Below are positions 1 through 64,000 of a DNA stretch of 64,000 nucleotides, in pieces. Where the stretch lies: the NCBI RefSeq assembly GCF_013402815.2, contig NZ_CP058601.1, positions 1,674,001-1,738,000 on the forward strand, written 5' to 3'. Both the position numbers and the translations under genes were made by a program. The DNA comes from Natrinema halophilum. Lineage in GTDB: Archaea; Halobacteriota; Halobacteria; Halobacteriales; Natrialbaceae. The notes beneath the pieces were generated by a model, which made no database searches, was not told the DNA's origin, and was given only the letters and a program-made list of their open reading frames with translations. Numbering within the stretch: position 1 is the first letter of the stretch; the number at the start of each line of letters is the position of its first letter.

Positions 1-290
1 GCTCGGACCGGCCCCACTCGCTGACTCGACGGACGACCGGCAAGGCCGGCTCCGTCGAGGTCGAGGTCATCCCGGCCCCCGAAGGACTCGGTCTGGCCGC
101 GAGCGACACCGTCCGCGCCGTCCTCGAACTGGCCGGCATCGAAAACGCCTGGACCAAGAGCCACGGAAACACTCGAACGACGGTCAACCTCGCGAAAGCG
201 ACGTTCAACGCGCTCGAGAACGCTTCCCAGTCGCGACAGCCGCGACGGAACCGTGGCGGCCGAGAGGAACCTGAGGTGGCCGATCAATGA
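1..290 (+). CDS. rpsE: Small ribosomal subunit protein uS5 (partial, 5' end outside window)
   Basis: The frame beginning at position 3 reads to the TGA at 288-290 and encodes the C-terminal 95 residues of uS5. The [27 protein letters not shown] stretch is split here as [14 protein letters not shown] and a following helix typical of the uS5 C-terminal domain, then [12 protein letters not shown]. The gene is the first of the four spc-operon genes present. Its stop overlaps the next start (ATGA at 287-290), so translation of uS5 and uL30 is probably coupled. The 5' part and promoter lie outside the window. Confidence 0.93.
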
Positions 291-754
291 AGGCCATCGT
301 CCAGGTTCGCGGCGAAGTGAACCGACAGGAAGACGTCGAAGACACCCTGTCGATGCTCAACGTCCACAGCGTCAACCACTGCACGCTCGTTCCCGAAACC
401 GACGCGTACGAGGGAATGATCGCGAAGGTCAACGACTACGTCGCCCACGGCGAGCCGAGCACGGACGTCCTCGAGACGCTCCTCGAAAAGCGCGCAGAGC
501 CCCTCGAGGGCAACCAATCCGACGTCAACGAGGAGTGGCTCGTCGAGAACACCGAGTACGACGACTTCGGAGAACTGGCCGAAGCGCTCGTCGACGAAGA
601 GACGACACTTCGTGACGAGGGACTGTCACCAACACTTCGACTTCACCCACCGCGAGGCGGTCACGAGGGTATCAAAAAGCCAACAATCGAAGGCGGCCAA
701 CTCGGAAAACATACAACAGGGGAGATTAACGACCTCCTAGAATCGATGCGATAA
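287..754 (+). CDS. rpmD: Large ribosomal subunit protein uL30
   Basis: This 155-aa protein is the long archaeal/eukaryotic form of L30, which is about three times the bacterial length. It begins [21 protein letters not shown]. An [12 protein letters not shown] stretch lies near residues 119-130 and the protein ends in a short helix. It lies between uS5 (4-nt overlap) and uL15 (2-nt gap), the standard spc order. The protein binds 23S rRNA in the large subunit. Expression is presumably from the upstream spc promoter, because no spacing is left for a local one. Confidence 0.96.
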
Positions 755-756
755 CC

Positions 757-1257
757 ATGACGAGCAAAAAACGACGCCAGCGCGGATCGCGCACCCACAG
801 CGGCGGTTCTCACAAGAACCGACGCGGTGCGGGCCACCGCGGTGGCCGCGGCCGTGCAGGACGCAGCAAGCACGAGTTCCACAACTACGAACCGAAAGGC
901 AAACACGGCTTCAAGCGACCGCACGACATCCGCGAGGAAGTCGCAGAGATCGACGTTCAGAAGTTAGACGAGGATGCGATCCTCTACGTCGCGGACGACC
1001 TCGCAACGGAGACCGATGACGGCTACGAACTCGACGCTCGAGACATCGTCGAGGACGGCCACGAGGCCGACGTCGTCAAGGTCCTCGGATCGGGTCAGGT
1101 CCGCAACCAGCTGACCGTCACCGCGGACGCCTTCTCCGATGCAGCCCGCGAGAAACTCGAAGAAGCGGGCGGCGAGGCGGTCCTCTCCGAACGCGGCGAG
1201 GAGCGGGCGGCCGAAGACGAGGACGCCGAAGCCGACGCAGAACAGGACGAGGAATAA
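757..1257 (+). CDS. rplO: Large ribosomal subunit protein uL15
   Basis: This 166-aa protein has the very basic, Gly/Arg/His-rich N-terminus of uL15 (residues 1-45, MTSKKRRQRGSRTHSGGS and similar repeats). A globular domain follows, with IDVQKL and VKVLGSGQVRNQLTVTADAFS-type motifs (residues about 60-135) that are diagnostic of archaeal L15. The C-terminus is a highly acidic tail, AEDEDAEADAEQDEE, which is a haloarchaeal adaptation. The stop is 3 nt before secY, so the two are co-transcribed. Confidence 0.96.
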   Translation: MTSKKRRQRGSRTHSGGSHKNRRGAGHRGGRGRAGRSKHEFHNYEPKGKHGFKRPHDIREEVAEIDVQKLDEDAILYVADDLATETDDGYELDARDIVEDGHEADVVKVLGSGQVRNQLTVTADAFSDAAREKLEEAGGEAVLSERGEERAAEDEDAEADAEQDEE

Positions 1258-1260
1258 CAT

Positions 1261-2751
1261 ATGGGATGGAAGGAAGCCGCTGAACCGGTCTTGACGCGGA
1301 TGCCAGCAGTGCGCCGTCCGGAGGGGCACGTTCCCTTCAAGCGAAAGCTGATGTGGACGGCGGGCATCCTCATGTTGTACTTTTTCCTGACGAACGTCTC
1401 GCTGCTCGGTTTGCAAACCGGCCAGTCAGAAGACCTCTTCGGCCAGTTCCGTGCGATCCTTGCCGGGGGCCAGGGGACAGTGTTGCAGGTCGGTATCGGA
1501 CCGATCGTCACCGCGAGCATCGTCTTGCAGTTGCTCGGGGGGGCAAACCTCCTCGGCCTCGACACGGACGATCCGCGCGACCAGGTTCTCTATCAGGGCC
1601 TCCAGAAGCTACTGGTCGTCCTGATGGTGATCCTGACCGGGTTGCCGATGGTGTTCGCCGGCGGCTTCCTGCCAGCCCAGAGTCAACTTCAACTCGGCGG
1701 ACTCATCCTCGGGCAAACGCAGGTCCAGGTGTTGATGTTCGCCCAGATCTTCGTCGGCGGCATCCTCATTCTGTACATGGACGAAGTCGTCAGCAAGTGG
1801 GGCGTCGGCAGCGGGATCGGCCTGTTCATCATCGCCGGCGTGAGCCAGAGCCTGGTTACCGGATTTATCCAGCCAACGAGCGGCGGGTTCTTCTTTGACT
1901 GGTATCGCATCCTCACCGGCAAGGTAGAGATTGGCTCGATAGTCTCCGGCGAGGGGCTCCAGAACCTGCTATTAAATCAAGGACACATCATCCCACTGCT
2001 GACGACGCTGTTGATATTCGGCATCGTCGTCTACGCGGAGTCGGTCCGGGTCGAGATTCCGCTGAGCCACGCCCGGGTCAAAGGCGCACGCGGTCGCTTC
2101 CCCGTGAAGCTCATCTACGCGAGCGTCCTCCCGATGATCCTCGTTCGCGCAGTGCAGGCGAACGTTCAGTTCCTCGGACAGATCCTCAGTTCGACCGGTC
2201 AATCTCCGGGTGGAGCGATTACAGTGCTCGGCCGCGAACTCTCGTGGCTTGGCGTGTACTCGAACGGACAGCCCATCAGCGGGTTCTTCTACTACGTCGC
2301 TCCGATCTATTCGCGTTCGGACTGGACCTGGTGGACGGCAAACGTCTCACAGGACGCGTGGCAAGTGTTGATCCGGATCGGGATCGACGTTACGTTCATG
2401 GTCGTCGGTGGCGCGATCTTCGCCATCTTCTGGGTCGAGACGACGGACATGGGTCCGGAATCGACGGCCCAGCAGATCCAGAATTCGGGGATGCAGATAC
2501 CCGGTTTCCGTCAGAACGTCGGCGTCATCGAGAAGGTCATGGAACGCTATATTCCGCAGGTGACCGTCATCGGCGGCGCGCTGGTCGGCCTGCTTGCCGT
2601 CTGGGCGAACATGCTCGGTACCATCGGCGGTGTCAGTGGGACCGGACTGCTGCTTGCCGTCTCCATTACGTACAAACTGTACGAGGAGATTGCCGAGGAG
2701 CAGATGATGGAAATGCACCCGATGATGCGCCAGATGTTCGGCAACGAGTAA
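1261..2751 (+). CDS. secY: Sec translocon subunit SecY
   Basis: This 496-aa protein is the pore-forming subunit of the Sec protein-conducting channel (SecYEG/Sec61). It begins MGWKEAAEPVLTRMPAVRRP, the conserved amphipathic N-terminal helix. About ten membrane segments follow, with the plug and loop regions in the usual order (for example GPIVTASIVLQLL and VKGARGRFPVKLIYASVLP). The C-terminal helix carries YKLYEEIAEEQ. Length matches the haloarchaeal family, which carries extra loops compared with methanogen SecY. It closes the spc operon here; adk, its usual downstream partner in many archaea, lies 17 kb away. Confidence 0.97.
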   Translation: MGWKEAAEPVLTRMPAVRRPEGHVPFKRKLMWTAGILMLYFFLTNVSLLGLQTGQSEDLFGQFRAILAGGQGTVLQVGIGPIVTASIVLQLLGGANLLGLDTDDPRDQVLYQGLQKLLVVLMVILTGLPMVFAGGFLPAQSQLQLGGLILGQTQVQVLMFAQIFVGGILILYMDEVVSKWGVGSGIGLFIIAGVSQSLVTGFIQPTSGGFFFDWYRILTGKVEIGSIVSGEGLQNLLLNQGHIIPLLTTLLIFGIVVYAESVRVEIPLSHARVKGARGRFPVKLIYASVLPMILVRAVQANVQFLGQILSSTGQSPGGAITVLGRELSWLGVYSNGQPISGFFYYVAPIYSRSDWTWWTANVSQDAWQVLIRIGIDVTFMVVGGAIFAIFWVETTDMGPESTAQQIQNSGMQIPGFRQNVGVIEKVMERYIPQVTVIGGALVGLLAVWANMLGTIGGVSGTGLLLAVSITYKLYEEIAEEQMMEMHPMMRQMFGNE

Positions 2752-3118
2752 AACAGCTATCGCGCGTTAGCTCACCGTCTCTTTTCGGCGGCCGGAATCG
2801 CTTTGTCACACCAATGGTCGATGTCGTCACCTGTATACGCTGTCCGCAGCGTGTCTCGACATAGCATGTTCATCCGAAGTTTGACTGATACGACGAAGCT
2901 GGTAACGCGTTTGGAACGGGAGGAGAAGACGTTCGACGGATTTCTCGGAAAACACGTCCAGAGCGAGAAACTCATCGACATCGGTGCGTGGAGCACAGAA
3001 AAACAGAGGATGCGCGAGCGGTCGTAAAACGCCCGGGAAAGTTTTGATCGAGAGCCGTCCTGGTGAAGCCTATTCCGCGGGAATTGTCCATGCCACACAC
3101 TGGGTGGCCCACGGGGTA
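2752..3118. other. Intergenic region without a supportable gene
   Basis: About 370 bp separate secY from the 3' end of the truncated regulator on the other strand. Short ORFs exist in both directions (up to 137 codons), but they lack recognisable domains and the biased acidic composition of genuine haloarchaeal proteins. A T-rich stretch soon after the secY stop (around 2777-2784) may be its terminator. Confidence 0.4.
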
Positions 3119-3721
3119 TCAAAATTCCTCGAGTGATTTTCGTCGGACGGATTCTCGGTACGTTCGATAGACGCCTTCGACCCACTCTCTGACAGTTTCG
3201 TCGCTCGTTTCGAGGAGCGATCGTGGGATCCCTTCGTCGTCTTCGACGCCGATCTGAACTCGACCATCATATGCAAGACCGAGGTAAAACGGAAGGCGTT
3301 GCTGGGAAACGAACATCGTGGACCGGCCCGTCTCCATCTTCTCTCTGATGAGCGATGCGTATTGGTCCGATTCGATCGTCGCCTCGAGAGTCGGTGTAAC
3401 GACCGTCTCGACCTCGAGTCCGTGTTGAGTGACCTGTTCGGTGATCATCTTGGTCCCGCCGAAGTCGATGGACAGAAGGAAGAATTGGAGTCTGTCCGCC
3501 GTTCGAAGGATTTCGGTCTGTTTTCTCGCCGGCGCATACGGGTCGCCGTTCGAAGACGACGTCACCTCCGCGTCGGTCAGGGCGAGAAAATCAGGAGCAG
3601 ATTCGTCGATCGGGAAGTACTGCAAGAAGTCGGATAACTCATCAGTGATCCGAACCGTCTCGTAGTAGTCGGCCCGTGCCTGCCGTGTGCACGTTCCGGC
3701 CAGTAGTATAATGACAATCAC
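3119..3721 (-). pseudogene. N-terminally truncated FilR1-type transcriptional regulator
   Basis: The frame encodes about 200 residues that match the C-terminal half of haloarchaeal winged-helix regulators with a FilR1-like effector domain. The features are a linker ending SDFLQYFPIDES, the DAEVTSSSNGDPYAPARKQTE segment, then LPFYLGLAYDGRVQIGVEDDEG and a terminal EWVEGVYRTYRESV helix. Family members carry a DNA-binding winged helix of roughly 80 residues before this. Here the frame opens at a GTG and none of the 180 bp upstream encodes a helix-turn-helix in any frame. It is therefore probably a relic, or a stand-alone sensor domain. The surviving part is free of stops, so the loss looks recent. 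Confidence 0.6.
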
Positions 3722-3899
3722 GTGGCATCAGGCGGGTATGACAACTGCTTGGGTAGATCAGCAACGAGTGCGAGCCTCAGTTGGAGTCACCCATTTCGTA
3801 GATTGGTGCGCGTATCATCCCGGCGGCCAGTCTCCTGACGACGAGTTCCAGGGCACCGGTATCGGACACACAGAACGAGAAACGAACGGGGGGAGATGA

Positions 3900-4733
3900 A
3901 TGTCCGTTCCCGGCGGTCTCCTCGTGTCTGCCTTCGGCGGGTTGCTCGTCATCGCCGGTTTCCGCCGGTTGACGACGGCTATCTCGGTGTACCAAAGCGA
4001 CGCTATTCCATTGCGACGTATTTCCACCACTGATGGTCCCGTCGAATTCCAGGGACGTGCCGAACCGCTGGTGGATGAGGGAGCAGTCGAAGCGCCATTC
4101 TCCGGCGAGGAGGCCCTCTACTGTGAGGTGTGGATGGAGACGGAGGGCCAACACAGAACGGACGCCGAGGGACTAGACGTCGGCGGGGTCCAGAAACCGG
4201 AACGACAGCGAAATACCAGACAGACGTGGCTACTGGCCGAACACGACGAGATCAAACGATCGTTCGCCGTGGAAGACGGCGGGACCCGCGTCGAACTCGA
4301 CCCTGTCGGCGGGGAATTCGACGTAACCGGTCACATGGGGACAACGGCTCTGACAGTCGAACCCGAGGACTCCTTGCCGGAGGAGGTCCGTGATCGGCTC
4401 GAGACGCTCGACGAGACGACCGGCGAATTCGACGGTGCACTCGATACCTGGGACCCCGGGGACGACAGCACGAAGTATCGTGAAGCTCGACTGGAACCGG
4501 GAGATCCAGTTCACGTCACTGGCGGCGTCCTCGAGAGCGTCCCCGACGAGTGGGGAACAGGTGTCACCGCGACCGTTGGGGCTCCAGAGGGAAACGCCCA
4601 GTTTCGAATCAGCAAAGGAACCGAATCGAGCGTCGTACGGAACAACGTCGTTCAATTCGTAACTGGTGTGGGAGTCGGCCTCATCCTGCTCGGCTTCGGG
4701 CTCCAGACGGCTGGGTTTCTGACGATACTCTGA
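3900..4733 (+). CDS. GIDE-domain-like membrane protein
   Basis: This 277-aa protein has an N-terminal membrane segment (residues 3-25), a soluble domain, and a C-terminal hydrophobic segment (about 250-277). The segment GPVEFQGRAEPL followed by EAPFSGEEALYCEVWME (about residues 45-80) is the hallmark of the GIDE/MUL1-like domain found in many haloarchaeal membrane proteins. There is no RING finger, so ubiquitin-ligase activity should not be assumed. The protein probably has two transmembrane helices with the domain on one membrane face. The ATG at 3900 follows GGGGGGAGATGA-type purine-rich sequence. Its substrate and function are unknown. Confidence 0.8.
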   Translation: MSVPGGLLVSAFGGLLVIAGFRRLTTAISVYQSDAIPLRRISTTDGPVEFQGRAEPLVDEGAVEAPFSGEEALYCEVWMETEGQHRTDAEGLDVGGVQKPERQRNTRQTWLLAEHDEIKRSFAVEDGGTRVELDPVGGEFDVTGHMGTTALTVEPEDSLPEEVRDRLETLDETTGEFDGALDTWDPGDDSTKYREARLEPGDPVHVTGGVLESVPDEWGTGVTATVGAPEGNAQFRISKGTESSVVRNNVVQFVTGVGVGLILLGFGLQTAGFLTIL

Positions 4734-4852
4734 ACGCTTCGCCCGCTGTTGGAGAGCCGTTTTCTCATCCTCCGCTGTGAGTTGCATACGTCGGCCCGAT
4801 CGGCAATCGCCGGTATGGGACCTACCTTCCAGCAGACTGAAGGCCCGATCGA

Positions 4853-5368
4853 ATGGTCAACGCCTTCTGGCTCGACCGCGACCTCGATCGGGCGGCGCGG
4901 TGGCTCGTCGATCGACACGTATCCAGTAGCGTCTTCGAATGTTCGATGGTGTTGACGACCGCCGCGCAGCTAAACGGGTATCCGGAATCCGACGCTCTGT
5001 ACTTCACCCATTCCGACCATCCGCTGACCCGGTGGGCGGCGCGGTCGGCCGCCAACTGGCGGTACCTGCGCGACTACACCGACGCGGCTCACGACGAGTG
5101 GCGCTACCGGTGGGATCACGATCCGGCGGAACGACACGGCTGCTGGGCGACCGTCCGTTCCGTAGACGAAGCGGTCGTTCGCGATCTCGAGTGGCCGGCC
5201 GAGGGTCGCGACGACCCGCCACAGGTAACGGGAGAGTGGACGGCTGACGACTACATCGATGCCTACCGATACTACTACGCGAACGAAAAACGACACCTGT
5301 TCGCCTGGTCGAAGGATCGATCGATGCCGCCCTGGATTCCAGAGTACACGGTCGATAACGTCGGATGA
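4853..5368 (+). CDS. Conserved protein related to phage-type pyrimidine-dimer-glycosylase-like family
   Basis: This 171-aa soluble protein begins MVNAFWLDRDLDRAARWLVDRHV and contains HPLTRWAARSAANWRYLRDY (about residues 57-76) and YYYANEKRHLFAW near the C-terminus. The pattern of a WLDxDxxxAAxxxxDxH start, then HPxTxWAxxSxxNxxxL, recalls a family common in phages and bacteria that is distantly linked to pyrimidine-dimer DNA glycosylases. That link is an inference from motif memory, and catalytic activity is unproven. It stands 250 bp upstream of a uracil-DNA glycosylase on the same strand, which would fit a DNA-repair context. Confidence 0.72.
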   Translation: MVNAFWLDRDLDRAARWLVDRHVSSSVFECSMVLTTAAQLNGYPESDALYFTHSDHPLTRWAARSAANWRYLRDYTDAAHDEWRYRWDHDPAERHGCWATVRSVDEAVVRDLEWPAEGRDDPPQVTGEWTADDYIDAYRYYYANEKRHLFAWSKDRSMPPWIPEYTVDNVG

Positions 5369-5617
5369 CGGGCTTTTTTCAGCGCAGTCTTCCCCGGAGC
5401 GGCGACGGTCGATATGGGCCGGACCGCGATCCGCGAACACGCTGTACACGCCTTGCGACCTCGAGTATCGACCCCCACAGTGCAGACAGATTCTGCGACG
5501 AGATCAGTGTGAGCACATCGTCGTCTCGGCGAAACCAGCCGAGACGAGTCAGTGCGGCCGACTGTCCACTCGAGGCCGACAAAAAGGTGTTTGTCGGCAC
5601 CGGCGTAATCCCGGTCG

Positions 5618-6229
5618 ATGACCGACCAGCCCACCAGCGACTGGAAATTCGACGTGGAATTTGCAGACGCGCTCGAGGCGGTACCGGACGACCAGTTCGA
5701 CCGCGACCGGTTCGTCCCTGGCGTCGGGCCGCTGTCCGCGGACGTGATGCTCGTCGGCGAGGCCCCGGGTAAGCAGGAGGTGAACCAGGGCGAACCGTTC
5801 GTCGGCCAGGCCGGGGACCAACTGGATCGGGCGCTCGAGGAGATCGGCTTCGACCGGACGGACCTGTACATTACGAACCTCGTCAAGGTGCGGCCACCCG
5901 AGAATCGCGATCCCCGCGTCGAAGAGATCGAAGCCTGGTGGCCGGTTCTCGAGGCCGAGATCGAACGCGTCGATCCGAAGGTGCTCGTTCCGCTGGGGAG
6001 TTTCGCGACGGACGAACTCCTCGAGACCGACGAGACCATCACCGATTTACACGGCCGGGTGTTCGAACGGGACGTCTCACACACCTCGGATTCCTCGAAC
6101 GGACACGGTCCGCGAGGGCACGAGGGGCGGACCGTCGTTCCGGCGTTTCACCCGGCAGCGGCACTGTACGACCGCAGCAAGGTCGATGCCGTCAAGTCCG
6201 ACCTGGAGACTGCCCTCGAGTTGGTCTGA
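5618..6229 (+). CDS. Uracil-DNA glycosylase, family 4-like, lacking Fe-S cysteines
   Basis: This 203-aa protein removes uracil from DNA if it acts like its family. Motif A is seen as GEAPGKQEVNQGEPFVGQAG (about residues 46-65). The family 4 signature NLVKVRPPENRDP follows (about 87-99), and the HPAA motif near residue 173 supplies the catalytic-loop histidine. Classical family 4 enzymes bind a [4Fe-4S] cluster through four cysteines, two of them before motif A. This protein contains no cysteine at all, so it must be cluster-free. Its start is supported by the N-terminal MTDQPTSDWKFDVEF reading straight into the domain. Confidence 0.85.
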   Translation: MTDQPTSDWKFDVEFADALEAVPDDQFDRDRFVPGVGPLSADVMLVGEAPGKQEVNQGEPFVGQAGDQLDRALEEIGFDRTDLYITNLVKVRPPENRDPRVEEIEAWWPVLEAEIERVDPKVLVPLGSFATDELLETDETITDLHGRVFERDVSHTSDSSNGHGPRGHEGRTVVPAFHPAAALYDRSKVDAVKSDLETALELV

Positions 6230-6267
6230 GAACAGAGCCATCCCGATTCGGTCTATAGTGCAGGTTC

Positions 6268-6351
6268 GTGCAGGCAGCCATGCCCGTGCCGAGAGTTCCC
6301 GTTTGTGCAGGCAGCCATGCCCGTGCCGAGAGTTCCCGTTTGTGCAGGCAG
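6268..6351. repeat. Tandem repeat, 37-bp unit, 2.3 copies
   Basis: Two identical 37-bp units (6268-6304 and 6305-6341) begin GTGCAGGCAGCCATGCCCGT and end with CCCGTTT. A third is cut after ten bases (GTGCAGGCAG, 6342-6351). The period is not a multiple of three, so the array is not coding. It lies between the uracil-DNA glycosylase stop and the PRC-barrel start. Units are directly abutted, without spacers, which excludes a CRISPR. Confidence 0.95.
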
Positions 6352-6386
6352 GATTTGCTTCCGGGGTCAGCGTCACGTTCGAGGCG

Positions 6387-6716
6387 ATGGACGCCACTAT
6401 CACGGACGATGACGTGGGCAAGACAGTCGAGAGCGCGGACGGCGAACCGCTCGGAACCGTCGTTGACGTCGAGGCGGAAACTGCAGGCGTCGAACCGGAG
6501 CCCGAGATGACGGACTCGATAGCGGCCGTGCTGGACTGGGACGGCGGTTCCGGTGAGACCGTCCCGCTCGAGGGCGACGCCGTCGACGAGGTCCCCCACA
6601 ACGCTGTCCAGCTCAGGGCGGCGGTTTCGGCAGAGAGCGTCGCACTGGAGGGTGAACCAGATTGCGAGTCGGAAGATGTCCGTTCTGACGATCACACGGT
6701 CGGTTCGAAACCGTGA
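6387..6716 (+). CDS. PRC-barrel domain protein
   Basis: This 109-aa acidic protein begins MDATITDDDVGKTVESADGE. The motif DDDVGKTVESADGEPLGTV, then IAAVLDWDGG and VPLEGDAVDEVPHNAVQLR, is the PRC-barrel fold typical of small haloarchaeal proteins. Members bind RNA/ribosome components or act as structural modules; no specific role can be assigned here. An in-frame extension reaches back to 6186 but would translate the 37-bp repeats in an unrelated Arg/Cys-rich composition, so the ATG at 6387 is preferred. The C-terminal 25 residues are low-complexity and acidic. Confidence 0.8.
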   Translation: MDATITDDDVGKTVESADGEPLGTVVDVEAETAGVEPEPEMTDSIAAVLDWDGGSGETVPLEGDAVDEVPHNAVQLRAAVSAESVALEGEPDCESEDVRSDDHTVGSKP

Positions 6717-7192
6717 GTCGGCGGTGGTCCGACCGACGACCCGAGCTCGGCGAACGTGCCAAAGGCAGCATCGACGTCCCAGGCCGGATCGAAATCCCGA
6801 ATCCGGTACGACGGCGAAATCGGCGTCAGCCTCCGAGGTCGAGGACGACCATTTCGTGACGTGGCGCGGGTCGGTTCAGATAGGGGGAGACCGAATCAGT
6901 CGCCATCGGGAAATCGATACGACGTTCATCCCCACCGCTTGGCCGATGACAGCAGCCGCTCAGGTTTCTCGATTGCCGCATTCGAGCAACAACGCGACGG
7001 TCGCGTATGTATCGGTTACGAATCTCTTTCGATGCGGACAACGGATTCGGACTGCAGTAAGACGGAGATAACAATGTCGTCCGTCGATGACCGTCTGCGC
7101 AGTGATCAGGAACGCCTTCTCCCGTCGTCGCCGACAGGACCGTCCGCCAGTCTGCGCTCGAGTTATAAACTCGAAACCGACGATTCCGGGTA
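6717..7192. other. Intergenic region without a supportable gene
   Basis: About 475 bp between the PRC-barrel gene and the 39-bp repeat array. ORFs here are Arg/Ser-rich and overlap one another in several frames, unlike genuine haloarchaeal genes. From 7170 the sequence already resembles the variable half of the repeat unit, so the array may have decayed leftwards. Confidence 0.4.
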
Positions 7193-7329
7193 CTGTTCGA
7201 CAGACAACCTCGAAATCGCCGGGCCCGAGTGCTGTTCGACAGACAACCTCGAAATCGCCGGGCCCGAGTGCTGTTCGACAGACAACCTCGAAACCGACGA
7301 TCACGGGTACTGTTCGACAGACAACCTGG
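7193..7329. repeat. Tandem repeat, 39-bp unit, 3.5 copies
   Basis: Copies start at 7193, 7232, 7271 and 7310. Each has a constant 23-bp half (CTGTTCGACAGACAACCTCG plus AAA) and a variable 16-bp half in two versions: the GCCGGGCCC type (copies 1 and 2) and the ACGATCACGGGTA type (copy 3). A decayed half-unit of the second type precedes the array at 7170-7192. The last copy stops 20 bp before the flippase start. Unit length equals 13 codons and the array is open in frame with the flippase, but see the flippase entry for why it is probably untranslated. Confidence 0.95.
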
Positions 7330-7348
7330 TCGGCGTTGGTATCTATCG

Positions 7349-8815
7349 ATGCCGGTCACTGAGCGAATCCTCGAGGGATTCAAGGCGACGCTGGGTGCCC
7401 GACTCGTTACGAACGTCGCCAACGGAGTGTTGATGCTGTTACTGGCCCGCTTCTTGCTCACCCCCGACGAGTACGGGCTGTTTTTCTTCGTCATCGCTGT
7501 TCTCGGTGTCGCAGGCATGGTGACCGACCTCGGAAGCGCCCGGTCGGCTGCTCGGTACGTGTCCGAATACAAGGAAACCGACGAGGGGAGGGTCCCGTAC
7601 ATCCTCCGGACGTCGCTCGGGTATCGGCTGATACTGATCGCGATCGTCGCCAGCACCATGATAGTCGGCCACGAGCAAGTGGCCGCGTTGCTCAACACCC
7701 CGGAGGCAGCGCCGTTGTTGCTGATCGGCGGCGGATATCTCGTCTTCCAGTCGCTGAATTCGTACGGCCAGACGCTCTTTCAGGGGTTCAATCGAGTCGA
7801 GCTCAGCGCGATCGTCAACGTGGCCAACAACGTCACGCGAGTCGGATTTGTCGTCGCACTGACCGTTCTCGGACTCGGCGTCGTCGGCGCTATGCTCGGC
7901 TATCTGGTCGGCGCGGCATTTGCCGCGATCATCGCACTAATTCTCCTCTATCGGCGATTCTACACGACCTACGAGGACGACGGCGGGGAGAAATCCCTTC
8001 GCAATCGCATGTTCCGGTACAGCATCCCGCTGACCGCATCGACCAGTGCGAACATCATCGACAAGCGTATCGATACGGTTCTGGTCGGATTCTTCCTCAA
8101 TCCGCTCGCGGTGAGTTACTACGTCCTCAGCAAGCAGATAACGGAGTTCGTTCTCGTTCCCGCCGGCTCGCTTGGCTTTTCGGTCTCACCGACGTACGGC
8201 GAGCAGAAAGCCAACGGTGCGCTCGAGGAGGCAGCTCGGATATACGAGTCGACGCTGCAGTACATCCTCCTCCTCTACATTCCTGCGGCCGTCGGCCTGA
8301 TCCTCGTCGCCGATCCTGCCGTCCGACTGGTGTTCGGTGCTGATTACGCCGGGGCCGTGCCGGTCCTCCAGTTGATGGCGATTTACGTGGTCTTTCAGGC
8401 GATCACGAATGTGACGACCAACAGCCTCGACTACCTCGGGCGGGCGTCCGACCGCGCGATGGCAAAGGGTTTCACTGCGGCCGCCAACGCCGGCCTCAAC
8501 GTCCTCCTGATACCGCGCTTCGGCGTTCCGGGTGCGGCGTTCGCGACCGTCGTCACGTATGGTATCTACACCACCGTCAACGTCGTCGTGATGTACCGCG
8601 AAATCGCGTTCGACTACGTTCGCATCGGTCGGTCCGTTGCGCTCATCTCCGCGATTTCCGCGAGTATGGGCATCGCAGTGCTGTTTCTCGTCCCGTACGT
8701 ATCGAATATCGTCGCTCTCGCCGGCGTTATCGGTCTCGGAGTCGGTATCTGGGGCGTCCTCGTCACACTGAGCGGGCTGGTCGATCCCCGAAAAACCCTC
8801 TCGATGCTTACCTGA
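7349..8815 (+). CDS. Oligosaccharide flippase (Wzx/MATE-like, MOP superfamily)
   Basis: This 488-aa integral membrane protein has about 12-14 hydrophobic segments. It starts MPVTERILEGFKATLGARLVTNVANGVLMLLLARFLL, the usual first helix of polysaccharide biosynthesis flippases. GLFFFVIAVLGVAGMVTDLGSARSAARYVSEY follows at residues 45-76. The family moves lipid-linked oligosaccharides across the membrane before glycan transfer to S-layer or other surface proteins. An upstream in-frame GTG at 7229 would add 40 Arg-rich residues from the 39-bp repeats and is rejected. The next gene is a methyltransferase-kinase fusion, so the two may form a small glycan module. A second flippase lies at 48647. Confidence 0.9.
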   Translation: MPVTERILEGFKATLGARLVTNVANGVLMLLLARFLLTPDEYGLFFFVIAVLGVAGMVTDLGSARSAARYVSEYKETDEGRVPYILRTSLGYRLILIAIVASTMIVGHEQVAALLNTPEAAPLLLIGGGYLVFQSLNSYGQTLFQGFNRVELSAIVNVANNVTRVGFVVALTVLGLGVVGAMLGYLVGAAFAAIIALILLYRRFYTTYEDDGGEKSLRNRMFRYSIPLTASTSANIIDKRIDTVLVGFFLNPLAVSYYVLSKQITEFVLVPAGSLGFSVSPTYGEQKANGALEEAARIYESTLQYILLLYIPAAVGLILVADPAVRLVFGADYAGAVPVLQLMAIYVVFQAITNVTTNSLDYLGRASDRAMAKGFTAAANAGLNVLLIPRFGVPGAAFATVVTYGIYTTVNVVVMYREIAFDYVRIGRSVALISAISASMGIAVLFLVPYVSNIVALAGVIGLGVGIWGVLVTLSGLVDPRKTLSMLT

Positions 8816-8973
8816 TCAATCGCCAGCAGTAACCCCATTTTCGAGACGGATACCTCCAACGTTCTACATAGCGAGTACACGATGAGGCTTCGCTGGGCTC
8901 CTCGAGCGGAGATGCTGGCATTCGTTCTCCGGAGATCAGCGGCCAAATATCGCGGTAACAGCTCCATTATAGA

Positions 8974-10920
8974 GTGCTATGTACCGGTATGGAGATCATA
9001 TCAAAATTGAATACAATCAGTATCGAGTATGTGCAACCGAATCCCGTATATACTGATTCTGATGGGGCAGCCGTTCGGTCGTTCGTCGACCAGTTCGAGC
9101 GAAACGAGCGCCACGCTGCAGTCCGTTCCCTGTTCGAGACAGCGTCCGAACCGAGATCGGTGCTGACGTCCCTCTTTGGTGTCGGATACGACAGTTGGTA
9201 CGCCTTAGTCGCCGACGATATCTCCGGACACTGTCTCGATTGCACTCCAGGCTGGGGACGGACGACGCCGCTATTGCGCGCTCTCGCCGACAGCGTCTCC
9301 AGTTATCAGCCCTCGGCCCTCGGCCGCCGACTCTTCGAGTCGAGACCGGAACTCGAGGGGTCCGACGTCGCAACCCTCGCCGGCGACGATCTCGAGACGG
9401 CCATCGACGGACGCTCGTTCGACACCATCGTCACGACGGGGTCGCGGCCACCGGATCGGGATTTCGTCGACCACATCGATCGACTCACCGCATCGCTTGC
9501 CGACGGCGGGACCCTCGTTACCGAAGTCAACGGATGGCCTCGAACGAGCGGAGTGACCGACCTCGTCGGGCTCGGGGGAAGATCGGAGACGGCAGACCGC
9601 CGATCGCCGACTGACGTCTGGCGATCGATTCCGTCGCGAGTCGTCGCTGCGCTCGAAGCCTGCGGATTCGAGGAGGTCGACCTGATCGGATTGCTGCCCG
9701 GCGGATCGCAGTATCGGTGGGCGGTGCCGGCCGAGGACCCGGACGCGCTCGAGTGGGTTCTGGAGACGATTACCGCGGAAACGACCGCCTCCCGCCTGCT
9801 TCGCCGTGGTGCGGCGCTTGCCTCCGAACTCGGAGTCGTCGCGCAGTCCTATCCAAGTTACGTCGCCGTCTGTCGAACGAATCCGGCGACGGACTCCGAC
9901 ACACCCTCACTGACTGGAACCGACGCGACGCGGGTGCTACGCCGCGGCGCGAACAGATCGATTATTTTCGAGCTTGCAGAGAACAGCGTCGAGAGGGTTC
10001 GAAAAGTGCCGAACGCACCGCAACACGCCCGATACAATGAGCGGGCGGCGTCGACTCTCTCGATGCTTACCGAATCGGACGGGACGATTGCGGGAACGCT
10101 CCCGGACGCCGAACTCGAGTCGTCGCCGCTCGGACCGGTGCTTTCGGAATCGCCGGCTCCGGGCACACCGCTCATGGACACTACCACCCGATGGGAGTCC
10201 CCTCCGGACCCGGACGCGTTCGTCGACGTCCTCGAGACAGGGCTTCGCTGGATTCGAACGATACAATTGGCCCACGCCGGACCGCGCCGAACCCGATCCC
10301 CCGAAGCCGTCCGCCGAGAGCTTTCGCCCGTCGAATTCGACGTCGACCCGCCCTCGGTGGCCGAGCCGGTCGAGTACCCCGTCGTCCCTGCGCACGGGGA
10401 TTACCACCCGGGTAACGTCCTCGTCGACGCCGACGGGTCGATCGAGCGAGTCATCGACTGGGAGTACGCCACCGCCGAATCGAATCCGGTAACTGATCCC
10501 GCCTTCTTCACGCTGAAACTCGCCGAATTCGCGTTCGGCGGCTTCGAGGCCGGCGTTCGAACGGCGCTCCTCGAGGAGACGCCATACTCGATTCGGGTCG
10601 CCGAATCGATCGTCGCGTACTGCGACGCGCTCGGCATCCGGCCGCGAACGTTCGCGACCTACCTTGGCCACACGTTCGTCAGTCAAACCGACGTTCACTT
10701 CGAGACCGGGAGTCCCTGGCGGTTCCACGCGAATCCCCGCGAAAAGGTCGAGCGGCTCTCCGTCCTCTACGACGAGTTCGACGAGATTCTGAGTCGTCTC
10801 GCCGATTTGACGGTGAGCAGTACCGACGAGGACTCCACCTCAAGGAGATACTCTCGACCAGTCACGACAGGACCCGAGCCATCAAATAGCTCGATTTCTA
10901 AAATTTCTCACAATAAGTAA
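8974..10920 (+). CDS. Methyltransferase-like / aminoglycoside-phosphotransferase-like fusion protein
   Basis: The protein is 648 aa from the GTG at 8974, or 643 aa from the ATG at 8989. Residues about 75-315 resemble a class I SAM-dependent methyltransferase: CLDCTPGWGRTTPLLRAL at the glycine-rich SAM loop, FDTIVTTG at strand 4, SLADGGTLVTEVNG, and a YPSYVAVCR end strand. Residues about 325-600 form an APH/choline-kinase-like domain with catalytic loop HGDYHPGNVL (about 474-483) and metal-binding IDWEYA. The expected substrate is a small molecule or sugar. The glycine loop is degenerate, so methyl transfer is less certain than kinase activity. The last 40 residues are Ser-rich and the 3' end drifts to low GC where the foreign island begins. 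Confidence 0.8.
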   Translation: MLCTGMEIISKLNTISIEYVQPNPVYTDSDGAAVRSFVDQFERNERHAAVRSLFETASEPRSVLTSLFGVGYDSWYALVADDISGHCLDCTPGWGRTTPLLRALADSVSSYQPSALGRRLFESRPELEGSDVATLAGDDLETAIDGRSFDTIVTTGSRPPDRDFVDHIDRLTASLADGGTLVTEVNGWPRTSGVTDLVGLGGRSETADRRSPTDVWRSIPSRVVAALEACGFEEVDLIGLLPGGSQYRWAVPAEDPDALEWVLETITAETTASRLLRRGAALASELGVVAQSYPSYVAVCRTNPATDSDTPSLTGTDATRVLRRGANRSIIFELAENSVERVRKVPNAPQHARYNERAASTLSMLTESDGTIAGTLPDAELESSPLGPVLSESPAPGTPLMDTTTRWESPPDPDAFVDVLETGLRWIRTIQLAHAGPRRTRSPEAVRRELSPVEFDVDPPSVAEPVEYPVVPAHGDYHPGNVLVDADGSIERVIDWEYATAESNPVTDPAFFTLKLAEFAFGGFEAGVRTALLEETPYSIRVAESIVAYCDALGIRPRTFATYLGHTFVSQTDVHFETGSPWRFHANPREKVERLSVLYDEFDEILSRLADLTVSSTDEDSTSRRYSRPVTTGPEPSNSSISKISHNK

Positions 10921-11041
10921 CAGGTGTTCGGAATTCAGGTGCCAAAAATAAAATCGCAGTACCCATCTGATCAGGCTACTTGTGCCCTCTCCAAACATCA
11001 GTACGTAATCTAAACAAATTATTAAAAAGTAAAAGAGTTAA

Positions 11042-11067
11042 ATATATATATATATATATATATATAT
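11042..11067 (+). promoter_or_regulatory. (AT)13 dinucleotide tract at TATA-box position
   Basis: An uninterrupted alternating AT run of 26 bases ends 25 nt before the ATG at 11092. Archaeal TATA boxes lie about 26-28 nt upstream of the transcript start, and haloarchaeal transcripts are often leaderless. The tract therefore probably contains the TATA box of the downstream gene. Its length can change by replication slippage, which would alter box spacing. Confidence 0.6.
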
Positions 11068-11091
11068 TGGTAATAGTTATTTTGAGATATA

Positions 11092-11874
11092 ATGGTCAAT
11101 AGAAGAAGAGTGATAAAAACAGTAGGTAGTCTTGGAACCATGAGTGTTGTAGGTACAGCCAGTGCAAGCAAAAAAGGTGAAAAAATACCCGCTGCAGAGG
11201 TTGGCCTAGACGAAGAGATTGCACGCCTGTTACGGGAAAACAAGACGGAAAAAGCACGCATAATCCTCGAAAATAATAATATAAAGTATTCAATATCGAG
11301 TAGCCAAAGAAGAAATAACACCAGAAGTGGTTACACAACCGCTGATTATTACGACAAGGGTGATTCAACTGTCTATGCCAGCTTGGTACACAGAGAAGAT
11401 GACCGGTGGCTAGCGACAGGTGTTGCCGATTTGAACTGGGGTGAAAAGAGTTGGACAAAAAGTGCGAATACAATGAATGACGGTTTTTCCTTAGGGTGGG
11501 ATAACAGCCACTGGACGTCACCGGATCGTACTAGAGATAATATTTGGTATGGTGTGTATAAAAAAGAAGAAGTTCCAGGAAATCCTGATGTTATAGCGTC
11601 CATTGACGAATATACTCGGCATGGAATTGGTGGTGAAGTGGAACTAGATGGAAAACAGGTAGAACCTAAATACCCAAACTTCTCACTAAATCTTCAAACG
11701 GACATTTTACGGACCGACCCTCATCCAGAAGTCGGATTTACATTCCGGTATAAACACTCTTTCGCAGCTATCGGTCTAAGCTCGAGCATCAGTTTCTCTT
11801 ATGGACCGGGTGTGGTGATGAAAGTCCCCAGGTTGGCAGATAGCTGGATGCTAGAAGAAAGTGTAGACCCGTAA
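11092..11874 (+). CDS. Tat-exported protein of unknown function (low GC, probably acquired)
   Basis: This 260-aa protein carries a twin-arginine signal peptide (MVNRRRVIKTVGSLGTMSVV, cleavage probably after the ASA near residue 26). The mature part is rich in Asn, Ser, Trp and Tyr and in predicted beta strands (GVADLNWGEKSW, FSLGWDNSHWTSP, PEVGFTFRYKHSF). I do not recognise a family. The gene is visibly richer in A+T and Lys/Asn codons (AAA, AAT, ATA) than every neighbour, indicating transfer from a low-GC source. It stands alone between the methyltransferase-kinase gene and the oxidase cluster. A secreted effector or toxin-like role is possible but unsupported. Confidence 0.8.
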   Translation: MVNRRRVIKTVGSLGTMSVVGTASASKKGEKIPAAEVGLDEEIARLLRENKTEKARIILENNNIKYSISSSQRRNNTRSGYTTADYYDKGDSTVYASLVHREDDRWLATGVADLNWGEKSWTKSANTMNDGFSLGWDNSHWTSPDRTRDNIWYGVYKKEEVPGNPDVIASIDEYTRHGIGGEVELDGKQVEPKYPNFSLNLQTDILRTDPHPEVGFTFRYKHSFAAIGLSSSISFSYGPGVVMKVPRLADSWMLEESVDP

Positions 11875-12259
11875 CCATACTCCAATCCTTTTATAGACAC
11901 GGACAACATTGGTAAATCGCATCACATGGAGATGGTGAAGTTACGCTCCAGATTTTGACCCCCGGTCAGTATCTGATAGAAAGGAGCCCTATTCAACTAT
12001 CAGCAAAAATCCGTTCCTGTCATCCAACCGTCACGGTAAATTGCCATAACCAATTTCGTTTCTAAACGGAAACGGCTGTCAAACACCAATACAGGACAAA
12101 ATAACGCAACTAATACCTTGTTGGTTGGGTTTATTATTTTGAAAATTCTCTATAAATGCTTCTTTCGAGGTTGTCAAAAACTGATAAAATGGTTACCAAG
12201 TGGGGATCATTACTGGTGCTCTAAATTTCACCAAAGAGAGGAGATGAAAACAGAAAGTC
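11875..12259. other. Low-GC intergenic part of the island
   Basis: About 385 bp of A+T-rich sequence follow the Tat-protein gene. No convincing ORF is seen; the longest (62 codons) has no family features. One small inverted repeat, CGTTTC (12057-12062) facing GAAACG (12069-12074), is visible. No transposase remnant or target-site duplication could be recognised. Confidence 0.4.
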
Positions 12260-12526
12260 TTATTGAATCGAGTACCCCGCCGCGAGCGTCAGCAGGAGCA
12301 CCATGAACAGCGCGGTGAGCATCAGATAGGAGACCGAGCGTGGCTCGTCTTTGAGGTGCTGGAAGTAGCCGGCGATCAGTGTTGTCTTGGTGGCCGCAAG
12401 GATCAGCGTTCCGGTGATCGCCATCCAATATTTGAAAATCCCATCGAAGTGGAAGAAGACAAACTTCCCCGTCGCTAACAGTATCAGTGCTACGTAGATC
12501 AGGGCGTACGTCCGAACGCTCGTCAT
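12260..12526 (-). CDS. coxD: Cytochrome c oxidase subunit IV-like protein (CoxD/CyoD type)
   Basis: This 88-aa protein has three hydrophobic segments in the order seen in prokaryotic cytochrome oxidase subunit IV. It begins MTSVRTYALIYVALILLATGKF, then a WMAITGTLILAATKTTLIAGYFQHLKDE central helix, then LMLTALFMVLLLTLAAGYS. The KTTLIAGYFQHLKDE stretch is characteristic. The subunit stabilises the oxidase core. The larger open frame upstream of codon 1 (to 12919) is antisense to the next gene and rejected. It is separated from coxAC by two other genes. Confidence 0.85.
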   Translation of the reverse strand: MTSVRTYALIYVALILLATGKFVFFHFDGIFKYWMAITGTLILAATKTTLIAGYFQHLKDEPRSVSYLMLTALFMVLLLTLAAGYSIQ

Positions 12527-12682
12527 TGGTCGGGATTGCGTTTGACGGATACTTATACCTTCCTCATGCCGATTCTGCCGTCGAGTGATGACGGTCGTCG
12601 AGACCATCGAAGCCAGTGCCACGCGACCAGCGGATCGCGGCGAAGCAACACGTAGATGGGCCGTCAGCGTAACTAGCTGACA

Positions 12683-14083
12683 ATGAGTAAACGTTCGGCC
12701 CTGACTCGCCGGACCAGTATCGTGCTGGCGATTGCGCTGGCGGCTCTCGCGGCGGGAACCGGCATCGTCGCTGCGAGCAACGTCGCCGCGGGTCTGACAG
12801 GGTCGACCGACGTCACGGTCCCGACGTGGCTGTATCTCGCGACCGGCGGCGGTACCGTCGGTGCGTCGGCCCTGGTGACGATGCTCGTCACCGACCGCGA
12901 CGTGATCGGAACCTACCACGATCGCGCCCTCGAGGCCTCCGCCGATCGGCTGCTGGCCGCGGGGTCGCTCCTGCTCGGCGCGGTCGGCCTCGTCGGACTC
13001 GCGCTCATCGTCGCTGCCGGGCTCGCCGGTCCGAATATCGGACTGGTCAGTGCGACCGTCCTGCTGACGTTCGTCGGCGGACGCGCACTGCTGACGATCG
13101 TCACCTACACCGTCGGGAATCCGTGGCCGGCGCTGAACCCGTGGCGTCGGATCGCCGCCGCGCTTCCGAACGGCTACGAATCCTATCCCGACGCGTACCG
13201 CTCCTGGCCGGCCGTCGTGGCGCTGTTGACGTTCGTCTGGCTCGAGATTGTCGCGCCACTGACCTCGTCGCCGGATGCGTTACTGGCCGTCCTCGTCGTG
13301 TACTCGCTGTTTACGATCTCGAGTGCGATCGTCTTCTCACCGGAAACGTGGTTTCGCCGCGGCGACCCGCTCTCGCTGTGGTTTCGCTGCTACGGCGCGG
13401 TCGCACCGATCCAGCGCACGGACGACGGATTAGAACTGCGATATCCCGGATCGAGACTGAGCGACGACGACCTCGTTACCGACTCCTCGCTCGTGGCTTT
13501 CGTCATCGCACTGGTCTGGGAGCTGACATTCAGTGGGTTCATCGTCACGCCACTGGGCGTCCGGGCGATCGAAGCGCTCGTCGGATTCGGAGTACCGCCG
13601 GTCTTCGTCTACCTGGGCTTGCTCGTCGGCGGCTTCGCGCTGTTCTGGAAGGTGTACTGGCTGGCTATCGATCGAACGCGCGAGCGCGCCGAGACCTACC
13701 TTTCACGACACTACCTCGGCCTCCGTTTCGCCGCACCGCTTTTGGCCATCGCGGCCGGCTATCATTTCGCCCACTACGTCGGCTTCGGGTTGTCGCTGTG
13801 GCCGTCCATGCTCGACGCACTCGCGATGCCGCTTTCTCCGCCGCCGAACCCGACGCAGTACGCGTTGCCGGGCTGGTTCGGCTACGTCGAAATAAGCGGT
13901 ATCCTGCTCGGCCACGTCCTCGCAGTGTGGATCGCACATACCGTCTCTTTCGAGCTGTTTCCCGGCAAGCTCCAGGCGATCAGGAGTCAGTATCCGCTCA
14001 TCGTCTTCATGGTCTTTTTCACGATGGTGAGCCTCTACCTCGTTTCCCAGGGAACGATGAGCCCCCCGTACGTCCCGAGTTGA
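12683..14083 (+). CDS. Polytopic membrane protein in the oxidase cluster, function unknown
   Basis: This 466-aa protein has about 11-12 hydrophobic helices and short loops. No cofactor-binding motif was recognised. Histidines occur in a predicted membrane segment (GYHFAHYVGFGLSLWPS, about residues 362-378) and WVxTPLGV-like helices recur. It is divergent from coxD, with 156 bp of shared promoter space, and followed by a zinc-finger membrane protein. Position between oxidase subunit genes suggests a role in oxidase assembly, heme or copper delivery. That is inference from context only. Confidence 0.75.
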   Translation: MSKRSALTRRTSIVLAIALAALAAGTGIVAASNVAAGLTGSTDVTVPTWLYLATGGGTVGASALVTMLVTDRDVIGTYHDRALEASADRLLAAGSLLLGAVGLVGLALIVAAGLAGPNIGLVSATVLLTFVGGRALLTIVTYTVGNPWPALNPWRRIAAALPNGYESYPDAYRSWPAVVALLTFVWLEIVAPLTSSPDALLAVLVVYSLFTISSAIVFSPETWFRRGDPLSLWFRCYGAVAPIQRTDDGLELRYPGSRLSDDDLVTDSSLVAFVIALVWELTFSGFIVTPLGVRAIEALVGFGVPPVFVYLGLLVGGFALFWKVYWLAIDRTRERAETYLSRHYLGLRFAAPLLAIAAGYHFAHYVGFGLSLWPSMLDALAMPLSPPPNPTQYALPGWFGYVEISGILLGHVLAVWIAHTVSFELFPGKLQAIRSQYPLIVFMVFFTMVSLYLVSQGTMSPPYVPS

Positions 14084-14171
14084 TCGCTTGCGGGAATGAG
14101 ACACACGGGAAGGAGTTCTCGCAGCATCGAACCGGCAAGCACTTCCTCACACCGCCGTAATACACGATCGA

Positions 14172-14459
14172 ATGGCGACCGAGCACTCGCTCGAGCGAGA
14201 GTACGACGTTCCAGCGGACGAAACGCCCGGAGTCACCTGTCCGTACTGCGGTCGGCCGTTTCGATCGGACCGCTACGTCACGTTTCACATCGGCGTCGAC
14301 CACGCGGACGTCTGTTCCGACGCGGAGCGAGAGGCGTTCGACGACGAACGCGACGACGAGGAGTACGAACTGTTTACGTTCCACTTCAAGGCGGCCATCT
14401 CCGTCTTTCTCGTCTACTTCCTGTTTACCTTCGTGTACGCGCTGGTCTGGGCAGGGTGA
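14172..14459 (+). CDS. Small membrane-anchored C2H2-type zinc-finger protein
   Basis: This 95-aa protein contains CPYCGRPFRSDRYVTFHIGVDH split as C-x2-C-x12-H-x4-H (residues about 23-44), a likely Zn site. An acidic linker follows, then one transmembrane helix (ISVFLVYFLFTFVYALVW, about 75-92). The hydrophobic tail indicates membrane anchoring with the finger in the cytoplasm. It lies just downstream of the polytopic protein and upstream of the convergent coxAC gene, so a function linked to the oxidase is possible. Metal binding and nucleic-acid binding are unproven. Confidence 0.8.
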   Translation: MATEHSLEREYDVPADETPGVTCPYCGRPFRSDRYVTFHIGVDHADVCSDAEREAFDDERDDEEYELFTFHFKAAISVFLVYFLFTFVYALVWAG

Positions 14460-15087
14460 ACCGATCTAAGCGGAGTAAATCGCTCTGGACAGGGTGACCC
14501 GCTTTGGGACCATGTAATTCGAGACGGTTTGACGCCTCGAATCGAGCGAAGCCGAATCGTTCGCGGACGGGAGAACGTCTCCGAGCCTTCGAGCAGTCGG
14601 CGTCCACGCCGACGATGTCGCGGCGGCTGGCGCGGGACGATTGTCCCGCCTGCCTCCCACGGGGGCCATACTCCCGCGATGCGTCGCTTCGCTCAGTCAC
14701 GAGATTCGTTTCAAATGACCCAAAAGGCCCTCAATCTGTGCCGGCCGTAGAAAACCCGCCACTCGAGCGGCCGAACCGATTCCGTGCCTTCAGACGTCCC
14801 ACCTCATCCAGTCCCTGTGCCACCGCTATCGCAGCCGTAGTTCGGCACGGTTGTTCCGCGTCGGACCGATCTCGACCGTCTCCAAACGACGGACGGTGAC
14901 CCCTCCGCAATGCGCTTAACTCGAGGCATCCCTCGGGATGGAGGCAAAAGCGTACCCGGTTCTGGCGTCGCTACGCGTGTCGTGGTTGGACCGAAAACTG
15001 CTCTTTACGATCTACGACGGTCGAGCGTGAACGCAAATCAACGAAACCCGAAGCCGAAAATGAAAGATCCTGCGTAGCGGCGAGGCG
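14460..15087. other. Convergent intergenic region with two strong hairpins
   Basis: This 628-bp gap lies between convergent genes and has no supportable ORF. It contains two perfect inverted repeats: GTCGGCGT/ACGCCGAC (14596-14603 and 14606-14613, 2-nt loop) and GCGGGAC/GTCCCGC (14632-14638 and 14643-14649, 4-nt loop). They could end one or both flanking transcripts, or form part of a dispersed repeat. Confidence 0.5.
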
Positions 15088-17574
15088 CTACATCAGGTAG
15101 AACAGCGGGAAGAGGAACACCCAGACGATGTCGACGAAGTGCCAGTAGAGGCCGAAGTACTCGACCGGCATGTGATCCTCGAGGTACGCATCGATCGAAA
15201 CGATGCGATAGATCATGAACAGCGCGATCAACAGTCCGAGGATGACGTGCAGCGCGTGCAGGCCGGTCGTCACGAAGTACAACGAGTATTCGATCCCGCT
15301 GAACCAGTAGTGACCGTCGGCGAACTTGCTGCTGTACTCGAAGGCCTTGACCCCCATGAACACGAATCCGAGCAGGACCGTGACACCGAGCGAGGCGAGT
15401 AGCCCTTTCTTGTTTCCGCGTTCGGCCATCACGTGTGCCATAACGACCGCGAAACTCGAGGTCAACAGCACGTACGTGTTGAACAGGCCGGCCATGGTGA
15501 TCGAGTCGAGATGCCAGTTGTGCCAGCCGCCGTGGATGCGCATGAAGATGTACGCACCGATCGCGGCACCGAAGACGACGACGTCCGATGCCAGGAAGAA
15601 CCAGACGCCCAGTTTCTCGTTATTGATGCCGCCAAACGGCCAGCGTTCGGCGACCGCCATCTCGGGTGCGTCGAACTGCTCGCGTCCGAACTGGAACAAC
15701 GTGACTGCGAGGAGACCGATCCCGATCGCGGTCAGCGCCGGATAGACGATGCTTTTCGCCGGTGCCGAATCCGACAGGGTGACGAACTCGCCGGCGTGCA
15801 TGTGTTCGGTGACGAACGAGTAGACGTACGGCGACATCCCGCTCAAGCCGAGGAAGAACGTAGCGGTGGCGACGCCGATGCCGAACGGCCAGATGCTGGC
15901 GTGGTCGGCGTGTTCTTCCTCATGGGAGACCGCCGCCGTCCCGGCCGCTTCCTTGCCGTGAGCGACGCCGCCGTCGGTCGCAGCCGCCGCATCATCGACG
16001 AACTCGAGTTTGCCGCTGGCGTAGCTTGGTCGATCAGGCCAGTTCTCGAGCGGCGGGGGCGAGGGAATCGCCCACTCGGCGGTCCGCGAGAACGTCCACG
16101 GGTTGTCCGGCGCGTCGGGGCCGGATACTAGACTCTTCCCCAGCGTAAAGAACACGAGCAGGAACGACAGTCCGAGGACGAACGCCCCGACCGTCGCCAG
16201 CTGGTGGTAGACCTGTGTGCCCTCGGGGTAGTGGAAGACGCGCCGCGGCGTCTCCCAGGCGAGGAACATCGGGAAGTAAAGCAGGTTGAACCCGAGGAAG
16301 TAGACGGCGAAGCTGAGCTTACCGAGTTTCTCGGAGTACATCTTCCCGGTGATCTTTGGCCACCAGTAGTAGAGGCCGCCGACCAGCGCCGTGACGCCGG
16401 AGACCATCACGTAGTGGAAGTGCGCGACGACCCAGTAGGTGCCGCGGAACTCGTAGTCGAGGACGACGGCACCCAGGAAGACGCCCGTGATCCCGCCCAG
16501 GATGAACAACAGGAGCGCCCCGAGCGAGAACAGGAACGGCGTCGTGAACCGGACGCGTCCCTTGACCATCGTGTAAATCAGCGCGAAGACCATCAGGTCG
16601 AACGGCAGGGAGATCCCGATCGTCGTCGCCATGAACAGCGTCTTGATCGGGAGGTTGATCGTCGACAGAAACATGTGGTGCATCCAGACGAGGAACGACT
16701 GCACCGCGACCAGGACCATCGCGATGATGACCCATTTTCGGCCGACGAGCCGCCGTCCGGTGAACGTCTGGAACGTCTCGAACATGATCCCGAGTGCCGG
16801 GAAGAAGACGATGTACACCTCCGGATGGCCGAAGAACCAGAAGACGTGGGCCCACATCAGACTCGAGCCCTCGTTCGTCGCGAAGTATTGCGTGAGGAAG
16901 ATCCGGTCGATCGACAGCAACAGAACCGCCGCCAGCAGCGCCGCGAAGGCGAACAGCATCATCCAGATCGTCAGTAGCCACGACCAGGAGAACATCGGAA
17001 TGTTCCACAGGCCGAGTCCTTCGGCGCGGGACCGGTGCATCGTCGTGAGGAAGTTCACCGTCCCCATCGTAATCGAGATGGTAAACAGGACCAGCGCGAG
17101 GATGGTCATGTTCCCACCAGCCGTCACTTCCATGACGGAATTGTACATGGGCACGTTCAGCGGCGAGTACATCGTCCAGCCGCCGGAGAACGATCCACCC
17201 TGGAAGAACGAGAGGCCCATGAGAACGCCCGAGAACAGGTAAAACCAGTAACTCAGTGCGTTCAGACGTGGGAAGGCGAGGTCCTTCGCACCGATTTGCA
17301 GCGGGACGAAGTAGTTCGCGAACCCGGATGCGATCGGTGAGAGGAACCAGAACACCATCAACAGGCCGTGACCGGTCACCGCCTGATAGTACTGATCGTT
17401 CGAGAGCAGCCCCGTCCCGCCGGCCTTCCACAGGTGGGCGCGAAATATCAGCGCGAGGACGCCACCGAACAGCAGGAAGAACAGGGCGGTCCCCAGGTAG
17501 AGGACACCCACGTCCTTGTGGTTCGTCGTGACCAGCCACCGCTTGATCGACCGCTTTGGCGGAAGATCACTCAT
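15088..17574 (-). CDS. coxAC: Cytochrome c oxidase subunit I + III fusion
   Basis: The 828-aa fused protein reduces O2 to water at a heme-copper centre. Subunit I spans residues 1 to about 540 with twelve helices. The CuB ligand region GHPEVY lies near residue 249, the next histidine pair in WMHHMFLS near 299, and the heme ligand motif AHFHYVMVSG later. Subunit III occupies about residues 570-828, with seven helices and the signature YWHFVDIVWVFLFP near the C-terminus. I+III fusions are known in haloarchaea and some bacteria. The ATG overlaps the coxB stop (ATGA at 17571-17574 on the coding strand), so subunits II and I/III are translationally coupled. Confidence 0.96.
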   Translation of the reverse strand: MSDLPPKRSIKRWLVTTNHKDVGVLYLGTALFFLLFGGVLALIFRAHLWKAGGTGLLSNDQYYQAVTGHGLLMVFWFLSPIASGFANYFVPLQIGAKDLAFPRLNALSYWFYLFSGVLMGLSFFQGGSFSGGWTMYSPLNVPMYNSVMEVTAGGNMTILALVLFTISITMGTVNFLTTMHRSRAEGLGLWNIPMFSWSWLLTIWMMLFAFAALLAAVLLLSIDRIFLTQYFATNEGSSLMWAHVFWFFGHPEVYIVFFPALGIMFETFQTFTGRRLVGRKWVIIAMVLVAVQSFLVWMHHMFLSTINLPIKTLFMATTIGISLPFDLMVFALIYTMVKGRVRFTTPFLFSLGALLLFILGGITGVFLGAVVLDYEFRGTYWVVAHFHYVMVSGVTALVGGLYYWWPKITGKMYSEKLGKLSFAVYFLGFNLLYFPMFLAWETPRRVFHYPEGTQVYHQLATVGAFVLGLSFLLVFFTLGKSLVSGPDAPDNPWTFSRTAEWAIPSPPPLENWPDRPSYASGKLEFVDDAAAATDGGVAHGKEAAGTAAVSHEEEHADHASIWPFGIGVATATFFLGLSGMSPYVYSFVTEHMHAGEFVTLSDSAPAKSIVYPALTAIGIGLLAVTLFQFGREQFDAPEMAVAERWPFGGINNEKLGVWFFLASDVVVFGAAIGAYIFMRIHGGWHNWHLDSITMAGLFNTYVLLTSSFAVVMAHVMAERGNKKGLLASLGVTVLLGFVFMGVKAFEYSSKFADGHYWFSGIEYSLYFVTTGLHALHVILGLLIALFMIYRIVSIDAYLEDHMPVEYFGLYWHFVDIVWVFLFPLFYLM

Positions 17575-18578
17575 CAGTTGCCACCTCCATCGTTCGTTCC
17601 TGTTTGGTTACCATTCGTGTCGCTTTCAGTAGTATTGCCAACGTCGACCGTGAACGTTTCGGAAACCGGACCGGTCATGTCGATCTCTTTCGTCGTCGAC
17701 TCGAACTGGTCGTCGGTCGACGTGAGAGTTACGTTGTAAGCGCCACCGTAGTCGAGTTCGGTGATCTCGATCGTGCCGTTCTCGTCGAATTGATCGGCCG
17801 AGTACGTCTGCTCGAAATCACGCTCCTGGTGATCGACAGTCAGCTCGTACCCCTCCGTTACAGGCGATTCGTTCCCGTCCTGAACCGTATACGACATCGT
17901 CAGCTGACTGTTCATCCACTCGTCGAACGCCTCGGGTTCCATGACCTGTACGCTCCCGGTCATGGACGTGTGGAATTCACCGCAGAGCTCGTAACACTTG
18001 ATCTCGTGTGTTTGACCTGCTTCTTCCGCTTCGAACCACGTCCTGTCATACTCGCCCGGAATTGCGTCGGCTTTCACCCGTTGATCGGGTATACCGAACG
18101 CGTGCCAGACGTCGCCCGACGTCACATCTAGCCAGACTCGTTCGTCGGCCGGCACGCGAAGCGTGGCCGTCGACTGGATACCGTTTTCGTACTCGAAAAA
18201 CCACGCGAAGTTCTGTCCGGTAACTTCGACGTTGAGTTCTTCTTCTTGCTGTTGGCCGGGGTCTTCGACGTACAGCAGCATGCTATACGTCCAGACAACC
18301 AGCGAAATGACGATTATCGCGCTGATGCCGAACGAGAGGAACAGTTTCTTGCCGCCCTTTCCGCCTGTCGGTAACTCCCCGACTGATGGCAGGTTCACAT
18401 CGGAATCGGTTTCGCCGGTATCACGGTACTTGTACGCGTTGTACAAGGTGTACGCGACGACGACGATGCCGACGATAGTCCCGAGTGCGAGGAAGACCAG
18501 AAAGATCTCCTGGAACACGTCGACTCGAGTGCGAGCCTGCTGCAGCGGGGTCGTAAGTGCGCTGTAGATTGTATTCAC
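17574..18578 (-). CDS. coxB: Cytochrome c oxidase subunit II
   Basis: This 334-aa protein has two N-terminal transmembrane helices (about residues 24-48 and 78-102) and an exposed cupredoxin domain. The CuA site is complete: a histidine in WHAFGIP near residue 158, then CYELCGEFHTSM (about 194-205) with both cysteines, histidine and methionine. It takes electrons from a blue-copper protein or cytochrome and passes them to subunit I. The last 90 residues extend beyond the usual family length with Thr/Asn-rich, immunoglobulin-like sequence, which probably sits outside the cell. It is first in the coxB-coxAC unit. Confidence 0.94.
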   Translation of the reverse strand: MNTIYSALTTPLQQARTRVDVFQEIFLVFLALGTIVGIVVVAYTLYNAYKYRDTGETDSDVNLPSVGELPTGGKGGKKLFLSFGISAIIVISLVVWTYSMLLYVEDPGQQQEEELNVEVTGQNFAWFFEYENGIQSTATLRVPADERVWLDVTSGDVWHAFGIPDQRVKADAIPGEYDRTWFEAEEAGQTHEIKCYELCGEFHTSMTGSVQVMEPEAFDEWMNSQLTMSYTVQDGNESPVTEGYELTVDHQERDFEQTYSADQFDENGTIEITELDYGGAYNVTLTSTDDQFESTTKEIDMTGPVSETFTVDVGNTTESDTNGNQTGTNDGGGN

Positions 18579-19511
18579 CTCTTTTGAAGGTCGCTTATAT
18601 GTCGGACGATGATTGCCGGGGCCACTTATCTATTTGGAAACCGCCCTGCTACTGCGGTCTGTCGGTCCCGAGACGACGAAGTGCGCTGACAAATCCCGGA
18701 GCGAATGACGCCGATCGTTCCCGTTTCATCACTCCACGATTGGAGCCGATGGTCTTCTGTCTGTCGCTGTTGCTCCGTGGGGCGTTTCTCCGATCAGTCT
18801 CTGTTCCCGGTCCACGACCCGGTGTCTGTATTGCCACGAGTGTCCGTATTGTCGCCCGTAATATTGTCGCCCGTTAATGGCCGGGCGCTTGCGAACGTGT
18901 GCGTTGCTCGAAAAACGGGGACGTTTCCCATCGACCTGGGGACGGGTATTCGGATCAGGTCCCGCAGTCCGATCGATCGCGGACCGATTATTCCCGCGTG
19001 CCGAACACAGGTTCGCGAAGCGGTCTGTCGTGTCGTTTCTCGGTGAGCAAGATCGAACGGACGTCGGTTTCGAAACCGTGGTCGGCCGTCCACTTCTCGA
19101 GAAGGATTCGGCGTCCACCATTGGCTCGTCGCCGCGAAGTACAACACCGTGTTCTCGCTGTCGTATCGGCTGCGATCGGCCGAGCGACCGCAGCACCGAG
19201 TACGGGATCGGGTCCACCAGCCGTTGAAACGCGGATTCGCGATGCGTCGAACCAACCATCCGCGAGACCGAGGAAGTCACCCGGAAGATCAGCGATCAGT
19301 CCGACCGATGTCGGGTCGGTTTCGTGATCGGGGTTGGCCAGCGGAAACCGTCGCGAAGTAGGTTACACCGTCGGGTTTGTCGGTCGTTGCATCGCTCTAT
19401 ATTCATATCTGCTCGTGGTACTCGTGAGAGTAATAGATCTGTGACACCGTTCGTCCGGCCACCGAGGTAAATTCCTGCTCCTTCGATCACGTTCGGTAGC
19501 TCACCGGCGGT
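18579..19511. other. Long intergenic region without a supportable gene
   Basis: About 930 bp upstream of coxB and downstream of the 19512 gene. Several overlapping ORFs of 100-183 codons exist on both strands, but they are Arg/Ser-rich, mutually exclusive and without domains. A 15-bp unit (TATTGTCGCCCGTAA) occurs twice in tandem with one change (18847-18861 and 18862-18876). The region may hold a decayed gene, but I cannot show one. Confidence 0.4.
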
Positions 19512-19973
19512 TTACACCTCGACGACCCAGACACGGATCTCTGCTGGCAAGCCGTACACCTCGAGGAAGACCCCGTCGATGAACTGAGCGATTCGGTTCG
19601 GATCCGCTTTCGCGCTGATACGTGCGTTGACCCCCTCGGCTTCCTCGGGTCGGATCAGATCGTCGATCTTGAACGCCGGAAAGTCCTCGAGAAGCGTCTT
19701 GAGCGAGTCGAGTTCCGCGTCAGTACAGTCCAGGTTGAGCGTTCCGTTCCCGAACTGAACCCACGGGGCATCCAGTTCGACGCTTTCGTCGGCCGAGTCC
19801 CCACTGGAGTCGGGCGCGCCGGTCGATTCGTCGGGGGCATCATCTGCAGCATCGAGCTCGGCATCGTCGACCTCGAGCGTCAGAAAGCCGCTTCCGCGGT
19901 TTCGATGAGCAGTTATGGCGTCGACGTACAGTTTTCGTCGCTCGGCTGGATCGGCGGCGTCGAAGCGAGTCAT
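19512..19973 (-). CDS. Conserved haloarchaeal hypothetical protein adjacent to adk
   Basis: This 153-aa acidic protein begins [21 protein letters not shown] low-complexity Asp/Ser-rich linker lies in the middle (residues about 40-68). The C-terminal domain is ordered, with [20 protein letters not shown], then [14 protein letters not shown] and [13 protein letters not shown]. It is read divergently from adk with 58 bp between starts, so they share a promoter region. I associate this protein with the adk region of other haloarchaea from memory, and no biochemical role is known to me. Confidence 0.75.
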
Positions 19974-20031
19974 ATCGGACCGACGTGCCCGATTCTTTAA
20001 GCCTTTATGCGCTGGCCCTGAACGACTTCGT

Positions 20032-20667
20032 ATGGCTCAGCCACGAATCCTCATCCTGGGCGCTCCCGGGGCAGGGAAGGGGACCCAGAGTGCACGGATC
20101 ACCGAGGAATTCGACGTCGATCATATCACGACCGGCGACGCACTGCGAGGAAACAAGGAGATGGACATCTCGGACATGGACACCGAGTACGACACGCCGG
20201 GCGAGTACATGGATCGAGGGGAACTCGTCCCCGACAAAGTCGTCAACGCCATCGTCGACGAAGCGCTCAGCCAGGCCGACGGCTTCGTCCTCGACGGCTA
20301 CCCGCGGAATCTCGAGCAAGCCGAGGAACTCGAGGACATGACCGACCTCGACGTCGTCCTGTATCTCGAGGTGGGTGAAGACGAACTCGTCCACAGGCTG
20401 ACCGGCCGTCGGCTCGACCCCGAGACTGGGGATATCTACCACGTCGAATACAACCCGCCGGACGATCCGGAAATCGAACAGCGTCTGGAGCAACGCGACG
20501 ACGACACCGAAGAGACGGTCAAAGAGCGACTGTCGGTGTTTCGCGAAAACACCGAACCCGTCATCGAGTACTACGACGAACAGGGCAATCTGGAGCGAGT
20601 CGACGGCGAGCAAGCCCCCGATGACGTCTGGGAAGAAGTGACGGAAACGATCGAACGGAACGCGTAG
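20032..20667 (+). CDS. adk: Adenylate kinase
   Basis: This 211-aa protein interconverts ATP+AMP and 2 ADP. It carries the P-loop [10 protein letters not shown] (residues 8-17), the AMP-binding segment [15 protein letters not shown] (about 33-47), and [13 protein letters not shown] (about 85-97). The LID arginine-rich segment is [12 protein letters not shown]. The ATG at 20032 is favoured because it begins exactly at [19 protein letters not shown]; an upstream in-frame ATG at 19915 overlaps the divergent neighbour. In many archaea adk follows secY directly, but here it is 17 kb away. Confidence 0.97.
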
Positions 20668-20730
20668 AACAGCCCCGACGCGATTCGAAACGAAGGGTGT
20701 CGGAGTACCCATTCGGAAACGAACGTTTCG

Positions 20731-22239
20731 TTACGTGTTTTTCACTTCGACGATGTGTTCGGCGATATTGAGGTAGGTCAGGTGTGGCGGGAAGAGATAG
20801 CCCTCTGGAGCGACCTCCGGACTGAACGTTTCGAGTGACGCATCGTATAACCCGCTCAGGGCGTTGCTTTGAAGATGGGCGGACGATACGACGGTCGAAC
20901 CTACCATATCGACGTTCGATTGGACCACCAACTGTGCCTCTTTGTTGGTGATGTATCGGTTCGTCTTGTTCCAGTCCTCGCCTCCCGGCGCGTATATTAT
21001 GCCCTCGAAGGAGGTATTTCCCGTACCCAATGCAAGGTGGGTTTCCGACGTTCCGTAGACCTGAAGTTGCTTCGAGTCGACGTTACCCGACGAACACGGT
21101 GCAACGCACATCTCGGTACTTTTGACGTGCATTCCTTCCTTTACGTAGATCTGGAGTTTGTGGTCAGTACTTTCAGATTGACTCCAATTTTCGACGTGAA
21201 GGGTTCCATCGTCTACGATCAACTCATCTTCGACGACGAGTGTTGTATCTCCGTCCTCGAGATCGAACGTCAGATCATCGTCCACCGTAACATCTTCGGC
21301 GAAGTACGTACCGTTCGGCACCGTATCCCCCACGGATCCGAGTCGCGTGACGTTACTGTCGTTTTCCATGTCCGACACCATCTGGTCGATCATTCCGTCC
21401 AGTTTCGGGGGAGAGTCGCCGTCAGTCTCGGTGACGTCACTGTTGTTCGGTTTCGACCCCTGGTAGGACACATCACCCGCGATGATACCGTCTGCGAACG
21501 TTTTTTCAGGAACGGTCATTCGACCGAGTCTGACGCGGAGGGTGTCGTCATCCCCCTCACTACACGATTCGTAGATGGCCTGTCCTTCGGCTTTTTTAGT
21601 TTGTTCCTCGAAATACGTTTCCCAACCTGTGCAGTATTCACTCGTAATGTTGAGTTTTACCGTGCTCTGCTCGACGTACGTCGAATCGTGATGCGGCGTA
21701 CTATTTTTGTACCTGAACGAGACGTCGCCCGAATTGAGACTCGACTCTTCGTCTATTTGGAGGATAGGGAACGAGAACGTATTCGTTTCTTGATCGTAAT
21801 TGAGCGGCGGTGCCGAAACGACCTGCGTCTCGGATCCGGTTTCGCGGAATACCCCACCCGCCTGAAACGCAACTTTGGTCCCATCGTCACCTTCGTATTC
21901 GATCGCACCCACCTGAATCGATTCGGAGACGTTGTTCCCGGAGATGTTGATATACGCCGTATTCGTTTTGACTATCGCCCCTTTCTTTCCGGCGTCGAAC
22001 GTCATCGACCGCCTGGCATCGCCGTCCATCGAAACCGTCGACATCTGCTGACTTAATTCCACGAACGACTGTTCGATGCGTTCGTTCTCCGAACGCTGTT
22101 CTGCATCTGTCATCACGTCGGCACCGACGAGCAAGATACCGGCGCTGATTGTCACGACCATCCCGATCAACAGGATAACAGCCAATATTGGGGATTGCCC
22201 TCGGATCCTCCCACCCATTCTCTTCCGAGGCAAATTCAT
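20731..22239 (-). CDS. Pilin-like surface protein with class III signal peptide (DUF7289-type)
   Basis: The protein is 502 aa from the ATG at 22239; an alternative start is MGG at 22218. The N-terminus reads MGGRIRGQSPILAVILLIGM with a long hydrophobic helix, the archaellin/type IV pilin signal processed by a prepilin peptidase. The rest is a long beta-rich exported domain with many N-x-S/T sites and one CVAPCSS cysteine pair (about residues 370-376). The C-terminal third (TLHVENWSQSE and after) resembles the right-handed beta-helix of polymer-forming surface proteins. The vWA protein gene upstream on the same strand has the same architecture, so they probably work as a pair on the cell surface. 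Confidence 0.82.
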   Translation of the reverse strand: MNLPRKRMGGRIRGQSPILAVILLIGMVVTISAGILLVGADVMTDAEQRSENERIEQSFVELSQQMSTVSMDGDARRSMTFDAGKKGAIVKTNTAYINISGNNVSESIQVGAIEYEGDDGTKVAFQAGGVFRETGSETQVVSAPPLNYDQETNTFSFPILQIDEESSLNSGDVSFRYKNSTPHHDSTYVEQSTVKLNITSEYCTGWETYFEEQTKKAEGQAIYESCSEGDDDTLRVRLGRMTVPEKTFADGIIAGDVSYQGSKPNNSDVTETDGDSPPKLDGMIDQMVSDMENDSNVTRLGSVGDTVPNGTYFAEDVTVDDDLTFDLEDGDTTLVVEDELIVDDGTLHVENWSQSESTDHKLQIYVKEGMHVKSTEMCVAPCSSGNVDSKQLQVYGTSETHLALGTGNTSFEGIIYAPGGEDWNKTNRYITNKEAQLVVQSNVDMVGSTVVSSAHLQSNALSGLYDASLETFSPEVAPEGYLFPPHLTYLNIAEHIVEVKNT

Positions 22240-22679
22240 ACGCAGTGTTATTTTCACTCTAGTTGATAATACATCCGTTCGATTACACCGTTTACGACAG
22301 TTTATCTCAGTTCTCAATGAGTATTTTATTTCGCTTCGGGTGCAGAATTCTACTGCTACATGCCCTCAAGTGCAGTTTTATCTCATTTCACAAAGCAACG
22401 CACGAGAACGGTGAGAACGGCCCCTTCGGTATCGTTACGAGCCGCGTTCGACCCGAGAATCCAACGCGAGGCCATCCGTGCCAACGCAAGGCCATCCGTG
22501 CCAACGCAAGGCCATCCGTGCCAACGCGAGGCCATCCATGTGTCGTTTTCGATGGCTAGCACCGCTCCTACGGTTGTCGTCTCCAACAGACAGCATTTCG
22601 AGATGGTCAGTTCGGACGTCGTCACGAAGTGCGTCTATCCGAAAGATTGAGCCGTATCCGCCGACAGCGAACTCGCTCG
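22240..22679. other. Intergenic region containing a 20-bp repeat array
   Basis: A 440-bp gap between the two pilin-like genes, which are both on the minus strand. No ORF here is convincing. The 20-bp array is listed separately. The left part (22250-22400) is A+T-rich and presumably contains the promoter of the pilin-like gene at 22239. Confidence 0.5.
22461..22540. repeat. Tandem repeat, 20-bp unit, 4 copies
   Basis: Four head-to-tail units of consensus CCAACGCAAGGCCATCCGTG occupy 22461-22480, 22481-22500, 22501-22520 and 22521-22540. The outer two carry CGAGG instead of CAAGG and the last ends CATG. A period of 20 disrupts any reading frame, so it is non-coding. It lies 140 bp after the vWA-protein stop and about 220 bp before the next start. 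Confidence 0.95.
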
Positions 22680-25082
22680 TCAGGATTTTCCGAGCGTGAC
22701 CGATTGTTCTCTAATAGTGACCGAGTAATCTTTTGGAGCCGTGGTCGGTTCTTCAAACGAGGAGACCGCGAACGACGTTTCAGACGACGCCGTCACTTCG
22801 TCTGCGATGCCTCGAAAGACTTCCTCGAGTTCGTCGTCGTTCTCGACGGAATAGTAGTTCCCGCCGGTTTCGTCGGCAACGTCTTTTAACATGTCCTCAT
22901 CTGCAGAGTCGCTGAGGCCGATCGTATGGATCGTCACGTTCATATCCGCCGCCCGTTCGGCCTGGTTCATCGTTCGAGTGTCAGATTTGAATCGAAGACA
23001 GCCACAGCTACGATTGTAGTAGCTATCGGCGGTATTTTGACCATCGCTTAACAACACCATGTGTCGCTCGGCCGCGTCGTTGCCGTTGATCGCGTACTCG
23101 TCGAGTGCGGGTTCCATTCCGGCCGACATATCCGTACTGCCTTCGTCTCTGGTTGTGATGCTATCAGTGACCGACGAAAGATTGCCGCTCAAAGAGTGGA
23201 TTTCGTGTCCGTTCGCGTTGAACTCGTACACGCCGGCCTGATCGCTTCGACCCGCGTTCAGGAGTCCGATGAACTCTTTGGTCGCGTCGACGCGTTTCTC
23301 GTCCGGATCGTTCGACGCCATCGACCCCGATCGATCGAGAACGAACGTGACGTCAAGCGGCGGCCGTCGTTTGGCGATCGTGATCGAAACAGCCCTGTTT
23401 TCCTCCGGAATTGGTATATCCGTTCGCAGCGTTTTGTCGAAGTGGATGCTTACGTTCTCGCGAATATCCGCTTCGTTGCCGCCCACGACTGTGCCGAACA
23501 CCTCCGTATCCTTCGTGATCCTAAGCGAGTCGCTACCCGGCGCGTAGATAGCCCCCTGAAATTCGTCACGGACCGTAACCTCGGCATCGCCCGTTCCGTA
23601 GATCCAGAGACGCCGCGCCTGCTCGTTTGATACCGTGACGTCGTCTGCGTCGACGTCTCCGGAAACGTAGAAATACGCCCGGCCATTCCCGACGACGTCG
23701 ACGTCATCGAGATCGAGATCGCCGTCGACTGCAACGTGGACTGCCCCCTTGCTGGTGTCGATCGTATCGATACCGTTTACGGTCCCCGTCGCGTGGTAAA
23801 ATCCGTCTCTGTCCGGCGCACTCTCGAGCGTTCCGGCAGCCCCAGTCGTCGTATTACCGTACTCGTCGATCAAACCGATCGCGCGGTCAATCTCCGTATC
23901 GATGGGCTCCACCGCGTCAAAGGACCGAATCATCTTCGCTCCGAAGACGTCCGGTGGCGTGGTACCCGTCACGTTGTAGACGTTCGTTCCGTTGATGACG
24001 TCTATCTGCATTCCATCCGGTTTCGTTGCGAAGGCGATGCTGGAGGTAACAGCGCCACTCGTTCCGGAAAGCTGTCCGTTTGCTACGGGGACACCGGTGA
24101 TGTTCGCGTTCGATTGCAGATCGATGTCCCCGTTGGCGACGAGCAGATCCTCCGTGACGTTTCCATCGTCGACCCACCCGACGCTCCCGTTGTATCTCTC
24201 GATTCGCACAGAATCATCGACGGTTAGATCATCGTCATCGGTGTAGAGACCGCCGTAGATCGTCGGATCGATTCCGACGTGACTCGCAAACGGGTTCTTT
24301 CCCTCGATCGGCGCGACGACGGTGACCGTCTTGCCTTCGTGGCAGACGATAGGATCACTCACGCTGGCGCCGACGGCGCAATCGGTAAGATCGTCTCGGC
24401 TCGAGGCGTCGAACTCGTCCTCGAAGAACTTCGCCCAGGCATTGTGGTAGTCGGTATCGGAAACGGTGATGTTGACGTAATTGACGAAGCCGAGATCTCG
24501 CGTCAGTTTCCCCGCTCGATTATCTGATGCAGGCTGACTGACAACCCTGTTCGCGCCACCGTCCACGTTACCACTGAGATTAGGAATAGAGAGTGCGACT
24601 CGACCTCTGTCCCCGTATTCGTAGTACCGAATCGCCGGCTTCGAAACGACCCTTGATTCATCACCTTCTCCGCGCCAGACGCCACCAGCCTGGTGGGCAA
24701 ACACGTTTCCGGAATCGTCCTCGTACCGAAGCGATCCCATCGATATCACCGTACTCCTCGACGCGTACTCGTTCGCAGCGGTGACTTTGATGCTTGCCTC
24801 ATTTACGATATCGTACTTTCCGTTTTTGTCCAGATAGACGGACCCGCTCGTCGAATTGTCCAGTATCGCTGTCTCCAGATCCGTGTCAAATTCGCGCATG
24901 ACCTGTGTCCCGTGCTCGCCCGACGCTTGTGACTGAATCGCATCCATCGCGACCATTCCGATAGCGACGACGAGGATGGCGCTTACGAGAACCAGGCCGA
25001 TAAGCAAGACGATTCCTACCAGCGGACTGGCACCCCGTTCCGTAGACGTGTCCGTCAATAACCCCCTCCCCTTTTCACCCAT
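22680..25082 (-). CDS. Pilin-like surface protein with von Willebrand factor A domain
   Basis: This 800-aa protein begins with a class III signal: ERGASPLVGIVLLIGLVLVS (about residues 15-34), a hydrophobic helix after a basic/acidic head. Residues about 60-570 are beta-rich and Asn/Asp-rich, with a parallel beta-helix-like segment (GNTTTGAAGTLESAPDRD and after). A vWA domain occupies about residues 578-745. Its MIDAS residues are visible: DRSGSM (DxSxS), Thr in EGSTDMSAG, and Asp in LLSDGQNT. A metal-dependent adhesion or protein-protein contact role on the surface is likely. A CGCLRF cysteine pair sits in the vWA insertion. Confidence 0.87.
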   Translation of the reverse strand: MGEKGRGLLTDTSTERGASPLVGIVLLIGLVLVSAILVVAIGMVAMDAIQSQASGEHGTQVMREFDTDLETAILDNSTSGSVYLDKNGKYDIVNEASIKVTAANEYASRSTVISMGSLRYEDDSGNVFAHQAGGVWRGEGDESRVVSKPAIRYYEYGDRGRVALSIPNLSGNVDGGANRVVSQPASDNRAGKLTRDLGFVNYVNITVSDTDYHNAWAKFFEDEFDASSRDDLTDCAVGASVSDPIVCHEGKTVTVVAPIEGKNPFASHVGIDPTIYGGLYTDDDDLTVDDSVRIERYNGSVGWVDDGNVTEDLLVANGDIDLQSNANITGVPVANGQLSGTSGAVTSSIAFATKPDGMQIDVINGTNVYNVTGTTPPDVFGAKMIRSFDAVEPIDTEIDRAIGLIDEYGNTTTGAAGTLESAPDRDGFYHATGTVNGIDTIDTSKGAVHVAVDGDLDLDDVDVVGNGRAYFYVSGDVDADDVTVSNEQARRLWIYGTGDAEVTVRDEFQGAIYAPGSDSLRITKDTEVFGTVVGGNEADIRENVSIHFDKTLRTDIPIPEENRAVSITIAKRRPPLDVTFVLDRSGSMASNDPDEKRVDATKEFIGLLNAGRSDQAGVYEFNANGHEIHSLSGNLSSVTDSITTRDEGSTDMSAGMEPALDEYAINGNDAAERHMVLLSDGQNTADSYYNRSCGCLRFKSDTRTMNQAERAADMNVTIHTIGLSDSADEDMLKDVADETGGNYYSVENDDELEEVFRGIADEVTASSETSFAVSSFEEPTTAPKDYSVTIREQSVTLGKS

Positions 25083-25388
25083 TGATTCTCTTAGTCCTTG
25101 GCTATCGAGTTATAAAAATATGGTGGGCATATGAATCTTATATACCTGAGTAGCAATAAACGGTTGTGACCAGGTTGTGATGTTATTCCCAGCGGTGACC
25201 AATAATAAACGACAGATCTGTTAGAATCCATTCCGTTTCATCCTGCACGTCTGGAAGTAGTCACTCGAAGGACAGACGGACCCCCGATCTACAGGCGGAA
25301 CAGGGTGAGGTACTTCACCGCGAGCACCTCATTCTTGGTGCGACCGAAGAAAAACACTTGTATACTGGACGATGCCTAGCACAACCAG
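25083..25388. other. Divergent promoter region between vWA-protein and EMC3-like genes
   Basis: About 306 bp with no ORF. A TATA-like box for the vWA-protein gene (TATTTTTATA on the minus strand, 25111-25120) lies about 29-38 nt upstream of its ATG, giving a leaderless or nearly leaderless message. A CTTATATACC stretch at 25137-25146 is another candidate box. No operator-like palindrome is evident. Confidence 0.5.
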
Positions 25389-26333
25389 ATGACGCGTACA
25401 GCCGAGAAGATCGACGCCCTCGTTAGCGAGGACCCCTCGATGGCGGACGCCCTCGAGTCCATCCGCGAGACAGCCGACAGAGACGGCGGAGAGGTTCAGT
25501 GGGCTGACGTCAACGACGAGTTGACGAGCGGGCAGTGGGGCCGACTCATCGAAAAGGGCGTGCTGGTCGACGGCAACGAAGGGTTCGTGATCGCCGATCG
25601 CGAAGCCTTCGATAGAGCGCTCGACGGTGACGGCGATAGCGCCGGGTCGGCCGCTGCCGATGTCGACATCGACGAAGACGAGACGAGTTGGTCGCAGTGG
25701 GACAAATTAGCGGGCATCGGTGCGCTCCTGTTGATGCCCGGGTACTGGTTCGATTCCATTCGAAACGTCGTCGGAAACACGGTCAACATCGCGCTCGGAC
25801 CGCTCGATGCAGTGTTACCGTTCTACGCGATGGTCCTTTCCCTCGCATTGATAACCGGTCTCTATTCGTCGCTGCTTCAGGCGAACCTGATGAACACGGA
25901 GGTCATGGGCAAATACCAGGAGCGGATGAAATCGGTTCAGAACGAACAGAAAGATCTCCGGAAGCAAAAGAAAGAGGCAGAAGAGCGGGGAGCGAGCGAC
26001 GCCGAAATCGAACGACTCGAGGACGAAATAGAGCGGGCCCGCGAAGAACAGATGGAAGCGATGGCGGAAAATCTCGGGATGTTCAAACTGCAATTCCGAC
26101 CGATGGTATGGATCATGCTTTTTACCATTCCGGTCTTCCTCTGGCTCTACTGGAAGATGTTCGGCGGTTCGGTCAGCAGTGAGATGATCGTCATTCCGTT
26201 GGCCGGCGAAGTCACGTGGGGAGCGACCCTGCACGGATTCATACCGGTATGGCTCTTCTGGTATTTCCTCTGCTCGATGACGTGTAATCAGCTCATTCGG
26301 AAAGCGCTGAACATCGATATGTCACCGACATAA
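25389..26333 (+). CDS. EMC3/TMCO1-family membrane insertase (DUF106, Oxa1/YidC superfamily)
   Basis: This 314-aa protein has an acidic soluble N-terminal part (1-95), transmembrane segments at about 100-165 and 230-300, and a coiled coil between them (about 170-228, KYQERMKSVQNEQKDLRKQK and after). This layout, with the coiled coil between TM1 and TM2 and GMFKLQFRPM before TM2, defines DUF106. DUF106 proteins are the archaeal relatives of EMC3, TMCO1 and YidC, which insert membrane proteins. In other archaea the gene is next to adk and cmk in the ribosomal operon. Here it stands alone 4.7 kb from adk. Confidence 0.88.
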   Translation: MTRTAEKIDALVSEDPSMADALESIRETADRDGGEVQWADVNDELTSGQWGRLIEKGVLVDGNEGFVIADREAFDRALDGDGDSAGSAAADVDIDEDETSWSQWDKLAGIGALLLMPGYWFDSIRNVVGNTVNIALGPLDAVLPFYAMVLSLALITGLYSSLLQANLMNTEVMGKYQERMKSVQNEQKDLRKQKKEAEERGASDAEIERLEDEIERAREEQMEAMAENLGMFKLQFRPMVWIMLFTIPVFLWLYWKMFGGSVSSEMIVIPLAGEVTWGATLHGFIPVWLFWYFLCSMTCNQLIRKALNIDMSPT

Positions 26334-26597
26334 TACGGCGTGCAACGCCGGAATCGAGTTTTATCGACGGATCGACATACGGTTGGGAAACACTGCGTGA
26401 CTGTGTTTAGTAACTCCGGCCGAGGTGTTATCCCGATGGTCGGCGGCCACCGGGCGACCACCGATCGTCCATGCTGGCGCCGCCTGCGAGCGATCGCCTG
26501 CAAGAATCAACACCTCGAGGTGAGGCACAAAAACGGACTCACCTGAAGACCGTGATGAGTGTTGGACACTTTTGATGATTGCGACGAACGTACTCGT

Positions 26598-26957
26598 ATG
26601 GACCCTGAGGAGAACGCAACCGACGATCCGACCCTCGGCGGAGCAACGCTCGTTCGCCGCTATTACGACGCCCTCGACGAGCACAACTACGACGCTCTCG
26701 AGAACGCTCTCACTGCCGACTTCGTCCAGCATCGTCCGGACCGGTCGTTCGATAGCCGCGAGGAGTTCATCGAATTCATGCGCAAGAAGCGGCCCGAGGC
26801 GGACACGAACCACGAACTCGAATCGATCGTCGCATCGGACGCTCAGGTCGCAGTCCGAGGTCGCGTGACCGAAGATGAGGTAACGATCTTCGAATTCGCC
26901 GACTTCTTTGAAATTACGGCGGGCCGACTCGCCCGCCTCGAGACGTACTCGCGGTGA
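26598..26957 (+). CDS. SnoaL/NTF2-like protein
   Basis: This 119-aa protein reads LVRRYYDALDEHNYDALENAL (about residues 16-36), then ADFVQHRPDRSFDSREEFIEFM. The strand-rich end is VAVRGRVTEDEVTIFEFADFFEI and LARLETYSR. This is the cone-shaped SnoaL/NTF2-like fold, which holds small ligands or catalyses isomerisation. Substrate is unknown. An upstream ATG at 26559 is possible, but the ATG at 26598 gives the usual short acidic N-terminus. Confidence 0.82.
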   Translation: MDPEENATDDPTLGGATLVRRYYDALDEHNYDALENALTADFVQHRPDRSFDSREEFIEFMRKKRPEADTNHELESIVASDAQVAVRGRVTEDEVTIFEFADFFEITAGRLARLETYSR

Positions 26958-27055
26958 CGGCTACTCGCACGGTATGGGATCAGTTTGACGCCGTCTCGTT
27001 GCTCCGCAAAGACGTAGCGGGAAAAGACCTTCATAACGAGTGTCCATTCCGAGGT

Positions 27056-27379
27056 ATGGTCCACTGTCCCGACTGTGAGACGACCCTTTCGGATCGGTCG
27101 GACATCGAATTTGTGGAAACCGATGGGCCGACTGGTTTCTTCGCAGCGTCGAAGGAATGTTACGCGACCACCTGTGCCGCCTGCAGCGCCACGATTGGCA
27201 GCGGGGTCGCCGGCTCGAAGGCAGAGACGCCCGACCAGCAGTCTGTATCGTCATCCGAACAATCCTCGTCGGACCCACCGTATCAAGCCGAACAGTTGTT
27301 CGGCCCCAATTCGAGTTCGACCCGTTCTTCTGGCGGGATATCGGTCACGCCTCGATTATATTCGATGATTTCCTCGTAG
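27056..27379 (+). CDS. Small four-cysteine (zinc-ribbon-like) protein
   Basis: This 107-aa protein begins MVHCPDCETTLSDRSDIEFV. Two CxxC knuckles are visible, CPDC (residues 4-7) and CAAC (about 41-44, in CYATTCAACSATIGSG), which could bind one Zn. The C-terminal half is Ser-rich and low in complexity. Its last 97 bp overlap the 3' end of the convergent rhodanese-persulfide dioxygenase gene, so the true stop should be treated with care. The knuckle spacing and acidic composition argue for a real gene, but no function can be given. Confidence 0.55.
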   Translation: MVHCPDCETTLSDRSDIEFVETDGPTGFFAASKECYATTCAACSATIGSGVAGSKAETPDQQSVSSSEQSSSDPPYQAEQLFGPNSSSTRSSGGISVTPRLYSMISS

Positions 27380-28425
27380 TTCGACGGCTTCTCGCCTGCA
27401 TCGGCCATGCGATCGACGAACGCGTCTTCCGCCAGGTCGAGCAGGTCGATTCCCGTTCGCGCACGGCGAATGGTCGTCCGAATCGGCTCGCCCGGCGCAC
27501 CGTGTTCGAACTTCCCGTCAGCGGTGACCGTCACGTGGCCTGGGAGCACGACGATGCCTTCGGGTTCGGCCAGGATCGTCCTGTGCAGCGATTCGTAGAG
27601 CATTCTCGCCCCCCGCTCGCCCTCGTCGTCGCTAAATTCGAGTTCCGTTCGGCCGGTCGAATCGACGTGCAGCGTGTCGGCGGTCAAAAGCGCCGCGTCG
27701 TCCACCAGTAGATTGATCATCTCGCTGGTGTGGCCCGGGGCGAACACCGCCTTAATCTCGCGCTCGCCGACCGTCAGTACCTCGTTGCGCTCGAGCGGCG
27801 TGAACTCGCGTTCGACGTCGCGCTGATCCGCGCGCTCGCCGAGATAGTACGGAACCTCGAGGTCGTCCGCCAGTTCGCGACCGCCAGAAATGTGGTCGGC
27901 GTGGACGTGCGTGTCGACGATGCCTGTGATCGAGAGGTCGGCTTCCGCAGCGGCGACCTCGAATTCGTCGGTGTCCGCGGTCGGATCGGCGACGATCGCC
28001 TCGCCGGTCTCGTTACAGCCGACGACGTACCCCAGACACCCCTTCGCGCGTCGCTGTATCTGGACGACCGTCAATCCGTCGTCGACAGCGATCTCGACGC
28101 TATCGTAGACGCCGCTCCACCCCTTCATCCCGCCGTCGACGGCTGCGACGTCGAACTCGTCGGTCGCCGATTCGAGGCGCGTCGCCAGATTGCTCGACGA
28201 TATCCCCTTCGCACAGACCGCGATCACGCGGTCTGCGTCGCCGACGACGTCCTCGAGGTCCTCGAGTCGCCCGTCGAGTTCCTCCTCGGGGCCGAACGGA
28301 AAGTGGATCGCGCCGGCGATGTGCCAGGACTCGTAGCTGTCCGCGGGACGGGTATCGACGAGGACGTACTCCGCGCCTTCGTCCTGCATTTCGGCGAGTC
28401 GCTCGGGCGAAATCGTAGTGACCAT
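27283..28425 (-). CDS. Rhodanese / metallo-beta-lactamase fusion (persulfide-dioxygenase-like)
   Basis: This 380-aa protein has an N-terminal rhodanese domain (about 5-115) with active-site cysteine in VCAKGISS (about residue 70). A metallo-beta-lactamase fold follows, with metal motif THVHADHISGG (about 172-182), the downstream APGHTSEM histidine and LTADTLHVD aspartate. This is the arrangement of ETHE1/Blh-type persulfide dioxygenases fused to rhodanese. Such enzymes oxidise persulfide sulfur to sulfite in sulfide detoxification. Haloarchaeal copies often have the rhodanese first, as here. Its mRNA overlaps a convergent zinc-ribbon ORF at the 3' end. Confidence 0.88.
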   Translation of the reverse strand: MVTTISPERLAEMQDEGAEYVLVDTRPADSYESWHIAGAIHFPFGPEEELDGRLEDLEDVVGDADRVIAVCAKGISSSNLATRLESATDEFDVAAVDGGMKGWSGVYDSVEIAVDDGLTVVQIQRRAKGCLGYVVGCNETGEAIVADPTADTDEFEVAAAEADLSITGIVDTHVHADHISGGRELADDLEVPYYLGERADQRDVEREFTPLERNEVLTVGEREIKAVFAPGHTSEMINLLVDDAALLTADTLHVDSTGRTELEFSDDEGERGARMLYESLHRTILAEPEGIVVLPGHVTVTADGKFEHGAPGEPIRTTIRRARTGIDLLDLAEDAFVDRMADAGEKPSNYEEIIEYNRGVTDIPPEERVELELGPNNCSA

Positions 28426-28572
28426 ACTCGGCGATACATCCGCGAGCTACCTAAGCGATGTCGCGTCAACTGCCAGGATCGCCAAACGAAGTGCTCCTGT
28501 CAGCTCTGGACAGGTCGTATCTCACGATCGTCGGGAGGGTTTATTTATCTGATGGGATCTCCAAGGAGAGGT

Positions 28573-30099
28573 ATGCCGCTTTCAGATTTCATCGCCGCCG
28601 TCGCTGCCGTGCTCCGTCGCCGCCCGAGCGACATTTTACCGATGTACGTACTCGGCGTCGCGATTCCTGCGATCGTTCGCGTCGTTCCGTTTCTTGCCGT
28701 CGTCCTCGCCTATCTGTTTCTCAGAACGTCGGGACGACTCGAGTCGATTCGAACTGACGCGGCCGACCTGGAATCGCCGCCGAACCCGGAAACCGACCCT
28801 CAGGCGTTCGACGCGTGGACAACTGGTATCGAGCCGATACTCGAACAGTTCGCCGCTCCGTTCATCGTCGCCCTCGTGATAGCAACCGTCATCCTCAGTT
28901 TCTTGCTCTTCGTCGTCCTGACTTCGGCCGTCGCCGCGGGTCAGCTCTCGGCATGTTACAGTCGCTTGCGCGACAACCGCGGGCTCCCGGCCGGGCTCGA
29001 CGGTGCCCGCCGGTACTGGCTCCGGTTTCTCGGATTGTTCGTCCTCGAGTTTCTGTGCTGGGTCGTCGCTCTCACCGTCATCGGAAGCGGAACGGTGCTG
29101 CTCGCCGGTATCGCATCGTTCACGGGCGGATCGACAACGGTTGCCGTTCCGGTCGTCCTGATTGGAGGAGCCATCGCGTTGATCGTTCTGCTCGTTGTCC
29201 GGGCCCTGTTTGCGTTCGCACCTGTCGCAGTCGTCGTCGACGATGCGGGCGTCTTCGGCTCCCTGCGAAACACCGGTGGCTTCATCCGGGAACGGCCGGG
29301 TGGTGCGGTATTCTACTATCTCATCGCTCTGGTTACGCTCGCCGGCACCTCGATTGTCGCCGGAGTGCTCTCGTTTGCCAACGTAGCCACTATCGGATCG
29401 CTGGCGTCTGCACTGCTCGTATTTCCGGCTCTCGACGTCCTAAAAACAGCAATTTACTGCGACCACCGTGGTCGATTAGCGCCGCCGAGCCCGCCGATGC
29501 GATCGCTTCGTGATCAGATTCGCACCGGACTCCGCCACGGCTGGGAGGAGATGAGATCCTTCGTCCGTGCGACACCGGGAACGCACGCGCTCGTCATCGT
29601 CCTCGGCCTCGTCGGGTTCTGGGCGGGGTGGGCAGCCACAGATCCCTTCGTCGGCACGTTCGAAGCCTCGATCACAGCCCGCCTCGACGGCCGAACCCCG
29701 GTGACGATGGCGGCGAATCTGTTCGGCAACAACTGGCTGGTCGCTCTCATGACGACCTATGCTGGCGCCGCTCTGGTGATTCCGGCGATCGTCTCGTTGC
29801 TCTTCAACGGCGTCTTCCTGGGTATTATGGCCCGTCTCGAGGTCGATCCGGTGGAACTGGCTGCCTTCGTCGTCCCCCACGGCGTCTTCGAAATCCCGGC
29901 CATCCTCGTTGCGAGCGCACTCGGCATCTCCGTCGGGGTTACCGCCTGGCGGACGTGGCGCGGCCGAGAAAGCCGAACCGCGCTCGCCGACGCGCTCGAG
30001 CGCGCGTTCTGGGTGCTGATCGGGATCGGGATCGTGCTGGCTATCGCGGCGATTATCGAAGGGTTCGTCAGTCCCTACTACTACCGACTGTTCCTGTAG
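28573..30099 (+). CDS. SpoIIM-family (stage II sporulation protein M-like) membrane protein
   Basis: This 508-aa protein has about ten hydrophobic segments. The N-terminal two thirds (1-300) is a six-helix membrane domain ending FPALDVLKTAIYCDHRGR. The C-terminal part (about 330-508) has the SpoIIM/DUF95 pattern: LFGNNWLVALMTTYAGAALVIP, NGVFLGIMARLEVDP and VVPHGVFEIPAILVASALG. Haloarchaea do not sporulate, so the name reflects family membership only. The ATG at 28573 follows AAGGAGAGGT, a good ribosome-binding site. The longer frame from 27730 is antisense to the neighbouring gene and rejected. Confidence 0.87.
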   Translation: MPLSDFIAAVAAVLRRRPSDILPMYVLGVAIPAIVRVVPFLAVVLAYLFLRTSGRLESIRTDAADLESPPNPETDPQAFDAWTTGIEPILEQFAAPFIVALVIATVILSFLLFVVLTSAVAAGQLSACYSRLRDNRGLPAGLDGARRYWLRFLGLFVLEFLCWVVALTVIGSGTVLLAGIASFTGGSTTVAVPVVLIGGAIALIVLLVVRALFAFAPVAVVVDDAGVFGSLRNTGGFIRERPGGAVFYYLIALVTLAGTSIVAGVLSFANVATIGSLASALLVFPALDVLKTAIYCDHRGRLAPPSPPMRSLRDQIRTGLRHGWEEMRSFVRATPGTHALVIVLGLVGFWAGWAATDPFVGTFEASITARLDGRTPVTMAANLFGNNWLVALMTTYAGAALVIPAIVSLLFNGVFLGIMARLEVDPVELAAFVVPHGVFEIPAILVASALGISVGVTAWRTWRGRESRTALADALERAFWVLIGIGIVLAIAAIIEGFVSPYYYRLFL

Positions 30100-30251
30100 C
30101 ACGGCCGCTGTCACACGACCATTGCCTGCTCGAGTTACACGGGCGATATCCCGTACGTCCCCGGGGTACTCGATCGATGCACGTCCGATCAATACCTGCT
30201 CCATCCGATCGGCCGTCGACACGTCTTCGAGACCGACCGGACCGGGAACCG

Positions 30252-31628
30252 CTACCGGTACGCCTCGAACTCCGTGCCAAACAGGAAGAAGTAGACCGTT
30301 CCGATCAGACCGATTGCCGTCGCGATGGCGAACGCGAGCGTCGGATCGCCATCGAACACCCGCTCACCGGTCAGGGGGTTTGCGAATCCGTCCCACAGCA
30401 ATCCGCCGAGCGCCGCGCTCGGAATGACGATCACGTTCCGCAGGAGATAGTACGCGCCGGTCACCCGACCCCCGGCACCTTGCTCGGCGGGTCCCACGAT
30501 CAGCGCTTTGTGCGCGGGAAGGCCGGCGAATCGCAACCCCGAGAAGGCAAAGAGGACCGCGAGAGCGGCGGCGTTCTGTGGTGCAGTGATCAGCAAGATC
30601 GGAAACAGGGCGTAGACCGCGAACCCGAGCGTAACGACGGGCTTGAGTCCGATACGTTCGGCGGCTCGAGCGACAGGAACCATCGTCAGCAACGCGACCA
30701 GCATCTCGAGCCCCAGCAGAACACCGAAATACGACTGTGGCGACAGATCGACCGTGCCGAGAGCCGGGACGGAAAGCGAGAGGCCCACCTCGAGAAAGCG
30801 CGTGACGACGATGACGAAGAAAACGTAAACCATGCCGTTGGCGAAGCGGACCAGCGTGTCGCCGACGAGCAGCGGTCGGAGTTCGTCTGGCATCGCTCGA
30901 AGATCGGCGACTAGCTGGGAGACGCCTTCGAACGCCGATCCGATGCCGTCCGCATCGGCCTCGTAGAGGACGTGTTGGACGATCGTTCCGAGAATCCCGA
31001 AGAGGACTGCGACGAGCAAGATGAGCTGAAAGGCGGTCCGTATCTCCCCATCGCCCGAGCCGAAGGGGTAGAAGAGCGCCGCGGCAAACAGCGGTCCGAG
31101 GAGAAAAGCGGTCCGACGAAACGTCTCCGTACTCGCGAAGCCGGCGGCGAGGTGCGACGGAGCCACCGACTGCTTGACGATGGCGAACGTGGCGCCGAGC
31201 CCGAACGATTTCCAGGCCTGGGCGAGCACCAGGCCGACGAATATCGCGACGATCGCCAGCGACGTCGGACCGACGGAGACGTCCGCCACCGCTGGGGCTG
31301 CGAGCCAGATGGCGAACCCGAGCGTCGAACACAGCCCGAACGCTGTCAGCGCGTACCGGGAGCCGATCCGGTCCGAAATCGCCCCGCCCGGATAGGGGTA
31401 GACGGCACTGATAACGTTTCCAACCGTCCCGAACAGGCCGACGACGAACACCGACGCGCCCAACGCAGTCATGTACTCTGCCATGTACCGACTGGTCATC
31501 TGGAAGCCGAGGCTGAACGCGAACATGGCAATCGAGAGGACGAGAACGTCCCGCTCGAGCGTGAAAAACTGCCGAAACGCGTCCAGCGGATCGGCCTCCT
31601 CGTCCGAGGGATCCTGCTCGAGGCTCAC
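30252..31628 (-). CDS. MFS transporter
   Basis: This 458-aa protein has twelve hydrophobic helices in two halves. The loop between helices 2 and 3 reads GGAISDRIGSRYAL (about residues 81-94), the MFS signature G-x3-D-x-x-G. The second half repeats MVPVARAAERIGLKP. The long cytoplasmic loop is at about 230-260. Substrate cannot be deduced. The gene is convergent with the SpoIIM-family gene and divergent from DUF502. Confidence 0.9.
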   Translation of the reverse strand: MSLEQDPSDEEADPLDAFRQFFTLERDVLVLSIAMFAFSLGFQMTSRYMAEYMTALGASVFVVGLFGTVGNVISAVYPYPGGAISDRIGSRYALTAFGLCSTLGFAIWLAAPAVADVSVGPTSLAIVAIFVGLVLAQAWKSFGLGATFAIVKQSVAPSHLAAGFASTETFRRTAFLLGPLFAAALFYPFGSGDGEIRTAFQLILLVAVLFGILGTIVQHVLYEADADGIGSAFEGVSQLVADLRAMPDELRPLLVGDTLVRFANGMVYVFFVIVVTRFLEVGLSLSVPALGTVDLSPQSYFGVLLGLEMLVALLTMVPVARAAERIGLKPVVTLGFAVYALFPILLITAPQNAAALAVLFAFSGLRFAGLPAHKALIVGPAEQGAGGRVTGAYYLLRNVIVIPSAALGGLLWDGFANPLTGERVFDGDPTLAFAIATAIGLIGTVYFFLFGTEFEAYR

Positions 31629-31822
31629 ACGTATCGGTGCTCACCGAGCGGGCTTGAAATTTGGCCCGCTCGTCGCTTCGATTCGAGTTTCGAGTGCGAT
31701 TCGAATCTCGGTCGGGATTCGCGAGGGGGTCTGGTATGCTGACGAATGGCATACAGAGTCGCGCCGCCCGACGGATACGACAAAGGGAAGGGCTCATTAG
31801 CCAGTAGTGTGAGGTGAAGGAC

Positions 31823-32548
31823 ATGGCTTCGTGGAAGCGGGATTTTGCGAGTGGGCTGATCGTCCTCGGCCCGATCCTCATCACGCTCTACGCTATTTAC
31901 TGGCTTTACGGATTGGTCGCCGGTGTGACCCCCGGTCTCATTCTGGACCCGGCCGCGCTCAAGCCGCTCATTCCGGGAACGACCGAGCAGGCCCTCCAGA
32001 CGCGCCAGCAGGTCGCCCAGTTCCTCCGCGTCATCGTCGCGTTGACCGTCTTCGTCATTCTCACGTTTTCCGTCGGGTACCTCATGCGGACGACCGTGGG
32101 CGGGCTGGTCGAACGACTCGTCGACAATATCGCTAACCGCGTGCCGGTGGTTCGCGTCGTCTACAACGCTTCCAAAATGGCAGCTGAAACTGCCTTCGGT
32201 GAACAGGAATCGCTTCAGAAACCGGTCAAGATCGAAACCTGGGAGGGGCTTCGGATGACCGCGTTCAAGACGGGAAAGGTAACAGGCGACGGTCGCGAGG
32301 TCCTCTTCCTGCCGACGTCGCCGAACATCACGACCGGTTACGTCGTCGAAGTCGAGTCCGAGGAGATCACCGAACTCGAGGAGGACGTTGAGGACGCGTT
32401 GACACGCGTTCTAAGCGCCGGATTCGGCGATGCCAACCGCCGCGGCATGGACGCTGGCATCTCGATCGACGTCATCGACGAGGCAGGGTCCGACCGCGAC
32501 GATCGTTCCAACCAGACCGATCACGTCGAGCGTGCAAACGACGACTAA
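31823..32548 (+). CDS. DUF502 membrane protein
   Basis: This 241-aa protein matches the DUF502 family. It begins MASWKRDFASGLIVLGPILITLYAIYWLYG (first transmembrane helix), and has a second helix VALTVFVILTFSVGYLM. NRVPVVRVVYNASKMAAETAFGEQ follows in a soluble part, then VLFLPTSPNITTGYVVEVES. The family is conserved in bacteria and haloarchaea, with unknown function. The ATG at 31823 is preferred to a GTG 9 nt earlier because the conserved start follows immediately. Confidence 0.85.
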   Translation: MASWKRDFASGLIVLGPILITLYAIYWLYGLVAGVTPGLILDPAALKPLIPGTTEQALQTRQQVAQFLRVIVALTVFVILTFSVGYLMRTTVGGLVERLVDNIANRVPVVRVVYNASKMAAETAFGEQESLQKPVKIETWEGLRMTAFKTGKVTGDGREVLFLPTSPNITTGYVVEVESEEITELEEDVEDALTRVLSAGFGDANRRGMDAGISIDVIDEAGSDRDDRSNQTDHVERANDD

Positions 32549-32868
32549 CGGCCTCGTATCCGTCGTTCGAGAGAACGAAGCGATCGCGCAATTAACCGAA
32601 ATCGACGGGTTTGACCCCGTGGAAACGGCATTCCAGTTCGGAGACGATCCACCGCTGGCGTCTTGAACCTGGATGTATCGGGAAGCGACGCTGTTGCTCC
32701 CGGAATGCCACGGGAAAAGGTCGACTGAAACCGATAGTAGTCGGTGAACGTCTTGCACACCCTGCTCGTGAATTCGCGGCCAGCGAGAAAGGAGAGCAAA
32801 GGGAGTAACAGAAGAGATCTCTCGCGCGCTCTCGAGCAAGAGCGTCTCGTTTTCCGTCCGTTCTCAAC
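32549..32868. other. Convergent intergenic region without a supportable gene
   Basis: About 320 bp between the DUF502 stop and the ilvE stop. No ORF has family features or typical composition, and no strong hairpin was noticed. Transcription of both genes must end here. Confidence 0.4.
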
Positions 32869-33804
32869 TCACTCGATGTACTCGAACCACTCGTCGTATT
32901 CGTCGGAACCGTGTTCGACGATCTCGAAGAACTTCTGCTGGAGTTCTTCGGTGACGGGGCCGCGAGATCCGTTGCCGATGACGACGTTGTTCACTTTGCG
33001 GATCGGCGTCACTTCGGCTGCGGACCCCGTAAAGAACAGTTCGTCGGCCGTGTTGAGTTCGCCGCGGGAGATAGAAACGTTGTCGTGGACGGTATAGCCC
33101 AGTTCCTCCGCGATCTGGATCACGGAATCACGAGTGATGCCGTCGAGGATCGACTCCGAAAGGCCCGGCGTGTAGAGTTCGCCGTCGCGCACCAGAAAGA
33201 TGTTCTCGCCGGGACCTTCGGCAACGTTGCCCTCCTTGTTGAGGACGATCGCTTCGGCGTAGCCGTTTCGGCGAGCTTCCTCGCCTGCGAGCATGCTGTT
33301 GACGTAGAGGCCCGTCGTCTTGGCGTTCGTCGGGATCTGACTCGAGGCGTGTTTGCGCCACGAAGAGATCATCACGTCGATGCCGTTCTCGAGGGCGTCT
33401 TCGCCGAGGTAGGCGCCCCACGGCCAGACTGCAATGGCGGTGCGCGTCGGGCAGTCTTTGGGGCTGACGCCGAGTGAGTTGTAGCCGTAGAAGGCGATCG
33501 GTCGCACGTAACAGGAGGGAAGTCCCTGGCGCGTGATGAGGTCCTTTGTCACCTCGGTGAGTTCGTCTTTCGTGTAGTCGATGTCCATCTCGTATGGCTT
33601 CGCTGACTGGAACAACCGCTCAAGGTGTTCTTCCCACCGAAAGAGTGCGGGGCCTGATTCGGTGTCGTAACAGCGCGCGCCTTCGAAGACGCCGCTTCCG
33701 TAGTGGAGTCCGTGTGTGAGAACGTGGATCTGCGCGTCGTCCCAGTCGACGAACTCGCCGTCCATCCAAATCGTGTCGATATCGTCCATTTCATCAAATC
33801 CCAT
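32869..33804 (-). CDS. ilvE: Branched-chain amino acid aminotransferase
   Basis: This 311-aa PLP-dependent class IV aminotransferase performs the last step of Leu, Ile and Val synthesis. It starts MGFDEMDDIDTIWMDGEFVDW, as in other haloarchaea. The fold type IV hallmarks are HVLTHGLHYGSGVFEGARCY (about 28-47), the Schiff-base lysine in SSQIPTNAKTTGLYVNSMLA (about residue 160), and AEGPGENIFLVRDGELYTP. A TATA-like stretch (ATATATAATG on the minus strand near 33876-33885) precedes it by about 70 nt, so the mRNA probably has a short leader. Confidence 0.94.
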   Translation of the reverse strand: MGFDEMDDIDTIWMDGEFVDWDDAQIHVLTHGLHYGSGVFEGARCYDTESGPALFRWEEHLERLFQSAKPYEMDIDYTKDELTEVTKDLITRQGLPSCYVRPIAFYGYNSLGVSPKDCPTRTAIAVWPWGAYLGEDALENGIDVMISSWRKHASSQIPTNAKTTGLYVNSMLAGEEARRNGYAEAIVLNKEGNVAEGPGENIFLVRDGELYTPGLSESILDGITRDSVIQIAEELGYTVHDNVSISRGELNTADELFFTGSAAEVTPIRKVNNVVIGNGSRGPVTEELQQKFFEIVEHGSDEYDEWFEYIE

Positions 33805-34077
33805 ATATTTCAACTCGTAGGTTCTATCTCAGGCGTGGTAGTCCATGTACTTCTCTCTTTAGGGTTTGACCTAATACATTATATATGAATGGTCGCTATT
33901 GTGATTTTCCCAATTGGGCTGCTCTCTCTCCTCGGGCCAATTCTATAACCTTCCTGTGATGTTGGCAGAGACGCGCTGGATACACAGCGCGTCTGGTTCA
34001 CGCTTGGTATCCAATCGTAGCGACGTGAAGATCGCTCAATCCAAGTTCGGACGAAGGGAACGATACGTGAAGCGGGA

Positions 34078-36513
34078 TCACCCCTCCTGATTCTGTCTTG
34101 CAGGAAGCGTAAACGAGAACGTCGACCCCTCTCCGGGTTCGGAGTCGACCCAGATCTCGCCGCCATGGCGCTCGACAATCCGCCGGGACAGTGCGAGGCC
34201 AATGCCCGTCCCCGAGTATTCCTCGAAGGTATGCAGTCGTTGGAACACCTCGAAGATACGCTCCTGTTCATCAGGATCGATCCCAACACCGTTATCCCGC
34301 ACTGAAATGATCCATCGTTCGTTATCACGCGTGGCGGAAATGTCGACCTGCGGCGGCTTGTCCCCGCTGTACTCGATCGCATTACTCAGCAGGTTCTGGA
34401 AGACCTGGCGCAACTGGCTGGCGTCACCATGTACGCGAGGGAGGTCATCGGTCGTGATCTCGGCGTCACTCTCGTCGATCCGCATTTGGAGATCTTCGCG
34501 AACGTCATCAAGGACATCGTCGAGGTCGACCGGTTCAAACGGATCGCCACGCGTTTCGATGCGCGAGTACTCGAGCAGACCGTCGATCATGTTGCGCATC
34601 CGCTCGGCGCCGTCGACGGCGAACTCGAGGAATTCTTCACCGTCTTCGTCGAGCGCATCGCCGTACCGACTCTCGATCAGTTGGAGGTAGCTCGTGACCA
34701 TTCGCAGTGGCTCTTGGAGGTCGTGGGAGGCGGCGTAGGCGAACTGCTCTAACCGTTCGTTCGACTCCTCGAGTTTGCGCTGGTACTCCCGTCGTTCCGT
34801 GATATCTTGAACGACGAGCATCCCGGCGAAGATTTCGTCGTCGGCGTTCCTGACAGGCAGGGTCTGATTGAGCAGGTGGCGATCGAGATATTCAGTCTCA
34901 AATGTATTCGGCTCGCCTGTGAGCGTGGCACGGAAATAGGGCTCAACTTGGTCGACGATTTCCTCCGGATAGAGGTCGTAGACACTACGTCCGACCCGGT
35001 CTTCAGGGTCGACACCTTCTACTTTCAGGAGCTTGCCGCCCACGGCTGTATAACGCAGATCCTCGTCAAACAGCGCAACTGCACCGTTCGGAAAATTCTC
35101 AGCGAGCGTCCGGTAGCGCCGTTCGGACTCCTCGAGCGCACGTTCGCGCTCCTTTCGTTCGGTGATGTCAGTGTAATGCTCGATGCGGCCGCCGGCGTAG
35201 AGCCCAGACTCTATGGGCTGGCTCCAGTGGTTTACCCAGCGTTCCTCGAGGCTCCCCTCCTCGAGGACGTGGCTCTCGAACTCCTCGGTGTAGGTGTTGT
35301 CCTCGTAGGTGGCGGTCACGCGGTTGGCAAACCGTTCGGGCTCCTCGAAGATATCCGCGATCTCCGCTTCGATGAGCGCTCGTTTGTTCCGACCGACGAT
35401 CGCCTCGCGATCGAGTCCGAAGAACTCCTCGATCGCCTCGTTGATCCAGACGACCTCGAAGTCGGAATTCAGGATGAACGTTCCCACGCCTGATGTGTCG
35501 AGGACGTCATTCGTCAGCGACCGATAGCGCGCCTCGCTCTCCCTGAGTGCCTGCTCGCGCTCCTTGCGCTCGGTGATGTCTTCGATGGCGAACACAGCAC
35601 TCTCGATCTCTCCGTGGTCGTTGTAGACCGGCGCTCCGTTGATAGAGATCCAGACTCGTTGTTCATCCGGACCAGATATCCCACTGACATAATCGAACAC
35701 GGGTTCTCCGGACTCCATAATCTGCGGGAACGGCTTCTCGTCATCCGGGAGTGGTTCGCCGTCAACGTCGACTTCGCTCCACTCGGAATCGTCAAAGCTG
35801 AGGTCGTTGATCTGGTCTTTGCTCCGACCGTAGATCTCCTCAGCGCGGTCGTTGGCGAACTGCATTTCGCCGTCACTGTCAACGATCGTGATGCCGATTG
35901 GACTCGTCTCGACGATCGTTTCGTAGCGGCTCAGTTCTTGTTCACGTCGCTTCCGTTCGGTGATGTCGCGGGAGTAGACCGACAGACCAGATTCTGAGGA
36001 ATAGATGGCGTTCAGAAACCACTTGTCCCACGGAGGATAGTAGTCTTCGAAGACTACGGCCTTTTGTGTTTCAAGAGCCTCATACAGTGCGTTCTCGTAC
36101 GTCTCCGTGAGATTCTCGTTACGAATGTCCGAACCAATTGCGTCCTGATCCAGTCCAAAAAGGTCTGCTGCGGTGTCGTTCAGATAGCGAAAGCGGAGTT
36201 CTTCGTCGAGCGCGTAGAAACTGTCCGAGATTCGATCGAAGACCGTGCCGAGGTCGCTGTCTACCGCATCCCTTTCCTGTCCCTTCGTGAACGCGTGTCC
36301 GTTCGTGGATGGCTGCCACCACACGCGTCCGTTTCCTCCGACTTTCTTTGTTCCGAGTCGGTCGTGATCGACGAGTCGTTCTAAGCGCTCGTAGGTGCTC
36401 CGACGGCCGAGGTCGAGTTGCTCGGCCACTTCGGTTGTCGTCATGGGTGCCCCTCCCGCTTCGAAGAGGGTGAGGGTCTCTCGAAGTGTATTAGTCAATT
36501 GTGAATCGGTCAC
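34078..36513 (-). CDS. HTH-PAS sensor histidine kinase
   Basis: This 811-aa soluble protein has an N-terminal winged helix-turn-helix (about 1-70, TTTEVAEQLDLGRRSTYERL then a VGGNGRVWWQPS wing). Four PAS-like segments follow (about 78-180, 190-315, 325-450, 455-580), each ending in an ITERKxRE linker. A HisKA domain with phosphoacceptor His lies in YAASHDLQEPLRMV (about 593-606). The HATPase has NAIEYS, DNGVGIDP and GTGIGLALS (about 700-790). No transmembrane segment is seen, so it senses a cytoplasmic signal. A DNA-binding domain on a kinase is unusual and could let it act on DNA directly. A TATA-like box at 36538-36545 suggests a leaderless transcript. Confidence 0.9.
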   Translation of the reverse strand: MTDSQLTNTLRETLTLFEAGGAPMTTTEVAEQLDLGRRSTYERLERLVDHDRLGTKKVGGNGRVWWQPSTNGHAFTKGQERDAVDSDLGTVFDRISDSFYALDEELRFRYLNDTAADLFGLDQDAIGSDIRNENLTETYENALYEALETQKAVVFEDYYPPWDKWFLNAIYSSESGLSVYSRDITERKRREQELSRYETIVETSPIGITIVDSDGEMQFANDRAEEIYGRSKDQINDLSFDDSEWSEVDVDGEPLPDDEKPFPQIMESGEPVFDYVSGISGPDEQRVWISINGAPVYNDHGEIESAVFAIEDITERKEREQALRESEARYRSLTNDVLDTSGVGTFILNSDFEVVWINEAIEEFFGLDREAIVGRNKRALIEAEIADIFEEPERFANRVTATYEDNTYTEEFESHVLEEGSLEERWVNHWSQPIESGLYAGGRIEHYTDITERKERERALEESERRYRTLAENFPNGAVALFDEDLRYTAVGGKLLKVEGVDPEDRVGRSVYDLYPEEIVDQVEPYFRATLTGEPNTFETEYLDRHLLNQTLPVRNADDEIFAGMLVVQDITERREYQRKLEESNERLEQFAYAASHDLQEPLRMVTSYLQLIESRYGDALDEDGEEFLEFAVDGAERMRNMIDGLLEYSRIETRGDPFEPVDLDDVLDDVREDLQMRIDESDAEITTDDLPRVHGDASQLRQVFQNLLSNAIEYSGDKPPQVDISATRDNERWIISVRDNGVGIDPDEQERIFEVFQRLHTFEEYSGTGIGLALSRRIVERHGGEIWVDSEPGEGSTFSFTLPARQNQEG

Positions 36514-36940
36514 TGCTTCAGCTACTTACGACACAGATGGATAAACACTCCGCGGTTGGAGGCGGTATTATAAGATGAGGAGAATTATAGGTGTTCTTTG
36601 CGCAAGATAGGCGCTCTGTATTCACCACGCCAGTGGTGACAGACACCGGAAACATCTCAGATCGGCTCGGTCCACTGTTCCCCCTCTATCGAGCCCCTGT
36701 TGAACTGTTCTATATAGCTATCAATTGCAACCTGATGGAGCCGAAACCCAGGTCCGGAGTATAGATTCTTTGCATACCGAAATATAAGAAGTCACTTCGT
36801 CTACGGGGTCTTTTACGTGAACCACCCCACCCCACTCGCTCGCTTGCGCTCGCTCCTCGAGGGGAGCGGGAGACCGGAGGTCCCGCTGACCATGCGAACG
36901 GCGGAGCCGGGAGCAGAAGGGGGCTTGCGTCTCGATTCAG
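36514..36940. other. Intergenic region without a supportable gene
   Basis: About 430 bp between the histidine-kinase start and the ribB stop, both genes on the minus strand. The right half (36820-36935) is G/C-rich with a hairpin (arms GCGGGA and TCCCGC around 36865-36885), probably the ribB terminator. The left half is A+T-rich and probably holds the kinase promoter. No gene is seen. Confidence 0.45.
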
Positions 36941-37657
36941 CTAAAACCGGTCAACGATCTCGCCGCCCTCGAGGTAGACGAAGCCGTATCGGTCTGCATA
37001 GTCCTTGGCGTCGGCGGGTGACAGCGCTTCGCCGGTTTCGTCGTCGAGCATTTCACAGACGACGACGGCGTGTGTGAGGTCTGCGGCGTCGGCGAGGGCG
37101 ACGCCGAGTTCGGTGTGGCCCTCGCGCTGGGCGAGCAAGTCGGGTGCGGCCTTGAGCAGGTGGACGTGGCCGGGGACCCGGAACTCCTCAGCGAATGCCG
37201 TCCCGTCGGGGGACCCCGCGGCCTCGCCGAGGGCCTGAATAGTCGTCGACCGATCCTCGTCGGTGATCCCGGTGTAAGTGTCGCGGTGATTGACCGTCAG
37301 CGAGAACGACGACCGATCGTCGTAGCCGAGTTCGTGGTCGGCCGTAGCGGGATGATCGATGGCGTCCGAGTAAAACGGGAGGTCAAACGCCTCCGCGATG
37401 TCGTGACCAAGTGCGACGCAGACCAACCCACCAGCGTCGTTGCGCAAGCGGGCAACTGCCATGGGCGAAACGGCGTCTGCGTGGTATATCAGGTCCGTTT
37501 CGCCCTCGCGGTCGGCCGCGTCGTGGACGAGTATCGGCTCGCCCGCACGAAGCGACTCGAGGGCGTCCTCGAAGGGATCTGCAGTGGTGTGTGCGCTCGA
37601 GGGAACGGCGTTCGTCCCCTTCGCGTTCGACCACGGACCGGCGTGGTGTCCCGTCAT
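36941..37657 (-). CDS. ribB: 3,4-dihydroxy-2-butanone 4-phosphate synthase
   Basis: This 238-aa protein makes the four-carbon precursor of riboflavin from ribulose 5-phosphate. The active-site segments are [16 protein letters not shown] (about residues 44-59) with the metal-binding acidic cluster, [14 protein letters not shown] (about 71-84), and [17 protein letters not shown] (about 177-193). There is no fused GTP cyclohydrolase II domain. It overlaps the rbkR stop by 4 nt (ATGA), so the two form one operon in which the kinase-repressor gene is first. Confidence 0.93.
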
Positions 37658-38361
37658 TCGCGATCCTCCACAGAAACGGTGACGTGATCGCCGTCCTCGA
37701 GGTCGAGTTCGTCTCGAAGTTTCTCGGGCGCGATGACCTCGAGTTGGTCGTCGTCGTGATGAGTACGTTCGGGAGCGATAGTGTGGGCGTCCTCGTAGAC
37801 GTCACCGTCAGTGGTTTTGACCGTCGCAGCGTAGCAGACGGCCGGACCGTACGTTCGCTCGTCCGATTCCCAGCCGTCGATGGGGACGGGGTCGAGCGAG
37901 GCCATGGCACTGCGTCGACGGATGCTATCCTCCCGGAGGTCGACGTTCAACGTCCCCGGAAACGGCTCGTAGCCGAGGCGGTCCTCAAACTGGCGTTGGT
38001 AACCCGACAGAGAAATGTAGTGGCGTCCCTCGCCCATTCCGCTGGTAACCGTCCCCTCGAGTTCGATGGTCGACTCGGTTTCGAAGATGCGACGATAGTC
38101 ATCGTACTCCGCGTGGAGCGTGCGCTCGCCTTGTTCAGTGACCGAGACCCATTGACCGTCGCTGACCGTGTCTCGGTCGAGAAGATCTGCGCTTTCGAGC
38201 CGTTGCAGCCGTCGCGAGGCGGTCTGATTCGACGCACCGAGGCGATCGGCGAGGTGAGAGCAGGAAATCTTGACGTCGCCTTCGAGTCCACCCTCGAGTC
38301 CGAGGAGTTTGAGCACGGCGAGTTCGTTTTGCCCGATGGTGGACTCGGCAATGACTGACAT
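37654..38361 (-). CDS. rbkR: Riboflavin-biosynthesis regulator / CTP-dependent riboflavin kinase RbkR
   Basis: This 235-aa bifunctional protein has an N-terminal winged helix (about 5-85, [20 protein letters not shown] is the recognition region) and a C-terminal CTP-dependent riboflavin kinase (about 98-230). The kinase core shows [16 protein letters not shown] and the [13 protein letters not shown] signature. RbkR-type proteins make FMN and regulate riboflavin genes. Start at 38361 is chosen because a TATA-like box sits about 30 nt upstream; an earlier in-frame start at 38415 falls upstream of that box. A perfect 6+6 palindrome just upstream is a candidate autoregulatory operator. Confidence 0.93.
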
Positions 38362-38385
38362 ACAGGCAATTATACCGTAGTCCCG

Positions 38386-38427
38386 TAAAAGTATATCGGA
38401 AGTGGTACGCATCACGATATTGTGATG
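38386..38427 (-). promoter_or_regulatory. Candidate rbkR operon promoter with palindromic operator
   Basis: On the minus strand the order is palindrome CATCAC-N6-GTGATG (38410-38427), then a TATA-like stretch GATATACTTTTA (38386-38397) centred about 30 nt before the rbkR ATG. The message is probably leaderless. The palindrome borders the TFB/TATA site, which would suit control by RbkR itself, although its binding motif was not compared. Confidence 0.6.
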
Positions 38428-38505
38428 GTGGCGTCCGATTCGATTCGTGCCCGATGATCCAACGCCCGATGCAAAAAGCCACCGATCCGTCGAATACCAT
38501 CCGCT

Positions 38506-38545
38506 TTAGCCGATAGCGTGCGGTTTCCGGCCGGAAATCGGCTAA
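38506..38545. repeat. Nested inverted repeat upstream of the glycan locus
   Basis: Arms TTAGCCGAT (38506-38514) and ATCGGCTAA (38537-38545) enclose a perfect 14-bp palindrome, TTTCCGGCCGGAAA (38524-38537), sharing one base. With one bulged T the outer arms extend by CGC/GCG. It lies 44 bp before the longest possible start (38589) and 110 bp before the preferred start (38655) of the first glycosyltransferase. It may be an operator or mRNA hairpin. Confidence 0.7.
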
Positions 38546-38654
38546 GCGACGATCGCTGTGTTAGGCCACCGAATAGTGGAGGGGACTTATGATACCTTTC
38601 TATAGCAAGGCTTCTGACTTTATTGAGGGGTGTGGTGGGCTTAGCTATACTTGC

Positions 38655-39815
38655 ATGAAGCGTTTCGTCGAGGCTCTGTTCGGGTTAGTTGCGCTGACTG
38701 GTCTCCCGTATTTAATATACCTCGGGGTGTACTACCTTCGGCAGCCGTCCGGGACGCCCGCCGATACGTGGCCGGAGGAACCGTCGGTGAGTATCGTCCT
38801 TCCGACGTACAACGAGGCTTCGATCGTCGAGTCGAAACTCCAGGAACTCGTCGATCTCGACTATCCGATGGAGGAAGTCGAGATCATCGTCGTCGACTCG
38901 AGCGACGACGGAACGGCCGATCTGGTCGAGACGTTCTTCGCTGGGCGCCGGGAACCGGAACTCACGCTAATTCGCGAAAACGGGCGCCGAGGCCTCGCCA
39001 CGGCGTTGAACGAGGCCTACGCCGCCGCGAGCAACGAGGTCGTCGTCAAAACAGACTGCGATTCGCGACTCGCACCCGACGCCGTTCGAAAGGCAACGGC
39101 GAATCTCGCCGATCCGGACGTCTCCGGGGTCACCGGTCGGAACGCAGCGGTAATCGGCGACAGTCAGGTCGAGCGGGGCTATCGCGACATCCAGACGATG
39201 ATTCAGATTCTCGAATCACACATCGACTCGACGCTAATCTTCCACGGTCCGTTTTCGGCGTTCGACCGCGATGCGATCGTTCCGATCGACGAGGACTCGA
39301 TCGCCGACGACACCGAACTCGCGCTCAAAATCCGGCGCAACGGCGGCCGGGTCGTCTTCGATCCAGACATCCACTACAAAGAGGCCGCTCACTCCGCGTT
39401 CAGCAAGCGCCGTCAGCAGAAAGACCGCCGCGCCATGGGACTCCTTCGGTTGCTATGGCGACAGCGCGATGCGCTTGGTCGTCACGGCGCCTACGGCCGC
39501 ATCGTCTTACCGTTTAACTGGTGGTTCATGGTGGTCTCGCCGTGGCTCGTCGCCACTGGCTTGGCGGTAGCAACGATCGGTTCGCTCACCCTTCTGGGGC
39601 CGCTTGGACTTGCGACTCCGGTTGGCATCCTCGCATTCACGGTACTTGGCTCCCGCGATGCCCTCGGTCCGATGCAGCCGTTTTACTCGCTGTTCGATAC
39701 GCAGATCTCACTGCTTCGCGCGAGCATCTCCCTTATTCGGGCTCGAGCCGACGAAGAGGACGGTCACGACGGTACCTGGGAGCCCGATCAAGAACTCCGA
39801 GAGGTGTTACAATGA
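38655..39815 (+). CDS. Membrane-bound family 2 glycosyltransferase
   Basis: This 386-aa protein starts MKRFVEALFGLVALTGLPYLIYLGVYYL, a signal-anchor-like helix. A GT2 domain follows (about residues 43-250): VSIVLPTYNEASIVESKL, then IIVVDSSDDGTADL, TDCDSR as the DxD metal motif, and DDTELALKIRRNGG as the acceptor-side acidic motif. Two to three C-terminal helices (about 280-345) embed it in the membrane. It probably adds sugar to a lipid-linked oligosaccharide. An earlier start at 38589 adds 22 weak residues. It overlaps the next gene by 4 nt (ATGA). Confidence 0.88.
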   Translation: MKRFVEALFGLVALTGLPYLIYLGVYYLRQPSGTPADTWPEEPSVSIVLPTYNEASIVESKLQELVDLDYPMEEVEIIVVDSSDDGTADLVETFFAGRREPELTLIRENGRRGLATALNEAYAAASNEVVVKTDCDSRLAPDAVRKATANLADPDVSGVTGRNAAVIGDSQVERGYRDIQTMIQILESHIDSTLIFHGPFSAFDRDAIVPIDEDSIADDTELALKIRRNGGRVVFDPDIHYKEAAHSAFSKRRQQKDRRAMGLLRLLWRQRDALGRHGAYGRIVLPFNWWFMVVSPWLVATGLAVATIGSLTLLGPLGLATPVGILAFTVLGSRDALGPMQPFYSLFDTQISLLRASISLIRARADEEDGHDGTWEPDQELREVLQ

Positions 39816-41074
39816 CCGACGTCGCGATTCTCCACGACCGCTTTCCCGGCATCGGCGGCGGCGAGGAGTTCGCCATCGAGGCCGCACGCGTCCTCGACGC
39901 GCCAATCTACACGACGTACGTGGCGGGTGGGACCGACATCCCCGCCGACGTCGACGTGATTCCGTTTCAGCAGTCGAAGTACACTTCGCTGCCGTGGCGG
40001 CCCTTACTCGAGTGGAAAAACGAGGGGATGAATCCCCTCGAGACGCTCAACGTGGCGCTGGACATAACCGACGCACACCCGGATCTCGCGCTGTACGACG
40101 TGATCCTCGAGAGCGCGCCGCTGTCGAAATATTACGTTCCCCAGGTCGGTCAACGGGTCGTCCACTACCCGCACAGCCCACCGCGGTGGTTGTACGACCT
40201 CTATCGGGATCGGCTCTCGTCGTTCAAAAAACCGTTCGTCGAGGCCGGTGTCAAGGCCTATGCAAAGGGATGGCGGGCACTAGACAAGGAGGCGAACGAC
40301 TACGTCGACCAGTTCGTCGCGAACAGCGAACTGGTCCGCGACCGCATCCGGCGGTTCTACGGGCGCGACGCGACGGTCGTTTACCCACCGGTCACAGGTA
40401 ACTGGCGCAACGATGGAGACGACGGCTACTTCGTCACCTGGTCACGACTCGCCCCCGAAAAGCGAATCGACCTGGTCGCGAAGGCCTTCGCGGGTCTGGA
40501 CGAACGGCTCGTCATCGCCGGCGACGGGAAACAGCGCGAGCAACTCGAGGAATTCGCGGCTGCCTACGACAACATCGAGGTTCGCGGATACGTCGACGAC
40601 ATCGAATCTCTCGTCGCCCGAGCGACCGCGGTCGTCTACGCACCGAAACAGGAGGATTTCGGCCTCGTCGGAGCAGAAACCATGATGGCCGGGAAACCGT
40701 TGCTCGGCGTGGACGAGGGCTTTACCCGATATCAGGTGGAAGGCGGTCGGACCGGCTTGCTCTTCGAGCCGACCGTCGCGTCGATCCGTGAGACTGTTCG
40801 ACGGTTCGATCCCGCAGACTTCGATCCCGTCGAGATCCGGCAGGCCGCCAGATGCTACGAATACGACTGCTTCGAGGAGAACCTCAAAGCAGTGGTCGCG
40901 GAGACGGCCGCCGCCGACGTCGGTCAGCAGCCGTTGGAACCGGATCGGCCGGGCGTGGATCACCCGCCCGGGACGTCGCTGCAACGCAACCGACGGCCAC
41001 AGTCGACCGACGAACAAATTCGGAACGTCGACGAAACCGTTGAAAACGGATTGGAGGAGGTGACCGATCAGTGA
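39812..41074 (+). CDS. Family 4 glycosyltransferase
   Basis: This 420-aa protein begins MTDVAILHDRFPGIGGGEEFAIEAARVL, the glycine-rich nucleotide-sugar loop. The C-terminal GT4 half holds YFVTWSRLAPEKRIDLVAKAF, GDGKQREQL, and the E-x7-E motif in PKQEDFGLVGAETMMAGKPLLG (about residues 282-303). A C-terminal tail (about 365-420) is low-complexity. Both ends overlap neighbours by 4 nt, so the three glycosyltransferases are translationally coupled. A frame extending back to 39521 is antisense-like over the previous gene and rejected. Confidence 0.9.
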   Translation: MTDVAILHDRFPGIGGGEEFAIEAARVLDAPIYTTYVAGGTDIPADVDVIPFQQSKYTSLPWRPLLEWKNEGMNPLETLNVALDITDAHPDLALYDVILESAPLSKYYVPQVGQRVVHYPHSPPRWLYDLYRDRLSSFKKPFVEAGVKAYAKGWRALDKEANDYVDQFVANSELVRDRIRRFYGRDATVVYPPVTGNWRNDGDDGYFVTWSRLAPEKRIDLVAKAFAGLDERLVIAGDGKQREQLEEFAAAYDNIEVRGYVDDIESLVARATAVVYAPKQEDFGLVGAETMMAGKPLLGVDEGFTRYQVEGGRTGLLFEPTVASIRETVRRFDPADFDPVEIRQAARCYEYDCFEENLKAVVAETAAADVGQQPLEPDRPGVDHPPGTSLQRNRRPQSTDEQIRNVDETVENGLEEVTDQ

Positions 41075-41790
41075 CGGAATCGGCGGCTGGCGCCGTTCTA
41101 CGGCCGGTCGATCATTCGGACCCCGCCGTTTCCGTCGTCGTTCCGACGATTCCCCGGAACGATCACGACGCGGTCGTCGAACACCTCCGCGAGCAGACGG
41201 GTGGTGCATACGAAGTGATCGTCGTGGACGACGCCACGCTCGATATCTGCGAGGCGCGCAATGCGGGTATCCGTGCTGCTCGCGGTGATATCGTGGCGCT
41301 AACCGACGACGATTGTCGGCCGTCGCGGGACTGGCTCGCGGGTATCACTGACGCGTTCGATCGCGACTCCCAACTCGTTTGTCTCGAAGGGGCCGTCCGC
41401 GGAGGCCGGACGTACGACGGCGAGCGGATGTACGTCGGGTGCAATCTCGCGTTCGATCGCGAGGCAGCACTCGCAGCCGGTGGGTTCCGATCGGCATTTG
41501 CCGGCTGGCGCGACGATACCGAATTCGGCTGGCGGATGGAACGGGATGCCGACGGTCGCTGTACGTACCGTGACGACGTGGAGATGTACCACCCGGACCA
41601 GCCTCGAGCGACGATCGACGAGGTGCTCGAAGCGCGCCTCCGACGGGAGTACCCCGAGCGCTACGAGGACGTCATCGTTCCCGACACGCTGTCGGGCCGA
41701 GTGAACGACTGGCTGTGGCGAAAGGGGTTCTGGAACGTCATGGACACGCTTCGGTACGACCTCCCGAGTGTAATCAGATCCGACAGATGA
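41071..41790 (+). CDS. Family 2 glycosyltransferase
   Basis: This 239-aa protein with a GTG start has the GT2 core. The sugar-nucleotide loop reads VSVVVPTIPRNDHDAVVEHL, with IVVDDATLDICEARNAGI and the metal motif ALTDDDCRPSRDWL (about 74-87). The acceptor-binding segment GWRDDTEFGWRMERD lies near residues 148-162. No transmembrane helix is predicted, so it is probably peripheral. It is third in the coupled glycosyltransferase set and 22 nt before the first sulfatase-like gene. Confidence 0.87.
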   Translation: MTESAAGAVLRPVDHSDPAVSVVVPTIPRNDHDAVVEHLREQTGGAYEVIVVDDATLDICEARNAGIRAARGDIVALTDDDCRPSRDWLAGITDAFDRDSQLVCLEGAVRGGRTYDGERMYVGCNLAFDREAALAAGGFRSAFAGWRDDTEFGWRMERDADGRCTYRDDVEMYHPDQPRATIDEVLEARLRREYPERYEDVIVPDTLSGRVNDWLWRKGFWNVMDTLRYDLPSVIRSDR

Positions 41791-41812
41791 TCACGCCGAC
41801 CAATACGAACTC

Positions 41813-43210
41813 ATGACGAACGTCGCGCTCATCGTTCTCGACACGCTTCGGTACGACGCCTTCGAAACGCACTTCGACTGGTTGCCGGGCAGGCGCTTCG
41901 AACACGCCTGGAGTACGAGCCACTGGACGGTCCCGGCACACGTCTCGTTGTTCACCGGCCGATACGCGAGCGAGGTCGGAATCTACGCCGGCGCACAGAC
42001 TTTCGACTGTCCCGATCGCTTGCTCGCGGAACGGTTGCAATCGTCGGGATACACGACGCGGGCGTTTAGCGCGAACCCGAATCTGTCCCCCGTGTTCGAG
42101 GCCGATCGGGGCTTCGACCAGTTCGAACTGAGTTGGCGCCTCGAGCACCACGGCGACGACCTCTTCGACTGGGATGGCTTCATCGCGGAGACGCGCGAGC
42201 AAGGCCCAGAGCGGTATGCCGCCGCGTTGAAGGAGGTTCTCCTTGGCGACAACCGGACCATCCCGTCGCTGAAACACGGTGCGAAGTTGAAGCTTCGGGA
42301 CACGCCTCTCGGCCACCACGTCGAAAACGACGACGACGGCGCGAGCACCGCACTCGAACTGGTCCGCGACACGTCGTTTGGCGACGACGAGTTCCTCTTT
42401 TTGAACCTGATGGAAGCACACTCGCCGTACGATCCGCCCGCGGAGTGGAAGACCGTCGACGTCGACGTCGACGGACTTGCCGCCTCACTCGGCGAGCCGA
42501 CGGACGACCCCACGGATATCGAACGGGCATACGAGGACTGTGTTCGGTACCTCTCACACATCTACGAGCGGATATTTGCGGAGGTTCGTGAGTCGTTCGA
42601 CCTGATCGTCACGGTCAGCGACCACGGCGAACTTCTCGGGGAGCACGGCGGCTGGGAGCACCTCTCGGGTATCTACCCCGAGCTCGCCCACGTACCGTTA
42701 TCCGTGTACGATTCCCGCGCCGAAATCGTCGAGGAGGTCACATACGACGATCACTCGGTAAGCGTCCTCGACGTCCACGAGACGATACTCGCCGCGGCCG
42801 GCCTCACGTCCGGTCCCGACTCCAGAGGGCGCAACCTCGTCGACCGATCGGAACTCGAGTCCGAGTCGGTCTGTCCGGACTGCACGGATGAGGATCGCAG
42901 TGAGGGGAGCCACGATGACGTCCTCGTCGAGTACCACGGCATCCCCGACCGGCACCTCGATGCCCTTCGACGCAAGGGGTTCGAGGATGTTGCACACCGC
43001 AGCCGGTGGCTCGACGGGATCGCGGTGGGTGAGTATTTCGGCTACGAGACGTTCGAGGGATTCGAGGAGTCCGGCGAGTCGCCCTACGAGGACCCGCAAG
43101 CGCGCATTCGTGACGTCGTCGACGCGATCGACCGTCGGACGGACGTCCAGGGTGACGGCGAGATCGACGAATCGGTGATGCGACAGCTCGAAGATCTGGG
43201 ATATGCATGA
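41813..43210 (+). CDS. Sulfatase-like alkaline-phosphatase-superfamily protein (Thr in place of formylglycine Cys)
   Basis: This 465-aa protein follows the sulfatase fold. It starts MTNVALIVLDTLRYDAFE with the metal-binding Asp (residue 10). The nucleophile region reads SHWTVPAHVSLFTGRY, where sulfatases have CxPxR followed by TGR. Thr39 takes the place of the formylglycine Cys, as in LtaS-type phosphotransferases. The C-terminal metal site is SDHGELLGEHGGWEH (about residues 269-283). LDVHETILAAAGL and an end LEDLGYA also match. There is no signal peptide, so it is probably cytoplasmic. A sulfuric-ester hydrolase role is unlikely; transfer or cleavage of a phosphodiester on a glycan precursor is more plausible. 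Confidence 0.83.
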   Translation: MTNVALIVLDTLRYDAFETHFDWLPGRRFEHAWSTSHWTVPAHVSLFTGRYASEVGIYAGAQTFDCPDRLLAERLQSSGYTTRAFSANPNLSPVFEADRGFDQFELSWRLEHHGDDLFDWDGFIAETREQGPERYAAALKEVLLGDNRTIPSLKHGAKLKLRDTPLGHHVENDDDGASTALELVRDTSFGDDEFLFLNLMEAHSPYDPPAEWKTVDVDVDGLAASLGEPTDDPTDIERAYEDCVRYLSHIYERIFAEVRESFDLIVTVSDHGELLGEHGGWEHLSGIYPELAHVPLSVYDSRAEIVEEVTYDDHSVSVLDVHETILAAAGLTSGPDSRGRNLVDRSELESESVCPDCTDEDRSEGSHDDVLVEYHGIPDRHLDALRRKGFEDVAHRSRWLDGIAVGEYFGYETFEGFEESGESPYEDPQARIRDVVDAIDRRTDVQGDGEIDESVMRQLEDLGYA

Positions 43211-43292
43211 GAGGGACCGGCGCACTCGTGATAACTCGACCGAGTCCGTCCGCAACAGGGGCTCGCGGACGGCGCGGGGTGGTGATCGGCTG

Positions 43293-44252
43293 ATGAGTGT
43301 CGTCCACTTCGTCCGGAAACTTCCCGAACGCGGTTACGAGCGGTCGTGGCAGCTCTTCTATCAGTGGATTGCGTTGAAGTTACCGATGCGCGACTTCGCT
43401 GACGTCACCGTCTTCGACCGCGAGTGGGACGTCCTCGTCCTGCTGGACGCCTGCCGGATCGACCTGATGGCCGAGGTCGCCGCGGGGTACGATTGGCTCC
43501 CCGCTCCCGCGGCGGTCGAAGCGGGCGCAATCGACTCGGTCGCAGGCTCGTCGAAGGCCTGGTTGCGTCGGACCTTTTTGGACACTCACGCCGAGGAAGT
43601 CGCAAACACGGCCTACGTAACGGGGAATCCGTTCTCCGCGGTTATCCTCGGCGACGATCATCGCCTGGGACGACTCGACGAGGTGTGGCGGTACGCCTGG
43701 GATGACGATCACGGCTCGGTCCGGCCGGATCCGATTACTGACCGGGCGATCAGCGTCTGCCGCGACGGGGACTTCGACCGGGTCATCGTCCACTATATGC
43801 AACCTCACATACCGTTTCTCGAGCACCCGAACATCCACGCGGCGAATCACGACGATCGCTGGGACGCGCCGGATTCGTTCGTCGATCCGGACCGGCGAGG
43901 GCTGGACGCGTGGCGACGAATCCAGCGAGGCGAACTAGATCGAGACGAAGTATGGGAGGCCTACGCCGACAACCTTCGCCTCGGGCTGGAGTCGGTTGAC
44001 GCGTTGCGCCGGAACGTGAACGGAGCGTTGATCGTTAGCTCCGACCACGGAAACGCCCTCGGCGAACGTGGGGTCTGGGGGCATCCCGATGTCCCCGTCT
44101 CCGGGATCCGGGTAGTTCCCTGGATAGAGCTCGAGGCCCGCGACGAGGGGACGGGAGAGCCAGCGCCCGAACCGGCGGACGAAGAACGCACGGCCGACGT
44201 CGACGTCCAGGAGCGCCTGGCGTCGCTCGGATACACGGAAAAACAATGCTAA
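43293..44252 (+). CDS. Sulfatase-like alkaline-phosphatase-superfamily protein
   Basis: This 319-aa protein has an N-terminal amphipathic or weakly hydrophobic stretch (MSVVHFVRKLPERGYERSW). The metal-binding DVLVLLDACRIDLM follows (about 46-59), then RVIVHYMQPHIPFL and the second metal site SSDHGNALGERGVWGH (about 252-267). A nucleophile motif is not obvious; the segment SVAGSSKAWLRRTF (about 84-97) holds the only candidate serines. It ends LASLGYTEKQC, like its neighbours. A start at 43203, overlapping the previous stop, would add a basic low-complexity tail. The substrate is unknown. Confidence 0.75.
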   Translation: MSVVHFVRKLPERGYERSWQLFYQWIALKLPMRDFADVTVFDREWDVLVLLDACRIDLMAEVAAGYDWLPAPAAVEAGAIDSVAGSSKAWLRRTFLDTHAEEVANTAYVTGNPFSAVILGDDHRLGRLDEVWRYAWDDDHGSVRPDPITDRAISVCRDGDFDRVIVHYMQPHIPFLEHPNIHAANHDDRWDAPDSFVDPDRRGLDAWRRIQRGELDRDEVWEAYADNLRLGLESVDALRRNVNGALIVSSDHGNALGERGVWGHPDVPVSGIRVVPWIELEARDEGTGEPAPEPADEERTADVDVQERLASLGYTEKQC

Positions 44253-44307
44253 TGATACCAGAGATGGAGACCGACGACGAATCGAACCGAGCTGAGGTGA
44301 CCCATCC

Positions 44308-45225
44308 GTGAGCGATCCCACCGTCGCTCTCGGGGTCAAAGTCTTCAACCGATCCGAGAAGCTGAAGACGCTCCTCGAGTCCGTCCCTGCAGACGAGTAC
44401 GACACGGTCTACGTCGCCGACGACGGCAGGACCGAGGAACGCAGCCACCTCTACGAACGGACGTGGCCGTTCGACCTCGAGTTGATCGACCTCCCTTACG
44501 ACGCGGGACTCGGCGTCGGCCGCAACGCGATCGTCGACGAACTCTCCGAAACGTACCTGACGATCGTCGACAGCGACCACGAAGTACCGGCGAACGTAGC
44601 GGTACTCACACAACAACTCGAGAACCGCCCGGAGTTCGGGGGGATTAGCGGTCTGTTGCTGGAGCACGGAACGATCCAGGGCCTGTGTCACGACCTCTAC
44701 GAGAACGGAGACGTACTCGTCCGCGATACGGGCTCGAAGACGTCGGAGACGGTCGCGCAGTACCCGCTCGTCGAATTCGACTTCGTTCCGAACGTCGCGA
44801 CGTTTCGCCGGGCGTGTCTCGAGGACCGAGCCTGGGACGAAAACTACGTGATCGGTCGCGAGCACCTCGATTTCTTCGTTGCCCACCATCACGAGACTGA
44901 CTGGCGGTTCGGCACCTGTCCCGCCGTACTGTTCCCTCACTCTCCCGGCGGTGGGAGCGAGTACGATACCAACCGACACGATCCTGCCAAGCACCTCGCG
45001 AGCAAGTCCTACTTCCGAACGAAGTGGGGATACGACCAGGTGATCGCCCGCGAATTCTGGCTTGGGAATCAGTCCGTTGATACGCCACTTGCAACCTTCA
45101 GCGGCGACATCCCGGTTCCGACGTGGCTTGGGGCGAAAGTAATGAAATTGCGCGATGCGCGATTGCGACTGGCGGCTGCGACCGCGGGCGCGAGCAACCC
45201 GCTCACGGAGGTGATCGGGAGATGA
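44308..45225 (+). CDS. Family 2 glycosyltransferase
   Basis: This 305-aa protein (GTG start) has the GT2 fold with VALGVKVFNRSEKLKTLLESV, VYVADDGRTEERSHLY and the metal-binding motif TIVDSDHEVPANVAVL (about 84-99). GLGVGRNAIVDELSETY precedes the motif. The C-terminal half has EHLDFFVAHHHETDWRFGT (about 189-207), a GT2 acceptor region with adjacent histidines. Its stop overlaps the next start (ATGA at 45222-45225), so it is translationally coupled to the following sulfatase-like gene. Confidence 0.85.
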   Translation: MSDPTVALGVKVFNRSEKLKTLLESVPADEYDTVYVADDGRTEERSHLYERTWPFDLELIDLPYDAGLGVGRNAIVDELSETYLTIVDSDHEVPANVAVLTQQLENRPEFGGISGLLLEHGTIQGLCHDLYENGDVLVRDTGSKTSETVAQYPLVEFDFVPNVATFRRACLEDRAWDENYVIGREHLDFFVAHHHETDWRFGTCPAVLFPHSPGGGSEYDTNRHDPAKHLASKSYFRTKWGYDQVIAREFWLGNQSVDTPLATFSGDIPVPTWLGAKVMKLRDARLRLAAATAGASNPLTEVIGR

Positions 45226-46358
45226 TGACAGTGTCAGAGTCGGTCGAGACGGGGAGAACGACGCTATTGGTCACCGTCGACTCGCTTCGCGCCGATCGGT
45301 TCGACGAGATGGAGCGAACGGTAGAGTTCCTCGAGTCGACCCACCAGCGGGCGTTCGCGACATCGACGGCGACCCTCGGTAGTTTTCCCGCGATCGTCGG
45401 TGGTGAGTACGCGAACGGAGACGGCCTCAACGATGGAACCAGCGTCGCCCGCGCGTTCGATCGCCACAGCGTCGCGGTGACGACGAACCACCTCCTCTCT
45501 GCCGAGTACGGCTACGATGAAGGATTCGACTCGTTCACCTCCCCGAAAGGTGGTGGGGAGACGGTGAAAGAAAAAGGCGCGGCGCTGCTGGAACGTGGCT
45601 CCCTCGCGTACGAGGTGGCCAGTTGGGGCTGGAATCGATATCAGGCGTTTCGAAGCCGCTTCGGCGACATCGAAAAGTCGTTCCGGCCGGCCGACGACGT
45701 GATCGACCAGTTTCTCGAGGCAGTCGAGAGGCGGGATGAGTGGTTCGGTTGGCTGCACTTCATGGAACCGCACCATCCCTACGATCCGGACGGCGCGAAT
45801 CTGAGTCGGGCCGAGGCCCAGCGAGTGACCCGCCGCGTGCTCGCCGGTCGCGGATCGGAAGACGACGAAGAACTCGTCCGCGAACTCTACCGTCTGGAGA
45901 TCGAGGATTTAGACAGAAAACTGGCACGGCTCTGGGAGGCGGTTCCGGACGAAACGCGGGTCGTCTTCTGTGCGGATCACGGCGAACTACTCGGTGAAGG
46001 CGGTCTGTGGGGTCATCCCGGCGAAATGCGGCCGGAACTGCTCCGCGTGCCGTTCGGCACTCGAAACGCACCCGCCCTCGGCGAAGTCGTCTCTCTGATC
46101 GACGTCCCGACGGTCCTCACTGGAGCCGAACACGGTATCGGCACGCTCCAGCGCGAGGTTGCCTTCGCGGCCTACGGCGAGCGGAAAGCGGCGATGAACG
46201 CCGATCACCTCGCGACGAGCGAGGGGAGCGTTCGACTCTCGGACGGGAGGCGGGTAACCGACCCCGCACTCGAGGGGAAACTCGAGCGGTTCGACCCCGC
46301 GTACGTGATCAAAGAGAACGCGCTGCGAGAAGACCTGGAGGATCTCGGATACGCATGA
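45222..46358 (+). CDS. Sulfatase-like alkaline-phosphatase-superfamily protein
   Basis: This 378-aa protein begins MMTVSESVETGRTTLLVTVDSLRADRFDEM, with the first metal-binding Asp (about residue 19). The nucleophile region is ATLGSFPAIVGGEY (about 47-60), where Ser aligns with the formylglycine Cys. A later HFMEPHHPYDP segment (about 180-190) and a second metal site CADHGELLGEGGLWGH (about 248-263) complete the fold. It ends LEDLGYA, as the first member of the group does. No signal peptide or membrane helix is seen. Confidence 0.8.
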   Translation: MMTVSESVETGRTTLLVTVDSLRADRFDEMERTVEFLESTHQRAFATSTATLGSFPAIVGGEYANGDGLNDGTSVARAFDRHSVAVTTNHLLSAEYGYDEGFDSFTSPKGGGETVKEKGAALLERGSLAYEVASWGWNRYQAFRSRFGDIEKSFRPADDVIDQFLEAVERRDEWFGWLHFMEPHHPYDPDGANLSRAEAQRVTRRVLAGRGSEDDEELVRELYRLEIEDLDRKLARLWEAVPDETRVVFCADHGELLGEGGLWGHPGEMRPELLRVPFGTRNAPALGEVVSLIDVPTVLTGAEHGIGTLQREVAFAAYGERKAAMNADHLATSEGSVRLSDGRRVTDPALEGKLERFDPAYVIKENALREDLEDLGYA

Positions 46359-46398
46359 GATACGTTCGTGTTCGACCGATCGACGGAGGGATCGACGA

Positions 46399-47325
46399 AT
46401 GACGATGGTCGTCCTGGCGCTGGATGCGCTCGACGCCGGACTGGTCGAGTACTTCGACCTCGACGCGTTCCGACTCGAGTCGTCCGGCGACCTCGAGACG
46501 TTCGCGCGAACGCAGGACCTCCCGTACACGCCGGAGGTCTGGGCGACGGTCGCGACCGGCTTGCCCCCAGAGAGACACGGCATCACCGCCGGCGGCACGA
46601 GCGAGTGGGACAACCCCGTCCTCGAAGGGCTCTCCCGCGTGTCGGGCCGGTTAGATGAGTCAACTCGAGGGACACTCGGGAAGTTCGTCCGGTCGCAGAC
46701 GGGCGAGCGCGAGCGTATCGGACGGACCGACGCCGAGTCGATGTTCGACGACGACGGTGCGGTCGTCCACAACTGGCCGGGGGTCGCTGACGGGCGGCCG
46801 CTCCAGCGGGCGTGGGATCTGATGAATGCAGTCGCCGAGGGAATGGACCGCAGTACGTTCGAGCGCGAACTCTTCGGTCAGTGCTCGCAGCAATTCGGCT
46901 GGGCACGCGAGATGCTGCACCATCCCGTCTCGATCGCCGGTGTCCACGTGCACGCGCTGGATGCTGCTGGACATGCCTACGCCGACGACGAGGATGCGCT
47001 CCGACACGTATACACCCGGGTTGGGGAATTCGTTACGGAAGTCGAGGACGCGCTCGGGGACGCCGACGACCTCCTGTTGCTCAGCGACCACGGAATGCGC
47101 GTGGAGTTCTATCCGCCCGACGCCGACGAGAATCCGGCGACCCACTCCTGGCGGGCGTACGCCAGTTCAACGACGAACACGCGTCCGGAATCGGTATTCG
47201 ACGTCAGAGAATGGGTCGAATCGCGCGCCCGCCGAGACGAGATCAGCAACTCCAGTTCGGATGCTGACGAGGAGGCGATCGACGTCCCAACCGACCACCT
47301 TCGCGAACTCGGCTACCTCGACTAA
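46399..47325 (+). CDS. Phosphodiesterase-like alkaline-phosphatase-superfamily protein
   Basis: This 308-aa protein resembles type I phosphodiesterase/nucleotide pyrophosphatases. The first metal site is MVVLALDALDAGLVEY (about 3-18). The nucleophile region TPEVWATVATGLPPERHG (about 44-61) has candidate Thr residues. The distal metal-ligand segments are HVHALDAAGHAY (about 185-196) and LLSDHGMRVEF (about 227-237). The C-terminus is LRELGYLD. It is about 40 nt downstream of the preceding sulfatase-like gene. The closely similar protein at 47385-48326 reads in the opposite direction and points at a gene duplication. Confidence 0.8.
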   Translation: MTMVVLALDALDAGLVEYFDLDAFRLESSGDLETFARTQDLPYTPEVWATVATGLPPERHGITAGGTSEWDNPVLEGLSRVSGRLDESTRGTLGKFVRSQTGERERIGRTDAESMFDDDGAVVHNWPGVADGRPLQRAWDLMNAVAEGMDRSTFERELFGQCSQQFGWAREMLHHPVSIAGVHVHALDAAGHAYADDEDALRHVYTRVGEFVTEVEDALGDADDLLLLSDHGMRVEFYPPDADENPATHSWRAYASSTTNTRPESVFDVREWVESRARRDEISNSSSDADEEAIDVPTDHLRELGYLD

Positions 47326-47384
47326 CCGACGGTGTCTCGAAGCGGGGACGACGAACGCAAGACGACCTGTCGATGCCGGTCACA

Positions 47385-48326
47385 TCACTCGAGGTAGCCG
47401 AGGTCTCGGAGCTGCTCTTCTGTCGTGTCCATCACCGCGGGTCGTCGCTCGTTGCCACTTCCGTCTCCGACGTCGCCGGCGTCGACCCGTGCTTCGACCC
47501 ATTCGCGAACCCCAAATACGCTCTCTGGCGGGTCGTCCGCGAGCGTCGTCGACGCGAGAGCACGCCAACTGTGGAAGCCGGGCTCGGTGTCGCCGTCGAT
47601 CCACTCGACTTGCATGCCGTGATCCGACAGCACTAGCAATTCGTCGACCTGTTCGCGGACGGACCCGAGCAGGCGGTCGACCCGCTCGTACACCTCCCGG
47701 AGACGGTCCAGACGGGTCGCGAACGCATGGCCAGCGGCGTCGAGAACGTGCATGTGGACGCCGGCGACGGCGACAGTAGTCTGACCCATTCCCTGGAGCC
47801 AGCCGGCTTCGAGACCGGCGTTGCCATACAATCTCCGCCAGAGTTCGTCGTCGGTGATCTCGCCACTCGACGCGAGGTTGAGCCAGTGCCAGGTCTCGCT
47901 CAGGTGTTCGCCCGGGGTGACGCCGGGCCACCATCGCACGACGTGGCCGTCGGGCTGGAACAGATGCGAGTGCGACGTCTGGCGCAGCGTCATGCCGACG
48001 TCGCCGTCGCCATCGGAATCCCCGCGAAGCCACGTGCCCAGCCTGATGCGCACGTCCTTGGGGAGGATGTAGGGTGTTACCGTACTCGCATACTCGAGTA
48101 CTGGATTGCGCCACTGCTGTTGTTCCCCGGTCGATTCGAGGCCGTGTTCAGTCGGCCCGACACCCGTCGCGGTTGCAGTCCAGACCTCGAGCGTGTTCGG
48201 GTGCTTCCCGGAGTGAGCGAACGTTTCGAGTTCGCGGTGAGTCTCGAGCAGCATGTTCTGACAGTCCCATTCACGGGCGAGGGCGTAGTCGGCAGCGTCG
48301 AGGGCAACGATCCCCAACGTCGTCAT
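47385..48326 (-). CDS. Phosphodiesterase-like alkaline-phosphatase-superfamily protein (paralogue of the 46399 gene)
   Basis: This 313-aa protein starts MTTLGIVALDAADYALARE. Its nucleophile region TLEVWTATATGVGPTEHG matches that of the convergent paralogue position by position. Metal-ligand segments are HMHVLDAAGHAF and VLSDHGMQVEW, again paralogous, and the end is LRDLGYLE. The start at 48326 is favoured because it begins with the same MTxxGIVALDA opening as the paralogue. The two genes are convergent with 59 bp between stops, so an inverted duplication is likely. Confidence 0.8.
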   Translation of the reverse strand: MTTLGIVALDAADYALAREWDCQNMLLETHRELETFAHSGKHPNTLEVWTATATGVGPTEHGLESTGEQQQWRNPVLEYASTVTPYILPKDVRIRLGTWLRGDSDGDGDVGMTLRQTSHSHLFQPDGHVVRWWPGVTPGEHLSETWHWLNLASSGEITDDELWRRLYGNAGLEAGWLQGMGQTTVAVAGVHMHVLDAAGHAFATRLDRLREVYERVDRLLGSVREQVDELLVLSDHGMQVEWIDGDTEPGFHSWRALASTTLADDPPESVFGVREWVEARVDAGDVGDGSGNERRPAVMDTTEEQLRDLGYLE

Positions 48327-48646
48327 ACCCGTTCGCACAACGGACACGGTATTCAACTGATGGGGTGGATTCGAGTGCCGGTGAACGTACCCGTGAGGCG
48401 CCTCGATCGAACCCCGTCGGCGAGTCGTGGCTACGGCAGTCGGTACACTGATACGGCCTGGTGATGCAGTGTTTGACTACGTAACTCGATCGCTGATATC
48501 GATGGTGACGATCCTCCGAACTCCCGGTTCACGTCGACCGACATCGACCCAGCCAGTATCTCCCACAGCGTCCCCCAGACGCCGTTCACAGAACCCGACG
48601 GAACCGACGATCGGACGCCACGTTCGACCCGCTTCGCTCGAGACGG
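48327..48646. other. Divergent promoter region without a supportable gene
   Basis: About 320 bp between the starts of the phosphodiesterase-like gene (minus) and the flippase (plus). No family-bearing ORF is seen. It should hold promoters for both, but no clear TATA box or operator could be singled out. Confidence 0.35.
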
Positions 48647-50089
48647 ATGACTGACGCGACGTCGGTCAGCCTCGGTGGCGAGACGGTGAAGGCGACGGCC
48701 GCGAAGTTTGCGATGGCCGGTATCGGGTTCGCCGGGACCGTCGTCTTCGCGCGGATTCTCGGTCCGACCGGATTCGGCGGGTTCTATCTGCTCTTCTCGC
48801 TGGTGAAACTCGGCGACCGGGCGGTCAATGGATGGGGGACAGCGATCATGAAACGATACTCAGAGGCCGATACCCCAAAGCGGGAGCTGATCGGCGGGCA
48901 ACTGGTGTTCACGGTGGCGTGGTTAGTACTCACGGGCGTTCTCAGCGTTCTCGCGTCACAGTGGTTGGTTTCCTATACTGGGCTTCCCGAAGCGCCCGTG
49001 CTATTCGTCGTCCTGATGGGCGCCGTCACGCTCTACGAGCCTACCGATCGCGTCGTTCAATCGCGAGGACTCGTCGGTGCGTCGATGTGGATCGACACGT
49101 TCCGATCACTGTTGACCTTCCCGCTGCAGCTCGCGTTCGTCCTCCTCGGACTCGGCGCCGCCGGGATGGCCTACGGCCTCGCCGCGGCGACGTTCCTCTC
49201 ACTGCCCGCACTCTGGTACTTCGTGAGGACGAAACCGACCGTCCCGACCGGTGACACGCTCGAGAGCCTCTGGGCGTACGCGAAGTACAGCATCCCGAAC
49301 TCGTTTCTCGGACAGGCCTACGATCGGTTCGACATCCTCCTGCTCGGTTACCTTCTCGCTCCTGCGGCGGCGGGTCAGTACGAGGTCGCACTGAAGCTCA
49401 CGATGCCTGCGACGTTCGTCATGTTGGCTGCACAGAGCATGCTTATGGCCCGCGTCAGCCGGCTCCACAGTCAGGGTGAGAGCGTGAGCACCGACGTGTC
49501 GAATACGCTCGCGTTCACGAGCCTCGTTGCGATCCCGATGTTCTTCGGCGCCGCCGTGATGCCCGAGTTGCTCGTCGTAACCGCCTACGGGGCGGAGTAC
49601 GGCGACGCCGCCATGTTGCTGGTCGGTCTTGCCCTCTATCAGGTAGTAAGTACGCAGAGCGGACCACTCATGAGCACGCTCAGTGGGATCGATCGGCCCG
49701 ACATCAACACGTGGATTTCGGCGGCGACGCTCTCGTTGAACGTCGTCCTCGGCGTCGCGCTGACCCTCACGTACGGTGCGATCGGGGTCGTGATCGCGAC
49801 GGTCGCCGCCGAAACGGTCCAGTACGTTCTCGCAGCCGCCGTCGTCAAGCGGGAGCTGCCGGCGGTCGTGTTGTTCCCCCGGACGCTCGTAGAACAGGTC
49901 GCCGCGGCGGTGTTGATGGCCGTTGTGGTCTTCTTCCTCTTGCGAGCCGTTCCCGTAGACCGGTGGTATCACCTGCTGGCCGTCGTTTCGGCCGGCGCCG
50001 TCGTGTACTCGACGGCGCTACTCACGATCAGCCAGAAGCTTCGGGTGACGATCGAAGGCGTCGTTCGGAGTTCCCGCCTCGAGCTGTAG
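48647..50089 (+). CDS. Oligosaccharide flippase (Wzx-like, MOP superfamily)
   Basis: This 480-aa protein has about 12-14 hydrophobic helices. It begins SLGGETVKATAAKFAMAGIG and has FARILGPTGFGGFYLLFSLVKLGDRAVNGWG (about 36-66), the Wzx first-helix pattern. The C-terminal half holds YGAEYGDAAMLLVGLALYQ and a predicted repeat of the N-half. The family flips lipid-linked oligosaccharides. It is the probable exporter for the product of the glycosyltransferase and sulfatase-like genes just upstream. It is not close in sequence to the 7349 flippase on inspection. Confidence 0.9.
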   Translation: MTDATSVSLGGETVKATAAKFAMAGIGFAGTVVFARILGPTGFGGFYLLFSLVKLGDRAVNGWGTAIMKRYSEADTPKRELIGGQLVFTVAWLVLTGVLSVLASQWLVSYTGLPEAPVLFVVLMGAVTLYEPTDRVVQSRGLVGASMWIDTFRSLLTFPLQLAFVLLGLGAAGMAYGLAAATFLSLPALWYFVRTKPTVPTGDTLESLWAYAKYSIPNSFLGQAYDRFDILLLGYLLAPAAAGQYEVALKLTMPATFVMLAAQSMLMARVSRLHSQGESVSTDVSNTLAFTSLVAIPMFFGAAVMPELLVVTAYGAEYGDAAMLLVGLALYQVVSTQSGPLMSTLSGIDRPDINTWISAATLSLNVVLGVALTLTYGAIGVVIATVAAETVQYVLAAAVVKRELPAVVLFPRTLVEQVAAAVLMAVVVFFLLRAVPVDRWYHLLAVVSAGAVVYSTALLTISQKLRVTIEGVVRSSRLEL

Positions 50090-50150
50090 CGGGGTCGGTC
50101 GGCCGGTCGGCCGCCGTCTCCCGTTCCTGTCACGCGTGTCGACGTGTCTC

Positions 50151-51152
50151 TCAACCCGTTCGTCTCAGAATCAGGTGAACCGAATGCGTGTCGTCGATCT
50201 CCCGTAACTCGTCGAACGAATCCCACGGGAGCTGAACCTCGTACCACATCGGCCCCTCGAGATCCGTCACGGCGACGATCTCCATGTTGGCATCCTCCAG
50301 CGTGCGGAATATCCGTTCCATCGCCTCGTCGTCCAGTCTGGAGCTATGGAGCTCGAAAAAGAGTACCAGCGGCTGGTCAGACTCGAGTACGTCGGACATT
50401 CCTCGAAAGACCTGCGCTTCGTACCCCTCGACGTCCATCCGGACGACGTTGATCGCGTCCGGTTCGATCCCTTTCTCGTCGAGGACGGTAGAGATCGTTT
50501 TCTGCGGGACCGTCACCTGCCGCTCGATGTCGTGTTTTCGGGTAAACGACTCTTCGTCGACGTGTGATTTGTTGCTCAGCGGCAACAGATTGAACGTGAC
50601 CGACCCGTCACTATCCCCGACCGCCACCCGATCGACGTCGATCAGATCGCCGTACCCGTTGCGATCGATCGACTTCGAAAGGATTTCGATGTTTCTCGGA
50701 TCGGGTTCGAACGCCAGTATTCGACCGCTGTCGCCGAGAACGTTGGCCTCCAGCAACGCGTAGTAGCCGATGTTGGCGCCGATTTCCAGTGCGGTTACGG
50801 GCGAGTTGGATTCCGCCGCGAGTCGCTCGAGTTCCTGCTGGTAGAGGCTTGCCGACAGTTCTTCTCGGCCGCCGTACATAATCAACTCCTGAGAGATGCC
50901 AGACATCTTCGGATCGAGAACCATGTCACTGCCGTTGATTTCGCGTACGACGAGCTCGGTGGACCCTCGCCAGGCGAGATAGTTCGTATACGCGTTCCAG
51001 TCGAAAACCCCGGCCGTGAGTCCGCCGAGTAGCGGACCGATCTCTCGCCGGCCGATCCATCGCGCGACCTTGCGCCGGTTGGTCTCGAGCCAGGGCTGGA
51101 TGCTGGTCGGGTTGTCGAAAGCCCGGTTCACTTTCGTAATAATATTTGCCAT
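50151..51152 (-). CDS. FkbM-family methyltransferase
   Basis: This 333-aa protein has the SAM-binding loop TALEIGANIGYYALLEANVL (about residues 119-138), then GRILAFEPDPRNIEIL (about 143-158), and the FkbM motif VVRMDVEGYEAQVFRGM (about 228-244). The family methylates small glycans and other acceptors at oxygen. Its 3' end faces the flippase, so it is the last gene of the glycan locus and probably modifies the exported sugar. The N-terminal 110 residues have no recognised domain. Confidence 0.88.
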   Translation of the reverse strand: MANIITKVNRAFDNPTSIQPWLETNRRKVARWIGRREIGPLLGGLTAGVFDWNAYTNYLAWRGSTELVVREINGSDMVLDPKMSGISQELIMYGGREELSASLYQQELERLAAESNSPVTALEIGANIGYYALLEANVLGDSGRILAFEPDPRNIEILSKSIDRNGYGDLIDVDRVAVGDSDGSVTFNLLPLSNKSHVDEESFTRKHDIERQVTVPQKTISTVLDEKGIEPDAINVVRMDVEGYEAQVFRGMSDVLESDQPLVLFFELHSSRLDDEAMERIFRTLEDANMEIVAVTDLEGPMWYEVQLPWDSFDELREIDDTHSVHLILRRTG

Positions 51153-51282
51153 GGGTACGGTATCGATGTCCGTTCTTTTGAAGATATTTTCAACGGCCTG
51201 GGTAGTAATACGTTTCTAGGAGTGTTCTATTGAGAACATAGTACCGGCTCGTCGTGTGGACCGCAACTCGATACCGTGGCTG

Positions 51283-51663
51283 TCAGGGGGTAAAAATCGA
51301 AAACGAACCGGTCGCTCGGGCGACCGTCTTCCCGTCGTTGACGAGTTCCGATTCGAGATACGCGACAGTGCGGCCGTTCTTTTCGAGGGTCGTTTCGCAC
51401 GTCACGCGACCGGTCCGGACCGGCTTCAGGTAGTTGATCTTGATTTCGATCGTCGCACACTGCTGGTCCTCGGCGAGTTCGGCGTAAAGCGCCGCCCCCA
51501 TTCCGCTATCCGCTAACGTATAGAGGACGCCCCCGTGGAGTACACCGTTTGGGTTCATCAATTCGTCGGACACTTCGATCGTTCCGCGACTGTATCCCGC
51601 CTCGACGTCGGTGAAATCCAGGCCTATCAGGTCAGAAAATCCGTGCGGTGACTCTGCTGTCAT
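51283..51663 (-). CDS. PaaI-type hotdog thioesterase
   Basis: This 126-aa protein has NPNGVLHGGVLYTLADSGMG (about residues 37-56), the hotdog helix with the conserved HGG motif, followed by strands CATIEIKINYLKPVRTGRV and EKNGRTVAYLESELVNDGK. The family hydrolyses acyl-CoA thioesters, often aromatic. Function in this organism is not known. It shares no operon, being 131 bp from the FkbM start on the same strand. Confidence 0.9.
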   Translation of the reverse strand: MTAESPHGFSDLIGLDFTDVEAGYSRGTIEVSDELMNPNGVLHGGVLYTLADSGMGAALYAELAEDQQCATIEIKINYLKPVRTGRVTCETTLEKNGRTVAYLESELVNDGKTVARATGSFSIFTP

Positions 51664-51938
51664 CCGTTCGACTCTCGATTTGCACCTACTTCAAGACACG
51701 TGAACGCGGCTCTCCCATTCTGGCCATCGAATCGCATGTCTCCACTGCACCTCTCAGATCGCTCACGAACGTGTTGCGAATTCGCGGCCAGCGAGAACTC
51801 GCTGGCCCCAGCAGCGCAAGCGGTGGAGAAATCGTTTCAACGACCGATATACGCGAAGCGGCGGCCACTATCGGCGTCGACGCAATACTCCCGACGACGG
51901 ACGAACGGAGCAGACTGGTTCGGATCGAGAACGGGCGT

Positions 51939-52982
51939 TTACGCGCCGGTGACGGAATCGCGCTCCCAAAATTCGCTGTCCTTCTTCAGTTTCGGGACCC
52001 AGGTGTCGGTTGTCTTCGTAAGCAATGCAACGCGGGAAGCGGGCACGCCCTTGACCTCCGTGAACTCGGGCATGTGCTCACCCACCGACTCCGCGAATTC
52101 GACGACCGCCTCGTGGTCGGGCATCGCGGAGCGGTCGAGTCGCCCCTGCGAGTGGCCGACGTGCATGTACGCTTTCAGTTCGATGAAATCGGGATCGGCC
52201 TGCTGGTAGAAGCCGGCGTACCAGTCGGGGTGGTGCATGTTTTCCCCGTCGACGAGGGTCGTCCGGAGAACGGTTCGGGTTTCGTCCTTGTCGGCGAGGA
52301 CGGCCATCGTCTCGAGGAGGTTCTCCCAGGCGTCGTCTTCCATCGCACCGACGACCTGGTCGAACGTGTGGCGTTCGGGGGCGTCGACGCTGACGTACAG
52401 CTGCGTGGGATCGCACTCCCGGAGGACCTCGGGTCGTGTGCCGTTCGAGACGAGAAACGTGGTGATGTCGCGGTCGTGGAAGGCATCGATGAGTTCGGGG
52501 AGGTAGGGATAGAGCGTCGGCTCGCCGTCCAGCGAGATAGCGACGTGGCGCGGTTCCATCGCCTGATCGAATACCTCGCGGGGAACTTCGTCGTTTCCGC
52601 CAAAGCCCGAAAGGAGCTTTTTTTGCAGTTCGATCGACGCGTCGACGACCGCTTCGGGGTCGTCCCACTCGACGTCGTCCATTTCGTAGGCGTGGCCGTT
52701 GTGATCGCGCCAGCAGAAAACGCAGCGCTCGTTACACCGAACCACGGGCGTCATCTGGATGCAACGGTGTGACTCGATTCCGTAGAAGATGTTCTTGTAG
52801 CACTTGCCCTCGCCGCGCAGGGCGTTCGCCGTCCAGCCGCAGGTCTGGGCCGCCGTATGGTTCTCGCTGTGATAGTCCGGGCTCGAGACCTGTGCCGGCC
52901 CGCCGTCGTCGTCGCCGTCGGAGGCGGCGTCGGCCGTCGTATCGGCGGTTGCGCCATCGGCGGAGTTCGCGGAGTTACTCAT
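51939..52982 (-). CDS. twy1: 4-demethylwyosine synthase (TYW1)
   Basis: This 347-aa radical SAM enzyme makes the tricyclic base of wyosine in tRNA-Phe from N1-methylguanosine and pyruvate. The radical SAM cluster motif is CNERCVFCWRD (CxxxCxxC, about residues 82-92). A second cluster in this family uses further upstream cysteines, and Cys in AAQTCGW and GKCYKN (about 48 and 61) fit. The conserved SLDGEPTLYPYLPEL follows (about 149-163). The first 35 residues are an acidic, disordered haloarchaeal extension. Confidence 0.93.
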   Translation of the reverse strand: MSNSANSADGATADTTADAASDGDDDGGPAQVSSPDYHSENHTAAQTCGWTANALRGEGKCYKNIFYGIESHRCIQMTPVVRCNERCVFCWRDHNGHAYEMDDVEWDDPEAVVDASIELQKKLLSGFGGNDEVPREVFDQAMEPRHVAISLDGEPTLYPYLPELIDAFHDRDITTFLVSNGTRPEVLRECDPTQLYVSVDAPERHTFDQVVGAMEDDAWENLLETMAVLADKDETRTVLRTTLVDGENMHHPDWYAGFYQQADPDFIELKAYMHVGHSQGRLDRSAMPDHEAVVEFAESVGEHMPEFTEVKGVPASRVALLTKTTDTWVPKLKKDSEFWERDSVTGA

Positions 52983-53155
52983 TTGACGGCCGTTGGACCG
53001 GCGCGGGCAAAAGGTGTGTGGTGTCTCGGTTCGCGGGTGGTGTCTTCGCGGGTGATATCGGCCCGATGGTAATATCTGCTATGTCAACAGCGGCTCGAGG
53101 ATAATAGCGGCTCTCAATTGGTATCCAGGCCGTGCGAAGACGGGCGCGAGGGCGC

Positions 53156-53491
53156 CTACTCCTCGCCGCTGCGGTCGCTTGGGGACTCGCTCGTCGGCGC
53201 GTTCGGCAGCGAATGCGGGTCGGCGGGTTCGTCGCCGTGCTTCGTATCGTCGCGTTCGAACAGGTACAGCGCCGGCCCCGCGAGCACGATAACGAGCAAC
53301 CCCGGAATTGGCACGTCCAGCGAAGAGAGGAAAAGCCCCAGTCCGGCGCCACACGTGACGAAGACGAACCCCGCCCAGAAACGGGGTCTCGAGATATCGA
53401 GTCGCACCGCATCTCGGTACACAGTCACGCTACAGCCGAATACGACAGCATACCCCAGAAGCGCGGCAGCAACCACCTGCAGCGAGGCCAT
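53156..53491 (-). CDS. Small membrane protein with acidic C-terminus
   Basis: This 111-aa protein begins MASLQVVAAALLGYAVVFGC, with three predicted membrane helices (about 3-20, 37-56, 60-75) and a C-terminal acidic/Ser-Pro tail (DDTKHGDEPADPHSLPN and after). I do not recognise a family. The ATG at 53491 is chosen because the longer frame starts with a basic low-complexity stretch. It lies between tyw1 (same strand) and a small acidic membrane-associated protein on the other strand. Confidence 0.6.
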   Translation of the reverse strand: MASLQVVAAALLGYAVVFGCSVTVYRDAVRLDISRPRFWAGFVFVTCGAGLGLFLSSLDVPIPGLLVIVLAGPALYLFERDDTKHGDEPADPHSLPNAPTSESPSDRSGEE

Positions 53492-53655
53492 ACGTCGACT
53501 TACGCGAAGGCCGGTAAAAGGGTTCGGAGAAGCGTTTCGCCGAACGGATCGACTGCCGGCCGTGGCGTTCACCGATCTTCTACTCCGATATGGGCCGGCC
53601 GCTCGCTTCGTACGAAAGCCCCGACCTCTTGCCCGTTCCCAACGTTAGTTCGGAT

Positions 53656-54021
53656 ATGATTGGCGCCTACACGGTCGGCAAAAAAGCGGTCAAATTCGGC
53701 TACAAACGCTACGGAGTCCCGGGGGCGGTCGCCACGGGCGGCGCCGCGCTCGCGGGATACCTCGTCGTTCGGCGCGCGCTCAAATCGTCCACGAACGCAA
53801 ACGACGTCGACTCGGCGATCGACGCCGGCGAAGTCAAATCCGCAGTCGAAGAGAACGGACTGAGCGCGGTAACCGAATCGGAGACGCTCAACCGCGCGAT
53901 CGACGAAGACGCGATCGGTTCGTCGTTCGACATGGACGACGTGCAGTCCTCGGCCGAATCCGAAACCGAAGAGGTAACCGACGGCTCGAACGATGGCGAC
54001 TCGAGCGATGGGGCGAAATAA
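53656..54021 (+). CDS. Small protein with N-terminal membrane segment and acidic tail
   Basis: This 121-aa protein begins MIGAYTVGKKAVKFGYKRYG and has a short hydrophobic stretch (AVATGGAALAGYLVVRRAL, about residues 24-42). A long acidic, Ser-rich tail (about 45-121) follows, with two repeats of an EExxxSAVxE-like pattern. I recognise no family. An ATG at 53590 in frame would add residues of different composition, so 53656 is favoured. Confidence 0.6.
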   Translation: MIGAYTVGKKAVKFGYKRYGVPGAVATGGAALAGYLVVRRALKSSTNANDVDSAIDAGEVKSAVEENGLSAVTESETLNRAIDEDAIGSSFDMDDVQSSAESETEEVTDGSNDGDSSDGAK

Positions 54022-54100
54022 CGACGTGCGGACCGCGTCGCCCTACCGTATGGGGTGTGGATGGACAGAGATCGAGTAGTCACCGGAACGGAAATTTTGC

Positions 54101-55435
54101 TCAGTCGTTCACATCGGGAGGGTATTCGGGTCGCGTGCCGGTGACGACCGAACGATCGGGTAATTCCGGATCTGGTTCCCGGCCCAGCGTGAGAAGGCGT
54201 TCGACGAGAGAGATTTCCTCCGCGCCGGGGTCTGCCTTCTCTACCTGCTCGTACTCGACCGCGACGCCGTCGGAAACAGACGCGATACGGACGACACAGA
54301 GCTGATACGACGGATAGAACACCGGCGGGAGAATTCCAGCGACGACGTCACGACGGTGGAGACGCTTGAGCCACGTCCCTGTATTGACGAGCACCCTGTC
54401 TTCGACCTCGATCACCGTCGGGCGGTGGGTGTGGCCATAACAGAAAATTGCTGTCTCCGGCCGATCGGCGAACACCTTGCGGGCAGCTTCCACGTACGGC
54501 TCGTCGGGGTCGACCGTGAGGTCCGTCTCGGAAATGCCGAACCGATCGACGGTCTCCCCGACGTCTCGGATGACGAAGTACACAGGAATCGCAACGAGAA
54601 GGATCACGCCGGCGACCGCTGCGTTGACGACGAGGACGAAGTGAACGACCTCTCCAACCAGGCCCAGTCGGGCGAACACCGCATCCGCCGTCTCAACCGG
54701 CATCGTCCAGATGCCAGCCATATCTAACCCCGCCAGCACCGCGAGAATGACGCTGATGTTGAACAGTAATAGAAACGGGATCACGGCGTACCGCAAGAGG
54801 GGATTCATTTCGCGGTAAAAGTACTTCGAGAGGAGCCAGTGAGGAACGCGCTCGGTCGGCGTGACGGCCTGAAGATCCTTCAGCCAGTTGTACCGCCCTC
54901 GTTCGGACAGCCGACCTGCTCGGCTCGTGACGTGGGTATTGTAGAAGTATCCCATCGGTGTCTCGTACGGATTGCCGAAATCTTCGAATCGGTTGTTGGG
55001 ATCTCGCTGGTGTCCGTGTTCGAACCAGATCGTCCGATCACCGACCCGCCGAGTAAGTGACTCGGCCTGCACGAGATCGACGTTGTACTCGGCTAATCGA
55101 CTGACATACTCGTCGTACGCGGCGAGATCGCTATCGTGGTTGCCCGGCAACAGCGTGATCGGAATCGATTCGCCGGTCGCGCGCAACTGTTCGAATAACT
55201 CCGGATAGCTCTCCGTTAGAACGTCGAATTTCTCCAGTCCGTCGATCTCGGTGAACTCCCAGAGACCGAACGCATCGCCGTTGATGAGCAACTCCGCGTC
55301 TTCGTTGACCGCCTCCAGACGCTCGAGAAAGTCGAGCAATTCGTCGAGGAAGTCCACCTGCCCCAGTTGCTCGTCACCCCCGATGTGGAGATCGCTTATG
55401 ACGTAGTAAACCGGGCCGTCGGCATCGTCGGCCAT
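54101..55435 (-). CDS. Calcineurin-like metallophosphoesterase with membrane insertion
   Basis: This 444-aa protein has all metal ligands of the calcineurin-like family: SDLHIGG (about residues 14-20), INGDAFG (about 50-56), LLPGNHDSDL (about 95-104), HGH (about 139-141) and YGHTHRP (about 338-344). Between the HGH and GHTH motifs, two hydrophobic helices (about 215-240 and 265-290) form a membrane insertion not present in soluble members. This would tether the active site to the cytoplasmic membrane face, possibly for a lipid-phosphate or nucleotide substrate. Bacterial LpxH hydrolases act at membranes without such an insertion. Confidence 0.87.
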   Translation of the reverse strand: MADDADGPVYYVISDLHIGGDEQLGQVDFLDELLDFLERLEAVNEDAELLINGDAFGLWEFTEIDGLEKFDVLTESYPELFEQLRATGESIPITLLPGNHDSDLAAYDEYVSRLAEYNVDLVQAESLTRRVGDRTIWFEHGHQRDPNNRFEDFGNPYETPMGYFYNTHVTSRAGRLSERGRYNWLKDLQAVTPTERVPHWLLSKYFYREMNPLLRYAVIPFLLLFNISVILAVLAGLDMAGIWTMPVETADAVFARLGLVGEVVHFVLVVNAAVAGVILLVAIPVYFVIRDVGETVDRFGISETDLTVDPDEPYVEAARKVFADRPETAIFCYGHTHRPTVIEVEDRVLVNTGTWLKRLHRRDVVAGILPPVFYPSYQLCVVRIASVSDGVAVEYEQVEKADPGAEEISLVERLLTLGREPDPELPDRSVVTGTRPEYPPDVND

Positions 55436-55603
55436 GTCGTCAATCGTTCGATATCAACATGCATAGTGCTGGTCCCGGCAGTCCGAAAATACCTCAGTCA
55501 ACCGATGTGTCGGTCACCAACCGCGTTCTGAGGATAGCCGTCGAAAACTGCCGCTGTAACCGACTCTGTCGGAAACGGGATGACTGGTGCCGGTTTCGGT
55601 TCC

Positions 55604-56287
55604 CTACTTCGTTCCGCGAATCCGCTCGAGGACTGCGAGCGTGGCATCGGCGTGAACGTCGTCGAGTACTTCGTCAGCGGCCCTCGTCGCCGGCTCGTCT
55701 GCGTTCGCGACCGCGAAGCTCCGGCCGACCGCTTCGAACGTCGAGACGTCGTTGATCGAGTCGCCGACGGCGACGCAGTCATCCAGGTCGATGCCGACGT
55801 GATCGGCGATCGTCACGACGCCGTCGCCCTTGTTCGGATCGGCGTCCTTGACGTGGTAGGCGTAGCCGGTGTCGATCACCTCGAGGCCGTGTTCGGCGGC
55901 GATGTCTCGTAGCGGTTCGATCGGCTGCTCGAGATTGACGGCGATTTCGGTCTCCCGCCAGCGATTGACGGTGTCTTCGTCCCCCCAGCCGAGATCGTAG
56001 CCCGCGGCTCGGTACTCCTCGGTGACGGCCTGGGCAGCCTCGCGATCGGCGGTGAAGAAAACGTCGTCTCCGGTGTAGACGACGCCGCCGTTTTCGGCGA
56101 CGACCAGTTCGGGAATGGCGACGAAGTGACAGAGCGCGACGGGGTACGGGAAGGCCTTCCCAGTTGCGATCACCACCGGTGCATCCCACTCGCGCAGCGG
56201 GTCGAAAACGCGCGAATCGATCCCCCAGCCTTCGGGGCGGGTCAAGGTACCGTCGATATCGAGAACGAGCGGCGGATCGGCGGCCAT
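55604..56287 (-). CDS. HAD-superfamily phosphoglycolate phosphatase (archaeal type)
   Basis: This 227-aa protein has HAD motifs I to IV. Motif I is VLDIDGTLTRPEGWG (residues 9-23), motif II is VIATGKAFPYPVA (about 39-51), and motif IV is VAVGDSINDVSTFEA (about 178-192). Lys in NKGDGVV (about 163) completes the core. The Cof-type cap sequence and length match archaeal phosphoglycolate phosphatase, which removes phosphate from 2-phosphoglycolate. The exact substrate is not certain from sequence. Confidence 0.88.
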   Translation of the reverse strand: MAADPPLVLDIDGTLTRPEGWGIDSRVFDPLREWDAPVVIATGKAFPYPVALCHFVAIPELVVAENGGVVYTGDDVFFTADREAAQAVTEEYRAAGYDLGWGDEDTVNRWRETEIAVNLEQPIEPLRDIAAEHGLEVIDTGYAYHVKDADPNKGDGVVTIADHVGIDLDDCVAVGDSINDVSTFEAVGRSFAVANADEPATRAADEVLDDVHADATLAVLERIRGTK

Positions 56288-56409
56288 AGCGTCACTCGAG
56301 GGCTCGAGGACCTAAAGGAGTCGGTTCGAACGCACAGATCGCGGGAATCGGTTCGAAAACGGAAGAGCCGGTCGGTCTTCGGGGCGGAAGAAAAATTCGA
56401 TCGGGGAGT

Positions 56410-57486
56410 TCACAATCCGAGGTAGCCCGCGTTCGGAAGAACTCCGATCAGGTAGAGGACGCCGAGAACGAACATGAACTCCGCGATCGCCATCGCCGGC
56501 GGATCGACGTGCGTCCCCGAGTGGGAGTAGAATACGCGCTGGCTCACTTCACCGAGAAGGCCGCTGATCGCGCCGAACGCGCCGGCGACGAGCAACACGA
56601 TCGGCTCGCTCCCGACGGTGGGCATCGCGATGACCGCTCCGACGGCACCCAGCAGCGTGATGTGGTGGGTGACCGGGATCTTCTCGACACCGAGATTGAG
56701 AAAGAGCAGGCTCATCGCCGAAATCGCATAGCCCATGAAAATGCTCCCGGTCTCGAGCCAGATGAAGCCGCCGAGGATCCCGCCGACGATGCCGATGGCG
56801 GTGACGCCGGACCACTCGTACTGGTGGGGCAGCCACGGCTCGGTCGCCAGTCGCTCAGTCTCGGTGCCGCCATCGGCCGCGAAGCGCTTCTCCTCTCGTT
56901 CGAACGGCGTCATGTCGAGAAGGCTCGAGCCGCCGACCTTGCCGACGAGCGGATAGCCGAAGACGAGTCGCGCGAGGAAGGCCGTCGCCACGACCGAGAG
57001 CGCGATGTTGTCCGTCGGGAACCCGAGGCCGGTCATAACCTGAGTGATGATCATCCCGAGTGCGCCGAAGATCGCACCGACCGCGAGGATGTCGGGTTTG
57101 GTCCCGAACGCGTACAGGATGTCCTTCCCGAAGTGGTAGTCCCAGTCGTCGGGTTCCATTTGGGGATACTTTCGCCCGGCGTACGCCGTCGCAGCGACAC
57201 CGCCAGCGAAGGCGATATGGGGGCCGGTCACCGCGCCGAAGCCGATCGTGCCGGTGATGCCGGTCGCGATGTCACCGGCGCCAACGGCCTCGAGACCGCC
57301 GAGTTCGCCCTCGAGGACGGCCAGTCCCTCGCCGAGGAAGACGACGAAGCCGGTGAAGACGAACGCGGGCAGTGCGCCGAGGGCCGCACCGAACGCACCG
57401 CCGGCGAGCGCGGCGATCAGGAGGAGAACGAACGCTTCCAGCTCCATGCCGATGACGGGGAGCTGAAGGAACACCTGAAACGTCAT
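56410..57486 (-). CDS. glpX: GlpX-type polytopic membrane protein, putative glycerol facilitator
   Basis: This 358-aa protein has about nine to ten hydrophobic helices, Gly/Ala-rich as in channels (AALAGGAFGAALGALPAFVFTGF and after). It is translationally coupled to glpK (4-nt overlap at 57483-57486). In Haloferax volcanii, glpX is the membrane gene next to glpK and is a putative glycerol transporter. That assignment is used here from gene order. It is not the bacterial fructose-1,6-bisphosphatase also called GlpX. No NPA box of aquaporin-type facilitators is visible, so the transport mechanism is unknown. Confidence 0.72.
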   Translation of the reverse strand: MTFQVFLQLPVIGMELEAFVLLLIAALAGGAFGAALGALPAFVFTGFVVFLGEGLAVLEGELGGLEAVGAGDIATGITGTIGFGAVTGPHIAFAGGVAATAYAGRKYPQMEPDDWDYHFGKDILYAFGTKPDILAVGAIFGALGMIITQVMTGLGFPTDNIALSVVATAFLARLVFGYPLVGKVGGSSLLDMTPFEREEKRFAADGGTETERLATEPWLPHQYEWSGVTAIGIVGGILGGFIWLETGSIFMGYAISAMSLLFLNLGVEKIPVTHHITLLGAVGAVIAMPTVGSEPIVLLVAGAFGAISGLLGEVSQRVFYSHSGTHVDPPAMAIAEFMFVLGVLYLIGVLPNAGYLGL

Positions 57487-59027
57487 CCCTCTCCACCGTC
57501 CCGTGCCCAGTCCCGCGATCGGTCGACGGCTTCCGACCAGCGATCGTATCGCCGGTCGGCCTCGTCGCGGTCCATCTCGGATTCGAACTCCGCGTCGACC
57601 TGCCAGTTGCTGCGCAACTCGTCAGGATCGCTCCAGTAGCCGACGGCGAGCCCGGCTGCGTAGGCCGAGCCCAGCGCCGTCGTCTCGTCGACGACCGGCC
57701 GGACGATATCCGAGCCGATGATGTCGGACTGGAGTTGACAGAGGTAGTTGTTCTTCACCGCGCCGCCGTCGACCTTGAGCGAACGCATCTCGATACCGGA
57801 GTCGGCCTCCATCGCCTCGGCCACGTCCCGCGTCTGGTACGCGATCGACTCGAGCGTCGCGCGGACGAGATGTTCTTTGCGAGTCCCGCGGGTCATCCCG
57901 ACGATGGTACCGCGTGCGCGCTGGTCCCAGTGGGGCGCGCCAAGACCCGTAAAGGCGGGGACGACGTAGACGCCGTCCGTCGAGTCGACGCTCCGGGCGA
58001 GCTCCGCGGTCTCGGCCGGATCGTCGATCAACGTCATGTCCTCGAGCCACTCGATTGCGGCGCCGGTGATGAAGATCGACCCTTCGAGGGCGTACTGGAC
58101 CTCCTCGCCGGCGCGCTGGAAGCCGATCGTCGTCAGGAGGCCGTGATCGGATTCGACGGCCTCGTTACCGGTGTTCATCAGGAAGAACGAACCGGTTCCG
58201 TAGGTGTTCTTCGCGTCGCCGGCGTCGAAACAGGTCTGGCCGAACAGGGCTGCCTGCTGGTCGCCCAGCGCTCCCGCGATCGGGATCTCGGCTTCGAGGA
58301 ACCCCTCGGGATCGGTCGAGCCGTAGGTCGCGTCGTCGCTCGAGGGACGCACCTCTGGCAGCATCGCCGCCGGAACGTCGAACTCGGCGAGGAGCTCGTC
58401 GTCCCACTCGAGGTCGTGGATGTTGTACAGCATCGTCCGCGAGGCGTTCGTGACTTCGGTGATGTGCTGGCCCGTGAGGTTGTAGATCAACCACGTATCG
58501 ATCGTACCGAACATGACTTCGCCCTTCTCCGCGCGGTCGCGGATGTCCTCCGGGCGCGTCCGTTCGAGTTTGATCGGATCGGCGTTGTCGAGTAGCCACT
58601 CGGCTTTCGTCGCCGAGAAGTAGGCGTCCGCCTCGAGGCCGGTCTTTGCACGGATGGTCTCGACCTGGCCGTCCGCTTCGAGTTCCTCGACTCGGTCCGT
58701 CGTCCGGCGATCCTGCCAGACGATCGCGTTGTGAACGGGTTTACCGGAGTCTGCGTCCCACAACAGCGTCGTTTCACGCTGGTTGGTCACGCCGATAGCG
58801 GCGAGTTGGTCGGGGCTGATGCCCGCCTGGGCGAGCGCCTGCGTGATGACGTCTTTGGTGTTCTCCCAGATCTCCATCGGGTCGTGTTCGACCCAGCCTG
58901 GCTCTGGATAGATCTGTTCGTGTTTCTCGTATGCGTTCGCGACGACCTGCCCGCCGTGGTCGAACACGATGAAACGGGTCCCGGTCGTTCCCTGATCTAC
59001 TGCGCCGACGTATGTAGTGTCTGTCAC
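57483..59027 (-). CDS. glpK: Glycerol kinase
   Basis: This 514-aa protein phosphorylates glycerol to sn-glycerol 3-phosphate. Its FGGY signatures are VGAVDQGTTGTRFIVFDHGG (about residues 7-26), TNQRETTLLWDADSGKPV with ATP-region neighbours, and the acceptor-site WLEDMTLIDD segment. GLGAPHWDQRARGTIVGMTRGT (about 345-366) is the C-terminal FGGY hallmark. The promoter lies in the shared 302-bp region with the divergent glpA, where a TATA-like ATTTATAATG motif occurs about 80 nt upstream of its ATG (59106-59115). Confidence 0.96.
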   Translation of the reverse strand: MTDTTYVGAVDQGTTGTRFIVFDHGGQVVANAYEKHEQIYPEPGWVEHDPMEIWENTKDVITQALAQAGISPDQLAAIGVTNQRETTLLWDADSGKPVHNAIVWQDRRTTDRVEELEADGQVETIRAKTGLEADAYFSATKAEWLLDNADPIKLERTRPEDIRDRAEKGEVMFGTIDTWLIYNLTGQHITEVTNASRTMLYNIHDLEWDDELLAEFDVPAAMLPEVRPSSDDATYGSTDPEGFLEAEIPIAGALGDQQAALFGQTCFDAGDAKNTYGTGSFFLMNTGNEAVESDHGLLTTIGFQRAGEEVQYALEGSIFITGAAIEWLEDMTLIDDPAETAELARSVDSTDGVYVVPAFTGLGAPHWDQRARGTIVGMTRGTRKEHLVRATLESIAYQTRDVAEAMEADSGIEMRSLKVDGGAVKNNYLCQLQSDIIGSDIVRPVVDETTALGSAYAAGLAVGYWSDPDELRSNWQVDAEFESEMDRDEADRRYDRWSEAVDRSRDWARDGGEG

Positions 59028-59329
59028 TTGCTGTCACCCGATGTTGATCGCCACGCATCGCCTTTACTGGCGGTCGCGTGATACTGGTAAACAATTATTA
59101 CGATCATTATAAATGTTGCCGAACTCGTAAGTGATATTTTATAATAAATAACGAATGGGAAGTCGTAAAATGCGCTGTATCACGCGATACTGGGAGTGTA
59201 ACTCATTCCGACACGGCATCGTCGGCGATTCTCAGCTCGACAGACAACGCCGATTAGACGATTGTTATGGACGGTTACCGAACCGCCGATAAAATAAAGG
59301 TGCGCCTGCCCATAGAGGCCGGTGAAGGA
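59028..59329. promoter_or_regulatory. Shared glpK/glpA control region with paired GTATCACGCGA repeats
   Basis: This 302-bp region between divergent glpK and glpA contains the 11-mer GTATCACGCGA at 59177-59187 and its reverse complement TCGCGTGATAC at 59074-59084. The right copy is also palindromic (GTATC-ACGC-GATAC, 59177-59190). Each copy is followed by TGG. An A+T-rich core with TATA-like stretches (59100-59155) lies between them. An arrangement of this type suits a common regulator, for instance a DeoR/GlpR-type repressor, but the binding protein is not shown. Confidence 0.5.
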
Positions 59330-61039
59330 ATGGGACGCGATACCGAGGTTCTCGTGCTCGGCGGCGGTTCGACCGGCTGTGGCATCGCGCGCGATCTGGC
59401 GATGCGCGGCCTCGAGGTCACGCTCGTCGAACGCGGCACCCTCACGGACGGCACGACGGGGCGTATGCACGGTCTGTTGCACAGCGGCGGCCGGTATGCC
59501 GTCTCCGACCGGGCCAGTGCCCGCGAGTGCATCGAAGAAAACGAGGTTCTGCGGGAAATCGCCGGCCACTGCGTCGAGATGACCGGCGGCCTGTTCGTCC
59601 AGCGACCCGAAGACCCGGACGACTACTTTCGAGAGAAACTCGAGGGCTGCAACGCGTGTGGAATCCCCGCCCGCGTCCTCTCGGGGTCGCAGGCTCGCGA
59701 AATCGAACCATATCTGGCCGACGACGTGAAACGGGCGATCGAGGTCCCCGACGGTGCGATCGATCCGTTCCGGCTCTGCGTCGCGAACGCCATCGACGCC
59801 GAAGCACACGGCGCACGCGTAGAGACGCACGCCGAAGTGATCGATCTCCTGCGAGACGGCAGCGATATCTACGGCGTCGAGGTTCGACACGGCTCGGGCC
59901 CCGGAAAGCGCGCGAGCGAGCCAACCGGTACGACCGAGGAGATAACCGCCGAGTACGTGGTCAACGCGACCGGCGCGTGGGCCGGCCAGATCGGCTCGAT
60001 GGCCGACCTCGAGATCGAGGTCAGACCCTCCAAGGGCGTGATGACGATCATGAACGTCCGACAGGTCGACACGGTCATCAATCGCTGTCGGCCGAAAGGC
60101 GACGCCGACATCGTCGTACCCCACGAGACGACTGCTATCCTCGGGACGACAGACGAGGAGGTTTCGGATCCCGACGACTACCCCGAAGAGCAATGGGAGG
60201 TCGATGCGATGATCGACACCCTCTCCGAACTCGTCCCCATACTCGAGGAGGCCCGAACGATTCGCTCGTTCTGGGGCGTACGCCCGCTGTACGAACCGCC
60301 GGGGACCGGTACCGAAGATCCGACCGACATCACGCGGGACTTCTTTTTACTCGATCACACCGAACGCGACGGGGTCTCGGGGATGTCGAGCATCGTCGGC
60401 GGAAAGTTCACCACCTACCGAGCGATGGCCGAGGAGATTTCCGACCACGTCTGCGAAACGCTCGGCGTGTCCACCTCCTGTTCGACTGCCGACGAGCCGC
60501 TGCCGGGCAGCGAGAACGGGGCGGTCCTGGAGCAGGGGATGGACGACTTCGGCCTCAGGTCGCCGATCGCCCGTCGGAGTACACAACGTCTCGGGAGCCG
60601 AGCGCGCGAGGTCCTCGAGACTGACGAACCGAACCCGGTCGTTTGCGAGTGTGAGGGCGTCACGCGCGCCGAGATACAGGACGCCGTCTCGCAGTCAGGG
60701 GCGGATCTGAACGCGGTTCGCATCAGGACGCGTGCCTCGATGGGCAACTGCCAGGGCGGCTTTTGCTGTTCCGCCATGGCGAGCGAACTCCACCCCGCGT
60801 ACGACAAACCGACGGTCCGCGAGGCCTACGACGAACTGTTTCGAGAGCGCTGGAAGGGCCAGCGCCACGCGCTGTGGGGTGAACAGCTCTCCCAGGCGAT
60901 GCTCAACTACGCGCTCCACGCGACGACGATGAACCGGGATCGCGATCCGGCAAACGACGCCGACGTGCTCGATTTCGACGCCTTCGACGACGGTCAACCG
61001 AACGAAGACCAGGGCGACGGACCCAGGGTGGTCCGCTGA
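59330..61039 (+). CDS. glpA: Anaerobic-type glycerol-3-phosphate dehydrogenase subunit A
   Basis: This 569-aa FAD enzyme oxidises glycerol 3-phosphate to DHAP. The FAD-binding Rossmann motif is [21 protein letters not shown] (about residues 7-27). [17 protein letters not shown] (about 355-371) is typical of GlpA/GlpD. The C-terminus carries a BFD-like [2Fe-2S] domain with [11 protein letters not shown] (CxC) and GNCQGGFCC (about 440-487), which distinguishes GlpA from GlpD. The start at 59330 follows GGTGAAGGA directly; an earlier ATG at 59267 is possible. Confidence 0.93.
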
Positions 61040-62332
61040 ATGGCGATCGAAGACGACGTCCTCGTCATCGGCGGCGGACTGGCGGGCGCGACCGCTGCGA
61101 TCGCCGCGGCTGAAGGGGGCGGACGAGTTCGACTCGTCTCGGCCAAACAGAGCACGCTCCGCCACGCCAGCGGGCTGATCGACGTGCTGGGCTACACCCC
61201 GGCTGGCGACGGCCCCCTCGCGAATCCGTTCGACGCCATCGAAGGCCTCGCCGAGGGCCACCCGTACGAACGAGTTGGCCTCGAGACGGTCCGCGAGGCG
61301 ATCTCGTTTTTCGACGACATGACGGGCGATGCATACGAGGGCGGCCACACCGACGCGAACGCGCTCGTTCCGACCGCCGCCGGGAGCATCAAACCGACCG
61401 CCAGGTATCCGGCGTCGACCGCGGCCGGACTCGCGAGCGACGACCGCGACACGCTCTTCGTCGGCTTCGAACGGCTCCCCGACTTCGACGCACCGCTCGC
61501 AGCGGCCCATCTCGAGGCCGCGGGTGTCCCCTTTGAGGCCCGCGGGGTCACGGTTCGGTTCCCGGGCATCGCCCGGGACGACGCGAAGCGAACGCGATAC
61601 GCCCACCTCCTCGGCAGGCCGGAGACCGTTCGAACGGAACGCGGCAAGGCCACCGCACGCGAGGCGCTCGCCGACATCGTTCGGGACCAGCTCGAAACCG
61701 AGGCCCGCGTCGGCTTCCCCGCGATCCTCGGCGACGAACGTGTCGCCGAGGTCAGGGCCGACCTCGCGGATCAACTCGGCGTCTCGGTCTTCGAGGTTCC
61801 CACGGGACCGCCGAGCCTACCCGGCATGCGGCTCGAGGACCTGCTTTTCGACGCGCTCGAGGACGCCGGCGTGCGGGTGACTACGGGCGTTCCGGTAATC
61901 GACTTCGAACACGCAGTCGGCGATTCCGGTCGGATCGACCACGTCGTCGTGGACCGAAACGGGAGCAAGATCCCCCACCGCGCCGACCAGTACGTGCTCG
62001 CGACGGGCGGGCTGGTCGGGAAGGGGGTCAAATCGGAGCGCGAACGGGTGTACGAGCCGATCTTCGACTGTCACGTTTCACACCCGTCGGACCGCTACGA
62101 CTGGTTCGTCGACGACGCCTTCGGCGACCAGCCGTACCCGAAGTTCGGCCTCTCGGTCGACCGTGATCTCCGCCCGCTCGACGCGGTCGGCGATCCCGAA
62201 TTTTCGAACCTGCGCGCGGCTGGAGCGGTCGTCGGCGGCTCCGACTTCGCAGCCGAAAAATCCGGGGCCGGCGTCTCGCTCGCGACGGGCTATTTCGCTG
62301 GTCAACGCGCCGGCGGGGAGGGCGGAGAATGA
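61040..62332 (+). CDS. glpB: Glycerol-3-phosphate dehydrogenase subunit B
   Basis: This 430-aa protein abuts glpA with zero nucleotides between stop and start. It has a second nucleotide-binding Rossmann motif, VLVIGGGLAGATAAIAAAEGG (about 7-27), and a C-terminal SDFAAEKSGAGVSLATGYFAG segment. GlpB links the GlpA electron acceptor to the GlpC membrane anchor. Its TGA overlaps the start of the small repeat ORF (ATGA at 62329-62332), so the downstream chain is coupled to it. Confidence 0.93.
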   Translation: MAIEDDVLVIGGGLAGATAAIAAAEGGGRVRLVSAKQSTLRHASGLIDVLGYTPAGDGPLANPFDAIEGLAEGHPYERVGLETVREAISFFDDMTGDAYEGGHTDANALVPTAAGSIKPTARYPASTAAGLASDDRDTLFVGFERLPDFDAPLAAAHLEAAGVPFEARGVTVRFPGIARDDAKRTRYAHLLGRPETVRTERGKATAREALADIVRDQLETEARVGFPAILGDERVAEVRADLADQLGVSVFEVPTGPPSLPGMRLEDLLFDALEDAGVRVTTGVPVIDFEHAVGDSGRIDHVVVDRNGSKIPHRADQYVLATGGLVGKGVKSERERVYEPIFDCHVSHPSDRYDWFVDDAFGDQPYPKFGLSVDRDLRPLDAVGDPEFSNLRAAGAVVGGSDFAAEKSGAGVSLATGYFAGQRAGGEGGE

Positions 62333-62484
62333 CCGCAGAACCGACCCGCTCGAGCATCGGCGTCGAGCGACGAGCAAGCGAACCGGACAGCAGTGTCGAA
62401 CAACGAGCAAGCGAACCGGACAGCAGTGTCGAGCGACGAGCAAGCGAACCGACCGACGACCGATTGACTCAGGTGATTCGATGA
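62329..62484 (+). CDS. Candidate 51-aa repeat ORF between glpB and glpC
   Basis: The reading frame from the ATG at 62329 has 51 codons and is coupled on both sides: its start overlaps the glpB TGA (ATGA), and its TGA overlaps the glpC ATG (ATGA at 62481-62484). The protein contains 2.6 repeats of an 11-aa unit (VERRASEPDSS, residues 12-44), encoded by the 33-bp DNA repeat. No fold is recognised. It may be an expressed peptide, or a frame kept open merely to pass ribosomes through a repeat expansion. Evidence for expression is only the two overlaps. Confidence 0.45.
   Translation: MTAEPTRSSIGVERRASEPDSSVEQRASEPDSSVERRASEPTDDRLTQVIR
62362..62451. repeat. Tandem repeat, 33-bp unit, 2.7 copies
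   Basis: Copies begin at 62362, 62395 and 62428, the last cut after 24 bp. The unit starts GTCGAGCGACGAGCAAGCGA and ends GACAGCAGT; the second copy has AACAA in place of AGCGA. The period equals 11 codons, so the array is readable in frame within the 51-aa ORF between glpB and glpC. Confidence 0.95.
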
Positions 62485-63908
62485 GCGACGCACACGGACC
62501 GACCGACGACGCGACGACCGACGAGTTCGAACCGATCCAGGTCTTCCCGGAGGCCGAGGAGATGGACCTCCGACCGGGTGCAGACAACTGCTACAAGTGC
62601 TCGACCTGCGATACGAACTGCCCCGTCGCGGAAGTCGACGACGAGTTCCCGGGCCCGAAGTTTCAGGGTCCAGAGCAGTGGCGACTCAAACGGCAGGACG
62701 ACCACGACGTCGACGAGTCGGTGATGAAGTGTTCGAACTGCATGCGCTGCGATAGCGCCTGTCCGTCCGACGTCCCCCTTTCGCAGATGCACAACACCGC
62801 TCGAGGGGAGTACGTCGACGAACAGATGGACACGTTCTCCAGGGAATACGTTCGAAACCGGATTCTGGCGAACTACCGGCGACTCGCCCCGCTCGGGTCG
62901 ATGTTCCCGCGGACGACGAACTTCGTGATGGGGCTTTCTGTGACGCAGTGGCTGGGCGAGAAACTCCTCGGAATCACGAGCGAGCGAGAGTTTCCGTCCT
63001 TCGCGACCGAGACCTTCCGAGAGTGGTGGGAAAGGCGAGGCGGCCACGCCGCCTCGAAAAAACGAGCGCAGGAGGCCCGAGAAAGGCGAGGCGGCGCCGT
63101 CTCGAAAACGCGAGCGGGGGAGGTACCCGGGGCTCGAGGTGACGAACAGGCACGAAACGAGGAGAAGCGTATCGCCTACTTCCACGGCTGCTATTCGAAC
63201 TACAACACCCCCGAGGTGGCGAAGTCGCTGGTCCGCGTCTACGAACACTTCGGCTACGAGATCGTGGTGCCCGACCAGCACTGTTCGGGAACGCCGATGT
63301 TCGCCAACGGGATGCTCGCTGACGCCCGGCGATCGGCCGAGACGAACGTCCGCGAACTCGCCGCGGCCATCGAAGACGGCGCAGACATCGTCGCCTCCTG
63401 CAGTTCGTGTTCGATGTCGCTTCGCCAGGAGTACCCCGAACTGTTCGACCTCGCCGGAATCGAGGACGTGGCCGCGAACACCTGGGATGCCGTCGAATAC
63501 CTCCGAGTTCACGAGGACCTGGAGAGCGAACTCGAGGGAACGACCGTCGACGAAGACCTGTCGTTCGCCTACCACGCACCCTGTCACGCCAGGAATCAGG
63601 GCCTCGACGGCCAGACTGTCGAACTACTCGACCGCATCGACGGCGTCGACGCCCACGACGTCGGCGATTCCTGTTCGGGTATTTCCGGCACCTACGGGTG
63701 GAAAGCCGAGAATTACGAAACCTCCATGAAAATCGGGTCGGAAATGTTCGAGCACATGGCCGACGCGAACGCTGACACCGGACTCACGGAGTGTCCGACC
63801 TGCTCGATGCAGATGGAACACGGAACGGGCTACGACATTACTCATACCCTCGAGGTCCTCGACGCGGCGCTCGTCGGGAGCGCAACGGAGGGTCCCGGTC
63901 GGGAATGA
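62481..63908 (+). CDS. glpC: Glycerol-3-phosphate dehydrogenase subunit C, with an internal repeat insertion
   Basis: This 475-aa iron-sulfur and CCG-domain protein hands electrons from GlpAB to the quinone pool. Two [4Fe-4S] ferredoxin motifs are seen: CYKCSTCDTNCPVAE (about 37-51) and CSNCMRCDSACPSD (about 78-91). CCG-type cysteine clusters are at SCSSCSMSLRQEYP (about 310-323) and SCSGISGTYGW (about 397-407). Residues about 184-216 are an Arg/Gly/Ala-rich insertion made from two palindromic repeat units, placed between the ferredoxin part and the CCG part. The ATG at 62481 is chosen because it overlaps the preceding ORF. The frame extending back to 62163 is an out-of-frame reading of glpB. 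Confidence 0.9.
   Translation: MSDAHGPTDDATTDEFEPIQVFPEAEEMDLRPGADNCYKCSTCDTNCPVAEVDDEFPGPKFQGPEQWRLKRQDDHDVDESVMKCSNCMRCDSACPSDVPLSQMHNTARGEYVDEQMDTFSREYVRNRILANYRRLAPLGSMFPRTTNFVMGLSVTQWLGEKLLGITSEREFPSFATETFREWWERRGGHAASKKRAQEARERRGGAVSKTRAGEVPGARGDEQARNEEKRIAYFHGCYSNYNTPEVAKSLVRVYEHFGYEIVVPDQHCSGTPMFANGMLADARRSAETNVRELAAAIEDGADIVASCSSCSMSLRQEYPELFDLAGIEDVAANTWDAVEYLRVHEDLESELEGTTVDEDLSFAYHAPCHARNQGLDGQTVELLDRIDGVDAHDVGDSCSGISGTYGWKAENYETSMKIGSEMFEHMADANADTGLTECPTCSMQMEHGTGYDITHTLEVLDAALVGSATEGPGRE
63030..63116. repeat. Palindromic tandem repeat (51-bp period) inside glpC
   Basis: Two units start at about 63030 and 63081. Each opens GAAAGGCGAGGCGGC and contains a palindrome: CGAGGCGGC-CAC-GCCGCCTCG (63036-63056, perfect), and CGAGGCGGC/GCCGTCTCG (63087-63104, no loop, one mismatch). 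The 51-bp period equals 17 codons, and the glpC frame stays open through both. Confidence 0.85.
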
Positions 63909-64000
63909 ACCTTCAGGAACGCATCGATCGGCGGCGGTCAACTCGACACGAGAGACGCGTCGTCACCGATCGCGACTACCTGAGTCCGGTCGTCCACCGG
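63905..64000 (+). CDS. Unidentified gene downstream of glpC (partial, 3' end outside window)
   Basis: An ATG at 63905 overlaps the glpC stop (ATGA at 63905-63908), so translation is probably coupled to the glp operon. The 32 codons visible encode a basic start, MNLQERIDRRRSTRHERR, followed by VVTDRDYLSPVVHR. No family can be assigned from this much. Position in the operon suggests a role near glycerol metabolism, or a regulatory or surface protein co-expressed with it. Confidence 0.6.
   Translation, partial: MNLQERIDRRRSTRHERRVVTDRDYLSPVVHR

Follow-up and report, generated by a model that had tools for sequence, protein, structure and literature searches.

A conserved haloarchaeal glycan cluster with five alkaline-phosphatase-superfamily genes, some of which may encode Ser/Thr-type sulfotransferases

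A surface-glycan gene cluster of Natrinema halophilum, lying within the 64,000-nt stretch of DNA analysed here (the window), contains five alkaline-phosphatase-superfamily (AP) genes at 41813-48326, referred to as A1-A5. The reading that we favour, and consider somewhat probable, is that the cluster directs cytosolic assembly of an N-glycan in which A1-A3 act as sulfotransferases and A4/A5 as phosphodiesterase-type enzymes, after which the glycan is flipped by a Wzx protein and handed over to AglB. A preliminary description of the window had placed AP-superfamily ORFs at 41813, 43293, 45222, 46399 and 47385, among four glycosyltransferases and a Wzx-type flippase; all five ORFs are present, with the fifth on the minus strand, and the glycosyltransferases and flippase were recognised by Pfam. 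The features are as follows.

38589-39815, plus strand: GTa, GT2-family glycosyltransferase, the first gene of the cluster (Pfam Glycos_transf_2 7e-21; syntenic)
39809-41074, plus strand: GTb, GT4-family glycosyltransferase (Glycos_transf_1 9e-21; start inferred within ORF 39521-41074)
41071-41790, plus strand: GTc, GT2-family glycosyltransferase (Pfam Glycos_transf_2 2e-13)
41813-43210, plus strand: A1, 465 aa, sulfatase-like AP-superfamily protein of Thr type, proposed as a sulfotransferase (PF00884 3.5e-13)
43293-44252, plus strand: A2, 319 aa, protein with an AP core from the family of Agl30 (VNG1056C) and VNG1063H, proposed as a sulfotransferase (motifs, AF2 model, Agl30 peptides)
43203, plus strand: alternative upstream ATG start of A2
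44308-45225, plus strand: GTd, GT2-family glycosyltransferase (Pfam Glycos_transf_2 2e-7)
45222-46358, plus strand: A3, 378 aa, sulfatase-like AP-superfamily protein of Ser type, proposed as a sulfotransferase (PF00884 2e-8)
46399-47325, plus strand: A4, AP-superfamily protein of two-metal phosphodiesterase/NPP type with a Thr nucleophile, 308 aa (PF01663 2.9e-9)
47385-48326, minus strand: A5, paralogue of A4, 314 aa (PF01663 1.9e-5, 24.9 bits)
48647-50089, plus strand: Wzx/MOP-type polysaccharide flippase (Polysacc_synt_3 7e-19)
50151-51152, minus strand: FkbM-family methyltransferase (TIGR01444 7e-26), found next to only some of the syntenic clusters

A1 and A3 belong to the Pfam Sulfatase family (PF00884), A4 (37.4 bits) and A5 both exceed the 23-bit cut-off of the Phosphodiest family (PF01663), and A2 reached the cut-off of no Pfam family (PF00884 E=0.37). 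The AP-superfamily metal sites described earlier in all five genes (an N-terminal Asp, [SA]DHG and a later His) proved invariant inside each family. In the family alignment of A1, the invariant residues are D10, T39, H43, H203, D270, H271, H283 and L462-G463-Y464, while that of A2 retains LDxCRxD, HxxQPH, DHG, GHP and LGY; STATxGSFPAI, DHGELLGE and LGY are invariant or nearly so in nine A3 sequences. In seven A4/A5 sequences, D9, T44, D188, H192, D230, H231 and H249 are invariant, comprising a two-metal ligand set and a Thr nucleophile, and A5, which is about 40% identical to A4, has its metal ligands unchanged. It had been claimed that the first gene has Thr and the third Ser at the formylglycine position and that none of the five has the sulfatase Cys. 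The aligned nucleophile positions agree, with T39 in A1 (WTVPAH), Ser in A3 (STATLGSFPAI), T44 in A4 and Thr in A5, and with S87 at this position in A2, where every member examined has Ser or Thr in a local context that differs from the others; the Cys is found in none of A1-A5. Thr-type nucleophiles are normal among AP-superfamily phosphoesterases. The maximum hydropathy over 19 residues is <=1.5 in all five proteins, with no clear signal peptide or transmembrane helix by this measure, in keeping with the absence of signal peptides reported previously.

Comparison with characterised enzymes places A1 closest to the S1 sulfatases (PF00884), with which it shares the N-terminal Asp, the DHG motif and the fold, its AF2 model (pLDDT 80.5) reaching Z 33 to this group, with BT1596 (5g2t/5g2u) and 6hhm as the best solved-structure matches (Z 32-33). 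The differences are that Thr or Ser replaces the FGly Cys and His (A1) or Ile (A3) replaces Arg, and that A1-A5 have neither GKWH nor a signal peptide, with no FGE gene beside the cluster. Two Cys-type sulfatases in the same genome have GKWH and no LGY tail, and one of them adjoins an FGE gene. An identity as FGly sulfatases was rejected for A1-A5 on nucleophile and motifs (no C/S-x-P/A-x-R, no GKWH). With LtaS, EptA and MCR the cluster proteins share the AP fold and, in A1, A4 and A5, the Thr nucleophile, T39 of A1 standing with D10, D270 and H271; those enzymes, however, consist of transmembrane anchors with outer catalytic domains, whereas A1-A5 have no transmembrane segment. Profile matches of A1 are also weaker to EptA (7e-7) and LtaS2 (0.04) than to choline sulfatase (3e-15), and LtaS and EptA are absent from its best 50 fold matches, a list too short to rule them out. 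The AF2 model of A2, which is of moderate quality (pLDDT 66), has an AP core with Z 12.5 to EptA, and among its best matches EptA, MCR and LtaS are tied with sulfatases (Z 11-12.5), so that EptA and sulfatase relatives are not separated. A4 and A5 retain the Asp, Thr, Asp-His, Asp-His and His ligands of the NPP/Phosphodiest family (PF01663), but are short, lack a signal peptide, carry an LGY tail, lie inside a glycan cluster and are distant in sequence from solved NPPs (best E about 0.001).

The closest tested proteins are Agl30 (VNG1056C, membrane) and Agl31 (VNG1057C, soluble), AP-superfamily proteins of the aglB cluster of Halobacterium salinarum that are required for N-glycan sulfation, where their deletion lowers sulfation, and whose expression confers N-glycan sulfation on Haloferax volcanii (PMC11980604). 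Such AP-fold sulfotransferases were reported only in 2025, in one organism and without a mechanism. The same work gives m/z 1224.47 -> 1264.45 (2+), a shift of +79.96 Da whose precision is too low to separate sulfate (79.957) from phosphate (79.966), and cites the location of O-sulfates in Halobacterium by NMR (PMC11980604). In Hfx. volcanii, Agl7 is required for sulfation (PMC3871713). Agl30 was compared through partial sequence, namely its primer-derived peptides and C-terminal LGY. The peptides DFGHLDM .. RAITDRTV match the A2 family, for example the A2 paralogue of N. halophilum (WFQHLDEVW..RPVTDRAI), and these published primer sequences suggest that Agl30 belongs to that family; a search of 13 Halobacterium genomes and of the contig collection gave no match to the primer for the start of Agl30. 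VNG1063H carries VHYFQPH; of 1611 sampled genes, 13 encode HYxQPH, and each of these codes for an A2-type AP protein. No part in N-glycan sulfation was detected for VNG1063H, itself an A2-family protein, so that belonging to the family does not by itself establish the reaction. A1 shows only 26-28% identity to the soluble AP proteins from Halobacterium that were compared (26% to L048_4976), and the VNG1057C peptides are short. The best structure matches of A1 include those given for the Halobacterium proteins (PMC11980604). The two systems have in common the AP fold, S1-sulfatase structural matches, an adjacent pair of soluble and A2-type genes in a glycan cluster, the Agl30 peptides in A2 and the LGY tail. 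They differ in that Agl30 is membrane-bound whereas A2 has no clear transmembrane helix, and in that the AP genes of the window number five, with A3 and the phosphodiesterase-type A4/A5 among them.

The gene order is shared with nine other haloarchaeal genomes at about 67-86% identity per gene, so that the cluster is not a product of chance. AP-fold genes of this kind are seen here to occur in conserved clusters of several genes, in whose products an invariant Ser/Thr stands at the formylglycine place of sulfatases. Diverged versions of the cluster abut AglB in L064, L066 and L067, and AglB is adjacent or near in these and in L087 and L163, so that this is an N-glycan locus. The earlier proposal that a lipid-linked glycan is decorated before export is supported both by Wzx in the locus and by these diverged copies beside AglB. 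A soluble AP gene beside an A2-type gene is found again in L048 of Halobacterium and in L163 of Haloplanus, where AglB is near.

All five AP proteins end in LGY, as had been noticed. Besides the clustered AP proteins, this ending is present in 8/8 ATP-sulfurylase-linked APS kinases, in Pfam sulfotransferases of L168 and L173, and in the Halobacterium proteins VNG1056C, VNG1057C and VNG1063H, against a background of two in 696 genes over 800 kb, one of the two being an A2-type AP protein. That APS kinases and certain PAPS sulfotransferases carry it as well ties A1-A5 to sulfate-activating enzymes. The L..LGY C-terminal peptide, which is predicted to form a short helix carried by a low-confidence linker, probably serves sulfate-handling enzymes as a common docking tag, and would offer a cheap marker for such proteins and a possible handle for isolating their partner. 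Outside glycan loci, LGY is also the ending of many Thr-type sulfatase-like proteins from bacteria.

From the genes, their synteny, the active-site residues, the folds of A1 and A2, the distribution of the tail and the linkage to AglB, we infer a scheme in which a lipid-linked N-glycan (probably on dolichol-phosphate) would be assembled in the cytosol by the locus, with A1, A2 and A3 as cytosolic AP-fold Ser/Thr-type glycan sulfotransferases of the Agl30/Agl31 kind. In these enzymes, an activated donor would first give its sulfuryl group to the metal-activated Thr/Ser at the formylglycine place, from which the group would move on to a hydroxyl of the sugar; the mechanism would be a double displacement of the LtaS/EptA type, but with sulfate. 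A4/A5 probably edit or remodel a donor or the lipid-phosphate-linked intermediate, a reaction that is predicted without confidence, and the sulfated glycan would be flipped by Wzx and then handed to AglB.

In N. halophilum, PAPS is a plausible sulfuryl donor, with ATP sulfurylase, APS kinase and PAPS sulfotransferase genes about 28-33 kb downstream. Among 14 other genomes (A1-type carriers and two Halobacterium), none has ATP sulfurylase and 13 have no true APS kinase, the exception being G118; among control genomes, Hfx. volcanii, the host in which Agl30/31 worked, gave no match to apsK, CysD or ATP sulfurylase. Across the class Halobacteria, the A2 family is present in 271/301 genomes, as against 28/391 for apsK, 11/381 for ATP sulfurylase and 0/391 for CysD. 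The AP-fold cluster genes thus have a much wider distribution than the canonical PAPS genes, which keeps a phospho-transfer reading alive and makes the identity of the sulfuryl donor in haloarchaea a testable question. Tentatively, and as a minority view, Ser/Thr AP-fold enzymes, of a family present in about 90% of Halobacteria, might sulfate haloarchaeal glycans without PAPS from the known pathway, using another donor or an unrecognised activation route, with the LGY tag recruiting AP proteins, APS kinase and P-loop sulfotransferase to a common partner.

A variant of the favoured scheme, which we regard as unlikely, is a mixed set, with A1-A3 adding sulfate, A4/A5 transferring or cleaving a phosphodiester and the finished glycan bearing both groups. 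Such a division would follow that between the sulfatase-like A1-A3 (PF00884 or AP core) and the PF01663 proteins with NPP ligands, and in L067 A4 is present with A1, without A2 and A3; against it, the literature examined yielded no haloarchaeal N-glycan with a phosphodiester, and A4/A5 carry the LGY tail too. A4/A5, which carry the full residue set of a two-metal phosphodiesterase-type site, may yet have a phosphate-transfer role.

Less probable still is the teichoic-acid-like chemistry put forward in the preliminary description, in which the AP proteins would move phosphoglycerol or sugar-phosphate onto the lipid-linked glycan, as LtaS/EptA do with Thr. The Thr/Ser nucleophiles without FGly, the tied matches of the A2 model, the A4/A5 site, the lack of PAPS genes in most carriers and the ambiguous mass shift all fit this idea. 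It is not supported by the tested relatives, however, as Agl30/Agl31 are reported to be sulfotransferases and O-sulfates have been located by NMR in Halobacterium (PMC11980604), nor by A1, which is nearer S1 carbohydrate sulfatases than LtaS/EptA in both profile and fold, by the absence of a transmembrane anchor or outside domain, or by the LGY tail shared with APS kinases and sulfotransferases. On this analysis, sulfate addition by A1-A5 appears more likely than the building of phosphate chains. Most improbable is a role as cytosolic editing hydrolases, phosphatases or sulfatases acting on wrongly decorated glycan intermediates to trim or recycle them: AP folds are mostly hydrolases, A4/A5 resemble NPP phosphodiesterases and Thr-type nucleophiles are usual for phosphoesterases of the superfamily, but five different AP genes lie within one glycan assembly cluster, and the fall in sulfation on Agl30/31 deletion and its gain on expression elsewhere are the opposite of hydrolysis.

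Beyond the syntenic clusters, the contig-collection matches listed for A1 include three close haloarchaeal relatives, the others being distant, mostly bacterial proteins of Thr-type sulfatase-like character. There was no match to anti-phage defence models, and viral contigs, in which no relatives of A4 were found, contained three weak relatives of A2.

This is a conserved and very probable N-glycan modification locus whose alkaline-phosphatase superfamily (AP) enzymes would be of the recently recognised sulfotransferase kind, accompanied by two predicted phosphodiesterase-type paralogues, A4 and A5:

38589-45225, plus strand: four glycosyltransferases, in the same operon-like run as A1-A4
41813-43210, plus strand: A1, Pfam Sulfatase
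43293-44252, plus strand: A2, no Pfam family above cut-off
45222-46358, plus strand: A3, Pfam Sulfatase
46399-47325, plus strand: A4, Pfam Phosphodiest
47385-48326, minus strand: A5, Pfam Phosphodiest
48647-50089: Wzx-type flippase, after A5

The five reading frames that the preliminary description placed in the AP superfamily are all real, and the assignment holds, by these Pfam families and, for A2, by the AP core of its model. Their glycan setting is likewise borne out, since A1-A4 and the glycosyltransferases overlap or follow one another closely, as in an operon. As described, none of A1, A2, A3, A4 and A5 has the sulfatase Cys or a clear signal segment, nor does any have a clear transmembrane segment. 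The nucleophile position is T39 within WTVPAH in A1, Ser or Thr (position 87) in all A2 members examined, Ser within GSFPAI in A3, and Thr in A4 and A5, which retain the complete two-metal ligand set of nucleotide pyrophosphatase/phosphodiesterases. The A1 AlphaFold model (pLDDT 80.5, pTM 0.85) best matches S1 carbohydrate sulfatases (SpAS2, Z 33.3; BT1596, Z 32.8; 6hhm, Z 32.4), sharing their fold but not their Cys; BT1596 and 6hhm are also matches given for the Halobacterium proteins (PMC11980604). In profile comparison the strongest match of A1 is choline sulfatase (3e-15), with EptA (7e-7) weaker and LtaS2 (0.04) weakest. EptA, MCR and sulfatases tie as matches to the A2 model (pLDDT 66, pTM 0.70). 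A1-A3 would pass a sulfuryl group via a Thr/Ser intermediate onto a lipid-linked glycan prior to flipping.

The order GT-GT-GT-A1-A2-GT-A3-A4-A5(reverse)-Wzx (GT, glycosyltransferase) is kept in nine other haloarchaeal genomes at ~67-86% identity per gene; some of these genomes lack A2 or A3 or had them missed by a simple gene caller. A radical-SAM-like protein (RCNERCVFCW motif; 51939-52982, minus strand), probably unrelated to the glycan, lies beside the cluster in most of them. In diverged versions (loci L064, L066, L067) a GT-A1-(A3)-(A4)-Wzx block directly adjoins AglB (Pfam STT3/AglB domains), with similar arrangements in Haloplanus (L163) and Halarchaeum (L087). In N. halophilum AglB lies ~20 kb downstream of the cluster, near sulfate-activation and sulfotransferase genes (locus L049:12165-16470, window numbering 76165-80470); in window numbering, outside the window, these are:

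68538-71486: AglB (L049)
76165-77316: ATP sulfurylase
about 77313-77936: APS kinase extended at its C-terminus by an LGY tail
79253-80470: PAPS-type sulfotransferase

Because AglB adjoins the diverged clusters and lies near this one, the product is very probably an N-glycan assembled on lipid. Within 92 kb this genome has 14 AP genes, all LGY-ended; nine lie past the cluster (72180-134254 in window numbering, L049-L052), scattered among genes for sugar modification, flippases and AglB.

In Halobacterium, N-glycan sulfation requires two AP-superfamily proteins encoded in the aglB cluster, VNG1056C (Agl30, membrane) and VNG1057C (Agl31, soluble), which also bring it about in Haloferax volcanii (PMC11980604). 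Published primers give partial peptides of the Halobacterium proteins: DFGHLDM, RAITDRTV and the end HLEDLGYL for VNG1056C (Agl30), the end LEELGYT for VNG1057C (Agl31), and VHYFQPH and the end KELGYIE for VNG1063H (PMC11980604). The VNG1056C and VNG1063H sequences fit the A2 family, since HYxQPH turned up in 13 of the 1611 genes sampled, each of them encoding an A2-type AP protein that ends in an LGY tail, and the A2 paralogue of N. halophilum located at 93769 in window numbering contains WFQHLDEVW..PPRPVTDRAI. Two IMG/VR viral contigs also carry A2-type AP genes (L186:4953-5696, L187:4983-5789; 28-29% identical), one LGY-ended.

The LGY ends noted earlier (L..LGY within the last residues) recur in every A1-A5 family member. 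Many bacterial Thr-type sulfatase-like proteins have them too: of 43 matches examined, with haloarchaeal ones counted in, 26 carry the tail. Among 696 called genes of an unselected 800-kb Halobacterium contig the tail occurs twice, in a membrane helix and on an A2-type AP protein. In the other regions sampled, its non-AP carriers are APS kinases paired with ATP sulfurylase (8/8), where it lies past the end of matches to solved APS kinases, Pfam sulfotransferases (L168, L173), a CopG-like protein and one membrane helix, whereas Cys-type sulfatases of N. halophilum, one adjoining a formylglycine-generating enzyme gene (L074:996-4001; G000:C1 about 201500; a useful contrast), lack it. This distribution lends cautious support to sulfate chemistry. 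In the A1 model the tail is a short low-confidence helix on a low-confidence linker.

The most interesting remaining point is the sulfuryl donor. The A2 family is found in 271 of 301 Halobacteria genomes, whereas APS kinase (TIGR00455, over cut-off) occurs in 28/391, ATP sulfurylase (PF01747) in 11/381 and CysD in 0/391; at most 20 of the 271 carriers also have apsK. In control searches Hfx. volcanii, which served as heterologous host in the published work (PMC11980604), had no match to APS kinase, ATP sulfurylase or CysD. Thus there is either a donor or an activation route that has escaped recognition, or in many genomes the enzymes transfer something other than sulfate. The quoted doubly charged shift, m/z 1224.47 to 1264.45 (PMC11980604), is 79.96 Da, which by itself does not separate sulfate from phosphate. 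The earlier proposal of a lipid-linked glycan-modification locus is supported, while its phosphate chemistry, kept alive by this ambiguity and the donor gap, retains a low probability; against it are NMR-supported O-sulfates in Halobacterium itself (cited by PMC11980604). A second kind of haloarchaeal APS kinase, about 285 aa long (L168:9822-10670; similar in L166-L172, L174, L178, L179, L181, L183 and L184) is fused to a cytidylyltransferase-like domain (PF01467, Pfam-checked in L168). Its neighbours are a YqcI/YcgG gene and a sulfotransferase of 407 aa (PF13469) but no ATP sulfurylase, and the set may be a compact PAPS module.
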